From positions 1 through 44,974 of the forward strand of contig CANQBP010000017.1 in NCBI GenBank assembly GCA_947589415.1: a stretch of DNA of 44,974 nt, given 5' to 3'. The notes under the pieces are model-generated. The model did no database searches, was not told where the DNA came from, and saw only the letters and a list, made by a program, of their open reading frames with translations. This DNA is from an uncultured Clostridia bacterium. GTDB lineage: Bacteria > Bacillota > Clostridia > Oscillospirales > Acutalibacteraceae. A program made the position numbers and the translations under genes. Below are positions 1-44,974 of the stretch, one piece after another (within the stretch, counting starts at the first letter, position 1; each line of letters begins with the position of its first letter).

Positions 1-400
1 CGTTCGTATTATAGTAATGCACAATTATTTTTGATAAGTCGGGCCTTTGATTATAAAAGCTCCCCGATTTGTACCACTTTTCACCGGAGACGGTCAAGCC
101 TTCCTGATTTTGTCCGGGGTATTGATCCGCTCCGTTATTGCTGAATATAACCTTTGCAGAAGTAAAATTGCTTATTGTATAGCTGTACCAATTATCTCCG
201 TCATTTTTCATGGCAGCGCCCGGCCAGTTTATCGGGGTATTGCCGTCACTATAATAATAAATATACGGATTTTCCCAGTTGTTTTCATTATAGTAATGTA
301 CAACAACTTCATTTTCTTCCACTGCGGCCGCCGGCATAACCAACACTGATAACATCATTGCCGCAACAAGTACGAACGATAACATTTTTTTAATTTTCAT
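1..400 (-). CDS. Secreted starch-binding protein with tandem CBM26-like modules (5' part, cut by window edge)
   Basis: The reading frame opens with ATG at 398-400 and stays open to position 1, so only the first 133 codons are visible. An AAGGAG ribosome binding site lies just upstream. The N-terminus is a clear signal peptide: MKIKKM, a hydrophobic run of about 15 residues and an AAA cleavage region near residue 26. The next roughly 85 residues carry a pattern typical of CBM26 starch-binding modules: VVHYYNENNWENPYIYYY, then WPGAAMKNDGDNWYSY, VIFSNNGADQYPGQ and a closing W-Y-K. A second copy of the opening strand (IIVHYYN) starts at the very edge, so the modules are tandem. Family knowledge: CBM26 is found on extracellular amylases and starch-adhesion proteins. 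The catalytic part, if any, lies outside the window, so the enzyme class cannot be named. Confidence 0.8.
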   Translation of the reverse strand, partial: MKIKKMLSFVLVAAMMLSVLVMPAAAVEENEVVVHYYNENNWENPYIYYYSDGNTPINWPGAAMKNDGDNWYSYTISNFTSAKVIFSNNGADQYPGQNQEGLTVSGEKWYKSGSFYNQRPDLSKIIVHYYNTN

Positions 401-610
401 GTAAATACTCTCCTTTCATTCAAAAAACTGCCTGCTTTCCCCCTACACCGTCCGCAATCACTCTATTCGGCGGAGGTACAATAATGCACAACTCAACCAC
501 CTCCCGCAAATATACACGGTCACATATTTCTTTTTTACATTGTACTATGTATTCCAATGTTTTTACATATGCATTGTAGTTATCTGTATAAAAAACGTAC
601 TGAAATGTAT
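401..610. other. Leader region of the starch-binding protein, no convincing gene
   Basis: Between the ATPase terminator and the starch-binding protein start the minus strand is AT-rich, with a TACAAT hexamer near 546-551 that could be a -10 element but has no good -35 partner. Nearer the gene, a GGAGGT/ACCTCC pair could form a hairpin. A 24-codon TTG-initiated frame preceded by GGGAGG also runs through here, but nothing supports its translation. I see no other feature. Confidence 0.3.
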
Positions 611-657
611 ATTATAAAAAAATTGCCGTGCAGCGTAAAAACTACGCTGCACGGCAA
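611..657 (-). terminator. Rho-independent terminator of the V-ATPase operon
   Basis: A perfect 15-bp inverted repeat (arms 623-637 and 643-657, loop AAAAC) lies just past the stop codon of the D-subunit gene. On the minus strand it is followed at once by a run of seven Ts. This is the strongest terminator in the window and marks the operon's 3' end. Confidence 0.93.
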
Positions 658-679
658 ACTTCATTTAATGTATATAATT

Positions 680-1303
680 TTATCCTGCACTTTTCTTTGC
701 TTTTTGTGCTTTGATAACCTTTAGCCTTGAAAACTCCTCTCTGTCCTTTTCCTCAAGTGCATCGGAAATGAACTTAACCGCTTCCTCGAACCTCGGTATC
801 ATAATATTTTTTAGTGCATTTGCTCTTTTCTGCGTTTTTTTGATAGCATCTGCAAGACGGTAAACACTGTTTTCAACTTCCGCAAGCTCTGCTGTCAGCC
901 ATTTAACTTCACGAAAACTCGCATAGGCTTCATCAATGGCGGGATTTGTCATTTGCAGACCATAAAAAAGCTCTGGCTCTGTTTCGTCTATCGTCACAAT
1001 AGGTATCTCCACACCCATTACACTCCTGTAACTCAGTTTAAGAGTGTCCTCTTCAGGTACGGATCTTGCTATATCATCAATAAAGCCCATTGCGATATTA
1101 GCTTTTTGAAGTGCAAGATATGCTTTACTGTATGTCACGTCAATTTTATCTTGTATTTCGGACGCCCTGTCGATAAGAGTCATCATTTCCCTTACAAGAA
1201 TATTTCTTTTTTTATCAAGCAGCTCATATCCTGTTTTGGCAAGACTAAGCGACTTTTTATTAGCCATCAGATTACCTTTTGTGGGTACTGCTCCCACTGC
1301 CAT
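680..1303 (-). CDS. ntpD: V-type ATP synthase subunit D (central stalk)
   Basis: This 207-residue protein is the D subunit, the central-stalk shaft that turns inside the A3B3 head and couples catalysis to the membrane rotor. The N-terminus (MAVGAVPTKGNLMANKKSL, then LAKTGYELLDKKRNILVREM) has the expected helical D-subunit start. The C-terminal helix ends in RLKVIKAQKAKK. Length fits the family (about 200-215). The ATG at 1303 is preceded by a GGAGGTGATTAAC ribosome binding site. It is the last gene of the operon, 21 nt after subunit B, and the terminator follows it. The protein is highly helical and would form the usual long antiparallel coiled coil. The assignment is firm. Confidence 0.95.
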   Translation of the reverse strand: MAVGAVPTKGNLMANKKSLSLAKTGYELLDKKRNILVREMMTLIDRASEIQDKIDVTYSKAYLALQKANIAMGFIDDIARSVPEEDTLKLSYRSVMGVEIPIVTIDETEPELFYGLQMTNPAIDEAYASFREVKWLTAELAEVENSVYRLADAIKKTQKRANALKNIMIPRFEEAVKFISDALEEKDREEFSRLKVIKAQKAKKSAG

Positions 1304-1324
1304 TGTTAATCACCTCCGCTAATT

Positions 1325-2758
1325 TTACTTATCTTCGGCACCTCCCGATGCGCTGTTGAACTTATCAAAAATAAGCTGCTCCGGATCATCAATATAATGC
1401 TGGTCAAGAAGGGCATCGTCAACACGGTCAAGCTCTGTTCTCGGTAAAGTCGAGAGCAATTTCCAACCGAGGTCTATACTCTGTTCAACAGTACGGTTTT
1501 CATTAAATCCCTGATTAACAAAATACTGTTCAAACAGCTTACCGAACTCAATATATTTTTTATCTATCGGTGACAATTCTTCCTCGCCGATAACACTTGC
1601 GAGCGAACGTGCGTCCTGAACCCTTGCATAGGCTGCAAAAAGCTGATTTGCAAGCGGCTGATGATCGGCTCTCGTATATCCCTCTCCTATACCGTCTTTC
1701 ATGAGTCTTGAAAGTGACGGAAGTACGGATACCGGAGGGTAAAATCCCTGTCCTTCAAGATCACGGTCAAGAACAATCTGTCCTTCGGTAATATATCCCG
1801 TCAAATCCGGCACGGGGTGTGTAATATCATCATTCGGCATTGTAAGAATGGGGATCTGAGTAACGGAACCCGTACTTCCCTTAACCATACCTGCCCTCTC
1901 ATAAAGTGATGCAAGATCGGAATAAAGATATCCCGGAAATCCTTTTCTTCCGGGGATTTCTCCCTTAGAGGACGAAAACTCACGCAGCGCCTCCGCATAG
2001 GAAGTCATATCAGTCATAATAACAAGAACGTGCTTGTTACATTCAAACGCAAGATACTCCGCAGCCGTAAGCGCACATTTTGGTGTAAGTATGCGCTCTA
2101 TTATAGGATCATTTGCAAGATTAAGGAACATTACGACCCTTGAAAGAACTCCGCTTTCATCAAAACATCTTCTGAAATAATCGGCAACATCATTTTTGAC
2201 ACCCATAGCAGCGAATACAATACAAAAGTCGTTTGCTTCGGAATCGGATATTTTTGCCTGTCTTACTATCTGAACTGCAAGCTCATTATGTTTCATGCCC
2301 GAACCGGAGAATATCGGCAGCTTCTGACCTCTTATAAGTGTCATAAGTGTATCTATGGTAGATATGCCCGTATTTATATAGTTTCTCGGATATATTCTTG
2401 AAACGGGATTCATGGGAGTGCCGTTTATATTTGCTCTTTTTTCGGGGTAAACAGGACCGAAACCGTCTATCGGCTCACCCGCCCCGCTGAAAACTCTTCC
2501 GAGAATTTCGGGAGAAAGTGCAAGCTCCATGGGACGGCATTTAAGCCTTGTGCGTGTATTATCAAGCGATATTGACTTTGTTCCCTCGAAAACCTGAACG
2601 ACAACACGCTTACCCTCAATCTGAACTATTCTGCCGTGGCGAAAACTGCCGTCATCAAGACGAATATCAACCATTTCCTCATACGAAGCACCCTCTACAT
2701 CATCAAGTACTATAAGAGAACCGTTGATTTCCTTAACACCTACATAATCGAGAATCAT
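1325..2758 (-). CDS. ntpB: V-type ATP synthase subunit B (regulatory, non-catalytic)
   Basis: At 477 residues this is the B subunit, which alternates with A in the A3B3 hexamer and contributes the non-catalytic nucleotide interface. A beta-barrel N-terminal domain is followed by a RecA-like fold. The degenerate P-loop region [14 protein letters not shown] (about residues 148-161) lacks the canonical Walker lysine-threonine, as expected for B rather than A. The signature [17 protein letters not shown] is present near the C-terminal third. Start: ATG at 2758 with an AAGGAAGTG site. It lies 31 nt after ntpA and 21 nt before ntpD, in one transcript. Nothing is truncated or unusual. Confidence 0.96.
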
Positions 2759-2789
2759 TCATTTCACTTCCTTCTTAAGTGTATAAAAA

Positions 2790-4565
2790 TCAGCCTGCCG
2801 ACAATGTTGCAAAAGCCTTGTCCGTTTCACTGATAAGCTCATCGAACATTTCCGGCTTATCATTGGGGATATCATATTTCATTTTTGCCAGCTTTTCAAA
2901 AATTCCGAGAGAAATAATATTTGAAATAGGAATAGCAGATGCTATAACCTTTTTTGATCTTTCATAAACGTGCAATATTGCTTTCATCATCAACTTTTGT
3001 TTTTCAAGCGGCACAAACGTATCTTCGGGGTGAAAGGCATTTTGCTGCAGGAAACCGACTCTTATGGCTTTTGCAGTTTCTATGACAAGTTTTTGGTCAT
3101 CGGGAAGTACATCCGAGCCGATAAGTTTAACTATCTCCATAAGCGAGCTTTCTTCATGCAGAAGAGTTGTTATCTTATTACGGTATTTTATAAAATCCTC
3201 ACCGAGATTTTCTCTGAACCACGGGTCAAGATCCGTAAAATACTCACTGTAACTGTTCATCCAGTTAATAGCGGGATAATGTCTTGCATACGCAAGTGAT
3301 TTATCAAGTGCCCAAAAGCAGCGTGTGAAACGTTTTGTATTTTGAGTAACCGGCTCGGAAAAATCCGAACCCTGCGGCGACACCGCACCGATTATTGTTA
3401 CCGAACCTTCTTTTCCGTTCAGCGCCGTAACTCTTCCCGCACGTTCATAAAATTCGGAAAGTCTTGACGGAAGATATGCGGGAAAGCCCTCCTCCGCAGG
3501 CATTTCCTCAAGTCGTCCCGAAATTTCCCTCAACGCTTCGGCCCAACGTGAAGTCGAGTCTGCCATTATAGCAACGTGATATCCCATATCACGGTAATAT
3601 TCAGCAAGAGTCAACCCCGTATAAATAGATGCCTCACGGGCAGCAACAGGCATATTTGAAGTATTGGCAATAAGTACGGTACGATCGGTCATAGGTCTGC
3701 CCGATTTCGGATCTATAAGCTCCGAAAACTCATCAAGTACCTGACTCATTTCATTTCCGCGTTCCCCGCAGCCGACATACACGATTATATCCGCATCACA
3801 CCACTTTGCAAGCTGATGCTGATTCATTGTTTTACCTGTTCCGAAACCTCCCGGTATCGCAGCAGTACCGCCCTTTGCTATCGGGAACATAGTATCCATC
3901 ACTCTTTGTCCGGTTATAAGCGGAATAGTGGCAGGAAGTCTTTCCAGACACGGGCGGGCCTGTCTTATAGGCCATGTCTGACAAAGCGTAAGCTGATGTT
4001 CGATTCCCTTATCGTCCTTTATAACCACGACCGTATCTTTTATACGGTATTTTCCGTTCGGCTCTGTTCTGATAACCGTACCCTCAAGCATCGGGGGCAC
4101 AAGGCAGCGATGTTCAATAATCGCTGTTTCGGGGCAGGTCGCATAAACCATGCCTCCCTTTACCCTATCCCCCGGCTTTACCTTTATTTTTACATTCCAG
4201 TATCTGTTCAGATCCAGCGAAGATACAGATGCTCCTCTTGATATAAATGAACCGCTCTGTTCTTCTATTGCCTTGAGCGGACGCTCTATACCGTCAAATA
4301 TATTGTCAATTATTCCCGGCCCGAGAAGTACGTTCATCGGCGCTCCGGTTCCGTATATAGGGTCGCCGGGCTTGAGTCCGGTTGTTTCCTCATAAACCTG
4401 AACGGTTGTAAATTTATCGTTGATACCGATGATTTCACCGACAAGACGGGCTTCACCGACATAAACCATTTCCATCATGGAAAAGCTCCTGGTATCCCTC
4501 ACGGTTACAACAGGACCGTTTATACCAAAAATCACATCATTTGTTTCCATAAAATTCAGTCCCAT
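2790..4565 (-). CDS. ntpA: V-type ATP synthase catalytic subunit A
   Basis: This 591-residue protein is the catalytic A subunit. The Walker A motif GGFGTGKT (residues 239-246) and the downstream [20 protein letters not shown] segment are diagnostic. The roughly 90-residue insert between barrel and nucleotide domain (about 110-200), which distinguishes A from F1-beta, is present. Start choice is uncertain: ATG 4565 lies 9 nt after the ntpE stop with a weak purine-rich site, and an internal ATG five codons later (METNDV) also matches the usual start of the family. A hexamer of A and B hydrolyses or makes ATP in the cytoplasm, attached to the subunit I/K membrane part encoded upstream. Confidence 0.96.
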
Positions 4566-4574
4566 CTTTTCTTT

Positions 4575-5177
4575 TTATTCTGTCACCCTAAGACCCGAAG
4601 TTTCACAAAACCATTCGTGCTGTTCCTCAAGCCTTGTATCAAGCGTTTCATCAATAAGCAAACCAAGACTGCGGCTTTGACCTGTCATTCCGCCGACAGC
4701 AATATCATCGGTCGTTTGAATTTCACACTTTTTACCGTTAAATATCTTGAGAATATTATCTTTATATTTGATATCATCATTTTTAACTTTTATAATGATA
4801 TCGTCGGAATCAAGCCTATCGCAAATAAGTTTTGCGCTTTTCTCAAGAAATTTTGAATAATCCTCGGTTTCCATATACTGAAAGAGCTTTTTCCTTACTT
4901 CATCAAAAACCTCGATCTCAATTTCCCTGCGGCGCATGAAGTTTCTTTTTCTGCTCGCGTTTTCCGCTTTAGAAAACTCTGCCGCCGCACGCATTCTGAT
5001 ATCGGTCATTTCCTTTTGAATAAGGACATAGGCCTCTCTCAGTCCTTCTTCCTCCGCCTTGTTAAGTTCTTTCTCTTTGAAATCCTCGGCTTCGGATTGT
5101 ATCTTTGTACGCTGCGCTTCAGCGTATTTTTCGATAGCCTTTAAAAAATTGTCTGTCTTGTTTACATTTTCAGGCAT
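4575..5177 (-). CDS. ntpE: V-type ATP synthase subunit E (peripheral stalk)
   Basis: This 200-residue protein has a long charged N-terminal helix (about residues 10-90, rich in E, K, A and R) followed by a compact C-terminal domain, the layout of subunit E. E pairs with the G/H-type subunit to form the peripheral stalk that holds the A3B3 head still. The ATG at 5177 is preceded by GGAGGTGG. It sits 18 nt after the F-subunit gene and 9 nt before ntpA. Sequence identity across E subunits is low in general, so the call rests on length, coiled-coil composition and operon position together. Confidence 0.9.
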   Translation of the reverse strand: MPENVNKTDNFLKAIEKYAEAQRTKIQSEAEDFKEKELNKAEEEGLREAYVLIQKEMTDIRMRAAAEFSKAENASRKRNFMRRREIEIEVFDEVRKKLFQYMETEDYSKFLEKSAKLICDRLDSDDIIIKVKNDDIKYKDNILKIFNGKKCEIQTTDDIAVGGMTGQSRSLGLLIDETLDTRLEEQHEWFCETSGLRVTE

Positions 5178-5195
5178 AATTCCACCTCCGCAGGC

Positions 5196-5504
5196 TTATA
5201 TCTTAACGCCTATTGCTTCACGGACATAGCGGGTTATCGAGTCTTTAGCACGACCGCTTCCGTGTCTGTCGGGTATTTCGACGATAAGCGGCTGCTTGCG
5301 ATTAAGTTTCAGATCATATACGAGTTCGGGACAAAGCTGCACAAGCCTTTCCGTCATAAGTATAACCGCAACGTCCTCCATATCCATAGCTTTTGTCAAA
5401 GCCTCTCTGACCTCATGGTCTTCATGGACAACAACACCTTCTATGCCTGCAAGGTGCATACCCATCATTGTGTCCACGTTATCGCTTATTAAATAGAATT
5501 TCAT
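5196..5504 (-). CDS. ntpG: V-type ATP synthase subunit F
   Basis: This 102-residue protein is the small central-stalk F subunit (NtpG in Enterococcus nomenclature), which binds subunit D. The Rossmann-like core starts MKFYLISDNVDTMMGMHLAG. The family signature IPDRHGSGR lies near residues 78-86, followed by the C-terminal helix SITRYVREAIGVKI. Length matches the family (about 100-105). It is flanked by K (18 nt upstream) and E (18 nt downstream). Here F precedes E, whereas in several well-known operons F comes just before A and after E and C. Confidence 0.94.
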   Translation of the reverse strand: MKFYLISDNVDTMMGMHLAGIEGVVVHEDHEVREALTKAMDMEDVAVILMTERLVQLCPELVYDLKLNRKQPLIVEIPDRHGSGRAKDSITRYVREAIGVKI

Positions 5505-5522
5505 AAGCTCACCCTTTTCATA

Positions 5523-5954
5523 TCAAGCATTGCTGATAATAAGAATTGAAACAAGAAGTCCGTAAAGAGCAACACCTTCACCGAGTGCAACGAAAATAAG
5601 GGATTTACCGAATGCTTTCGGATCTTCGCTTGTAGCTCCGATAGCGGCAGGAGCTGCGCCGCCGACTGCAATTCCGCCGCCGATACCCGAAATACCGGTT
5701 GCAAGTGCGGCAGCTATCATAGATATACCCTTGTTAAGATCCGGTGATGTTGCGGCTGCGGCAGTTTCACTCGGAGCAGCCATTGCAACCATTGATGTTA
5801 TAAGACAAAGCGTTCCTACGAACGCAAAGGAAGCGATCTGTCTTATAACGGCGGATTTACGTGTTTTTTTACCTTTTAACACATCTTTGTAGGTAAAATA
5901 AACAGAAACGACCAAAAAGATAACCGGTACTGCAAGTAATACATATTCCAACAT
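5523..5954 (-). CDS. ntpK: V-type ATP synthase subunit K (membrane rotor proteolipid)
   Basis: A 143-residue hydrophobic protein with four predicted membrane helices (about 3-22, 41-60, 76-99, 116-140). The conserved ion-binding glutamate is E126 in the last helix (VALGEGVALYG). The third helix is glycine-rich (GISGIGGGIAVGG). The first helical pair has no acidic membrane residue, so there is one carboxylate per four helices, as in other fused-hairpin K subunits. The glutamine ligand found at the matching third-helix position of Na+-type rotors is replaced by glycine, which argues for protons rather than Na+; this is inference. Start: ATG 5954 with GAGG eight bases upstream; a TTG two codons earlier is less likely. 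Confidence 0.93.
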   Translation of the reverse strand: MLEYVLLAVPVIFLVVSVYFTYKDVLKGKKTRKSAVIRQIASFAFVGTLCLITSMVAMAAPSETAAAATSPDLNKGISMIAAALATGISGIGGGIAVGGAAPAAIGATSEDPKAFGKSLIFVALGEGVALYGLLVSILIISNA

Positions 5955-6016
5955 AATCAATTCCTCTTTCTTTGTTTATATTTTTATAAGATCGTAACGG
6001 CAGTAATCCGTACGTC

Positions 6017-7957
6017 TTATTTTTCACTTTTTTTAACCGTTATCGGTTTAAATTCTCTTCCGTCTCCGATATAGAAACGACTGAATATTTCATAGTAATC
6101 AAGTCGCAATACCTGTATTGCAACAAGCAGAGCTTCTAGTGCCATTACTATACCGTTTCCGACAATAACAACTATGGTGTATCCGACTGCCCCTCCGACC
6201 ATTTCGGCGAGCGTGAACACAACGAGCATCATGCCTGCATGAACAAGTATATATGCCCCGACTCTTAAAAATGACATGGTATTTGTAACATAGCTAAGGC
6301 ACATTTCAAAAAGTTCAAAGAAACTTTGCATAAAGTATTCGCCCCAGCTTTCGGGCTGCCATTTCTTCTTTCCCGAACAAAGCCTTCCAAGCGGTTCCCT
6401 CATAAACATCAGAAGCAGCGGCAATCCTATAAGCAAAATCACATACGCTGTATTCATTATGGGGATACCGAGGAACATCGTACATACAAGTCCGGCAACG
6501 AGTGATACATAGAATACAAATCCCGAAATACCGTTCGCACCGAACAGCGCACTTTCCATATCATGTCGTCGGAATGACGAAACTATATTCAGCAGCATTG
6601 ATATTGCTATCGCAACAAATCCCAATGCGACCGAGCCGTAGATTATCATATTTATGGTTTGCGGTTCCATAACCTCGATCAGTTTGCCGTCTATCCCGAA
6701 CAACAGCTTATATACGGGATTAAGGACATTTTCAAATCCGAACACCGAGCCGTACAGAAAACCGAAAATCATACCTGAAATGCCGCACGGGATAAGAATA
6801 CGGCCTATCTCCATTTTTTTCAATTTCCACATCAGCGCACCGACTATTGCAACGATCAGTCCCTGTCCCATATCACCGAACATTATTCCAAAGAACAACG
6901 TATAGGTAAAGGCGACCATAGGAGTAGGATCTATTTCATCATAGCTCGGTAATCCGTACATCTTTACATAAAACTCATACAGTTTTATAAACGGCGGATT
7001 TTTCAGTATAACGGGCGGAGAATGTTTCAGTTCTTCCTTACCGTCGCTGAGAGAAAATTCTATACTTCGTATATCATGAAGCCTTTGGGTAAAATATTCC
7101 TCTTTTTCGGCGGGTATCCAACCGATAAGGATAAAGTTCTTATGATATTTGTACACGTATCTTTTTATGATGTGATACGATTCAAGCTCTCGCAGCTTAC
7201 TGTAATACATCATGCATTTTTCTTTTTCGGATTTCCAAAAAATATCTATTCTTTTTTCTATTTCCCTGCTCTTTTCTTTCAGCTGTTTAAGCTCACCGTC
7301 AAGAGTCACAAGATACTGTTCGGGAGTACCCGCTATTTTGGGAACTTCAAGTCTTTCAAAATACAGCGAGGAAAAAATTCTGTCAATTTCCTCTTTGTTC
7401 ACTATCGGGGAAAAATATGCCCCCCAACAATGGGTATCGTCCTCCGTACACGGTATGAACAAAACATAGGGATTATCTATTCTCGATAATTTACTCATGC
7501 TCTCTTTAGGCAGTCTTCCGAACGAGGGAGCGATATATTTACATTTTTTAATTTCCGTAAAATCTATATCACTTCCGACAAAATGCCCGACCTGCTCAAT
7601 TTTTCTCAAGCAGTCATCTGTTTCCTGCTTATTTTTGAGTCTGTCATTCAGAAGCTCCTCAAATTTTTTAGTTACAAATCCCGCATATTTGAGTACACCG
7701 CTGTCGCTGACCGTAAAATTTACCGGTCTTTTATATTCAAGTTCAAAACCCATCATATCGGCTGCACTTTTTAATTCCTGAAGCGGCCCGGAAAAAGGGT
7801 TTTTATCATTCAGCGGCACAAAATCCTTTGTATCAGAATAAAAGGACATCGCATCATCGGGGTGAAACACACCCGAATCCCCGCAAAACTTAATAACCTT
7901 ATCCAGTTCCGACATCATGCCGATTATGCTTATGGCTTTAACCGGTTTAACAGACAC
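6017..7957 (-). CDS. ntpI: V-type ATP synthase subunit I (stator membrane subunit)
   Basis: This 646-residue protein is subunit I (subunit a-like), which forms the static ion channel beside the K ring and anchors the peripheral stalks. The first about 330 residues are soluble and partly coiled coil. The C-terminal half has seven or eight membrane helices, including FGIMFGDMGQGLIVAI and SFFELFEMCLSYVTNTMSFLRVGAYILVH, family hallmarks; the arginine in SFLRVGA is the expected channel residue. GTG start at 7957, preceded by AAGGAGG with a seven-base gap. It lies 12 nt after ntpC. The length is normal for the family. Confidence 0.95.
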   Translation of the reverse strand: MSVKPVKAISIIGMMSELDKVIKFCGDSGVFHPDDAMSFYSDTKDFVPLNDKNPFSGPLQELKSAADMMGFELEYKRPVNFTVSDSGVLKYAGFVTKKFEELLNDRLKNKQETDDCLRKIEQVGHFVGSDIDFTEIKKCKYIAPSFGRLPKESMSKLSRIDNPYVLFIPCTEDDTHCWGAYFSPIVNKEEIDRIFSSLYFERLEVPKIAGTPEQYLVTLDGELKQLKEKSREIEKRIDIFWKSEKEKCMMYYSKLRELESYHIIKRYVYKYHKNFILIGWIPAEKEEYFTQRLHDIRSIEFSLSDGKEELKHSPPVILKNPPFIKLYEFYVKMYGLPSYDEIDPTPMVAFTYTLFFGIMFGDMGQGLIVAIVGALMWKLKKMEIGRILIPCGISGMIFGFLYGSVFGFENVLNPVYKLLFGIDGKLIEVMEPQTINMIIYGSVALGFVAIAISMLLNIVSSFRRHDMESALFGANGISGFVFYVSLVAGLVCTMFLGIPIMNTAYVILLIGLPLLLMFMREPLGRLCSGKKKWQPESWGEYFMQSFFELFEMCLSYVTNTMSFLRVGAYILVHAGMMLVVFTLAEMVGGAVGYTIVVIVGNGIVMALEALLVAIQVLRLDYYEIFSRFYIGDGREFKPITVKKSEK

Positions 7958-7969
7958 ATAACCACCTCC

Positions 7970-9007
7970 TTATCTGACAAGCAGCTTACTTTTCTCATCA
8001 GCGGACAAGCCGTAGCGTGTCGCCTCTATAATATTTATTATATTTGAAAGCTCAATTTCCATAAGATATATATATGATATCATAACTATTGTCGGATTTG
8101 GCGAAAGTCTGAGATGATGTATGCAGTAGGTACTTAAAAGTACATCTGCCATCTGCGAAGTATCACTGTATTGCAGCTTTGACATGAGCTTTCCGAGATA
8201 GGTTGAGCGTGCAATATTGAATACTTCTTTCGGATCGGCCGCCGTGCAAAGTTCCTCTACGGTTTTCTTTGAGAGCTTTCCGCACGGGATAAGCAGCGGA
8301 CGTATTCTTTCCTCATCATATTTAAAATATTTCTTCAGACGCATTATTCTTGAAACATTCCTAAAATCATACATTGCCATGAAAAGATCTCTAAGCTCTT
8401 CACGTTCTCTCCCGCTTGCGAGATTATCTATCGCTTCGATTATCATTACGTAGTTACGGTTGTTAAGTTCTGCCTCAAGCAGCGCAACATCAATCTTTTC
8501 GCCTTCATGTGGTCTGAACTTTTTCAGCACGGGAAGATATCCGCTTCCCGAAAGCACTTCAAGTACATCATCATATGACCTTACGGTTGATAATGCCTCA
8601 AGATCTATTTTTGCAAACTTACTCATGGAAAGCGGCATTGTATATACATAATCTTCGGCTCTCCCGATATTTAAAAGAGTAAGGCATCTTATAATCTGTT
8701 CAATCTCCATTTCGGATATAACAAAATCCGAAAATTTCAAAGTCCTGTCCTTTGCATATCTTGACAATGCAAAAATATCATAGTATATATTCTGCTTGAG
8801 CATCGGTTCAAGCTGACCTCTATGGGCAGAATTTTCATCAAGTCCCGTTAGGGCAGCCTTGTAGCTTGTACGGTTTTTAAGATAAGCTGCCACCTCGGAA
8901 ACATTTCTGCAATCCATAAGCTGTTTGTAGTCGGTATCGGTAAGCCTTTTACCATACATTGCACGTGCCTTAGCAAGTATCGCATTTGATGCCATTGAGG
9001 ACAACAC
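7970..9007 (-). CDS. ntpC: V-type ATP synthase subunit C/d (rotor-to-stalk connector)
   Basis: About 345 residues, almost entirely helical, matching the funnel-shaped C (yeast d) subunit that connects the K ring to the central stalk. Recognisable segments are SNAILAKARAMYGKRLTD at the start, a repeated three-lobed helical pattern, and the C-terminal MEIELSNIINIIEATRYGLS that typifies the family. The start is uncertain: GTG 9007 has a properly spaced AGAGG, while a GTG three codons upstream (9016) overlaps it. The gene sits unusually early in the operon, before I and K, rather than between E and F/A. Confidence 0.92.
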   Translation of the reverse strand: MLSSMASNAILAKARAMYGKRLTDTDYKQLMDCRNVSEVAAYLKNRTSYKAALTGLDENSAHRGQLEPMLKQNIYYDIFALSRYAKDRTLKFSDFVISEMEIEQIIRCLTLLNIGRAEDYVYTMPLSMSKFAKIDLEALSTVRSYDDVLEVLSGSGYLPVLKKFRPHEGEKIDVALLEAELNNRNYVMIIEAIDNLASGREREELRDLFMAMYDFRNVSRIMRLKKYFKYDEERIRPLLIPCGKLSKKTVEELCTAADPKEVFNIARSTYLGKLMSKLQYSDTSQMADVLLSTYCIHHLRLSPNPTIVMISYIYLMEIELSNIINIIEATRYGLSADEKSKLLVR

Positions 9008-9087
9008 CAGTATCACCTCTTTACAAAAAATCCTCCGACAGTACCGTTCCCCGTAATTGAGGTCATTTCCGTCGGTTTCCGAATAAC

Positions 9088-9396
9088 TTACCCGATCACT
9101 CTTTCAAAAATTTCGTTTATCCATCTGTCCTTATTTGCCGAGTAAGTATCATCAAGTGATTTTATTATCGCAGAATTTTTTTGTTCAATAAGTGCAAGCT
9201 CCTCATCAGCCTTTTTTCTGATAGCCTGCTCATTTATTTTTATTCTTTCTTTTGCCTTTTCAAGGAAATTGTTTTTTATATTTTCCTTTGTTCGGATAAC
9301 CTGCTTTTCATAGTCGATTTTGCTTTGTTTGACTTCATCTGTCAAGCTGCGGGCCTTTTTATCCATATCGACAATTCTGGATATCATATCCTCCAT
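9088..9396 (-). CDS. V-type ATP synthase peripheral stalk subunit G/H
   Basis: This 102-residue protein, rich in K, E, A and I, is one long predicted coiled coil (about residues 15-95). Coiled-coil content, size and first place in a V-ATPase operon identify it as the G/H-type partner of subunit E in the peripheral stalk. Start: ATG 9396 (MEDMISRIVDMDKK), seven bases after a consensus AGGAGG; an upstream in-frame extension would run through a stem-loop and has no binding site. Primary sequence is poorly conserved in this family, so the role rests mainly on context. Confidence 0.82.
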   Translation of the reverse strand: MEDMISRIVDMDKKARSLTDEVKQSKIDYEKQVIRTKENIKNNFLEKAKERIKINEQAIRKKADEELALIEQKNSAIIKSLDDTYSANKDRWINEIFERVIG

Positions 9397-9418
9397 AAAC
9401 ACGCCTCCTAAAAAGTAT

Positions 9419-9458
9419 GGGTGTAGAAAGAAAGAGAAAGCCCGTTCTTTCCACACCC
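9419..9458 (-). promoter_or_regulatory. 5' stem-loop at the start of the V-ATPase transcript
   Basis: Arms 9419-9430 and 9447-9458 pair at 11 of 12 positions. On the minus strand the hairpin begins a few bases after the predicted transcription start and ends before the AGGAGG of the first ATPase gene. It could stabilise the 5' end or modulate translation; function is inferred. Confidence 0.55.
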
Positions 9459-9470
9459 TGCACTTCCAAC

Positions 9471-9499
9471 ATTATACAACTTTGATTTTTATTTTACAA
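9471..9499 (-). promoter_or_regulatory. Sigma-A-type promoter of the V-ATPase operon
   Basis: Minus strand TTGTAA (9494-9499), 17-bp spacer, TATAAT (9471-9476). It lies 75 bp upstream of the first start codon and is the only good promoter before the nine-gene operon. Confidence 0.8.
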
Positions 9500-9570
9500 T
9501 AAAAAAACGGGAAAATTATTTTAAACCAATAGCATTTTTTTTGATTATTTTAACAATAAAATACAAGCAA

Positions 9571-10929
9571 TCAGTTCTTCAGACTCTGCATCGGTGCGGG
9601 TATTCTTCCGCCCCTTGAAATAAACTTGGACGGGGATTTCATATTGACGTCCATAATAGGGCCTCCGCCGAGCAGACCTCCGAAATTAAGTTCCTCTCCT
9701 GCATTTTTTCCAATAGCGGGGATAAGTCTGACGGCAGTGGTTTTTGAATTAACCATGCCGATTGCAGCCTCATCGGCTATTATACCCGAAATAACATCTG
9801 CCGGTGTATCTCCCGGAATAGCTATCATATCCAGACCCACAGAGCATACCGCCGTCATAGCCTCAAGTTTTGTAAGGGTAAGCGTTTTGCTTCTTGCGGC
9901 ATCTATCATTCCTGCATCTTCCGTGACGGGAATAAACGCTCCTGAAAGTCCGCCCACATGGGAAGAGGCCATAACTCCGCCTTTTTTAACAGCATCATTA
10001 AGAAGTGCAAGGCAGGCTGTTGTACCGTATGCGCCGCACTCCTCAAGTCCCATTTCTTCAAGTATATGTGCAACTGAGTCACCTATTGCCGGTGTCGGTG
10101 CAAGAGAAAGATCCACTATTCCAAACGGAACGCTTAACCGTTTCGAGGCTTCCCCGGCAACAAGCATACCGGCACGGGTTATCTTGAAAGCTGTTTTCTT
10201 CACTATATCCGCAACTTCCGTGATATTACATTCTCCCGCTTTTGCAACTGCCGCCCTGACCACGCCCGGTCCGGATACTCCGACATTGATGACGCAATCG
10301 GGTTCTCCGGGGCCGTGGAATGCACCCGCCATAAAAGGGTTATCCTCCGGTGCGTTACAGAATACCACGAGTTTTGCCGCACCTATACATTCACGGTCAG
10401 CGGTAAGTTCGGCACTCTTACGTATAACCCTGCCCATTTTAGCAACGGCATCCATATTTATTCCCGCTTTTGTCGTTCCGATATTTACCGACGAGCAAAC
10501 TCTCTCCGTACCTGCAAGTGCTTCGGGAATACTCTCTATAAGGGCATAATCTCCGGGTGCAAAACCCTTATGAACCAATGCACTGTATCCGCCCACAAAA
10601 TTTACCCCAACCTCTAAGGCAGCCCTGTCAAGAGTCTGAGCAAATTTAACCGGACTTTTTGTCGGGCAGGCTGCCGCAAGCATAGCTATCGGCGTAACGG
10701 CTATTCTTTTATGAATAATCGGTATCCCGAAGTCCTTGCTTATGCTTTCGCCCGTTTTTACAAGGTCTTTCGCATATCTGCATATTTTGTCATACACCTT
10801 TAAACAAGCCTTGTCTATATTCTCATCAATACAATCAAGAAGTGAAATACCCATTGTAATGGTTCTCACATCGAGATTTTCATTATCTATCATATTGATA
10901 GTTTCAAGTATATCATGTGAATTTATCAT
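9571..10929 (-). CDS. PFL family protein (UPF0210/DUF711)
   Basis: This 452-residue protein has the length and sequence of the UPF0210 (PFL) family: [20 protein letters not shown] at the start, then the glycine-rich segments [34 protein letters not shown] and [20 protein letters not shown], ending [20 protein letters not shown]. The fold is related to pyruvate formate-lyase-like proteins, but no reaction is established to my knowledge. In Firmicutes and archaea it is almost always paired with a small ACT-domain protein, as here (29 nt upstream), suggesting control by a small ligand. Start: ATG 10929 with AAAGGAA eight bases upstream; an in-frame extension upstream lacks a site. Confidence 0.93.
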
Positions 10930-10958
10930 TAAACTAATTCCTTTCCTTTTAACAATGC

Positions 10959-11228
10959 TCAAATTTTATGCATTGCATTGAATATATCCTCATGCATCAC
11001 ATGAATTTTCACACCTTTTTCCTCACCCTTTGCCGTAAGCATATCGACAAGTTCCGAAAAAGGAATTGTAATTTTGCTGATATCCACAAACATTATCATT
11101 GCAAACATTCCCTGAAGTACCGACTGCGTCACTTCCACAATATTAACTCCGACCTTTGCACATTCTCCCGATACTGCCGCAAGTATTCCGACATTGTCCT
11201 TTCCGAGAACTGTTATAACTGCATTCAT
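10959..11228 (-). CDS. ACT domain protein (UPF0237)
   Basis: An 89-residue single ACT domain: [20 protein letters not shown], then [20 protein letters not shown], the expected beta-alpha-beta-beta-alpha-beta pattern with the ligand-loop glycine (GKDNVG). ACT domains usually bind amino acids or related small molecules and dimerise. It is the conserved partner of the PFL gene downstream and probably senses a ligand for it; the ligand is unknown. ATG 11228 follows a G-rich site (GGGGG). A strong promoter lies 32 bp upstream, so this gene leads a two-gene operon. Confidence 0.93.
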
Positions 11229-11259
11229 AAATTTAAACCCCCAATTCTTACATACAATA

Positions 11260-11288
11260 ATTATCCTATTTTCGTCTTGTATTGTCAA
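11260..11288 (-). promoter_or_regulatory. Sigma-A-type promoter of the ACT-PFL operon
   Basis: Minus strand TTGACA (11283-11288, perfect consensus), 17-bp spacer, GATAAT (11260-11265). It lies 32 bp ahead of the ACT-domain start codon. Confidence 0.85.
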
Positions 11289-11434
11289 GAGTTTTTCTTC
11301 TAAATCAGTTCATATATTTTTTTTGCGGTTTTCCAAAAAAGAAAAAACGCATAATTTATGATTTTTCGATAATTTAATTTGAAATTTGTTGGATTTTTTC
11401 AATAAGTATTGATGTATAAAATTCTTTAAAGTTA

Positions 11435-11443
11435 TGATATAAT
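11435..11443 (+). promoter_or_regulatory. Extended -10 promoter for the PHP phosphatase gene
   Basis: TGATATAAT, a TGn-extended consensus -10, 83 bp upstream of the start codon. No good -35 hexamer stands 17 bp upstream, which is acceptable for an extended -10 promoter. Confidence 0.5.
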
Positions 11444-11525
11444 CATTTAATAGAAAATCAAAACACAGATGATAAAACAATTAAGTTTGTATTTAACATC
11501 TCGATTTCAAAAAAGGATGTGCATT

Positions 11526-12338
11526 ATGAGGTACAGATTTATTTCTGACAGTCATACCCACAGCGAATGTTCATTTGACGGAAATGACAGTGTGATAATG
11601 ATGTGTGAGCAGGCCTCCGGAATAGGTCTTTATTCGCTGACAATCACAGACCATTGCGAATGTAACGAATACTTTGAAAAAAATGTACGTGAGGACATTT
11701 CCCGTTCGATTTTTCAAATTTCAAAGTCAAGAGCAATGTACCACGACAAGCTCCATGTATACGCCGGGATCGAACTGGGACAGCCTACACAAAATCCTGC
11801 TGCGGCAGAAGATGCGCTGACTTTGTGCGATTATGATTTTGTTCTCGGTTCGCTGCACAATCTCAAAAACGAACAGGATTTCTATTTTCTCGAATATACC
11901 GAGGAAAATTTATATTCCCTGCTTGACAGATACTGCGATGAGTTGTTAGAGCTTGCACAACAAAACCTTTTCGATTCACTTGCACATATCGACTATCCGT
12001 TAAGATATATTATAGGGAACGCAAAACTCAAGCCGGATTTGTGGCACTTCTATGAAAGAATTGACGAGGTTCTGAAAACGCTCATAAAAAACGATAAAGC
12101 ACTGGAAGTCAATACATCGGGGCTGCGTCAGATAATAGGCAGGACACTTCCCGAAACAGATGTTATTAAGCGTTTCCGTGAACTCGGCGGAAAATACATA
12201 ACTCTCGGTTCTGATGCACATCGTTGGGGAGATATAAGCTCCGGCATAGAGGACGGTCTTGATATGCTTAATGAATGCGGATATACACATTTTACCGTCT
12301 ATGAAAAAAGAAAACCGAAACTGCTGCCGATTCTGTAA
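11526..12338 (+). CDS. PHP-domain phosphatase, histidinol-phosphatase (HisJ/HisK) family
   Basis: The 270-residue protein has the full set of PHP metal-binding motifs in order: SDSHTHSECSFDG near the N-terminus, ITDHCE, GIELGQ, GSLHN, LAHIDYPLR, and SDAHRWGDI near the C-terminus. Spacing and length match the histidinol-phosphate phosphatase branch. In histidine biosynthesis the enzyme removes phosphate from histidinol phosphate; no other his genes are in the window, so the substrate stays probable rather than shown. Start: ATG 11526 with AAAGGATG eight bases upstream. The gene stands alone and faces away from the ACT-PFL operon. Confidence 0.85.
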   Translation: MRYRFISDSHTHSECSFDGNDSVIMMCEQASGIGLYSLTITDHCECNEYFEKNVREDISRSIFQISKSRAMYHDKLHVYAGIELGQPTQNPAAAEDALTLCDYDFVLGSLHNLKNEQDFYFLEYTEENLYSLLDRYCDELLELAQQNLFDSLAHIDYPLRYIIGNAKLKPDLWHFYERIDEVLKTLIKNDKALEVNTSGLRQIIGRTLPETDVIKRFRELGGKYITLGSDAHRWGDISSGIEDGLDMLNECGYTHFTVYEKRKPKLLPIL

Positions 12339-12409
12339 ATAAGGCGTTAAACAGGCATATCAATGCCCGCGGGCAGATTATGTCACGGCAGGTATTTTTA
12401 CGTTCGGCA

Positions 12410-12438
12410 TTGTAATAACAGCGGTTTTGTATTATAAT
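12410..12438 (+). promoter_or_regulatory. Sigma-A-type promoter of the flavodiiron protein gene
   Basis: TTGTAA (12410-12415), 17-bp spacer, TATAAT (12433-12438), 30 bp upstream of the start codon. The resulting leader would be very short. Confidence 0.78.
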
Positions 12439-12468
12439 AAAATCATTAAAATAAATGGAGGAATAAAA

Positions 12469-13635
12469 ATGATAAGAGAAATTTCAGAATCAATAAAGTA
12501 CATCGGAGCAGATGATCCCGATATTGACCTTTTTGAGAGTCAATATGTTGTGCCGGAGGGAATGTGTTACAATTCATATATTATTTTAGATGATAAAATT
12601 GCTCTGTTTGATACTGTCGACACAAGGGTAACGGAGGAATGGTTTCAAAACCTTGAGAAAGTCCTCGAAGGCAGAAAGCCCGATTATCTTATTATAAGCC
12701 ACCTTGAGCCGGATCATGCATCAAACATTCAAAAGGCTGCCGAAAAATATCCCGATATGAAACTCATAGGAAATGCAAAGACTTTTTCTATGCTTCCGCA
12801 GTTCTTTAATTTTGATACAGAGGGCAAAACGATTACCGTAAAAGAGGGTGATACAATAGACCTCGGCTCTCATAAGCTCACATTCTATATGGCACCTATG
12901 GTACATTGGCCCGAAGTAATGGTGACATACGAACAGACCGAGGGCGTACTCTTTTCTGCTGACGGTTTCGGAAAATTCGGTGTAATGGATGCCGCTCCCG
13001 ATGACTGGGCCTGCGAGGCAAGAAGGTACTACTTTAACATCTGCGGAAAATACGGTGTGCAGGTGCAAAATCTCCTTAAAAAAGTAGGCTCGCTCGACAT
13101 AAAAACAATATGTCCTCTTCACGGCCCGATACTCCGTGACAACCTCGGTTACTACATCGGACTTTATGATACATGGAGCAAATATGAGCCCGAAACCGAA
13201 GGCATATTTATCGCATACGCTTCAATACACGGAAATACAAAAAAAGCCGCTCTCAAGCTCTATGATATGCTGAAAGCGAGAACGAACGATAAGATTGCGA
13301 TTTCCGACCTTGCAAGAAGTGATATGGGAGAAAACATCGAAGATGCATTCAGATACAGTAAAATGGTAATGCTTTCCCCGTCATATGACGGCGGTATTTT
13401 CCCGATTGCAAACGACTTCCTGCACCACCTTCAAATTAAGGGCTACAAAAACAGAAAGGTTGCAATCGTTGAAAACGGTTCATGGGCTCCGTCAGCCGGT
13501 AAGGTCATGCGTGAATATTTTGAAAAAATGAAAGGTATCGAGCTTTGCCGTGTCAGCGTGACGATCAAATCTACTCTTAACGATGATACCGTCAATGAGC
13601 TTGAGAAACTGGCGGATGCAGTTGTTAATTCATAA
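12469..13635 (+). CDS. fprA: FprA-family A-type flavodiiron protein
   Basis: 388 residues in two domains. Residues 1-240 are a metallo-beta-lactamase-like domain with every diiron ligand of the family: H78-x-E80-x-D82-H83 (SHLEPDH), H146 (MVHWPE), D165 (SADGFG) and H218 (LHGP). Residues about 245-388 are a flavodoxin domain starting FIAYASIHGNTKKA, the FMN phosphate loop. No rubredoxin or flavin reductase domain is fused, so this is class A. In anaerobes these enzymes reduce O2 to water, or NO to N2O, with electrons from rubredoxin or coenzyme partners. Start: ATG 12469 after TGGAGG. It is monocistronic, with its own promoter and terminator. Confidence 0.95.
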   Translation: MIREISESIKYIGADDPDIDLFESQYVVPEGMCYNSYIILDDKIALFDTVDTRVTEEWFQNLEKVLEGRKPDYLIISHLEPDHASNIQKAAEKYPDMKLIGNAKTFSMLPQFFNFDTEGKTITVKEGDTIDLGSHKLTFYMAPMVHWPEVMVTYEQTEGVLFSADGFGKFGVMDAAPDDWACEARRYYFNICGKYGVQVQNLLKKVGSLDIKTICPLHGPILRDNLGYYIGLYDTWSKYEPETEGIFIAYASIHGNTKKAALKLYDMLKARTNDKIAISDLARSDMGENIEDAFRYSKMVMLSPSYDGGIFPIANDFLHHLQIKGYKNRKVAIVENGSWAPSAGKVMREYFEKMKGIELCRVSVTIKSTLNDDTVNELEKLADAVVNS

Positions 13636-13659
13636 AATACAACGGCGAATATAAAAAAT

Positions 13660-13700
13660 ACTGCGCAGCAGGTTAAAAACCGACTGCGCAGTCTTTTTTT
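13660..13700 (+). terminator. Terminator of fprA, probably bidirectional
   Basis: A 9-bp perfect stem (13660-13668 with 13684-13692) is followed on the plus strand by a run of seven Ts. On the minus strand the same stem is followed by a T-rich stretch, so it can also end the converging transglutaminase-like gene. Confidence 0.85.
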
Positions 13701-15027
13701 ATTGTTGCGAATCCAATCCGCCGATATTCAAATGCACTCTTATGGTACACCTCTCCTCATTTTGAAGGAGTTTCATTCCCACACGGTCAACTTTATGGTT
13801 ACTGTCAAGAAAACCGTTTGCAAGCTCGATATAGTGATATATTCTATGGTTCGGTGCTTCAAACAGGGTACTGAAACATTCCCCGTAATCCAGATCATCA
13901 CCAACAGTAATATACAAATATCTGTTGTCGCTATTGACATTACCAACGATATACGCTACCATTTTTTGGTCTGTTTCATTATCGAACTGATTTATGCAAA
14001 TTCCGTCAACATTATAATAATTCATCTGCATGGAATTACATACGGGCAGAAAAAAGTTTACATTTTTCTCCCCTTTTCCGCTGTCAATGGGATCAATGCT
14101 ATGGCTTTTTTCAATCTCATATGTACTCAAATTGAAAAATTCATAGTTTATTTCATCATCGCCATCGTCCCACGTCGGATCAACATGATACCACTCATCG
14201 TCTATTTTTACAAGGTTCCACATATGTCTTACGTCATCGGCATATCCTTTGACCGTGTAACCCTCTATTCCCGCACACGAAAGAAGTATCTGAAATGCCT
14301 TAGAATACCCCTCGCACACGGCAGTCCCGTCCACCAAAGCTCCGTACGGGGTAAAATACTGCCACCCGTCCGAAATACTGCCTACGCCCTCGGCATATCG
14401 GCATACATCGAGCAGTCTGTCATGCAGCAGCTTTTCTTTGTGATATACGTCAACCACTTCGTCTGCTCCGTCAAGAAGGGTTTTTACTTTTTCCGACATA
14501 CGGTCTATATATGAATTACACTCCTCTGCGGATAAATAGGAATAACACTCTATTACCGTACTTCCGTCGTCATGGGCATACCCGAATGTGTTATTTATCC
14601 AAAAAATTTCCGGGTGATCCGTCATGAATGCGTCCAATACCCTCTTTACGGAACTTTCGGACATCTCCGCACCGGACACAACAACATATTCGGTTTTATA
14701 GTATCCGTTCCCGCCTTTATTTTCATCAATACAATAAAGATTTCTGTTGAGTTTATGATAAACATATCTCTCATTCTCATCACTAAGCGTTTTATACGCA
14801 TAATCACAATCCGGCTCAATCATATTTTCCGCATCTGCGTATATTCTGCTTTCCACTTTTTGATATGACGAAGGACTATCACTTACGGGTTCAATACTAA
14901 CTGCCTCTAATTCCTTACCGGTTTCTTTGTTGAAGCTGTTTATCATAAGCAATACGCATGAAACAATAAGTGTGGCAGAAAAACCGAAAAACAAAGCATA
15001 TAGTATTCGGGATAAAATTTTTCTCAT
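13699..15027 (-). CDS. Membrane-anchored protein with transglutaminase-like (papain-fold) domain
   Basis: 442 residues. An N-terminal membrane segment (about residues 9-30, ALFFGFSATLIVSCVLLMIN) places the rest outside the cell. The core at 225-300 shows the transglutaminase-like triad: C238 in GTAVCEGYSKAF, H268 in RHMWNLVKI and D283 in WYHVDPTWDD. Domains of this type act as proteases, peptide cross-linkers or cell-wall hydrolases; the true activity cannot be told from sequence. The C-terminal 130 residues look beta-rich and are unassigned. It ends at the shared terminator with fprA and lies downstream of the uvrC-rsmD-coaD group with a 38-nt gap, so it may be the last gene of that transcript. 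Confidence 0.82.
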   Translation of the reverse strand: MRKILSRILYALFFGFSATLIVSCVLLMINSFNKETGKELEAVSIEPVSDSPSSYQKVESRIYADAENMIEPDCDYAYKTLSDENERYVYHKLNRNLYCIDENKGGNGYYKTEYVVVSGAEMSESSVKRVLDAFMTDHPEIFWINNTFGYAHDDGSTVIECYSYLSAEECNSYIDRMSEKVKTLLDGADEVVDVYHKEKLLHDRLLDVCRYAEGVGSISDGWQYFTPYGALVDGTAVCEGYSKAFQILLSCAGIEGYTVKGYADDVRHMWNLVKIDDEWYHVDPTWDDGDDEINYEFFNLSTYEIEKSHSIDPIDSGKGEKNVNFFLPVCNSMQMNYYNVDGICINQFDNETDQKMVAYIVGNVNSDNRYLYITVGDDLDYGECFSTLFEAPNHRIYHYIELANGFLDSNHKVDRVGMKLLQNEERCTIRVHLNIGGLDSQQ

Positions 15028-15065
15028 ACTATCACTCTTTATTCAGATAAAGTATTTTTAAAATA

Positions 15066-15551
15066 TTACTGCTTTTTAGCTTTATTTTGTGCGCTTTCCT
15101 TTTGTTGGAGCGCTTGTATGCCCGCCCGTGTCTTTTTGAGATCCGAAAGATTTTTGCTAAGCTCTTCATCAGCCTTTTTCATAAGATTGTCGATGTAGTC
15201 ATTAGCCGCCTTTTTTATTTGTTCAGCCTGATTGTTGGCATTAAATATAATTCCCTTTGCCTTTTCCTGCGCCAATCTTACAATTTCACTTTGTTGTGAC
15301 ATGGTTCTTACTCTTTCCTCGGCAGTCTGTACTATACTTTCTGCCTCTTCTCTTGCTTTATTCAGAATATTTGTCCTGTCCGCAACAATGCTCTTTGCCT
15401 GCTTTACCTCGCCGGGGAGGTTTGTACGTATCTCCTCCACAACCTCTCTCAGTCTTTCCGCATTGACAACAGTTTTACCTCCGCTAAGCGGAAGTGTAAA
15501 TGCACCGTCAAGTATTTCCTGAAGTTCATCAATAAGTACGTCTATTCTCAT
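15066..15551 (-). CDS. Coiled-coil protein of unknown function, linked to coaD
   Basis: A 161-residue protein, almost all charged helix: residues about 45-145 form a coiled coil rich in A, E, K and Q. The N-terminus (MRIDVLIDELQEILDGAF) includes a PLSGGKTVVNAERLREVVEE segment. Similar proteins next to coaD are common in Clostridia and are often loosely labelled ATPase or F0 subunit B-like because of the coiled coil; I see no nucleotide-binding motif. A scaffold role in division or cell-envelope work is possible but not shown. Its start overlaps the coaD stop by four bases (ATGA), so the two are translationally coupled. Confidence 0.72.
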   Translation of the reverse strand: MRIDVLIDELQEILDGAFTLPLSGGKTVVNAERLREVVEEIRTNLPGEVKQAKSIVADRTNILNKAREEAESIVQTAEERVRTMSQQSEIVRLAQEKAKGIIFNANNQAEQIKKAANDYIDNLMKKADEELSKNLSDLKKTRAGIQALQQKESAQNKAKKQ

Positions 15552-16042
15552 TCTTGATTTCTCCTTTGTCTTATCCTAAGCATAATTTCGTCCTGTACAC
15601 ATTCCGAAACAAACGGTGAAATATCTCCCCCAAGAAGTCCGACCTGCTTAACTATACTCGAACTCAAATACATATTTTCAGCGCTTGTTGTCAAAAACAC
15701 GGTTTCTATCTCGCTGTTAAGTTTATTGTTAGTAAGAGCCATTTGAAATTCATATTCAAAATCCGAAACCGCCCTAAGCCCCTTAACTATGACATCTGCG
15801 TTATATTTTGAAGCAAAATCCACCAGCAGACCGTCAAAGCCGGCTATTTCCACATTCGGTATATCGCAGACCGATTTCCTCAAAAGTTCCTTTCTTTCCT
15901 CTATGGTGAACCATGGATCTTTAGAAACATTGACGAGAACGGCAACAATAACCTTATCAAAAATTTTTGCAGCCCTTTTTATTATATCAATGTGTCCGTA
16001 TGTAACGGGATCAAAACTCCCCGGACAAATCGCTATTGACAC
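15548..16042 (-). CDS. coaD: Phosphopantetheine adenylyltransferase
   Basis: This 164-residue protein catalyses the fourth step of coenzyme A synthesis: 4'-phosphopantetheine plus ATP to dephospho-CoA. The nucleotidyltransferase signature GSFDPVTYGHIDII (TxGH at residues 14-17), VKGLRAVSDFEYEFQMA and the C-terminal SAENMYLSSSIVKQ are all in place. Length is normal. GTG start at 16042 with AAGGAAG upstream. It lies 14 nt after rsmD, the usual rsmD-coaD arrangement in Firmicutes, and overlaps the coiled-coil gene downstream. Confidence 0.97.
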   Translation of the reverse strand: MSIAICPGSFDPVTYGHIDIIKRAAKIFDKVIVAVLVNVSKDPWFTIEERKELLRKSVCDIPNVEIAGFDGLLVDFASKYNADVIVKGLRAVSDFEYEFQMALTNNKLNSEIETVFLTTSAENMYLSSSIVKQVGLLGGDISPFVSECVQDEIMLRIRQRRNQE

Positions 16043-16056
16043 GTATAACCACTTCC

Positions 16057-16602
16057 TTAGTCCATATCCGGCTTTTGGTATATGCTTATCATAATTTTAC
16101 CGTACCGATAACTTTTTTTGAGCGCAAATTCTCCCGCCGTTTCCGGCATTTTTTCTTCTGCGGGGTGTTCGCATATAATACAGCCCGACGGCTTTGTCAC
16201 TCTTACGGAAAGTTCAAGTGATTTTTGCAGCAATCCCGTTCTGTACGGCGGGTCAAGAAAAACAATATCAAACGTTTCCGCTGTACCCGACAAGAAAGAA
16301 ACGGTATCCGACGTTTTGACCGTCGCTCTGTCACCAAAACCGCATCTGTCAATATTTTTTCTTGTTATGTCAAGTGATTTTTTACTGCTGTCTATAAAAT
16401 ATGCTCTTTTTGCTCCCCTGCTTAAAGCCTCTATTCCCATTTGACCCGAACCCGCAAAAGCATCAAGAAATACACAACCTTCAACATAAAATTGTATTAT
16501 GCTGAAAACAGACTCCTTTACCGCATCAGCAGTCGGTCTTACTTCATTTCCGGCAGGCGTTTCGAGTTTTCTTCCCCTTGCGCTTCCTGTTATAACTCTC
16601 AT
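16057..16602 (-). CDS. rsmD: 16S rRNA (guanine966-N2)-methyltransferase
   Basis: This 181-residue SAM-dependent methyltransferase modifies G966 of 16S rRNA. It starts MRVITGSARGRKLETP and continues VRPTADAVKESVFSII, the family start. The SAM loop FLDAFAGSGQMGIEALSRGA and the catalytic DPPY motif (VFLDPPYRTGL) are present. ATG 16602 is preceded by AAGGAAAG; an upstream in-frame extension has no such site and does not match the family. It lies upstream of coaD and downstream of uvrC. Confidence 0.95.
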   Translation of the reverse strand: MRVITGSARGRKLETPAGNEVRPTADAVKESVFSIIQFYVEGCVFLDAFAGSGQMGIEALSRGAKRAYFIDSSKKSLDITRKNIDRCGFGDRATVKTSDTVSFLSGTAETFDIVFLDPPYRTGLLQKSLELSVRVTKPSGCIICEHPAEEKMPETAGEFALKKSYRYGKIMISIYQKPDMD

Positions 16603-16752
16603 AAGGCTCTTTCCTTTTTCACAAAAATTTACCCGCACGTAAGAACACGGACAAAACTCCGACATTACATAAACGGGGGGGGAAATCTCCTCATTTTATT
16701 ATCGGCAAAATACTAAAAAATGTCAATAGCTTTTTTGCATATCTATAAAAAA

Positions 16753-18630
16753 TTATTGCGGGTGTTTATCATCACTATTTACAACACCCCCGTCATTTTC
16801 ATCTTTATGGTAATAATTATACACCGACTCCGCAGCGGGCCTTGTTATGCCCTTAACCTGCATAAGTTCTTCTATTTCCGCCGTTTTAATTCTCTCCGAC
16901 GTCTTGAACCGCAGCATAAGCTCCTTTGCTCTTTTTTCGCCTATCCCCTGTATCTCCGTAAGGGAACTCGCAAACGAACGCTTACTGTGTTTTTTTCTAT
17001 GATAACCTATTGCAAAGCGGTGAACCTCGTCTTGAATACCCGAAACCAGCGTAAATGCCTTTCGCTTGGAGCTTATCGCTATTTCATGCCCCTCATCGGT
17101 TATCGCCCTCGTTCTGTGATGATTATCCTTAACCATACCGAACAGCGGTATATTCAGTCCGAATTTTTCAAGTACCGGACGAACCGCAGACACCTGCCCC
17201 TTACCTCCGTCAAGCAGAATAAGGTCGGGGAGCTGTCCGAAACCGTCACCGCTGTCGGGATCCTTGAAATACTCCTCAAAGCGTCTTGTAAGCACTTCAG
17301 TCATAGAGCCGTAGTCGTCTTGTCCCTTAAAGCCCTTGATTTGAAATCGGCGGTACGATTTTTTATACGGTCTGCCGTCTTTATAGACTATCATGCCTGC
17401 AACGTTATCACTTCCCGCATGGTGGGAAATATCATAGGACTCAATATATTTAGGCGGCTTAGGAAGTCCGAGGAGTTTTGCAAGCTCATCAAGTGCAGTC
17501 AATTCATACCCGAAATGTCCGTGGCTTTGCGCAAGGCTTTCCGCAGCATTTTCACGGCTCATTTCGATAATACGCATATTTTCTCCCTTTACGGGGTGTG
17601 TAATTCTTACGCTTTTCCCTCGTTTTTCACTAAGCCATGCAGATAAAAGTTCTTCGTCCTCTGCCTCACCGTCAAGGGAAATAACGGGAGGGATATCATT
17701 TCTCATAGAATAGTATTGCTGTATGAACTCACTGCGCATAGAAGCCAAATCGGGATTTTCTCCGGCATCACGGACTATGAAATCTTCCTTATCATAAAGT
17801 CTGCCGTTTTTAAAACGTATGACAGCAAAACACGCCTCACTGCCCTCGGTTATTACTGCTATGGAATCCTGTTCCCTGACATTAGTTTCAACAACATTCT
17901 GCTTTTCGGTTATTTTTTTTACGGCGGCTATTCTGTCACGCAGTCTTGCCGCAAGCTCGAAATCGAGCTTTTCCGCAGCCTCATTCATTTTTTCCGTCAT
18001 AAGACGAACACAATCCGCATCTCCCGATTTCAAAAATCCGATCGCCGCGTCCATACTTTCGTTATAATCTTTAAGTGAAATTTTTCCGCTGCACGGAGCG
18101 GAACACTGTTTTATATAATAATTCAGACACGGTCTGCCCTTGCCGATATCACGGGGAAAAATTTTACCGCAGCTCGGCAAACGGAATATCTTTACAGCCT
18201 CATCGACTGCATTTTTCGCATACCATGCGCTCATATACGGCCCGAGGTACTGCGCCCCGTCGTCCTTTTGCTGCATTTCAAAGCTGATTTTTCTCCACTC
18301 ATCATTTGATATGCGTATATAACTGTATCCCTTATCATCTTTCAGAAGTATGTTGTATTTCGGTTTATGCTGTTTTATAAGGCTGCATTCCAAAACAAGA
18401 GCCTCAAATTCGCTCTTACATATAATATAATCAAAATGATCAACATTCATAACCATTTTCCGAACCTTTTCGGAATGGTTTTTATCCGATCCGAAATATT
18501 GACTCACTCTGTTTTTTAATGCTTTTGCTTTTCCTATATATATTATTTCGTCTTTTATATTCTTCATTATATAAACGCCGGGTTCAAGCGGCAAACGCAT
18601 CGCTTTTTCTCTAAGTTCACGAATATCCAA
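16753..18630 (-). CDS. uvrC: UvrABC system protein C
   Basis: About 625 residues with the full UvrC layout. A GIY-YIG nuclease domain (LPLEPGVYIMKNIKDE, YIGKAKALKNRVSQYF) is at the N-terminus. A UVR motif lies mid-protein (AAEKLDFELAARLRDRI), then the RNase H-like 5' nuclease domain (SYDISHHAGSDNVAGM, LILLDGGKGQVSA), and tandem helix-hairpin-helix DNA binding near the end (IQGIGEKRAKELM). UvrC makes both incisions in nucleotide excision repair. The start is probably TTG 18630, seven bases after GGGGGA; a TTG ten codons upstream is the alternative. It leads the group that continues into rsmD and coaD. Confidence 0.95.
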   Translation of the reverse strand: MDIRELREKAMRLPLEPGVYIMKNIKDEIIYIGKAKALKNRVSQYFGSDKNHSEKVRKMVMNVDHFDYIICKSEFEALVLECSLIKQHKPKYNILLKDDKGYSYIRISNDEWRKISFEMQQKDDGAQYLGPYMSAWYAKNAVDEAVKIFRLPSCGKIFPRDIGKGRPCLNYYIKQCSAPCSGKISLKDYNESMDAAIGFLKSGDADCVRLMTEKMNEAAEKLDFELAARLRDRIAAVKKITEKQNVVETNVREQDSIAVITEGSEACFAVIRFKNGRLYDKEDFIVRDAGENPDLASMRSEFIQQYYSMRNDIPPVISLDGEAEDEELLSAWLSEKRGKSVRITHPVKGENMRIIEMSRENAAESLAQSHGHFGYELTALDELAKLLGLPKPPKYIESYDISHHAGSDNVAGMIVYKDGRPYKKSYRRFQIKGFKGQDDYGSMTEVLTRRFEEYFKDPDSGDGFGQLPDLILLDGGKGQVSAVRPVLEKFGLNIPLFGMVKDNHHRTRAITDEGHEIAISSKRKAFTLVSGIQDEVHRFAIGYHRKKHSKRSFASSLTEIQGIGEKRAKELMLRFKTSERIKTAEIEELMQVKGITRPAAESVYNYYHKDENDGGVVNSDDKHPQ

Positions 18631-18710
18631 AAATATTCCCCCAAACACACAAAAGTCCAAACAACAGAATTTAAGTAATAAATACAGTAATTCGTCCCGG
18701 AAAATATATC

Positions 18711-18746
18711 CAAAAACGGGGCCGCCCTTTGAAAGAGGGCGACCCC
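18711..18746 (-). terminator. Terminator of the HPr gene
   Basis: A GC-rich hairpin (GGGG and GCCCT arms, 18718-18746) followed on the minus strand by a T run. It separates ptsH from uvrC. Confidence 0.75.
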
Positions 18747-18866
18747 TTACGGTTCTTCATTATGTCCGCCGCGGCGACGCCATACCGACATATCCGGCCA
18801 CAAACAAAAAGCAGACAGCAGGCATTATCGGTGCGACCTTGCCGTGTTCACGGTTTAGACGCTTTA

Positions 18867-19130
18867 TTACTCTGAAAATCCCGACTGTACGAGTTTAATA
18901 AGACTTTCAACAGCGCCTTCCTCGTCTACACCGTCAGCAATAACCTTTATGGTCGTACCGCCGACAATACCCAACGACAAAACACCGAGAAGACTCTTTG
19001 CATTTACTCTTCTTTCTTCCTTTTCAACCCAGATAGAAGATTTGAACTCATTAGCCTTCTGGATGAAAAAAGTAGCAGGACGAGCATGAAGACCTACCTG
19101 ATTTTGAACCAATACCTCTTTTACGTACAT
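18867..19130 (-). CDS. ptsH: HPr phosphocarrier protein
   Basis: 87 residues. His15 sits in GLHARPA, the site phosphorylated by enzyme I. Ser46 lies in NAKSLLGVLSLGI, the regulatory site for HPr kinase in Firmicutes. The presence of His15 favours HPr over the Crh paralogue. HPr passes phosphate to sugar-specific PTS enzymes and, as P-Ser-HPr, supports catabolite repression through CcpA. ATG 19130 follows GAGGAGG. It is monocistronic, with its own promoter and terminator; enzyme I is not beside it. Confidence 0.96.
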   Translation of the reverse strand: MYVKEVLVQNQVGLHARPATFFIQKANEFKSSIWVEKEERRVNAKSLLGVLSLGIVGGTTIKVIADGVDEEGAVESLIKLVQSGFSE

Positions 19131-19220
19131 AACTAAATCCTCCTCAAAAAATTCTACCCCAAAACATACTTTAACTTGCGGCCTTTATTTAATAATATCT
19201 ATGCCGCTCCGTATAATGTA

Positions 19221-19248
19221 ATTATAGCACAATTTTAACTATAATCAA
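19221..19248 (-). promoter_or_regulatory. Promoter of ptsH
   Basis: Minus strand TTGATT (19243-19248), 16-bp spacer, TATAAT (19221-19226). The transcript would have a leader of about 85 nt. Confidence 0.7.
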
Positions 19249-19843
19249 CTGTTTTCAAAAAGTTTTGAGCTTTAAACGATATAAAAAGGCAGTACGGCAT
19301 ATCTTTTTGTGCAAAGTAACAATAAAGTTAATTATTATTGTAGTTTTATAACCATTTTACGTCAAATTACAAGCTAAAATGAATAAATATTCTGTTTTTT
19401 TGTATAAATTTACATTACAATATTTCATTTTTCTGCGCTGCAGACTAAAACTCGGCAATTTTCGTATAAATGCTAAAAAAGTATTCAATAATTCAGAAAA
19501 AATTCATAAATTATACCTATGGACAATTTTTAATAATTGAGTCTACATTCATAAAAGGCTAAATTTTCATGCAAAAAATTCATTTTAGTGAGTTATCAAA
19601 CACTAAAATTCCGACCGTTATTATATAAAATCAAAATTTCTCTTATAAATATTGTGCAATATGTACTATATTTATATTTACAAATATGAATAATATAATA
19701 ATGTTTTTTACAGTAATTTTAATACAATAATATCCTCATCAACAATAAAAAGCCCTATATCAAATTAAAAACAATTATCATTCCCGTAACATTTCCGCAC
19801 ATAACTCTGTTCGGATATTTTTGATTTACAAAATTTCGGAGGT
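19249..19843. other. AT-rich gap between ptsH and trmD without a recognisable gene
   Basis: About 600 bp of strongly AT-rich DNA. I find no ORF with a ribosome binding site on either strand, no tRNA fold and no clear direct repeats. A 9-bp inverted repeat at 19582-19609 is listed separately. In many Firmicutes rplS follows trmD at this position; it is not here. Confidence 0.6.
19570..19609 (-). terminator. Possible terminator of the ylxM-trmD operon
   Basis: Perfect 9-bp stem (19582-19590 with 19601-19609, 10-nt loop) followed on the minus strand by a T-rich run after one G and two As. The stem is AT-rich and lies about 235 bp past the trmD stop, so the assignment is tentative. Confidence 0.4.
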
Positions 19844-20587
19844 TTACTCTGTATTCTCTTTTTTCAAAAGATTTTCGAGATATTTTTTATCATCGTCCGT
19901 GAGCTTTGCATTTTCAAGCATATCGGGTCTTTTTCTGAAAGTTTCCTCCAATGATTTTTGTCTGCGCCATTTATCTATATTTTCATGGTGTCCGCTCATC
20001 AGAATTTCAGGTATCTCTATACCTCTCCAAACAGACGGTTTAGTATATTGCGGATATTCAAGAAGTCCGTCAAAATGACTTTCATCGCTAAAGCACAAAT
20101 CGTCCGACAATACTCCCGGAACAAGTCTGCTAAGGGAATCGGCAAGCACAAGAGCCGGAAGTTCCCCGCCTGTAAGAACATAATCCCCTATTGATATTTC
20201 TTCATCTATAAACTCGTCAAGCACACGCTGATCCACGCCCTCATAGTGACCGCACAATATCAGAATACTATCGTTTTCGGAAAGCTGTTTCAGTTTTGAT
20301 TGTGTAAGTACCTTTCCTTTGGGTGACATAAATATGCAATGTGGTTTTTTCCCGATTTGCCCGCATATATTTTCAATACAAAGAGCAATAGGTTCTGCTT
20401 TCATCAACATTCCCATTCCGCCGCCGTATGTTGTATCGTCTACTTTTTTATGCTTATCTAATGCATAATCCCTAAGCTGATGACACACGACTTCGATAAT
20501 ACCCTTTTTTCTTGCCCTGCCTATAATGCTTTCGCTCATAACAGACTCACACATTTCGGGGAAAAGTGTAATTATATCAATCCTCAT
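19844..20587 (-). CDS. trmD: tRNA (guanine37-N1)-methyltransferase
   Basis: 247 residues. TrmD methylates G37 next to the anticodon and prevents frameshifting. It starts MRIDIITLFPEMCES; the SAM-binding trefoil knot region holds ILCGHYEGVDQRVLDEFIDE and IGDYVLTGGELPALVL, and GLLEYPQYTKP follows. ATG 20587 overlaps the end of rimM by 11 nt in a different frame (translational coupling); an upstream in-frame extension would start inside rimM and is not needed. It is the last gene of the ribosome/SRP operon. Confidence 0.97.
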   Translation of the reverse strand: MRIDIITLFPEMCESVMSESIIGRARKKGIIEVVCHQLRDYALDKHKKVDDTTYGGGMGMLMKAEPIALCIENICGQIGKKPHCIFMSPKGKVLTQSKLKQLSENDSILILCGHYEGVDQRVLDEFIDEEISIGDYVLTGGELPALVLADSLSRLVPGVLSDDLCFSDESHFDGLLEYPQYTKPSVWRGIEIPEILMSGHHENIDKWRRQKSLEETFRKRPDMLENAKLTDDDKKYLENLLKKENTE

Positions 20588-21092
20588 CTTCAAATAACCC
20601 GCCAAATATATGTGTATTGATTTTTACCGTTCCGCCGTCAACGTCTATTTCCGATACGACTTCGGGTATTTTGGGGATAAGATAATTCTTTCCCCTGTTT
20701 GTGATCTGATATACATCATTTGCTCCGGTTCTCAAAACATCGGTAACTTTCCCGTATTTTACTCCGCTTGTTTCGTCGATTGCTTCAAGACCTATTATAT
20801 CCCGAACAAAGTTCACCCCTTTAGGCAAATGCACATCATCTCTATTAAGATACACAATATTCCCTCTTAATTTTTCCGCCTGTTCTATGGAATTTATTCC
20901 TTCAAACAGTACAACAGCAATATTTTTATGTACTCTCGCCGATTTCACTTTCATTTCAACCTTACCGTCAAGAAACAGCCTTTTCAATCCGACAAGAAAA
21001 TTCGGCCCGTCACACCACGGATCGATTTTAACCTCACCCTTGAGTCCCTGCGGGCCGACAATTTTTCCGGCTTCAAGATACTGTCTTTTCAT
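20577..21092 (-). CDS. rimM: 16S rRNA processing protein RimM
   Basis: 171 residues. RimM helps assemble the 30S head and binds ribosomal protein S19. The N-terminal RimM domain starts YLEAGKIVGPQGLKGEVKI, and a PRC-barrel domain follows (about 95-171), with IPKIPEVVSEID near the end. ATG 21092 follows a GGAGGG site. A structured leader lies just upstream. It overlaps trmD and follows khpA, the usual order. Confidence 0.96.
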   Translation of the reverse strand: MKRQYLEAGKIVGPQGLKGEVKIDPWCDGPNFLVGLKRLFLDGKVEMKVKSARVHKNIAVVLFEGINSIEQAEKLRGNIVYLNRDDVHLPKGVNFVRDIIGLEAIDETSGVKYGKVTDVLRTGANDVYQITNRGKNYLIPKIPEVVSEIDVDGGTVKINTHIFGGLFEDED

Positions 21093-21123
21093 TGTATCCC
21101 TCCGATTTTTATATATAAATCAA

Positions 21124-21226
21124 AAAGGGGATCCCGATCAAGCTCTGTAAAGCCAATCCGACGACCCCTTTCTGTATTTCGGTCAGTTTCCGAAAGCCGT
21201 TTGCTTCAAAAGGTATAACGGCTTTC
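21124..21226 (-). promoter_or_regulatory. Two-hairpin leader upstream of rimM, attenuator-like
   Basis: On the minus strand a perfect 10-bp stem (21217-21226 with 21192-21201) is followed by a second, larger stem (AAAGGGG arm at 21163-21171 with the CCCCTTT arm at 21124-21132, one bulge) that runs into five Ts. The second looks like an intrinsic terminator placed between khpA and rimM. It could lower rimM-trmD expression relative to rpsP. Confidence 0.5.
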
Positions 21227-21265
21227 AAATGTGTGACTTCCGATATATTTTGACATATTCGTCAA

Positions 21266-21499
21266 TCACTCGATCTCCACTTGAACCTTTTCATTGTTTC
21301 TTGCAGCGGCAGCTCTCATTACTGTACGAATAGCCTTAGCTATTCTTCCCTGTCTGCCTATAACTCTGCCCATATCCTCGGGCGACACGTGAAGATGATA
21401 AACAACGATGTCTTCCTCGTTCTTTTCATCAACCGTAACTGCGATTTCCGAGGGCTTTTCAACAAGACCCGAAACTATTGCTATAAGTAAATCTTTCAT
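21266..21499 (-). CDS. khpA: KH-domain RNA-binding protein KhpA
   Basis: 77 residues forming one KH domain, with the RNA-contact loop G48-R-Q-G51 in GRVIGRQGRIAKAIRTVM. KhpA forms a heterodimer with KhpB/Jag in Gram-positive bacteria and affects cell division and sRNA or mRNA binding. Its place after rpsP is conserved (formerly ylqC). ATG 21499 with GGAGG upstream. Confidence 0.94.
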   Translation of the reverse strand: MKDLLIAIVSGLVEKPSEIAVTVDEKNEEDIVVYHLHVSPEDMGRVIGRQGRIAKAIRTVMRAAAARNNEKVQVEIE

Positions 21500-21518
21500 T
21501 TTTTCCTCCGCAGGCTAA

Positions 21519-21764
21519 TCATTCAATGATACCGTTTTTCTTGAGAAGTGCCTTAACCGTATCTGTCGGCTGCGCACCGTTTGCTATCCATTTTTTTGCC
21601 TTTTCGGCATCAATCTTAAATTCTGACGGTTCAACGAGGGGATTGTATGTTCCTATTTCCTCGATAAATCTTCCGTCACGGGGATATCTCGAATCTGCCA
21701 CTACTACACGATAAAACGGTGTTTTCTTTGCGCCCATACGGCGAAGTCTGATCTTTACTGCCAT
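21519..21764 (-). CDS. rpsP: 30S ribosomal protein S16
   Basis: 81 residues, with the full S16 sequence pattern: [20 protein letters not shown], then [18 protein letters not shown] and TYNPLVEP. S16 is an early assembly protein of the 30S body. ATG 21764 follows GGAGG. It sits between ffh and khpA. Confidence 0.98.
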
Positions 21765-21844
21765 TTTTCTTAACCTCCATAATTTATAACGGTATGATAC
21801 CGCTTATTTTTATATTTCACCGACCGTACGTCGGGGAAAAGCTG

Positions 21845-23230
21845 TTATTTTTTCGGCGGTCTGCCCATTCCGGGCATTGCTCCGAAGGGGATTCCGCCCA
21901 ACCCCGGCAAACGTTTTCTTTTGCCGTCCTTACCTCGTGAGTTCATAGATTTCATAAACTTACGCATTTGTTCATACTGTTTCATAAGACGATTTACGTC
22001 CTCCGGTTTCATTCCGCTTCCGGCTGCAATTCTGCGTTTTCGGGACGGGTTTATAATTGACGGATCTTCCCTCTCTTTTTTTGTCATCGAGGAAATTATT
22101 GCAGCTATTCTGTCGAGCTGCCTGTCGTCAAAATCCATTTCCTTTACCTGATTGCCTATGCCGGGTATTTTTGAAAGAATGTTCTTAACGCTTCCCATTT
22201 TTTTGATTTGAGAAAGCTGTTCATAGAGATCATTCATATCAAATTTATTCTGCTGAAATTTTCTTGCCATTTCCTCGGCTTTTTTCTGATCGAGGCGATT
22301 TTCCGCATCTTCTATAAGGGTAAGTACGTCCCCCATTCCGAGTATTCTCGAAGCCATTCTGTCGGGGTGGAAAACCTCAAGATCATCAAGTTTTTCGCCT
22401 ATACCGGCAAATTTTATCGGTTTTCCCGTAACCGCCTTGACGGACAGAGCCGCACCGCCCCTTGTATCACCGTCGAGCTTTGTAAGTATGACTCCCGTTA
22501 TATCAAGAAGTTCATCAAACGATTTAGCCACATTAACGGCATCCTGACCCGTCATCGAATCGACAACGAGCAGTATTTCATCGGGTTTCACTTCCTGCTT
22601 TATTTCTTTAAGCTCATTCATGAGCTTTTCGTCAATATGCAGACGTCCGGCAGTATCAAGAATAACTATATCGTTACCGTAATCTTTTGCTCTTGAAACG
22701 GCATTTTTTGCTATCTCGATCGGATCTCCCTGACCCATTTCAAACACGGGCGCTCCCGCCTGACCTCCGACAACCTTTAGCTGTTCAATAGCCGCCGGAC
22801 GGTATACGTCACACGCCGCAAGAAGAGGTCTGTGTCCCTGTTTCTTATACATTTTCGCCAATTTTGCGCTATGCGTTGTTTTTCCCGAACCTTGCAGACC
22901 GCACATCATTATTATTGTCGGCGGTTTGGAAGCAAATTTTATCTTTGACTCCTCCGAACCCATAAGTTCGGTCAGTTCCTCGTTGACGATTTTTATAACC
23001 ATTTGTCCGGGAGTCAGACTTTCCATAACATCTGCTCCGACTGCTCTCTCCGTGACCTTCGCCGTAAAGCCTTTTGCGACCTTATAGTTTACATCAGCCT
23101 CAAGAAGTGCCATTCGCACCTCTTTCATAGCACTCTTTACATCATCTTGTGTAAGTTTACCCTTACTGCGCAGCTTTCTGAATGCCGCACTCAGTTTTTC
23201 CGAAAGTCCTTCAAATGCCAACTGCTTCAC
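21845..23230 (-). CDS. ffh: Signal recognition particle protein Ffh
   Basis: 461 residues: N domain (MKQLAFEGLSEKLSAAFRKL), G domain with P-loop GLQGSGKTTHSAKL, DTAGRLHID and TKLDGDTRGGAALS, and a methionine-rich M domain with GSGMKPEDVNRLMKQYEQM that binds 4.5S RNA and signal sequences. Ffh targets ribosomes making membrane proteins to FtsY. It starts six nt after ylxM. The C-terminus is the usual glycine- and methionine-rich tail. Confidence 0.98.
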   Translation of the reverse strand: MKQLAFEGLSEKLSAAFRKLRSKGKLTQDDVKSAMKEVRMALLEADVNYKVAKGFTAKVTERAVGADVMESLTPGQMVIKIVNEELTELMGSEESKIKFASKPPTIIMMCGLQGSGKTTHSAKLAKMYKKQGHRPLLAACDVYRPAAIEQLKVVGGQAGAPVFEMGQGDPIEIAKNAVSRAKDYGNDIVILDTAGRLHIDEKLMNELKEIKQEVKPDEILLVVDSMTGQDAVNVAKSFDELLDITGVILTKLDGDTRGGAALSVKAVTGKPIKFAGIGEKLDDLEVFHPDRMASRILGMGDVLTLIEDAENRLDQKKAEEMARKFQQNKFDMNDLYEQLSQIKKMGSVKNILSKIPGIGNQVKEMDFDDRQLDRIAAIISSMTKKEREDPSIINPSRKRRIAAGSGMKPEDVNRLMKQYEQMRKFMKSMNSRGKDGKRKRLPGLGGIPFGAMPGMGRPPKK

Positions 23231-23236
23231 CCCTTA

Positions 23237-23608
23237 TTATTCGTTGAGTTTATCAAGTCTGTCAAGTTCTTTCAAAATCTGTTTAATACTCTCATTTATC
23301 TCATTAGAACGATAAACCCTCATATTTTTCTGATCTATAATATCGACTGCTTTTCTTACTGATACAAGCCGCTGTCTTATCTCCGAGAATTTTTCGGCAA
23401 GTCCCAACTTATCCTCCATTTGGAAAAGCACGGCTTCAGCCCTTTTTATATTATCCCTTACCCCTTGTCTTGAAATACCGAGGTTAGCCGCTATTTCTCC
23501 GAGGGACAAATCGTCATTGTAGTAGAAATCGAGAGAATTTCTTTGTTTTTCGGTAAGCAGATCGCCGTAAAAGTCAAGCAGCAGCGCCACCTTCATATTT
23601 TTAGCCAT
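23237..23608 (-). CDS. ylxM: YlxM-family helix-turn-helix protein
   Basis: 123 residues. YlxM (UPF0122) is the conserved partner of ffh in Firmicutes and modulates SRP function. The N-terminal half is a sigma-70 region 4-like HTH (LTEKQRNSLDFYYNDDLSL, then GEIAANLGISRQGVRDNIKR), and the C-terminal half is helical. ATG 23608 with GGGAGG eight bases upstream is preferred over a GTG one codon earlier. It is the first gene of the operon, behind a consensus promoter. Confidence 0.93.
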   Translation of the reverse strand: MAKNMKVALLLDFYGDLLTEKQRNSLDFYYNDDLSLGEIAANLGISRQGVRDNIKRAEAVLFQMEDKLGLAEKFSEIRQRLVSVRKAVDIIDQKNMRVYRSNEINESIKQILKELDRLDKLNE

Positions 23609-23633
23609 CACTCATGCCTCCCGAAAGCCTTCC

Positions 23634-23654
23634 TGTAAAGCTAAGTGCTTTACA
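23634..23654 (-). promoter_or_regulatory. Small stem-loop in the ylxM leader
   Basis: Perfect 7-bp stem (23634-23640 with 23648-23654) starting about five bases after the predicted transcription start. An overlapping alternative stem is also possible. Function unknown. Confidence 0.4.
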
Positions 23655-23665
23655 CTTACCGGTTT

Positions 23666-23694
23666 ATTATACTACATTACCTATATTTTGTCAA
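23666..23694 (-). promoter_or_regulatory. Consensus sigma-A promoter of the ylxM-ffh operon
   Basis: Minus strand TTGACA (23689-23694), 17-bp spacer, TATAAT (23666-23671): both hexamers match the consensus fully. It lies 58 bp upstream of ylxM. Confidence 0.92.
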
Positions 23695-23850
23695 TACCCA
23701 ATTTACGCATAATTTCTAAAATTAACGAAAATTAAATTGCAATATAAAATGTCCGTAAAGTCAGGTTACTAATTCGCCAATATTTTATTTTTCCGAAATC
23801 CGATAACAGACATTCAAAACCGTATGCAGTCCGCACGGCATTTTAATTAT

Positions 23851-24909
23851 TTATCGGGGAACAGCATATATATTCAAGTCCCATGCCGGGATATACGGGT
23901 GTTGGCGCATATATATACCGTAACACGGTTCTATGGAATTTATCAGCAAGGGAAGTGAAAAAATATCTTCGCTCCTATGGTATGCGGAAACATTAAGTTT
24001 CGGCTTATCTCTTTTTATCGTATTTATTCCGCCGATAATTGCTTGACGTTCACTTCCCTCCACGTCCATTTTTATATAACTCACCCTGCGAACGGCATAA
24101 AGTGTATCTATTTTTGTTACAGCAAGATCTTTTTCGCCTTCCTCACGTATATTCGAGCCTCGTCCGAGCGAATTTTCAAAACTCATATTTCTATCTTCGC
24201 TCCAGATTCCCATGCGAAATATACGCACATTTTTCATATCGGATATATGCGATTTAAGTTTTGCAAAAGTTTTTCTGTCGGGTTCAAGTGCAGTAATATG
24301 GGAATATTTTCCCCCCGTATAGCGGAGAAATTCATCTATCGTATCACCACGGTAAGCCCCAAGGTCAAGATAGCTCTCATTTTCCCCCAACTTGAGTATG
24401 TTAAAAAACACTTCATCTCTGCTGCTGTAACAACCCCTAAGATAATCAAGCCGACCGCTTAATTTATATTTTATAATATTTTCATATACGTATTTGGATT
24501 TTTCATCTGCAAGAAGGTTATATGCCCTTTCAATATCGTCAATATTTTCACCGTAAAATTCCTTTGACCACACATTATCACCATACACGGGAACATCGGC
24601 AGCAAGTACGATATGTCGATCGGCTAAAGAAAATATGTGTTCCATTACATCGGGTAAAGACGTTCCGAAAGCCACTACTATAATGAAGTCAACAAATTCC
24701 CTTTCAAAATCCGATATTTTTCTAACCGTAAAATTGTGAAATTGCTGTCCTCTTACAAAATCATCACTTGCCGCTATCCCGCTTACGGTTATGCCGCAGC
24801 GTTCAAATTGTGCTATTATTTTGTCCGCACCGTTTCCCATTCCGTATATTACAATCGGCTTATCCGTATTTTTGAGATAGTCATAAATATCATTTTCGGG
24901 TATATTCAA
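23851..24909 (-). CDS. FkbM-family SAM-dependent methyltransferase
   Basis: 352 residues. The C-terminal half (about 160-352) is an FkbM-type methyltransferase: SYLDLGAYRGDTIDEF holds the SAM loop, EPDRKTFAKL the acidic ribose contact, and KMDVEGSERQAI the family signature. The first about 120 residues form a Rossmann-like domain (IVIYGMGNGADKII), as seen in sugar- or glycan-linked FkbM proteins. FkbM enzymes O-methylate sugars or polyketides; the substrate is unknown. The TTG start at 24909 is uncertain: the frame is closed by a stop at the nadC end and AAGGG lies 12 bases upstream. It follows nadC by 21 nt on the same strand. Confidence 0.85.
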   Translation of the reverse strand: MNIPENDIYDYLKNTDKPIVIYGMGNGADKIIAQFERCGITVSGIAASDDFVRGQQFHNFTVRKISDFEREFVDFIIVVAFGTSLPDVMEHIFSLADRHIVLAADVPVYGDNVWSKEFYGENIDDIERAYNLLADEKSKYVYENIIKYKLSGRLDYLRGCYSSRDEVFFNILKLGENESYLDLGAYRGDTIDEFLRYTGGKYSHITALEPDRKTFAKLKSHISDMKNVRIFRMGIWSEDRNMSFENSLGRGSNIREEGEKDLAVTKIDTLYAVRRVSYIKMDVEGSERQAIIGGINTIKRDKPKLNVSAYHRSEDIFSLPLLINSIEPCYGIYMRQHPYIPAWDLNIYAVPR

Positions 24910-24930
24910 ATCCTCACCATGCCCTTGAAA

Positions 24931-25767
24931 TTATTTTATGTACATAGAAATATCGAATGCTTTCACGGAATGTGTAAGCGCACCGACAGATATTATATCC
25001 ACACCACTCTCCGCTGCCGCTCTCAAGGTTTCCTCCGTTATACCGCCCGATGCCTCAAGAAGTGCCCTTCCGCCGGTTATCTCAACAGCCTGCTTCATAA
25101 GTTCGGGACTCATGTTATCGAGCATAATAATATCCGCTCCAACATTCAACGCCTCTTTCAGTTCATCAAGATTTCTTGTTTCAACCTCAATTTTTGTCAT
25201 ATGTCCTATTTTACTTCTTAGCTTTGTGACTGCCGCTGTTATGCCTCCCGCCGCATCAATATGGTTATCCTTGAGCATCGCAGCATCGGAAAGATTATAT
25301 CTATGATTTTTTGCCCCGCCGCACATAACGGCATATTTTTGAATAGGACGAAGTCCGGGCAATGTTTTTCTTGTATCGGCAATAGTTGCATTAGTACCCT
25401 CAACTATTTTGGCATATCTGTTTGCCGCTGTTGCAATACCGCTCATGTGCTGTATAAAGTTAAGTGCAGTTCTTTCACCTTTAAGCAAAACGGCGGTCTT
25501 ACCCCTTAACTTCATTATGTCATCACCGTATTTTACACTTTCACCGTCATGCCTGATAATTTCGGTTTCTATGCTGTCATCAAGCATTTTAAACACTTGT
25601 GCCGCCACCTCAACACCGCATACAATACCGTCTGATTTTGCCATAAACCTGCCCACACCCGTTTGATCTTCGGGTATAAGGTAGTCTGATGTAACATCAC
25701 AATAATGAATATCCTCCATAAGAGCAGTTCTTATTATATTTTCAACATAAAACTTATTCAGTATCAT
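24931..25767 (-). CDS. nadC: Nicotinate-nucleotide pyrophosphorylase (carboxylating)
   Basis: 278 residues. NadC converts quinolinate and phosphoribosyl pyrophosphate to nicotinate mononucleotide with loss of CO2. Key segments: EDIHYCDVTSDYLIPED, RTALNFIQHMSGIAT, DTRKTLPGLRPIQKYAV, GGAKNHRYNLSDAAMLKDNH and EASGGITEETLRAAAESGVD. Length fits. The start overlaps the end of nadB by 14 nt, so the two are coupled. No nadA lies in the window. Confidence 0.96.
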   Translation of the reverse strand: MILNKFYVENIIRTALMEDIHYCDVTSDYLIPEDQTGVGRFMAKSDGIVCGVEVAAQVFKMLDDSIETEIIRHDGESVKYGDDIMKLRGKTAVLLKGERTALNFIQHMSGIATAANRYAKIVEGTNATIADTRKTLPGLRPIQKYAVMCGGAKNHRYNLSDAAMLKDNHIDAAGGITAAVTKLRSKIGHMTKIEVETRNLDELKEALNVGADIIMLDNMSPELMKQAVEITGGRALLEASGGITEETLRAAAESGVDIISVGALTHSVKAFDISMYIK

Positions 25768-27229
25768 TTTTATTTAAAACCTCCTCAAGAATTATGACCG
25801 CAACCGCAGCAAGACTCCTTGCCTCAACGAAATCCCTGTCCGTTTTATAACCCCCGTTGTTGAGGTCATTCAATATCTCCTTAGCTCTTTTAAGTCCGTC
25901 GGGGACAAGCTCCGGTCTGGGTATAACAAAATGGCATTTCTGCATAATCTCCCTTATTTCGGTCCTATATCCGTGAGGAAGACTTTTTCCGCTTAGATCG
26001 TCACTATTTTTAAACTCACCAAAAGGCGTGTTTCTTTCGGTTTTAATTCTTTCAAGAATATCATTTGCTGCTCTTCTTGAAAAAACGAGTGCTTCGAGCA
26101 ACGAGTTGCTTGCAAGTCTGTTTGCCCCGTGTACTCCCGTATGCGAACACTCACCTGCCGCATAAAGTCTGTCTACCGATGTTCTCGCATTGAGATCTAC
26201 ATCTATCCCGCCCATAAGATAATGCTGGCACGGAAATACGGGTATCCAATCCTTAGTTATATCTATATTTTCCTTTAGGCAATTTTCATATATCATGGGA
26301 AAACGGTTTTTAAGGAAATCAGCATCCTTATGAGTTATATCAAGATAAAATTTTTCGCTGTTTGTAGCTTGTGATTCAAGCATAATAGCATTGGAAACAA
26401 CATCTCTCGGAGCAAGGTGTCCCCTCGGATCGTACTTTTCCGCAAAACGTTTTCCCTCACAATTGAGCAGTACTGCTCCCTCTCCCCTGACCGCTTCACT
26501 TATAAGAAATCTTTCTCTGTCGTTTTCGGCTGCAAATGCCGTGGGGTGGAACTGTATCCAGCTAAGGTGTTTTATATCTGCGCCGAGCATATATGCAAGT
26601 GTTATACCGTCACCCGTAGCTATTGCCGAATTTGTAGTATATTGATACACTCTTCCTATACCGCCCGAAGCCATAATACAATAATGTGACGCAACAATTT
26701 CCGAGCTGCCGTCGGCAAAAATAATACCCGCAAAAAAACCGTCATTCGTCTTTTCCAACTTATACAGAAGTGTATTTTCGCATATTTCAACATTACTGCG
26801 TTTTTTCACCTGTTGTATAAGCGTATCAACGATAGCCTTTCCCGTTGAATCCTTATGATGTACAATTCTATGTCTTGAATGTCCCGCCTCAAGTGTTTTC
26901 TGCATAACTCCGCTTTCGTCTATGTCAAAATCAACGCCCATTTCCTTGATTTTAAGAACATCTTCCGGGCCTTCTTTAACGAGGATTTCAACAGCCTTGA
27001 TATTATTTTTGTTTTTACCCGCCGTAAGTGTATCGGCAATATGCAGTTCATAAGAATCATTTGTCTTGTCAAGTACGGCTGCAACACCGCCCTGCGCAAG
27101 CGAGCTGTTTGAAAGAGTCAGCTCTCTTTTGGAAATAAGCAATACACGTATATTTTTCGGAAACTGCAAAGCCGCATAAAGTCCTGCCGCACCTGCGCCA
27201 ACAATAAGAACATCATATTCCTTGCTCAT
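25754..27229 (-). CDS. nadB: L-aspartate oxidase
   Basis: 491 residues. NadB oxidises aspartate to iminoaspartate, the first step of de novo NAD synthesis; in anaerobes fumarate can be the electron acceptor. The FAD-binding GAGAAGLYAA (11-20), SSLAQGGVAAV, HSRHRIVHHKDSTGKA, WIQFHPTAF, MGGIDVD and AAGECSHTGVHGANRLASNS motifs are all present. It is somewhat shorter than the E. coli enzyme (540), because the C-terminal helical domain is shortened, as in many clostridial NadB proteins. It leads nadB-nadC-FkbM and faces away from the NADAR gene. Confidence 0.95.
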   Translation of the reverse strand: MSKEYDVLIVGAGAAGLYAALQFPKNIRVLLISKRELTLSNSSLAQGGVAAVLDKTNDSYELHIADTLTAGKNKNNIKAVEILVKEGPEDVLKIKEMGVDFDIDESGVMQKTLEAGHSRHRIVHHKDSTGKAIVDTLIQQVKKRSNVEICENTLLYKLEKTNDGFFAGIIFADGSSEIVASHYCIMASGGIGRVYQYTTNSAIATGDGITLAYMLGADIKHLSWIQFHPTAFAAENDRERFLISEAVRGEGAVLLNCEGKRFAEKYDPRGHLAPRDVVSNAIMLESQATNSEKFYLDITHKDADFLKNRFPMIYENCLKENIDITKDWIPVFPCQHYLMGGIDVDLNARTSVDRLYAAGECSHTGVHGANRLASNSLLEALVFSRRAANDILERIKTERNTPFGEFKNSDDLSGKSLPHGYRTEIREIMQKCHFVIPRPELVPDGLKRAKEILNDLNNGGYKTDRDFVEARSLAAVAVIILEEVLNKNDTE

Positions 27230-27253
27230 AAATTAAGACCTCTTTTTTTCATC

Positions 27254-27325
27254 TTATATTATATGTTTCCATATCACGTATAATATAAGCCGTGGTAAAT
27301 AAGTACGAAAAATCCGATACTTATT
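27254..27325 (-). promoter_or_regulatory. Two dyads in the nadB 5' leader
   Basis: A perfect 8-bp inverted repeat (27298-27305 with 27318-27325) straddles the predicted transcription start and looks like an operator. A perfect 10-bp AT-only inverted repeat (27254-27263 with 27279-27288) lies between it and the ribosome binding site. NAD synthesis genes in Firmicutes are often under NiaR-type repression; whether this is such a site is unknown. Confidence 0.45.
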
Positions 27326-27327
27326 CT

Positions 27328-27356
27328 ATTGTAGCATATTTTGATTTGTTTTTAAA
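27328..27356 (-). promoter_or_regulatory. Probable promoter of nadB
   Basis: Minus strand TTTAAA (27351-27356), 17-bp spacer, TACAAT (27328-27333). The -35 is poor, the -10 good. Confidence comes mostly from position just upstream of the dyad. Confidence 0.45.
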
Positions 27357-27609
27357 TAGCTGATGCATATTTTTTAATATCACAAAAGACAAGATAAAAC
27401 AAAATCTTGATTTTATCGACAAAAAGGGATATAATTCTTTCTATACATTCAAATTCCTCGAATTACATTTTATACATAATATCACAAAATTATGTTTTAC
27501 GAATATTTTATATATATAGCGGAAAAATAAAAACTGCATATCCTACCGTACATATAGGATAAACCCACAATAGCAGCTATACCGAAAAAAACAAAACGGA
27601 GGTTTGGAA
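27357..27609. other. AT-rich divergent control region between nadB and the NADAR gene
   Basis: No gene is seen. The only marked structure is a perfect 7-bp inverted repeat at 27539-27545 and 27555-27561, 48 bp upstream of the NADAR start, possibly a leader hairpin or operator. Confidence 0.4.
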
Positions 27610-28191
27610 ATGGATTATATTAACGACACGATTGAACAGAAATATTCTGTTCAGCTATTAAAAGAAATTTACAACAAAAATAATAAAATCGGGTTTGTGC
27701 TGTTCTGGCAGCCCGAATACAATAATAAAGGCAGACTGTCAAACGGCTGCCTTTCACAATGGCATATGTGCAGCTTTGTTGTTGACGGAATTACATACAA
27801 CTGTATGGAACAATTTATGATGGCAGCAAAGGCAAAACTTTTCGGTGATGATGAGATATTAAAAGAAATCATGCAGTCAGCGGAGCCGAAAGAAATAAAA
27901 GCTCTGGGCAGGAAAATTCATAATTTCAACAGTACACTGTGGGACAGACAGAAATATACCATTGTATACTGCGGAAACCTCGCAAAATTTTCCCAAAATA
28001 AAGAGTTAGGGAAATATCTCCTTTCAACCGGGGGCAAAATACTTGCGGAGGCAAGTCCCTTTGATAGTATATGGGGAATAAAAATGGGTGCAAAAACAAA
28101 AGGTGCTGATAATCCCGAAAATTGGCAGGGAAGTAATTTGCTCGGATGTGCGCTTATGCAGGTTAGAGATGATCTTAAAAATAAGGAATGA
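27610..28191 (+). CDS. NADAR-family protein (YbiA/DUF1768-like)
   Basis: 193 residues. Motifs of the NADAR superfamily are clear: the FWQPEYNNKGRLSNGC-type start (usually F-W/LSNFY), FVVDGITYNCMEQFMMAAKA, FGDDEI, KALGRKI, LWDRQKYTIVYCGNLAKFSQN, LLSTGGKILAEASPFDSIWGIKM and NLLGCALMQVRDDL near the end. NADAR enzymes act on ribose-linked metabolites: YbiA-type members cleave N-glycosidic bonds of riboflavin intermediates, and others remove ADP-ribose from guanine. The substrate here is unknown. ATG 27610 with GGAGG seven bases upstream is preferred over a TTG two codons earlier. It is divergent from nadB, which hints at an NAD link. Confidence 0.9.
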   Translation: MDYINDTIEQKYSVQLLKEIYNKNNKIGFVLFWQPEYNNKGRLSNGCLSQWHMCSFVVDGITYNCMEQFMMAAKAKLFGDDEILKEIMQSAEPKEIKALGRKIHNFNSTLWDRQKYTIVYCGNLAKFSQNKELGKYLLSTGGKILAEASPFDSIWGIKMGAKTKGADNPENWQGSNLLGCALMQVRDDLKNKE

Positions 28192-28397
28192 ACACCTCAT
28201 CTAAGACCGCCAATAAATTGTTTGATTGCCCGATAACAAAACACTAAGATACTTTTTGAACACAAAATAAGTTTATATGTATTTATCCCGAAAATGAAAT
28301 TATCTCTGCCATGGATTAGCAAACCCGACAAACAATTTTTATATCAAAAAATCTTATTTTCTAACACGTTGACCACACTTTTACGGGGAGGGGCGTT

Positions 28398-30011
28398 ATG
28401 AGTAAATTAAAGAAAAAACATACGGAGGGCGATGGTATCCGTCTTTTGAAGCACTGGAAAAAGGGACTTTTTTCCGTAATTTTCAGTCGTCTTGGGATTG
28501 TCCTTATCTTATTGTTTATACAAGTATCGCTGATCTTTTTGGTTTGGCTTTATTTTGATGAGCTAATGGCTACTCTATCCCTTAACGGTCGTGCCGTTTA
28601 TTATATAATATCCGTCACCTTTTTGATAATTGCCCTTTTGATACTATTCAACAGCTCTATGGATTCAACAGCTAAACTTTCGTGGATGCTCCTTATATCC
28701 GTAGTCCCGCTTTTCGGTACTATATTCTATATATGGACACAGGTCGAAATGGGACACAGAACAATAAAACGAAAGCTGAATATACTTGAAAAAAAGGGTA
28801 TGAAAAGCCTTAAACAAAATACGGAGGTCTATGAGGAACTGAAAAATACCTCGCCGGAATCCGGAGCTTTGAGTAAATATCTTTTCGATATAGGAAATCT
28901 GCCGGTATATACAAACACGGAAATAAAATATTTTCCGATCGGAGAGGACAACTTTCCGTATATGTGCGCAGAATTGGAAAAGGCGGAAAAATTCATATTT
29001 ATTGAATTTTTCATAATTGAGGAAGGTTATATGTGGGGCACAATACTTGAAATTCTTGCCCAAAAAGTAAAACAGGGCGTTGACGTGCGTGTAATGTATG
29101 ACGGAACCTGCGAATTTACTACCCTCCCGTACTATTATCCGAAAAGACTTGAAGCTCTCGGAATTAAATGTCAAATGTGGGAACCCATAAAACCCGTTCT
29201 TACCTCGGCATATAATTACAGGGATCATAGAAAAATACTTGTAGTTGACGGTAAAACCGCATTTTGCGGCGGCGTAAATCTTGCAGACGAGTATATAAAC
29301 CATATCGAAAGATTTGGAGTATGGAAAGATACGTCTATAATGCTCAAGGGAAGTGCCGTTGACAGCTATACGCTGATGTTCTTACAAATGTGGAATGTAA
29401 AGGCAAACAGTGACAGCGACTTCACAAAATTTCTAAATCTTTATGATAAAAATATAGAACCGGACGGTTTTATAATACCATATTGTGATTCCCCGCTTTC
29501 CGATCATAAAATTGCGGAACGTGTATATATGGATATACTGTACACGTCCAAAAAATATGTGTATATTATGACTCCTTATCTTGTGCTTGACGATGAACTT
29601 ACAGTTGCATTGTGCTATGCCGCGCAGCGCGGAGTCGATGTCAGACTTATACTTCCGGGAATACCCGACAAAAAAACTATATGGGCATTATCAAAGACAC
29701 ACTACAAACGTCTTTTAAAGAACGGTGTTAAAGTATATGAATATACTCCCGGTTTTATCCATGCCAAAAATTTTCTCAGTGATGACGAAAAAGCGGTCGT
29801 AGGCTCGATAAATCTCGATTACAGAAGTCTGTATCATCATTTTGAATGTGCTTCCTATATGCATGGCACTAAATGTATCGACGATATCAAAAAGGATTTT
29901 AAGGATACATTTGAACAATGCAGTGAGGTTACGTTTGAAACAATAAAGAAAGAAAAGGTTTCCATAAAAATAACAGGAGCTGTATTGAAACTTATAGCAC
30001 CTCTTCTTTAA
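28398..30011 (+). CDS. cls: Cardiolipin synthase (phospholipase D family)
   Basis: 537 residues. Two N-terminal membrane helices (about 33-53 and 66-83), a third hydrophobic segment (about 93-112), then two phospholipase D domains with HxK(x4)D motifs: HRKILVVDG, followed by the GGVNLADEY loop, and HAKNFLSDD followed by GSINLDYRS. This is the bacterial ClsA-type layout, making cardiolipin from two phosphatidylglycerols at the membrane. The ATG follows a strong GGGGAGGGGC site. It is a single gene on the plus strand ahead of a bidirectional hairpin. Confidence 0.95.
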   Translation: MSKLKKKHTEGDGIRLLKHWKKGLFSVIFSRLGIVLILLFIQVSLIFLVWLYFDELMATLSLNGRAVYYIISVTFLIIALLILFNSSMDSTAKLSWMLLISVVPLFGTIFYIWTQVEMGHRTIKRKLNILEKKGMKSLKQNTEVYEELKNTSPESGALSKYLFDIGNLPVYTNTEIKYFPIGEDNFPYMCAELEKAEKFIFIEFFIIEEGYMWGTILEILAQKVKQGVDVRVMYDGTCEFTTLPYYYPKRLEALGIKCQMWEPIKPVLTSAYNYRDHRKILVVDGKTAFCGGVNLADEYINHIERFGVWKDTSIMLKGSAVDSYTLMFLQMWNVKANSDSDFTKFLNLYDKNIEPDGFIIPYCDSPLSDHKIAERVYMDILYTSKKYVYIMTPYLVLDDELTVALCYAAQRGVDVRLILPGIPDKKTIWALSKTHYKRLLKNGVKVYEYTPGFIHAKNFLSDDEKAVVGSINLDYRSLYHHFECASYMHGTKCIDDIKKDFKDTFEQCSEVTFETIKKEKVSIKITGAVLKLIAPLL

Positions 30012-30070
30012 TAAACCATTAGCCTGCAAGGGCATACAAACGAACGGATATGTTTATCCTGCAAAATAAA

Positions 30071-30109
30071 AGCGTGCGGTAATTTGAGTCTTTAAAATTA
30101 CTGCACGCT
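30071..30109 (+). terminator. Bidirectional terminator between cls and the GH13 gene
   Basis: 15-bp arms with one wobble (30071-30085 with 30095-30109). The T-rich tract is better on the minus side (TTTTATTTTG), so it may serve the GH13 gene as well as cls. Confidence 0.7.
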
Positions 30110-30213
30110 TAATTACTATCCTATTTCATAATAAAACCGATTGTGATTATCACGTCACATTATATACAGCCGTACTGCCGCCGTGATTTTAAAAATCGTA
30201 CCGCTAACAGACA

Positions 30214-31869
30214 TCAGTCGATTTTTTCAAACCTCGGCACCTGCTTACCGTCCGCATCAACATATTGATAGAACATAGAAACAGGTCTTGCCCATATTTT
30301 TCCCTCGCCGCCGATTTCTTTATATATTACAAGCTCTTCGGAGGTTTCGCTGTTTCTTGCAATACAGATAAGCTCATATTCTCCTCCTTTAAAATGACGG
30401 TATTTTCCGGGTACTCCGACTTCGGGGAGAGGCTTGACAGAATCCGATGCGCTATTCTCGGACATTTCCTCATTCACACACTGTCCTGCCGGCTCACCAT
30501 TTGTGATATTATCGGGATATTCCGGAACGCTGCCGTCGGTCAAAACGAGAACCCTTGTGCCGTGTGCCGGTATTTGTATGCTTACATGACCGCCGTTTAC
30601 GTCATAAGCCGTTTTTCCGTCATACACGTCATATAACTTTGCACCGCCGTCTGTATTAAAATCAATGTTGAAATCACTATCCGAAAGATTTACGGCAATA
30701 TATACGGTTTCATCTTCAAACTTACGCTTAAAAACAAGCTGTTCGTTCCTTATAACCGTGTTTTCAAAACTTCCGTATTTAAGTGCCTTATACTTTCTTC
30801 TAATTGCTCCGAGTCTGCATACATGACGGTAGAGGTCGTTGTCCTCAATATCCCCGACATTGATACACGGACGGAGGGGGTAGTCATAATCAACATTATT
30901 CTTTTCCCCACGGATACCCCACTCACTTCCGTAATATACCGACGGTACGCCCGGCATAAAATACACCATAGTATAGCAGTTTTTCACATTATTAAATTCT
31001 TTGACGGTACTTGCAATACGGTTGACATCATGGTTATCAACAAAATTATATGTATAGATATTATGATATATTCCTCCGTTAGCAAACTGTCGATTAAGAG
31101 AATGTGCAATTTCAAAATAATTACGGTCATTATGAGAGGAATAAATTCCCTTGTAACACTCATAATTTGTACAGGAGTCAAGAAGATCCGGATTTGCAAG
31201 ACGTGCATAATCCCCGTGTATTATTTCTCCCATAAGCCAAAATTCAGGATTTTTCGATTTACAGAAATTCTTAAGATCTCTCAGAAAATCCTGATCCATG
31301 CAATATGCGACATCAAGACGCAGACCGTCAATCTTGAATTTCTCTATCCACATATTTACAGCTTCAAAAATATGATTTTTGACATCGGGATTTCTCAGGT
31401 TCAGTTTCACAAGGTCATAATTGCCCTCCCAGCCCTCATACCAGAAAGGATCACCCCACGGACTGTTTCCGCCGAAATTTATATTATGAAACCATGAACA
31501 ATACGGAGAATTTTGCTTTTTTTCCTGTATATCCTTAAATGCCCAAAAACCTCTTCCGACATGGTTAAAAACGCCGTCAAGAACAACTCTTATCCCGTTT
31601 TCATGCAGCTTTTCGCATATCTTAGCGAAACTCTCGTTATCCCCAAGACGGTTGTCTACATTATAGTAGTCGTTTGTATCATATCCGTGAGTAGTTGACA
31701 TGAACAGAGGGCCGAAATATATCGCATTGACATTCATTTCTTTAAGGTGAGGAATAAAATCAACTACCTTATCAAGACGATATTCCTTTTTTCCGTCATT
31801 CACTCTCGGCGCTCCCGCAAATCCGAGCGGATAGATATGATAAAACACTGATTCATTAACCCAATACAT
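30214..31869 (-). CDS. GH13 alpha-amylase-family glycosidase fused to a C-terminal DUF1653 domain
   Basis: 551 residues, no signal peptide, so cytoplasmic. The GH13 barrel (1 to about 390) has all family regions: DGVFNHVG, GLRLDVAYC with nucleophile D186, GEIIHGD with acid/base E215 and FVDNHDVNR with D281. Close to neopullulanase/maltodextrin-hydrolysing types, acting on imported maltodextrins; exact specificity is not readable. A beta-sandwich C-domain follows (about 395-450). After a linker, residues about 488-551 match DUF1653 (GKYRHFKGGEYELICIARN, SEELVIYKE, IWARPVSMF), usually a separate small protein. That fusion is unusual. ATG 31869 after GAAAGGAAAG. Confidence 0.9.
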   Translation of the reverse strand: MYWVNESVFYHIYPLGFAGAPRVNDGKKEYRLDKVVDFIPHLKEMNVNAIYFGPLFMSTTHGYDTNDYYNVDNRLGDNESFAKICEKLHENGIRVVLDGVFNHVGRGFWAFKDIQEKKQNSPYCSWFHNINFGGNSPWGDPFWYEGWEGNYDLVKLNLRNPDVKNHIFEAVNMWIEKFKIDGLRLDVAYCMDQDFLRDLKNFCKSKNPEFWLMGEIIHGDYARLANPDLLDSCTNYECYKGIYSSHNDRNYFEIAHSLNRQFANGGIYHNIYTYNFVDNHDVNRIASTVKEFNNVKNCYTMVYFMPGVPSVYYGSEWGIRGEKNNVDYDYPLRPCINVGDIEDNDLYRHVCRLGAIRRKYKALKYGSFENTVIRNEQLVFKRKFEDETVYIAVNLSDSDFNIDFNTDGGAKLYDVYDGKTAYDVNGGHVSIQIPAHGTRVLVLTDGSVPEYPDNITNGEPAGQCVNEEMSENSASDSVKPLPEVGVPGKYRHFKGGEYELICIARNSETSEELVIYKEIGGEGKIWARPVSMFYQYVDADGKQVPRFEKID

Positions 31870-31934
31870 AATATTCTTTCCTTTCTGTTTGAAAAAAGTA
31901 AAATAAATCTCTTACTGCCTGCAACAGCTCTATA

Positions 31935-31963
31935 ATTATAGCACACTTTTACATAAACCGCAA
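31935..31963 (-). promoter_or_regulatory. Promoter of the GH13 gene
   Basis: Minus strand TTGCGG (31958-31963), 17-bp spacer, TATAAT (31935-31940). No obvious CcpA-type cre site was seen beside it. Confidence 0.65.
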
Positions 31964-31996
31964 GTATAATTTTAATTTTTTGTTTAAAAATAACAA

Positions 31997-32040
31997 AGAG
32001 GTTATCGGTTATTTCTCAATTGAATAACCGAATAACCTCT
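31997..32040 (-). terminator. Terminator of the oadG-oadB pair
   Basis: Long stem (31997-32013 with 32023-32040, one bulged base) just past the oadB stop. T-rich tracts flank both sides, so it can act in both directions. Confidence 0.8.
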
Positions 32041-32077
32041 TTTGATTTTATAAACACATTATTTATATACTTTATAT

Positions 32078-33322
32078 TCACACTTTCAGTACACTAAGGA
32101 GTACACCGGCTGCCACTGCCGAACCTATAACTCCGGCAACGTTCGGCCCCATAGCGTGCATAAGCAGGAAGTTTCCGGGGTTTTCTTCCTGTCCCACTTT
32201 TTGAGAAATACGTGCAGCCATAGGTACTGCCGATACACCCGCCGAGCCGATAAGCGGATTTACCTTTCCGCCTGTTGCCTTGTACATAATTTTTCCGAAA
32301 AGCACTCCGCAGGCTGTTGCAAGGCAGAACGCAAACAAACCGAGGGCTATTATTCCGAGTGTCTGCAAAGAGAGGAATACCTTGCCTGATGCGGTAGCGC
32401 CGACCGTTACACCGAGGAATATTGTTATTATATTCATAAGCTCGTTTTGAGCTGTTTTTGAAATTCTTTCAACAACACCGCTTTCCCTAAAGAGGTTTCC
32501 GAGCATAAGCATACCTACAAGCGGAGCAGCATCGGGCAGAAGTATTGCCACTATAACAACAACTATGATCGGGAAAAGAATTCTTTCGAGTTTTGAAACG
32601 GGTCTGAGCTGTCCCATAACCACGGAACGTTCTTTCTTAGTTGTAAGCAGTTTCATTATAGGCGGCTGAATTATCGGCACAAGCGCCATATATGAATATG
32701 CCGCAACCGCAATCGGGCCGAGAAGCTGCGGAGCAAGTGCAGTAGTAACGTAAATCGCTGTCGGACCGTCAGCACCGCCGATAATTGCAATAGAGCCTGC
32801 CTCTTGGGGTGTAAAAATTCCGAGTGCGCTTGCAATTATAAAGGTGAGGAAAATACCTATTTGAGCCGCAGCACCGAGTATAAAGCTCTTCGGGTTTGCT
32901 ATAAGCGGGCCAAAATCCGTCATACAGCCTATACCGAGGAATATAAGCGGAGGATATATACCGAGTTTTACACCTTGATACAGGTAGTAGAACAATCCGC
33001 CGTTTTCCGTATAGTTATAATAAGTCTGTCCGTTTAATATCGTGGTCGTATATGATGCCGGATCTACACCCTTATCAATCAATTGTGCTTCCGTCAACAT
33101 CTGCGTTTCGGGCATACCCATTATATCGGGATACAAATTTACAAGACACATACCGAATGCAATAGGCAAAAGCAAAAGCGGTTCAAACTGTTTTTTTATT
33201 GCCAAATACATAAGTACAAACGATACGAGTACCATGACATAGTTTTCCCATGACAGCCTGCTAAGTCCCGATTCATTTATAAGGGTACATATTATCTGCC
33301 ATAGCTGCTGCAATATTTCCAT
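32078..33322 (-). CDS. oadB: Sodium ion-translocating decarboxylase, beta subunit (OadB family)
   Basis: 414 residues, very hydrophobic, with about nine membrane helices. The Na+-binding signatures are present: [17 protein letters not shown], then [15 protein letters not shown] (the conserved aspartate of the channel), and [14 protein letters not shown] followed by [19 protein letters not shown] near the end. Beta subunits couple decarboxylation of oxaloacetate, methylmalonyl-CoA or glutaconyl-CoA to Na+ export; the carboxyltransferase and biotin-carrier subunits that would define the substrate are not in the window. ATG 33322 with GGAAG upstream. Co-transcribed with oadG. Confidence 0.93.
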
Positions 33323-33354
33323 TTCTTAACTTCCTTTCGGTAAATTATCGGTTT

Positions 33355-33732
33355 TCAAAAAGGTCGGGTGTTATCAATAATACCTGCCCTTGACCATGCC
33401 GAACGTGTATTACGTGATTTTTTCACCTTTTTGATTTTGTGCGGTTTTTCGCCGTAAACAGCATCAACAGCCGCAGCAATAACTGCTATGATCTCATCGG
33501 GTATTCCCCCGTCATCATCACCCTTATCTTCATAGGTTTCGACCGTAACAGCCTCTTTCGGGATTTTTCGGGCGGTTTCTTCCGCCTTTGTTTTCTTTTT
33601 CTTTCCTTTGTTTTGGATAGCTGTTATAATTTTGCCGTATAGTGTTACTATAATTATAAGCAAAATCAAAACGACAAAAACAACGACAAATCCCGCAAGT
33701 AGCAAAATGAATGCTTGCGTCATATTATCCAT
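33355..33732 (-). CDS. Sodium pump decarboxylase, gamma subunit (OadG family)
   Basis: 125 residues. One N-terminal membrane helix (about 8-32, FILLLAGFVVVFVVLILLII), then a lysine-rich stretch and a C-terminal tail with DEIIAVIAAAVDAVYG, the conserved helix of OadG-family proteins. The basic end (KSRNTRSAWSRAGIIDNTRPF) is typical. The gamma subunit holds the membrane beta subunit and the soluble subunits together. ATG 33732 with AGGAAAA upstream; an in-frame extension of 54 codons upstream is not plausible because it passes through the promoter. It precedes oadB by 32 nt. Confidence 0.88.
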   Translation of the reverse strand: MDNMTQAFILLLAGFVVVFVVLILLIIIVTLYGKIITAIQNKGKKKKTKAEETARKIPKEAVTVETYEDKGDDDGGIPDEIIAVIAAAVDAVYGEKPHKIKKVKKSRNTRSAWSRAGIIDNTRPF

Positions 33733-33792
33733 ACTATTTTCCTGCCTTTCCTTCCATCGGTAAATTCCGTTAATTGAAATTATACATACAAT

Positions 33793-33821
33793 ATTATAAC
33801 TTAATTTTTTATATTTTTCAA
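33793..33821 (-). promoter_or_regulatory. Promoter of oadG-oadB
   Basis: Minus strand TTGAAA (33816-33821), 17-bp spacer, TATAAT (33793-33798), 60 bp upstream of the gamma-subunit start. Confidence 0.8.
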
Positions 33822-34214
33822 TCTGTAAACGGCAATTTTTTCTAAAAAACACGAAACCCCCGAATTTCAAAATAAAAATTATATAAAAAATCAAATTTCC
33901 GCAGTACCAAAAAACAACCGACAGTTAAATTTACATGGAAATCAATTTTGAAAAAAGAAAAAAATGATAAATAAAACTATGAAAAATAATGAAAAAACAG
34001 AATACTTTGATAAATTCGTTAAATATATTGCTTAAAATATTATTGTATGTTATAATAAAACACGAAATGAATTTGACGTGAGTGATTTTAAATTCTCAAA
34101 GAAATACGTCACCGACGTCATAAAAAATCATACGCAAAAGACATATTTCGTAATTATAAATATTTTGACCCGTGTCAATAAATTTAATGATTTCATACTG
34201 TTGACATGATATAC
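33822..34214. other. AT-rich divergent region between oadG and leuB
   Basis: No gene with a ribosome binding site on either strand. The part around 34074-34130 has several short TGACGT/ACGTCA repeats, but their order does not give a nested fold. I see no T-box and no leucine leader peptide. Confidence 0.4.
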
Positions 34215-34249
34215 TTGACTAATCGGTAAAATAGAATTATAATTTACCG
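34215..34249 (+). promoter_or_regulatory. leuB promoter overlapped by an operator-like dyad
   Basis: TTGACT (34215-34220), 17-bp spacer, TATAAT (34238-34243). A perfect 7-bp inverted repeat (CGGTAAA at 34224-34230, TTTACCG at 34243-34249) covers the spacer and the end of the -10, a good position for a repressor. Confidence 0.75.
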
Positions 34250-34280
34250 GAAAAAGAATTTACAGGAGGAGAATATTTTA

Positions 34281-35354
34281 ATGAAAAATTATAACATCAC
34301 TTTGCTTAAGGGTGACGGTATCGGCCCGGAGATAATAAACGAAGCTGTGAAGGTACTTAATGTAACGGCAGAAAAATACGGATTTGAGGTGAAATACGAA
34401 GAGGCTCTTCTCGGCGGATGTGCTATTGACGCAACTGGCGTACCTCTTCCGCAGGAAACTATTGATAAATGCAAGGCGAGCGACAGTGTACTTCTTGGTG
34501 CAGTCGGAGGTCCGAAGTGGGATACCCAGCCGGGTAATAACCGTCCCGAAGCAGGTCTGTTAGGTATAAGGGGCGCTCTCGGACTTTTCGCTAACCTTCG
34601 TCCCGCAGTTATTTTTGAACCTCTGAAAAATGCCTCACCCCTTAGAGAAGATATAATCGGCGAGGCTATGGATATCATGATTGTCCGTGAACTTACCGGC
34701 GGAATTTATTTCGGCAAAAGAGGTAATTTTGAAGAGGACGGTATTCCGGCAGCGTATGATACCGAAAAATATAATGTCAACGAAATCCAAAGAATAGGAA
34801 GAGTAGCCTTTGATATGGCTATGAAAAGGAATAAAAAGCTCACAAGCGTAGATAAAGCTAACGTTCTTGATTCGTCACGTCTTTGGAGAAAAACAATGAT
34901 AGAACTTTCAAAGGAATATCCCGAAGTGGAGTTAAATCATCTCTATGTTGACAACTGCGCTATGCAGCTTGTAAGAAACCCGAAACAGTTCGATGTTATC
35001 GTAACCTCAAATATTTTCGGTGATATTCTTTCCGATGAGGCTTCTATGATAAGCGGCTCAATCGGTATGCTTGCTTCTGCAAGCCTTAACAGCACAAAAC
35101 TCGGTATGTATGAACCTATTCACGGAAGTGCCCCCGACATTGCAGGTCAGGGTATTGCAAATCCGCTTGCAACAATTCTTTCCGTCGCTATGATGCTGCG
35201 GTACTCTCTTGATGAATCCGCTGCCGCCGATGCTATTGAAAATGCTGTTGCAGAAGTACTTAAAACCACAAGAACACCGGATATATACACCGAGGGAATG
35301 AGGAAAGTTTCCACGTCCGAAATGGGCGATGCAGTTTGCTCATTTATTAAATGA
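34281..35354 (+). CDS. leuB: 3-isopropylmalate dehydrogenase
   Basis: 357 residues. LeuB oxidises and decarboxylates 3-isopropylmalate with NAD+ in leucine synthesis. Motifs: [11 protein letters not shown] at the N-terminus, [44 protein letters not shown], then [14 protein letters not shown] and [19 protein letters not shown]. Length is normal. ATG 34281 with ACAGGAGGAG upstream. leuA, leuC and leuD are not in the window, so leuB stands alone, or the other genes lie elsewhere. Confidence 0.97.
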
Positions 35355-35367
35355 TTATAAAAATTTC

Positions 35368-35403
35368 TTGCCGCACGGAAGTTTGCAAAAGCTCCGTGCG
35401 GCA
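35368..35403 (+). terminator. Terminator of leuB (first copy of a repeated hairpin)
   Basis: A 10-bp GC-rich stem (GCCGCACGGA with its complement) lies just after the leuB stop. The 36-nt block is repeated identically at 36017-36052. The T tract here is weak. Confidence 0.7.
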
Positions 35404-35457
35404 GATTTATCTTCGGGTAGTTTAATTATTATCATCTTAATAATATCATAAACAATA

Positions 35458-35486
35458 TTGAAGTCACCCGAAAACAGTGCTATAAT
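35458..35486 (+). promoter_or_regulatory. Promoter of the 86-residue orphan gene
   Basis: TTGAAG (35458-35463), 17-bp spacer, TATAAT (35481-35486). An ACCCGAA half in the spacer (35466-35472) pairs with TTCGGGT at 35412-35418. Confidence 0.75.
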
Positions 35487-35547
35487 ATGGAGTAGGTCAT
35501 AGAATTATTACATAGAATAATATATAATAAGAGGGAGGAAGAATATA

Positions 35548-35808
35548 ATGTCAAGCAAAAAAATAATTAAGCGTATGGAAGTTGACTCCGGATTTTCCTT
35601 TGACAAGATGATAGCTATAAGCCCTTACGCAGAAAGAAAAATCATAGAAAATAAGACAAAGAAACGGCTTATTTTTCCTCAAATTAAAGATTTCAGAAAA
35701 GCAGGCAGGGGCAATCCTTTGATTGCAAGACACGCAATTAAAACTATGGAGGAAGTAGACAAGGAGTTATTCGGCTTGAGGTGGAAATGGGGAAAAACAT
35801 GGAAATAA
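35548..35808 (+). CDS. Small basic protein of unknown function
   Basis: 86 residues, lysine- and arginine-rich, no signal peptide or membrane helix. I do not recognise a family. The gene looks real because it has a sound promoter, a GGGAGG ribosome binding site and a compact length. The C-terminal half (RKAGRGNPLIARHAIKTMEE) is basic, and the end is rich in tryptophan and lysine (RWKWGKTWK), which could suit nucleic acid or membrane contact, but that is only a guess. It lies between two identical hairpins, with a degraded membrane-peptide frame downstream. Confidence 0.6.
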   Translation: MSSKKIIKRMEVDSGFSFDKMIAISPYAERKIIENKTKKRLIFPQIKDFRKAGRGNPLIARHAIKTMEEVDKELFGLRWKWGKTWK

Positions 35809-35920
35809 ATAGTAAAAGTTGCGTTTCTGATTGTTTTACCCCAAAACAGTAAACATTTATCAAAAATATCTTACTTATATATTTCCATTGATAACTGCAA
35901 TATAAACTTTTTTATTAAAA

Positions 35921-36010
35921 ACAATTATCAAAGACCTTATAACAATTTGGTCGTTTATTGTAGGCATTATAGGTATTTTGGTTGGTGTAGCCGGAATACT
36001 TCTAAAATGA
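35921..36010 (+). pseudogene. Remnant reading frame for a short membrane peptide
   Basis: A 29-codon stretch without ATG, GTG or TTG at its front encodes a strongly hydrophobic segment (IWSFIVGIIGILVGVAGILL) ending in K and TGA. This composition is like small holin-like or type I toxin peptides. An in-frame stop lies just upstream and there is no ribosome binding site, so it appears to be a decayed or truncated gene. Confidence 0.3.
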
Positions 36011-36016
36011 AATTTA

Positions 36017-36058
36017 TTGCCGCACGGAAGTTTGCAAAAGCTCCGTGCGGCAATTTTT
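36017..36058 (+). terminator. Second copy of the leuB-type hairpin terminator
   Basis: Same 36-nt hairpin as 35368-35403, here followed on the plus strand by a run of five Ts. It may also end the ABC transporter operon coming from the other side. Confidence 0.75.
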
Positions 36059-36098
36059 AGTGCAATTATATTATGCTAAAGTTGGCAAACAGGCATTT

Positions 36099-36797
36099 TT
36101 AAAGCATTTTTGATGCACCCGCCGAACTGCTGTCCGAAATTATTTTGCCGTCGGAGATTTCTATTTGCCTTGTGCAGGAATCAGCGACTGTCCTATCGTG
36201 GGTTATTATTATTACCGTTTTCCCCTCCTCGTTCAGCTTTTTAAAAAGCTGTATAATCTCCTCGGAGGTTTTTGTATCGAGCGCACCGGTAGGCTCGTCC
36301 GCAAGTATGAATGACGGGTCATTCACTATTGCTCTGGCAACGGCTATTCTTTGTTTCTGACCGCCGGACAGATTTGTTACGGGCTTATCTGCATACTCCT
36401 CCATATTTACTGCCTTAAGTGCGGAAATACACATTTCTTTTGCCCTTTTTCCCCTGATTTTTGCAAAATACAGCGGAGTCATTACATTTTGAATTACCGT
36501 ATAGGAATCTATCAATGCAAAATCCTGCATCACAATACCAACCATTTTATTGCGAACCTTTGACAATTCTCTGTCCGAAAGCCTTGAAACATCTTTTCCG
36601 TCGATCTCATAAACTCCGCTTTCAAACTTGTCTATACAGCCTATAATATGGAGCAATGTACTTTTTCCTGCACCCGAACGTCCGATTATGGCAGTCATTT
36701 CTCCGTCTGCTATTTCAAGCGATATATCGTGCAGTGCATGGTATGCATTAGGTTTCTTATAATTGTATGTTTTATTAAGATCGGTTATTTTTATCAT
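36099..36797 (-). CDS. ABC transporter ATP-binding protein (MacB/LolD type)
   Basis: 232 residues. Walker A GRSGAGKST (39-47), Q loop VMQDFALI, signature LSGGQKQRIAVARAI, Walker B FILADEPTGALD and the H loop IIITHD are intact, so it should hydrolyse ATP. The sequence fits the MacB/LolD/SalX group, whose permeases do mechanotransmission or export of peptides and lipids rather than classical import. The second of two adjacent ATGs (36797) has the better distance to AGGAGG. It is the last gene of the cassette, 11 nt after permease 1. Confidence 0.92.
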   Translation of the reverse strand: MIKITDLNKTYNYKKPNAYHALHDISLEIADGEMTAIIGRSGAGKSTLLHIIGCIDKFESGVYEIDGKDVSRLSDRELSKVRNKMVGIVMQDFALIDSYTVIQNVMTPLYFAKIRGKRAKEMCISALKAVNMEEYADKPVTNLSGGQKQRIAVARAIVNDPSFILADEPTGALDTKTSEEIIQLFKKLNEEGKTVIIITHDRTVADSCTRQIEISDGKIISDSSSAGASKML

Positions 36798-36808
36798 CAT
36801 GCTCCTCC

Positions 36809-38041
36809 TTAATGATCCCTAAGTGCATCTTTCGGACTTGATTTTGAAAGCATTATCAGCGGGACAAAAACCATTATCAATATGATAAATGCAACAATGC
36901 CTAAAGTTATATATATATTATTCATGGAGTAGACAACCAGACTATCTATTATCCCCATAAAAATCGAGGCTGTCCATATTATAATGAGTAATATGCATGA
37001 GCTTAACATTAGAATACCGGAATATGCAAGAAGTATCTTTCGCATATCCGACCAATTCATTCCGCAAAGATAATATACCGAATAGGTTTTCATATTGTCT
37101 ATGGAATTGAGTACCATTATACATACAAGTGATACGACCGTCAGTAGAACCGTTCCGAATATGAAAGGAACAAGTGTAAGTATTTGAGAAACTATATCTT
37201 CCATGCTTCTGTCATACATATCCTTGAATTTATTCAGCCAACCCTTTCTGCCAAGATCCGCAATCACATTGCTGCTGCTTTCATCAGCATTATCGTTAAG
37301 GGTGAGTACGGATACTCCACTCTTTTCAAAATAGTCGGCATATTTTTTTGCTTCCGGGTCATCTATTGAAAAATAAACCGCTGTACGCTCCGAACCTGCC
37401 GCTTTGTATGCAGGTCCGATTATTTCAGACAACCCGAGATCCTGTCCGTCGGTCCGAGGATAATATATATATGATTCCTTTCTTATCACACCCGTTACAA
37501 TCATATTCATATATACAGGCTCTGTATCGTCCGTTTCCAACACATCAGAATCAAGAGAAATATGTATTCTGTCACCGACATCATACATACCCTCAAGTGC
37601 TACAACATTGACAGCACCCTCCGTATGCTCTGCATCAGTGTACCACTTTCCGCTCTTCAACTGTCCGCTGTTAAGCTTACTTCCCGTCTTATCATCGGTT
37701 GCTGTATAACTGATATATCTCAAATCACTTACCCATGATTTGTTTTTTAATTGTAATGAACCGGTATATATATGACTAACATCAATTCCCTTATTATCCT
37801 CGGCAGCCTTTATATCTTCATCATCCTGCACTTCTGCATCCTCCGAATATTCCCCCGACTGACAATAATAATATGTTTTTTCCAAATCAAAATTTTTAAC
37901 AGCATCCGTAACGGCAAATTGTTTGTTTATTATTCCTATACAAATGTTCGTAACGAAAAGTGAAAAAGCAATAAGTATTATTAAAAGACAATTTGCCAAG
38001 GTTTTTGTGCTGAGAAGATGTGAACCTAATTTGAAATACAT
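36809..38041 (-). CDS. ABC transporter permease 1 (FtsX/MacB-like)
   Basis: 410 residues: one N-terminal membrane helix (about 14-37), a large extracellular domain (about 40-280), and three C-terminal helices (about 285-310, 335-360, 375-400) ending SKSSPKDALRDH, the usual FtsX-domain tail. Such permeases pair with MacB-type ATPases. The extracellular part is acidic and serine/tyrosine-rich; I do not recognise it. It lies 14 nt after permease 2 and 11 nt before the ATPase. Confidence 0.85.
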   Translation of the reverse strand: MYFKLGSHLLSTKTLANCLLIILIAFSLFVTNICIGIINKQFAVTDAVKNFDLEKTYYYCQSGEYSEDAEVQDDEDIKAAEDNKGIDVSHIYTGSLQLKNKSWVSDLRYISYTATDDKTGSKLNSGQLKSGKWYTDAEHTEGAVNVVALEGMYDVGDRIHISLDSDVLETDDTEPVYMNMIVTGVIRKESYIYYPRTDGQDLGLSEIIGPAYKAAGSERTAVYFSIDDPEAKKYADYFEKSGVSVLTLNDNADESSSNVIADLGRKGWLNKFKDMYDRSMEDIVSQILTLVPFIFGTVLLTVVSLVCIMVLNSIDNMKTYSVYYLCGMNWSDMRKILLAYSGILMLSSCILLIIIWTASIFMGIIDSLVVYSMNNIYITLGIVAFIILIMVFVPLIMLSKSSPKDALRDH

Positions 38042-38055
38042 AATTCTATCTCCCC

Positions 38056-39117
38056 CTATTCCTTAGTAAGCACAGACGGAGAAGTATGTGCTATCCTTGT
38101 CATTGTCGGTATAAATGCCAATGTCTGAACGATTAAAACGGCTATAAAAATACAGATATATTCAACAGGGGTAATATAATACCCGATTTCTGTTGTTATT
38201 GCCTTCATTACGGGCATTACACAAAAAATATGCAGCAACATTCCTATCACATATGTACACAACGATATGAGCAGATTTTCGGACAAATATATTACTGACA
38301 CTTTCAGAACACTACAGCCGCATATTCTTAAAACGGCGGTTTCATGCCTGCGTCTGTTCATCATATAGGAATACAGATATACAATGTTCATTATCGCAAC
38401 GAGCATTACAAATAAAAATACACTAATATATCCTATTGCACTCACATACATATTCGTGGGGTACAAATCGGGGTAAGTGATATTTCCTCCGCCGAGAATA
38501 TTCTGTATATCATCTTCCAATATTTTCACCTCAACACTGCTGAGGTCCTTGTTAAAAACCATACAAATACTCGACAGTTTTACAATGTCGGTCAGGCTGC
38601 TATACGGAACAATAAATTCACTCTCAAGTGTTGACCCTATAATCTTATAATCTTCCCCAAATAGTTCATATGTATCACCTATTTTAACATCCGAAATGTT
38701 GGTATCTTCGGGATTAAATTTATAAACAGCAAGCGCTTCCTTTTTACCCGATTCAAAATTCCTGCGGTCAAAACCTTCCCCCACTGTAACGACTTTTTTT
38801 GTGTCAAAAATATATTCCGCACGAACGGAGTCCTTTCCGCTGACTGTCGATACATAAAACTCGGAAAGCATATCCTTATATCTCTTTGCAAAGCTGCCCA
38901 GCGCATTGTCAAGCTCACTTTTTTCACTGTAATTTTCGCCAATACTTACGGAATATGTGCGGCATTGTTTTTCATCTTCCTTAAAATCCTCAATTGTTTT
39001 CATAGCATAATTGAATACGGATAGAAAAGCGACAACTATACTTATCTGCACGGCTGCAAAGAGGATAAAAACTGTCTTATTTCTGCGGACGAACCTCCAA
39101 AAATTTTTTAATATCAT
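38056..39117 (-). CDS. ABC transporter permease 2 (FtsX/MacB-like)
   Basis: 353 residues with the same plan as permease 1: helix at about 14-37, extracellular domain to about 225, then three helices (about 230-255, 275-300, 320-345) ending IAHTSPSVLTKE. Two different half-permeases plus one ATPase suggest a heterodimeric membrane part. It lies 29 nt after the lipoprotein gene. ATG 39117; the upstream ribosome site is only moderate. Confidence 0.85.
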   Translation of the reverse strand: MILKNFWRFVRRNKTVFILFAAVQISIVVAFLSVFNYAMKTIEDFKEDEKQCRTYSVSIGENYSEKSELDNALGSFAKRYKDMLSEFYVSTVSGKDSVRAEYIFDTKKVVTVGEGFDRRNFESGKKEALAVYKFNPEDTNISDVKIGDTYELFGEDYKIIGSTLESEFIVPYSSLTDIVKLSSICMVFNKDLSSVEVKILEDDIQNILGGGNITYPDLYPTNMYVSAIGYISVFLFVMLVAIMNIVYLYSYMMNRRRHETAVLRICGCSVLKVSVIYLSENLLISLCTYVIGMLLHIFCVMPVMKAITTEIGYYITPVEYICIFIAVLIVQTLAFIPTMTRIAHTSPSVLTKE

Positions 39118-39146
39118 ACTTTTCTCCTAAATTCAAAATAAACAGA

Positions 39147-39725
39147 TTACTTGAAATATAACGGTAACGCTTCCTCATTCATATCATAAGACAAAATCAA
39201 TGTTCCATTTTCATCAATGTCAAACGTAACAATGTCTTTTTCTTCATTCTCGTCATAAAAATCCGATCCGTCAACATAAGCATACAGAACTGCCGTATTT
39301 TCTCCCTCTTCTTGAACATAATAGAAGGTCGCATCATTGTCCACAAATTGTTTCTTCAGATCCACATGGTCGAGATATTCCTTTTCAGCCTGTTCAAATA
39401 ATTTATTTTCTTCTTCCTCACTCAAATTTTCGGCATCATCAACCGAGTCACTCCAATGAAACATAGCATACACATACGCTTTTTCCTCTTCAATGTACGA
39501 AACATCAAAGTTATCCGAAAATTGCAGCTTACATTGCTTATCAAACTCCGGACTATCGGGTGTATCCTTGCAATCACTTACAGCTAAATAAATACTCGAA
39601 TCGCTTTCGTTATAATATACACCATTGCCAAACTCTCTTACTGATTTACAGCCGCTAGAAAACACCATAGATGCTGGAAGTGTAAACATAGTTAAAAATC
39701 TGAAAACATTTTTCATTTCCATCAT
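39147..39725 (-). CDS. Lipoprotein of unknown function
   Basis: 192 residues. The N-terminus has a hydrophobic signal and a lipobox-like VFSSGC with the acylated cysteine at C26, so the mature protein is anchored outside the membrane. The rest is very acidic (many D and E) with YDENEEKDIVTFDIDENGTL near the end. I do not recognise a family. The start is uncertain: three ATG codons lie within the first five residues, and GAGAG is the only nearby site. It is followed by the two permeases, so it may be a substrate-binding or immunity-type partner. Confidence 0.78.
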   Translation of the reverse strand: MMEMKNVFRFLTMFTLPASMVFSSGCKSVREFGNGVYYNESDSSIYLAVSDCKDTPDSPEFDKQCKLQFSDNFDVSYIEEEKAYVYAMFHWSDSVDDAENLSEEEENKLFEQAEKEYLDHVDLKKQFVDNDATFYYVQEEGENTAVLYAYVDGSDFYDENEEKDIVTFDIDENGTLILSYDMNEEALPLYFK

Positions 39726-39753
39726 ATCAACTCTCGCTACATATTTATTCTGT

Positions 39754-39790
39754 TAAGCTAATAGCTGCATTAAATGCTGCTATTAGCTTA
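39754..39790 (-). promoter_or_regulatory. Intercistronic hairpin between the secreted protein and the lipoprotein genes
   Basis: Perfect 12-bp stem (39754-39765 with 39779-39790). There is no T run after it on the minus strand, so it is more likely a processing site, mRNA stabiliser or partial terminator than a full stop. It would favour the secreted protein over the downstream transporter. Confidence 0.6.
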
Positions 39791-39904
39791 GTCACAATCG
39801 TTTATTCATATCTAATCACATATTTAAAAAGACTTTGAACTTTCGCAATTAGGGAAATATTTGCTGATGTTTCAGAATCAAAGTTCTTTCTCTATATGCA
39901 CAAA

Positions 39905-40432
39905 TTATGAGTAAAAAGCTCTAACAGAAGTACTAACTTTGGTTCCATTTTTTGCTTTGGTCTGACCAAATTCGTAGCATTGAACATACAAATTGGTACA
40001 ACTGGAATAATCTTTAACATCATAACTAAAAACTTGCTCCGTTGCCCTATTTGCACACTTTTTTGTGTTCACAACATTATCACGTCTTAAATTACCATTG
40101 CCGTTAACATACGTACAAGTAGTCTTGACTTTCACATAGGTATCCGCAAGATTCGGCCCTGCCCAAAGCCATGCTTTAGTATTCCAATTCCAATACCACC
40201 AATAATTCATCGCAGACTCACTTATTTTTGCCAACTGTGTTTTTTTAAATACACTTTCATCATACAAATAAAAATTATGCTTTTGTTGAGTTACAGTGTT
40301 AATTTGGTAACGGACTGTTTTATTGTCATAGCTTGGCATTCCCGCAGCCCCTACTGCAATACTTCCGCAAGCAACTGTCACAATAGCAGCAAACACCGAT
40401 ACGGCTGTAATAAGCTTTGTTTTTATTTTCAT
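39905..40432 (-). CDS. Secreted Trp-rich cysteine-containing protein of unknown function
   Basis: 175 residues. Signal peptide 1-30 (basic MKIKTK, hydrophobic core, IAVGAA before G31). The mature part has an unusual aromatic segment with six tryptophans (W78, W79, W81, W83, W88, W90) and four cysteines (C106, C126, C145, C152), enough for two disulfides outside the cell. The C-terminal half looks beta-rich. I recognise no family. ATG 40432 with GGAGG nine bases upstream is clearly preferred over a TTG five codons earlier. A dedicated promoter and palindrome stand upstream, and a lipoprotein and ABC transporter lie downstream. A bacteriocin-like or cell-envelope-active role is a hypothesis. 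Confidence 0.75.
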   Translation of the reverse strand: MKIKTKLITAVSVFAAIVTVACGSIAVGAAGMPSYDNKTVRYQINTVTQQKHNFYLYDESVFKKTQLAKISESAMNYWWYWNWNTKAWLWAGPNLADTYVKVKTTCTYVNGNGNLRRDNVVNTKKCANRATEQVFSYDVKDYSSCTNLYVQCYEFGQTKAKNGTKVSTSVRAFYS

Positions 40433-40464
40433 TTTTATTTCCTCCAAACATAAAAGATTTTTTA

Positions 40465-40478
40465 ATGACTTAAGTCAT
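40465..40478. promoter_or_regulatory. 14-bp perfect palindrome at the secreted-protein start site
   Basis: ATGACTTAAGTCAT is a perfect palindrome. It lies directly downstream of the -10 box, about where transcription should start, a classic repressor position. I cannot assign a regulator. Confidence 0.65.
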
Positions 40479-40482
40479 ATTT

Positions 40483-40511
40483 ATAATATAACACTTTCAC
40501 TCAAATGTAAA
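40483..40511 (-). promoter_or_regulatory. Promoter of the secreted-protein/ABC cassette
   Basis: Minus strand TTTACA (40506-40511), 17-bp spacer, TATTAT (40483-40488). It lies 51 bp upstream of the secreted-protein ATG. Confidence 0.72.
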
Positions 40512-40570
40512 TTGTTATTTACTCTGAAAAAAACTGTTGTGATTTTACAAATTCAGTGCATAATTTACAA

Positions 40571-40614
40571 AAAATAAAAAAATTAACAACCGCTTCACAC
40601 AATGGTAACGGTTG
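40571..40614 (-). terminator. Terminator of the Sir2 gene
   Basis: A 6-bp stem (CAACCG at 40587-40592 with CGGTTG at 40609-40614) followed on the minus strand by a long T-rich tract, directly downstream of the Sir2 stop. Confidence 0.65.
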
Positions 40615-40640
40615 CTTTTTCACTGATTTTCCTATTCATT

Positions 40641-41360
40641 TCATGTCGAATTCATGACATTTCCGAGTACCTGTCCGATAGGGTCACGAATTACTATATC
40701 GGCATTTCTGTCAAACGGAGTTTTCGACTTATTCAGCAAAACTATTTTATTTCCATTGAAATAATCAAGAAATCCCGCTGCCGGATATACATTGAGGGAC
40801 GTTCCGCCGATTATAAGCAAATCAGCATCAGCAATTGCCTTTACTGCTCCAACTACCGTTTCATCATCAAGTCCCTCCTCATAAAGCACAACGTCCGGCT
40901 TTATCATGCCGCCGCACTCACACCTCGGAATACCTTCGCTTTCGGTTATTACCGTCAGATCATAAAACCTATGACATTTCATACAATAATTTCTTAGAAC
41001 CGATCCGTGCAGCTCATATACTTTTTTACTTCCGGCAAGCTGATGCAGTCCGTCTATATTCTGTGTGACAACCGCTTTCAGCTTTCCCTGTTCTTCAAGT
41101 AGTGCAAGTGCCTTATGCGCCTTATTCGGACGTGCATCGGTACATATCATCTTTGCACGGTAAAAATCATAAAAATCCTTAGGTTTTGACATAAAAAAGC
41201 TATGGCTTAGTATAGTTTCGGGAGGATATTTATATTTCTGATTATATAGTCCGTCAACACTTCGGAAATCAGGAATACCGCTTTCTGTCGAAACACCCGC
41301 ACCCCCAAAAAATACAATGCTCTCGCTTTCGTTGATTGCTTTTTTTAACTCATCATACAT
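40641..41360 (-). CDS. cobB: NAD-dependent protein deacylase, Sir2 family
   Basis: 239 residues. NAD-binding GGAGVSTESGIPDFRS, catalytic-site TQNIDGLHQLAGS with LHGS (the active histidine), and a four-cysteine zinc motif (YCMKCHRF, then CECGG) identify a sirtuin. It removes acyl groups from lysines using NAD+, making nicotinamide and O-acyl-ADP-ribose. The C-terminal NAD-binding part (IIGGTSLNVYPAAGF) is intact. ATG 41360 with GGGGAG upstream; an upstream GTG nine bases earlier is too close to the site. Divergent from the Rrf2 gene. Confidence 0.94.
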   Translation of the reverse strand: MYDELKKAINESESIVFFGGAGVSTESGIPDFRSVDGLYNQKYKYPPETILSHSFFMSKPKDFYDFYRAKMICTDARPNKAHKALALLEEQGKLKAVVTQNIDGLHQLAGSKKVYELHGSVLRNYCMKCHRFYDLTVITESEGIPRCECGGMIKPDVVLYEEGLDDETVVGAVKAIADADLLIIGGTSLNVYPAAGFLDYFNGNKIVLLNKSKTPFDRNADIVIRDPIGQVLGNVMNST

Positions 41361-41402
41361 AAAAATCACACTCCCCGATTTATTTCTTACAGCCTCATAT
41401 TA

Positions 41403-41431
41403 TTGACAACACAAGGCAAAAGAAATATAAT
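41403..41431 (+). promoter_or_regulatory. Consensus promoter of the Rrf2 regulator gene
   Basis: TTGACA (41403-41408), 17-bp spacer, TATAAT (41426-41431): full match to the sigma-A consensus. Confidence 0.9.
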
Positions 41432-41484
41432 TATGTTAAATTACACATTATCCCGATATGTCGAATATAAGGAGGACAGCACCC

Positions 41485-41919
41485 ATGAAAATATCCACAA
41501 AAGGACGTTATGCGCTTCGTGTTATGGCGGATTTGGCAACAACAGACCCGGATAATTACATTTCAATAAAAAGTATATCAAAAAGACTAAATATTTCCGA
41601 CAAATATCTTGAACAACTGATATCATGTCTTAATAAGTCGGGTCTTGTAAAAAGCACAAGAGGCGCTCAAGGCGGATATAAATTGACTAAAAAGCCGAGC
41701 GAATATACTGTCGGAGTAATACTGCGCTCAATGGAAGGAAGTCTTGCTCCCGTATCATGTCTTGAGGACGAAGAAAACCAATGTCCGCACTGTTCCGATT
41801 GTATTTCCCTTTATGTGTGGGAACAGATATATGACGCCATAAATAACGTCGTGGATAAGATAACACTACAAGACATAATAGACCAAACAAAAAATACTTC
41901 CGATCCGAGTATCTGCTGA
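41485..41919 (+). CDS. Rrf2-family transcriptional regulator
   Basis: 144 residues. Winged-helix start MKISTKGRYALRVMADLA, recognition helix region ISDKYLEQLISCLNKSGLV, and wing TRGAQGGYKLTKKP. Four cysteines follow (C92, C100, C103, C106). The matching region of IscR carries three cluster-binding cysteines, so an Fe-S cluster sensor is likely but not proven; CymR-type members lack these cysteines. No isc or suf genes are downstream. ATG 41485 follows AAGGAGG. Single gene with its own promoter and terminator. Confidence 0.92.
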   Translation: MKISTKGRYALRVMADLATTDPDNYISIKSISKRLNISDKYLEQLISCLNKSGLVKSTRGAQGGYKLTKKPSEYTVGVILRSMEGSLAPVSCLEDEENQCPHCSDCISLYVWEQIYDAINNVVDKITLQDIIDQTKNTSDPSIC

Positions 41920-42004
41920 AACCGTTTCATGTACTGCACCACCATAATTGCAGAAACAGCCGTTACTGCATGACCGATAAAAGGAAAAATTACTTATAGA
42001 CAGC

Positions 42005-42034
42005 GGGTCACCCTATCACGGGGCGACCCTTTTT
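42005..42034 (+). terminator. Terminator of the Rrf2 gene
   Basis: GGGTC/GACCC stem with inner CCC/GGG pairs (42005-42029), followed by five Ts on the plus strand. Confidence 0.75.
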
Positions 42035-42127
42035 AACATAATACACCAATTGTTTTCGGATCTCTTAGCCGCGCTCGACGACAGGGTCACACTTTTTCTG
42101 TCTTTAAACGCACATTCCGAAACGAAA

Positions 42128-43690
42128 TCAGCTTGAAACCGTTTGTGATGATCCGGTCGAAGCAGTTGAAGTTACAGACTCAGGCAGTTTAATTTCGAGG
42201 TTTTCGAGTAAGTCCTCATCAAACTGAACACTATACTTTTCTTTAAGATTTTCGTATTCCTCGGAAACATCATTTGCTCTCAAGTCACTGTCAACGCCTA
42301 CCTGCCATGATTTAAGTCCGGGACCCGGATAATACATTATATGGTATCCGATATCGGTCTTTACAATACCATTATCCCCGACCTTACGGCTCGGATCGAA
42401 CATCCAGTCATTAAATTCCTCAACCATATATCCCTCTTCCACGTTTTCATACAAACCTCCGTTTGTATTTGATCCGGGATCGGAACTGTATTTATTTGCA
42501 AGCTCTCCGAAAGTTTGTTCTGTTTTGTCGCCATCTTTCCATTCCTGGTATATTTCTTCCGCTTTTTTCTTAAGCTCCTCATCGGAAGCATCTTTGCCCT
42601 CTTCCGCTTGGATAAGGATATGACGGATATTTCTGGTTTCGGTTTCATCACGATATACCGGCTTTGTAACAAGAATAACATTGTATGCACTATTTTCATC
42701 TATAACCGTGATATCATTTTCTTTCCTGTCATCACTGAATATCCATTTATAACAATTATTGGCATCACTATATGCAACTTTGGTATTCTCGGCAGCTTCG
42801 AGTGCCGCTTCGACACCGGCGTTAAAGTCCTCCTCTGTTACGGAAGCCTCACTTGAAGTCGGCACGGATACATTCAGCGGATTATCTCTTAAATACTTTT
42901 CAAGATACTCATTAAATTCATCTTTATTCTTAGCATTGGCAAGTGCATCGGCACTTTCCTTTGCAACTTCCTTTTTGACTGCTCCGCTTGTTTCCTCATC
43001 AGAATACGCAAAGCTGTAAACAAGATAATCGGCAACAACATAATTGTTTTTATTCTCTTTGAACTGCTTTTCATACTCTTCGTCGGTATATTTGAAGCTC
43101 TCATGAAGATAATTGCTGTAATCCATCGCAAGTACGGTCATTTTCTGTATATCTTCTACTTCTTTCTTTGTTATGTTGCTTCCGTACTGATCAGCTATAA
43201 ACTCATCAAGAGTCATGCTGCTTTCGGCAGCAACGGATTCCATCGTATTGAAATTTGTTTCGAGCTGCTTTAGCTCATCATCACTCAGTTTTAATCCGTT
43301 TTCTTTTCCGCCCTCGGCAAACACCATTATCTGTGTAACGTAATTTTTTACTCTCTCGTAGAAATAGTCATACCAAGAAATTCCCTCGTCCTGATTGTAG
43401 TATTGCTTTTTGAGGTCTTTACCGGTATCAAAATATGAAGTACCGTATGTACTGCAGAAGTCACTCACCATATAATTTGCAAGATACTGGATAACATCGT
43501 ATTTAATACTGTAATTTTTAGATTTAACGACAATATCGTCGCCGTTTTGCTGTCCGGAAGAAGCGGTTTCCCCTTTACTGTTTACGTTTTCGTCTTTCTT
43601 TGAATTGTTACATCCGGCAAGCGGCAGTGTTACAAGCATGGCGGCGGCTACCAATACTGCGGTTGTACGCTTGGAAAATAATTTATTCAT
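42128..43690 (-). CDS. PrsA-like foldase lipoprotein with parvulin (PpiC) domain
   Basis: 520 residues. Signal peptide with lipobox LAGC (cysteine C27), so it is membrane-anchored outside the cell. A long helical SurA-like chaperone part (about 70-340) is followed by a parvulin-type peptidyl-prolyl isomerase domain (about 355-450), with RNIRHILIQAEEG, FGELANKYSSDPGS, NGGLYENV and DIGYHIMYY. It should help exported proteins fold. The N-terminal spacer is rich in N, K and E, and the C-terminal tail is rich in S and T. ATG 43690 with GGAGAGAAAAG upstream. Monocistronic. Confidence 0.9.
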   Translation of the reverse strand: MNKLFSKRTTAVLVAAAMLVTLPLAGCNNSKKDENVNSKGETASSGQQNGDDIVVKSKNYSIKYDVIQYLANYMVSDFCSTYGTSYFDTGKDLKKQYYNQDEGISWYDYFYERVKNYVTQIMVFAEGGKENGLKLSDDELKQLETNFNTMESVAAESSMTLDEFIADQYGSNITKKEVEDIQKMTVLAMDYSNYLHESFKYTDEEYEKQFKENKNNYVVADYLVYSFAYSDEETSGAVKKEVAKESADALANAKNKDEFNEYLEKYLRDNPLNVSVPTSSEASVTEEDFNAGVEAALEAAENTKVAYSDANNCYKWIFSDDRKENDITVIDENSAYNVILVTKPVYRDETETRNIRHILIQAEEGKDASDEELKKKAEEIYQEWKDGDKTEQTFGELANKYSSDPGSNTNGGLYENVEEGYMVEEFNDWMFDPSRKVGDNGIVKTDIGYHIMYYPGPGLKSWQVGVDSDLRANDVSEEYENLKEKYSVQFDEDLLENLEIKLPESVTSTASTGSSQTVSS

Positions 43691-43773
43691 CGTCTTTTCT
43701 CTCCTTATTTTAATTTACGGAACATACACGAATATTCCGGGTGCACACAGAAACGAAAAATCGTATTAAAATA

Positions 43774-43802
43774 ATCATATGTCAGCAAAAATATAATTAC
43801 AA
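43774..43802 (-). promoter_or_regulatory. Promoter of the PrsA-like gene
   Basis: Minus strand TTGTAA (43797-43802), 17-bp spacer, TATGAT (43774-43779), about 85 bp upstream of the start codon. Confidence 0.65.
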
Positions 43803-43825
43803 AATCATAAAAATAATTTTATCAA

Positions 43826-43891
43826 AATCTGCAAAACACCATTATAATTATAACAGAAATAACAGATTTTTTCAACCATGTTTTGCAGATT
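43826..43891. repeat. Perfect 13-bp inverted repeat in a divergent promoter region
   Basis: Arms 43826-43838 and 43879-43891 are perfect complements, 40 bp apart, between the two divergent promoters. It could be a paired regulator site or a tiny mobile remnant. Confidence 0.6.
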
Positions 43892-43945
43892 ATACGATAT
43901 ATATTTTTTTAACGGATATGTTAAAAAAACAAAATTGCAGCTTAC

Positions 43946-43974
43946 TTGCTTTTTCCTAAGGATAGTGATACAAT
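43946..43974 (+). promoter_or_regulatory. Promoter of the 190-residue orphan gene
   Basis: TTGCTT (43946-43951), 17-bp spacer, TACAAT (43969-43974), 34 bp upstream of the start codon. Confidence 0.7.
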
Positions 43975-44007
43975 AGATGTAAAGTTTATTAAGCCGGTGG
44001 TGAAATT

Positions 44008-44580
44008 ATGAAAACAATTGAAATTAAACAAGGGCATGACGACAGCTCGTATTTTTGGATAATGCCCGTGAAAGTTGATTCGTGCGAATTGATAACGGAA
44101 GATGATATCGAAGGTCAATACGATTACGAAATATCCGTTGAAGAGGGTAATGTAGAATGTTTCCTACAATATTTCTTTTACAAATATTTTGACAAAACAC
44201 TTCCCTACAACATAAACAGGCATGACGGAAATATGTATCTTAGGGATCATTCGGGCAAAGTGGAATTTGAGTTGTGGCTGGAATATAATTTTTTTACATA
44301 TGAACAGATTGAGCATATGCTGTCAGAAATAGAGTGGGCTGCCGAAACACTGGAAAAAGACATAGAAAATCCCTATCTTGAACCGATAAAAGAAAATTTT
44401 TCAATATTTTATATGGCTGAACGTGACTCAAAAGATTATATTGCAGGAGTTACGGACGATGCTTCGATAAAGCGTAATATTTTTGTTGTGACAGATTTCT
44501 ATAAAAGGTTTGTACGTTATATGCGGAATATGATGAAGAAAAATCCCGACTTTAATCTTATATCAATAATGGGGCCATGA
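44008..44580 (+). CDS. Conserved-looking protein of unknown function
   Basis: 190 residues, acidic, no signal peptide or membrane helix. It starts MKTIEIKQGHDDSSYFWIMP and has many aromatic residues (FFYKYFDKTLPYNINRH, FELWLEYNFFTYEQIEHML). I do not recognise a family. It has a good promoter, a GGTGGTG binding site and a coherent coding pattern, so it is probably expressed. Mobile-element debris starts right after its stop codon. Confidence 0.7.
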   Translation: MKTIEIKQGHDDSSYFWIMPVKVDSCELITEDDIEGQYDYEISVEEGNVECFLQYFFYKYFDKTLPYNINRHDGNMYLRDHSGKVEFELWLEYNFFTYEQIEHMLSEIEWAAETLEKDIENPYLEPIKENFSIFYMAERDSKDYIAGVTDDASIKRNIFVVTDFYKRFVRYMRNMMKKNPDFNLISIMGP

Positions 44581-44640
44581 AGTGACATACTCCCGCTGCC
44601 TGTGCTTCGCTTAGAGGCGGGGGGACTTCTTTCCCGTTAG
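44581..44640. mobile_element. Possible IS200/IS605-type end (hairpin only)
   Basis: Directly after the orphan gene stop, AGTGACATACTCCCGC pairs with a GCGGGGGGACTTC block (stem 44592-44621). Many IS200/IS605-family elements carry this type of GACATnCTCCC...GGGGnCTTC end hairpin. No transposase or TnpB is nearby, so only an end remnant is suggested. Confidence 0.35.
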
Positions 44641-44651
44641 GTTAAAAAACA

Positions 44652-44673
44652 GGCGTTCGGTTTTATGAACGCC
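44652..44673. repeat. Small hairpin downstream of the possible element end
   Basis: Perfect 7-bp stem (GGCGTTC with GAACGCC, 8-nt loop). No T run follows on either strand. It may belong to the adjacent element end. Confidence 0.4.
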
Positions 44674-44697
44674 AATATTTCATCATAGCGCATATTA

Positions 44698-44850
44698 GAG
44701 CGCGTTGACACTAATTAGACCATTTTACAATGCAAGCAAATTGAATAAATGATAAATACACGGACTCAAGTTTATCATATCGAGTAAAGACTTTTCGGAA
44801 CTCTTTGAGCCATCGAAATAGCCTCTCTAAATATTTATGTTAACACGCTC
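44698..44850. mobile_element. 153-bp mini-element (MITE-like) derived from an IS5-family sequence
   Basis: Terminal inverted repeats GAGCGCGTTGAC (44698-44709) and its near complement (44839-44850), 10 of 12 matching, are flanked by TA on both sides (44696-44697 and 44851-44852). The inside encodes only the last 42 residues of a transposase on the minus strand. This is an internal deletion derivative; TA duplication and the transposase tail suggest the IS427 subgroup of IS5. Confidence 0.7.
44711..44839 (-). pseudogene. C-terminal fragment of an IS5-family transposase
   Basis: The minus-strand frame reads HKYLERLFRWLKEFR, then VFTRYDKL, and ends FACIVKWSN before TAG. This matches the conserved C-terminal helix block of IS5/IS427-type DDE transposases (R-x-F-R-x-L-x-x-F-R-R-I-x-T-R-Y-D-K). 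An in-frame stop and the inverted repeat close the frame upstream, so the catalytic domain is missing. Confidence 0.75.
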
Positions 44851-44857
44851 TAGTTAT

Positions 44858-44974
44858 TTACTCTGTTGCAATAGCTATCCGCTTATATACCTTGGAACAA
44901 TCCGATTCTGACTGAGAATTAAAAAGCCATACATAATCACCGTTAGCTATTACATAGTATGATGCTTTAAATTT
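44858..44974 (-). CDS. 3' end of an unidentified gene (5' part beyond the window)
   Basis: An open minus-strand frame enters from the window edge and ends at TAA (44858-44860). The visible 38 residues include YYVIANGDYVWLFNSQ and end KRIAIATE. No family is recognised. The mini-element lies immediately downstream of its stop, so the element inserted just outside the gene. Confidence 0.5.
   Translation of the reverse strand, partial: KFKASYYVIANGDYVWLFNSQSESDCSKVYKRIAIATE

What the first reader, a model, noticed from the sequence alone, without database searches (positions are those of the whole stretch)
36099..40511. Candidate undescribed secreted-protein/ABC-transporter system
Five same-strand genes follow one promoter: a Trp-rich secreted protein with four mature cysteines, an acidic lipoprotein, two different MacB-like permeases and an ABC ATPase, with gaps of 11-29 nt among the last four. 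Known analogies are bacteriocin loci in which a signal-peptide bacteriocin precedes an ABC transporter that exports it or protects the producer (for example lactococcin 972 type). I recognise no family for the secreted protein or the lipoprotein. That the genes form one system is inferred from order and spacing.
Basis: partly seen in the sequence, partly recalled or inferred. Interest (0 to 1): 0.75.

Follow-up and report, generated by a model that had tools for sequence, protein, structure and literature searches.

The report
Bacteriocin-like locus with split transporter
A gut bacterium carries an undescribed gene cassette that probably makes a small secreted antibacterial protein plus an ABC transporter that protects the producer; related cassettes keep the transporter but often change or lose the secreted protein.

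Summary
The five genes are there: SEC (secreted, 175 aa), LIP (lipoprotein), two FtsX-type permeases and an ATPase. The idea of one system was tested on relatives. Of 38 readable PER1-containing cassettes (window included), 23 carry a small Sec-type protein upstream of PER1 or between PER1 and PER2; 15 do not. The main SEC family adjoined a cassette in 14 of 14 genus matches (12 are rows of the model, one more is a close copy of a row, one is independent). The ATPase is conserved; permeases and SECs are not. A close relative has LIP and transporter at the same site but no SEC. Six SEC-less cassettes follow an ECF-sigma-type gene, one a MarR gene; four cassettes (three with SEC) lie near agr-type genes. 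This is the pattern of lactococcin 972-type loci, but their product family, single 7TM protein and ATPase cutoff were tested and not met. Best reading: a new variant of a Sec-secreted bacteriocin with a protective ABC transporter. No activity is shown, no usable structure of the window SEC was obtained, and that SEC is linked to the others by position, not sequence.

The parts
40483..40511 (-). promoter-like -35/-10 (TTTACA-17-TATTAT) before SEC
   Evidence: 10 of 12 consensus matches, but such sites are no more frequent in the region than in shuffles; weak.
39905..40432 (-). SEC: 175-aa secreted protein, Trp cluster (residues 78-90), four mature Cys
   Evidence: no Pfam match better than E 0.11 and no NCBIfam match at E<=1; no homologue at E<=1e-3 in 300 family genomes, 64 genus genomes or genome contigs, none at E<=1 in plasmids.
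40343..40432 (-). Sec-type signal peptide of SEC (about residues 1-29)
   Evidence: Sequence itself: K-rich start, hydrophobic core, AxA-like site (own rule). No dedicated predictor was run.
39754..39790 (-). strong hairpin between SEC and LIP (12-bp stem, no U-tract)
   Evidence: z -3.4 against shuffles for the 191-nt stretch around it.
39147..39725 (-). LIP: acidic (net -31) lipoprotein with SSGC lipobox (by eye), 192 aa; candidate accessory/immunity protein
   Evidence: no family. In the genus found only here and twice in G322/L078 (2 of 64 genomes).
38056..39117 (-). PER1: FtsX/MacB-like permease, 353 aa
   Evidence: PF02687 E 6e-12; full-length relatives at 38% identity and below in syntenic cassettes, 88% in L078.
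36809..38041 (-). PER2: second FtsX/MacB-like permease, 410 aa
   Evidence: PF02687 E 0.007, below cutoff; relatives follow PER1 in syntenic cassettes.
36099..36800 (-). ATPase of the transporter, with subfamily motif KTYNYKKxNA
   Evidence: best NCBIfam model TIGR03608 at 222 bits, below its 254.85 cutoff; pairwise identity 58-97% across 13 cassettes.
36019..36058 (.). terminator-like inverted repeat after the cassette
   Evidence: Seen by eye (GCCGCACGGA/TCCGTGCGGC, then a T-run on the + strand); not listed by the scanner.

Best explanation
The cassette is a bacteriocin-type locus. SEC is exported by the general Sec pathway (inferred from its signal peptide), is probably a beta-rich folded protein (inferred from a model of a relative, not of this SEC), and acts outside the cell on the envelope of related bacteria (inferred). 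PER1, PER2 and the ATPase form one MacB/FtsX-type ABC transporter that keeps SEC, or proteins of its kind, off the producer's own membrane or cell-wall targets (inferred). The acidic lipoprotein LIP is a locus-specific surface immunity or accessory factor that may bind the basic SEC (inferred). Shown: the recurring cassette order, the accessory nature of the cassette at the sir2-leuB site, the variable secreted slot, a relative with LIP and transporter but no SEC at the same site, and SEC-less cassettes behind ECF-sigma-type or MarR genes.
For: 23 of 38 readable cassettes have a small secreted protein in the slot. The main SEC family adjoins a cassette in 14 of 14 genus matches. Mean pairwise identity is 0.74 for the ATPase, 0.28 for PER1, 0.28 for PER2 and 0.23 for SEC; SEC identity correlates with PER1 and PER2 identity (Mantel rho 0.34 and 0.36, p about 0.001), i.e. 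they travel together. The same site in G322/L078 holds LIP, LIP', PER1, PER2 and ATPase without SEC, like pneumococci with scbBC only (157 of 571 genomes, passage in PMC11796350). In G319 only 128 bp lie between sir2 and leuB. The five-gene order recurs in L103 with a lipoprotein of unrelated sequence (Z -0.2). SEC-less cassettes follow an ECF-sigma-type gene (six) or a MarR gene (L113). AgrB, LytTR and GHKL genes flank some cassettes. A Sec signal means that the ABC transporter is not needed for export; the same point is made for mediterrocin (passage in PMC12345188).
Against: No antibacterial activity is shown. The window's SEC shows no sequence similarity to 16 other SECs (Z -1.4 to 0.9), and its structure model failed (pLDDT 45). 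15 of 38 readable cassettes lack a SEC. LIP is restricted to 2 of 64 genus genomes, so it is not a standard part. The SEC-PER1 correlation vanishes when PER2 is held constant (0.03, p 0.39), and shared descent alone could give the correlations. agr-type pairs were found near only four distinct cassettes, one of them SEC-less, and not near the window's; the control for them is small (20 loci, 145 kb against 478 kb).
Confidence: 0.6

Rival explanations
1. The ABC transporter exports or releases SEC (a MacB-like exporter acting on Sec-delivered cargo) rather than protecting the cell.
For: TIGR03608, the best NCBIfam model for the window ATPase, is named 'putative bacteriocin export ABC transporter'. 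SEC and permeases co-vary.
Against: SEC has its own Sec-type signal; cassettes without any SEC persist (15 of 38) and some follow sigma-type or MarR genes; streptococcin B was secreted in backgrounds lacking ComAB and BlpAB, in support of Sec (passage, PMC11796350).
Confidence: 0.13
2. The locus is a sensing or signalling unit: SEC is a secreted signal or surface-stress reporter, and the permeases act as its sensor, as BceAB-type transporters do (recalled).
For: FtsX-type permeases can be sensors (recalled); ECF-sigma-type, MarR and agr-type genes lie beside some cassettes.
Against: No kinase or regulator lies inside the window cassette; SEC sequences are very variable for a shared signal.
Confidence: 0.1
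3. SEC is an unrelated secreted protein that happens to lie beside a detoxifying ABC transporter; there is no system.
For: The window SEC is a sequence singleton; a 179-nt gap with a hairpin separates it from the rest; the transporter also occurs without a SEC (15 of 38).
Against: Secreted proteins occupy the slot in 23 of 38 cassettes, enriched over other ORFs (10 of 17 against 11 of 127, p 5e-6); a SEC family was found only there.
Confidence: 0.12

Closest known systems
Lactococcin 972-family loci (streptococcin B scbABC; mediterrocin)
   Same: Small Sec-signal secreted protein with a multi-spanning membrane protein and an ABC ATPase; bacteriocin gene often missing while the other two stay (scb: 157 of 571 genomes, passage in PMC11796350); beta-strand product (mediterrocin, passage in PMC12345188); scb is under peptide control.
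   Different: Secreted protein does not match TIGR01653 or PF09683; two separate FtsX permeases instead of one 7TM DUF1430/TIGR01654 protein; ATPase below the TIGR03608 cutoff; mature protein about 100-150 aa rather than the 89 of mediterrocin; here an added lipoprotein.
MacB/LolCDE/FtsEX-type ABC transporters
   Same: FtsX-type permeases and an ATPase scoring about equally with TIGR03608, LolD, MacB and FtsE models.
   Different: No adaptor gene in the cassette, two half-size permeases, a secreted-protein slot in many cassettes.
Enterocin DD14 / AS-48-type ABC (DdHIJ, As-48 FGH)
   Same: MacB-type permease plus ATPase in a bacteriocin locus (passages in PMC9865063).
   Different: EntDD14 is leaderless and AS-48 circular (the latter recalled), and DdH is an RND-type adaptor; here the product has a Sec-type signal and there is no adaptor gene.

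Membership tests
Lactococcin 972 family | Secreted protein matches TIGR01653 / PF09683 | tested here: not met
   Window SEC: neither model at E<=1. Neither model is among the matches of the 17 SECs of A2 at E<=1. TIGR01653 over its cutoff in 0 of 64 genus genomes, while the Lactococcus lactis control rings; one sub-cutoff match (22.4 bits, E 2e-4) in a 499-codon frame of G343 was not followed up. One lineage II protein matched TIGR01653 in residues 1-52 at E 0.24.
Lactococcin 972 family | Single 7TM membrane protein with DUF1430 / TIGR01654 | tested here: not met
   PER1 and PER2 match TIGR01654 at only 9.8 and 12.1 bits against a cutoff of 189.35; no DUF1430 at E<=1 in Pfam.
Lactococcin 972 family | ATPase over the TIGR03608 cutoff (254.85 bits) | tested here: not met
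   Window 222 bits; four other cassettes 219-228 bits.
Lactococcin 972 family | Sec-type signal peptide, small mature protein | tested here: met
   (own rule); no dedicated predictor available.
Lactococcin 972 family | Beta-sandwich fold (recalled as defining) | tested here: inconclusive
   Window SEC model unusable. The relative L092 models as seven strands, pLDDT 70, pTM 0.65, with generic FnIII/Ig-like PDB matches, none at E<=0.001.
Bacteriocin (any class) | Inhibits other bacteria; producer immune | not testable with these tools
   Needs expression and killing assays.
FtsX/MacB-type ABC transporter | FtsX permease domain and ABC ATPase | tested here: met
   PER1 PF02687 46 bits (cutoff 25.5), ATPase PF00005 109.7 bits (cutoff 25); PER2 only 16.9 bits, below cutoff.

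The most novel reading that the evidence does not exclude
An undescribed, polymorphic antagonism system of gut Clostridia: a conserved split FtsX-type ABC transporter is a chassis whose secreted-protein slot is filled by hypervariable, probably beta-rich bacteriocins without a known family; SEC-less copies behind ECF-sigma-type or MarR genes serve as inducible immunity; and at least one further transporter lineage (lineage II, e.g. contig C7 of the same genome) is built on the same plan.
Probability: 0.4. Interest if true: 0.72.

Novelty: new variant of a known kind. Interest (0 to 1): 0.58.

Why it matters
If right, Ruminococcus-like gut bacteria carry a pool of secreted antagonists that pipelines keyed to known bacteriocin families would miss: among 19 SECs scanned no match was better than E 0.025 in Pfam or 0.004 in NCBIfam. 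The ATPase signature KTYNYKK plus two FtsX permeases gives a simple handle for mining them. The SEC-less copies offer a direct test of whether such ABC systems give immunity; [quoted passage not shown]

Tried and rejected
Homology of the window SEC: none in plasmids, 300 family genomes, 64 genus genomes (two weak hits at E 0.026 and 0.09 lie in unrelated regions) or genome contigs. Lipoprotein relatives in 300 family genomes at E<=1e-3: only G084 (3e-4) and G133 (6e-4) besides the window; looked at, L033 is a different lipoprotein beside an FtsX-like permease (by eye) and L034 looks cytoplasmic. The ATPase N-terminus finds nothing in viral contigs. Structure of the window SEC with 13 relatives failed. 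WGxxGxxG and BLB8/JUQZ-1 matches to single SECs (E 0.02-0.2) are far below cutoff and begin in the signal peptide. The G029 hit of the SEC profile (E 4e-4) lies in an unrelated protein. PER1 matched 121 of 300 family genomes, mostly by the shared FtsX C-terminus; only 16 of these places were fetched and read.

Counting rule: 23 of 38 counts the window and calls a SEC by reading, not by the rule. Set aside before the count: contig-edge loci or loci without a readable PER1 upstream region (L083, L085, L093, L098, L100, L105, L106, L107, L112, L193); loci held twice (L062=L079, L063=L109, L065=L105, L066=L110, L067=L102, L072=L080, L074=L081, L076=L086); and L070, L071, L073, L075, L077, whose ATPase is 45-50% identical or not adjacent. 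Not every counted cassette shows PER2 and ATPase: L069, the second unit of L081, L114, L115 and L214 are cut by contig ends and L064 has no adjacent ATPase. Of the 23 SECs, two are interrupted by a stop (L079, first unit of L081), one is cut by a contig edge (first unit of L068), L095 has an uncertain start, L068 (second unit) and L214 have SEC between PER1 and PER2, and in the window, L103 and L064 other genes lie between SEC and PER1.
Full report
What is there. The window is contig 17 of a 2.29-Mb, 95-contig genome. It carries five minus-strand genes at 36099-40432, between sir2 (40641-41369; PF02146) and leuB (34281-35354; named from its sequence). SEC has a Sec-type signal, six Trp within residues 78-90 and four mature Cys. 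LIP is a very acidic lipoprotein (net -31). PER1 and PER2 are FtsX/MacB-like permeases and the last gene is an ABC ATPase. Gaps are 179, 29, 14 and 8 nt; the first holds a strong hairpin. The promoter-like site before SEC is no better than chance.

Known families. SEC and LIP match no Pfam or NCBIfam family at cutoff. The ATPase scores best with TIGR03608, the ATPase model of lactococcin 972 loci, at 222 bits (cutoff 254.85), closely followed by LolD and MacB models; both permeases touch TIGR01654 only at noise level. In four other cassettes the ATPase scores TIGR03608 at 219-228 bits, again close to LolD, FtsE or MacB.

Finding the system elsewhere. SEC alone finds only itself: 1 of 300 family genomes, 1 of 64 genus genomes at E<=0.001, nothing in genome contigs or plasmids. 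PER1 finds relatives with PER2 and ATPase in the same order. The ATPase has a distinctive N-terminus (KTYNYKKxNA). A scan of genome contigs (84,980 species) with it gave 38 loci, all labelled Clostridia-type records, many from ruminant or rabbit gut by their titles, with one named isolate, Pseudoruminococcus massiliensis; viral contigs gave none. In the window's genus 30 strong ATPase hits (E<1e-20) lie in 20 of 64 genomes, up to four per genome.

The secreted slot. Of the cassettes with a readable PER1 and upstream DNA, 23 of 38, the window included, have a small secreted protein upstream of PER1 or between PER1 and PER2; the rule and the rows set aside are under Tried and rejected. In the window and L103 a lipoprotein, and in L064 two membrane proteins, lie between SEC and PER1. 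As a control, size-matched ORFs directly upstream of PER1 score as secreted in 10 of 17 cases and other ORFs of these loci in 11 of 127, 4 of these 11 being SEC or LIP genes (Fisher p 5e-6); the rule was written after seeing the SECs. Twelve of 17 SECs compared form one sequence family (motif YKYxSxTxYxY ... KVxYxGxxY ... SG ... R.G.P); the window's, L064, L082, L094 and L103 are singletons in pairwise tests, L082 and L103 being marginal to the family profile (E 2e-4 to 3e-3 in a 17-sequence set) (alignments). So the window's SEC belongs to the set by position only; its signal peptide resembles that of L064 from the same genus (by eye). Among 19 SECs scanned (17 in A2, plus L192 and L194) no match was better than E 0.025 in Pfam or 0.004 in NCBIfam.

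Evolution. Mean pairwise identity is 0.74 for the ATPase (13 sequences), 0.28 for PER1 (16), 0.28 for PER2 (15) and 0.23 for mature SEC (16); SEC identity correlates with that of PER1 (Mantel rho 0.34, p 0.0014) and PER2 (0.36, p 0.001), but not with PER1 once PER2 is held constant (0.03, p 0.39). The genes travel together; specific co-adaptation is not shown. At the same site in the related genome G322 (locus L078; leuB 98%, ATPase 95%, PER2 93%, PER1 88% identical) there is no SEC but two LIP copies, the second with a degraded N-terminus. The leuB region of 20 other places in the genus was read, some stretches being only 2-5 kb: none shows the cassette; four show sir2, and in G319 only 128 bp separate sir2 and leuB. 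G322 has a second contig with other genes between sir2 and leuB (L141), so that MAG may mix strains. The cassette is thus an accessory element of this site.

Structure. The window SEC model is unusable (pLDDT 45). The main-family SEC of L092 (121 aa mature, 10-sequence alignment) gives pLDDT 70 and pTM 0.65 with seven beta strands and no helix. The PDB matches shown are mainly generic FnIII-type sandwiches at query TM 0.40-0.53, none with E<=0.001; no row of the 50 shown is named lactococcin 972. Sequence searches of the A5 profile, SEC and LIP find no significant solved relative.

Regulation. AgrB lies in two distinct cassette loci (L092, L102) and LytTR plus GHKL pairs in four (L084, L092, L102, L109; the last SEC-less); weaker LytTR-type matches lie in L082, L094 and L099. 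None was found in 20 leuB control loci (145 kb against 478 kb of cassette loci) or in the window. The models were built from some of these loci, L092's LytTR and GHKL being held out. This is suggestive only.

Interpretation. The arrangement, the Sec-type signal, the variable product, a relative with the transporter but no product, and SEC-less cassettes behind regulators all match lactococcin 972-type loci. In the passages seen, the pneumococcal scb locus is complete in 414 of 571 genomes and lacks only the bacteriocin in 157, its product appears Sec-secreted, and the roles of the B and C products are said to be unverified in any lactococcin 972 locus (PMC11796350); mediterrocin is an 89-residue Sec-type protein with 18% identity to lactococcin 972, in a cluster with a DUF1430 7TM protein and an ABC protein (PMC12345188). 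The window locus works like these but is not a member: product family, single 7TM protein and ATPase cutoff were each tested and not met. I therefore call it a new variant of a known kind. The step from architecture to antibacterial action is inference.

Literature. Seven searches returned listings in which I saw no description of this cassette. Of five papers I saw passages only (PMC13289728; PMC9865063; PMC8538875; PMC11796350; PMC12345188). The Hungate1000 rumen bacteriocin survey names lactococcin 972-like peptides by PF09683. That nothing is in print is claimed only for these searches.

A second lineage. Contig 7 of the same genome, and G319 and G214, carry another set: one or two small secreted proteins, two or more FtsX-type permeases and an ATPase without the KTYNYKK motif. 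Of two permeases scanned (L195) one passes the FtsX cutoff and one falls just below, and the secreted proteins have no family match at cutoff. This suggests that the plan recurs on more than one transporter lineage.

Noticed in passing
L195:2257-6676 and L196:1267-4442 (own genome, contig 7), L198:2857-6316, L199:728-7965: Lineage II: secreted proteins sharing YFETxxxxHxxRxGTH, followed by FtsX-type permeases and an ATPase; L199 has an array of permeases and L196 a second transporter unit without a secreted protein. No family at cutoff for the secreted proteins.
   Followed up: partly
L091, L096, L097, L099, L101, L108, upstream of PER1: ECF-sigma-type gene plus a 431-466 aa protein (two scanned, no Pfam match at cutoff) directly before the transporter, in place of SEC.
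   Followed up: partly
L068:316-9412 (own genome, contig 44); L214:51-3011: In L068 a tandem duplication of cassette genes; in L068 (second unit) and L214 SEC lies between PER1 and PER2.
   Followed up: partly
L078:1282-1822: Second lipoprotein copy whose N-terminus (signal and lipobox) is degraded, beside an intact divergent copy.
   Followed up: partly
window 35548-36010: An 86-aa ORF without Pfam match (35548-35808), then a short hydrophobic frame (about 35920-36010, ...WSFIVGIIGILVGVAGILLK) reminiscent of small membrane toxins; not tested.
   Followed up: no
L082:1076-6465: Permease array in order PER1-PER2-PER2-PER1 before a single ATPase.
   Followed up: no
L064:4617-9764: SEC, two extra membrane proteins, PER1 and PER2 but no adjacent ATPase; a cassette-type ATPase lies on another contig of that genome (G121 contig 96).
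   Followed up: no
L203 (G343 contig 74): Sub-cutoff TIGR01653 (lactococcin 972) match, 22.4 bits, in a 499-codon frame.
   Followed up: no
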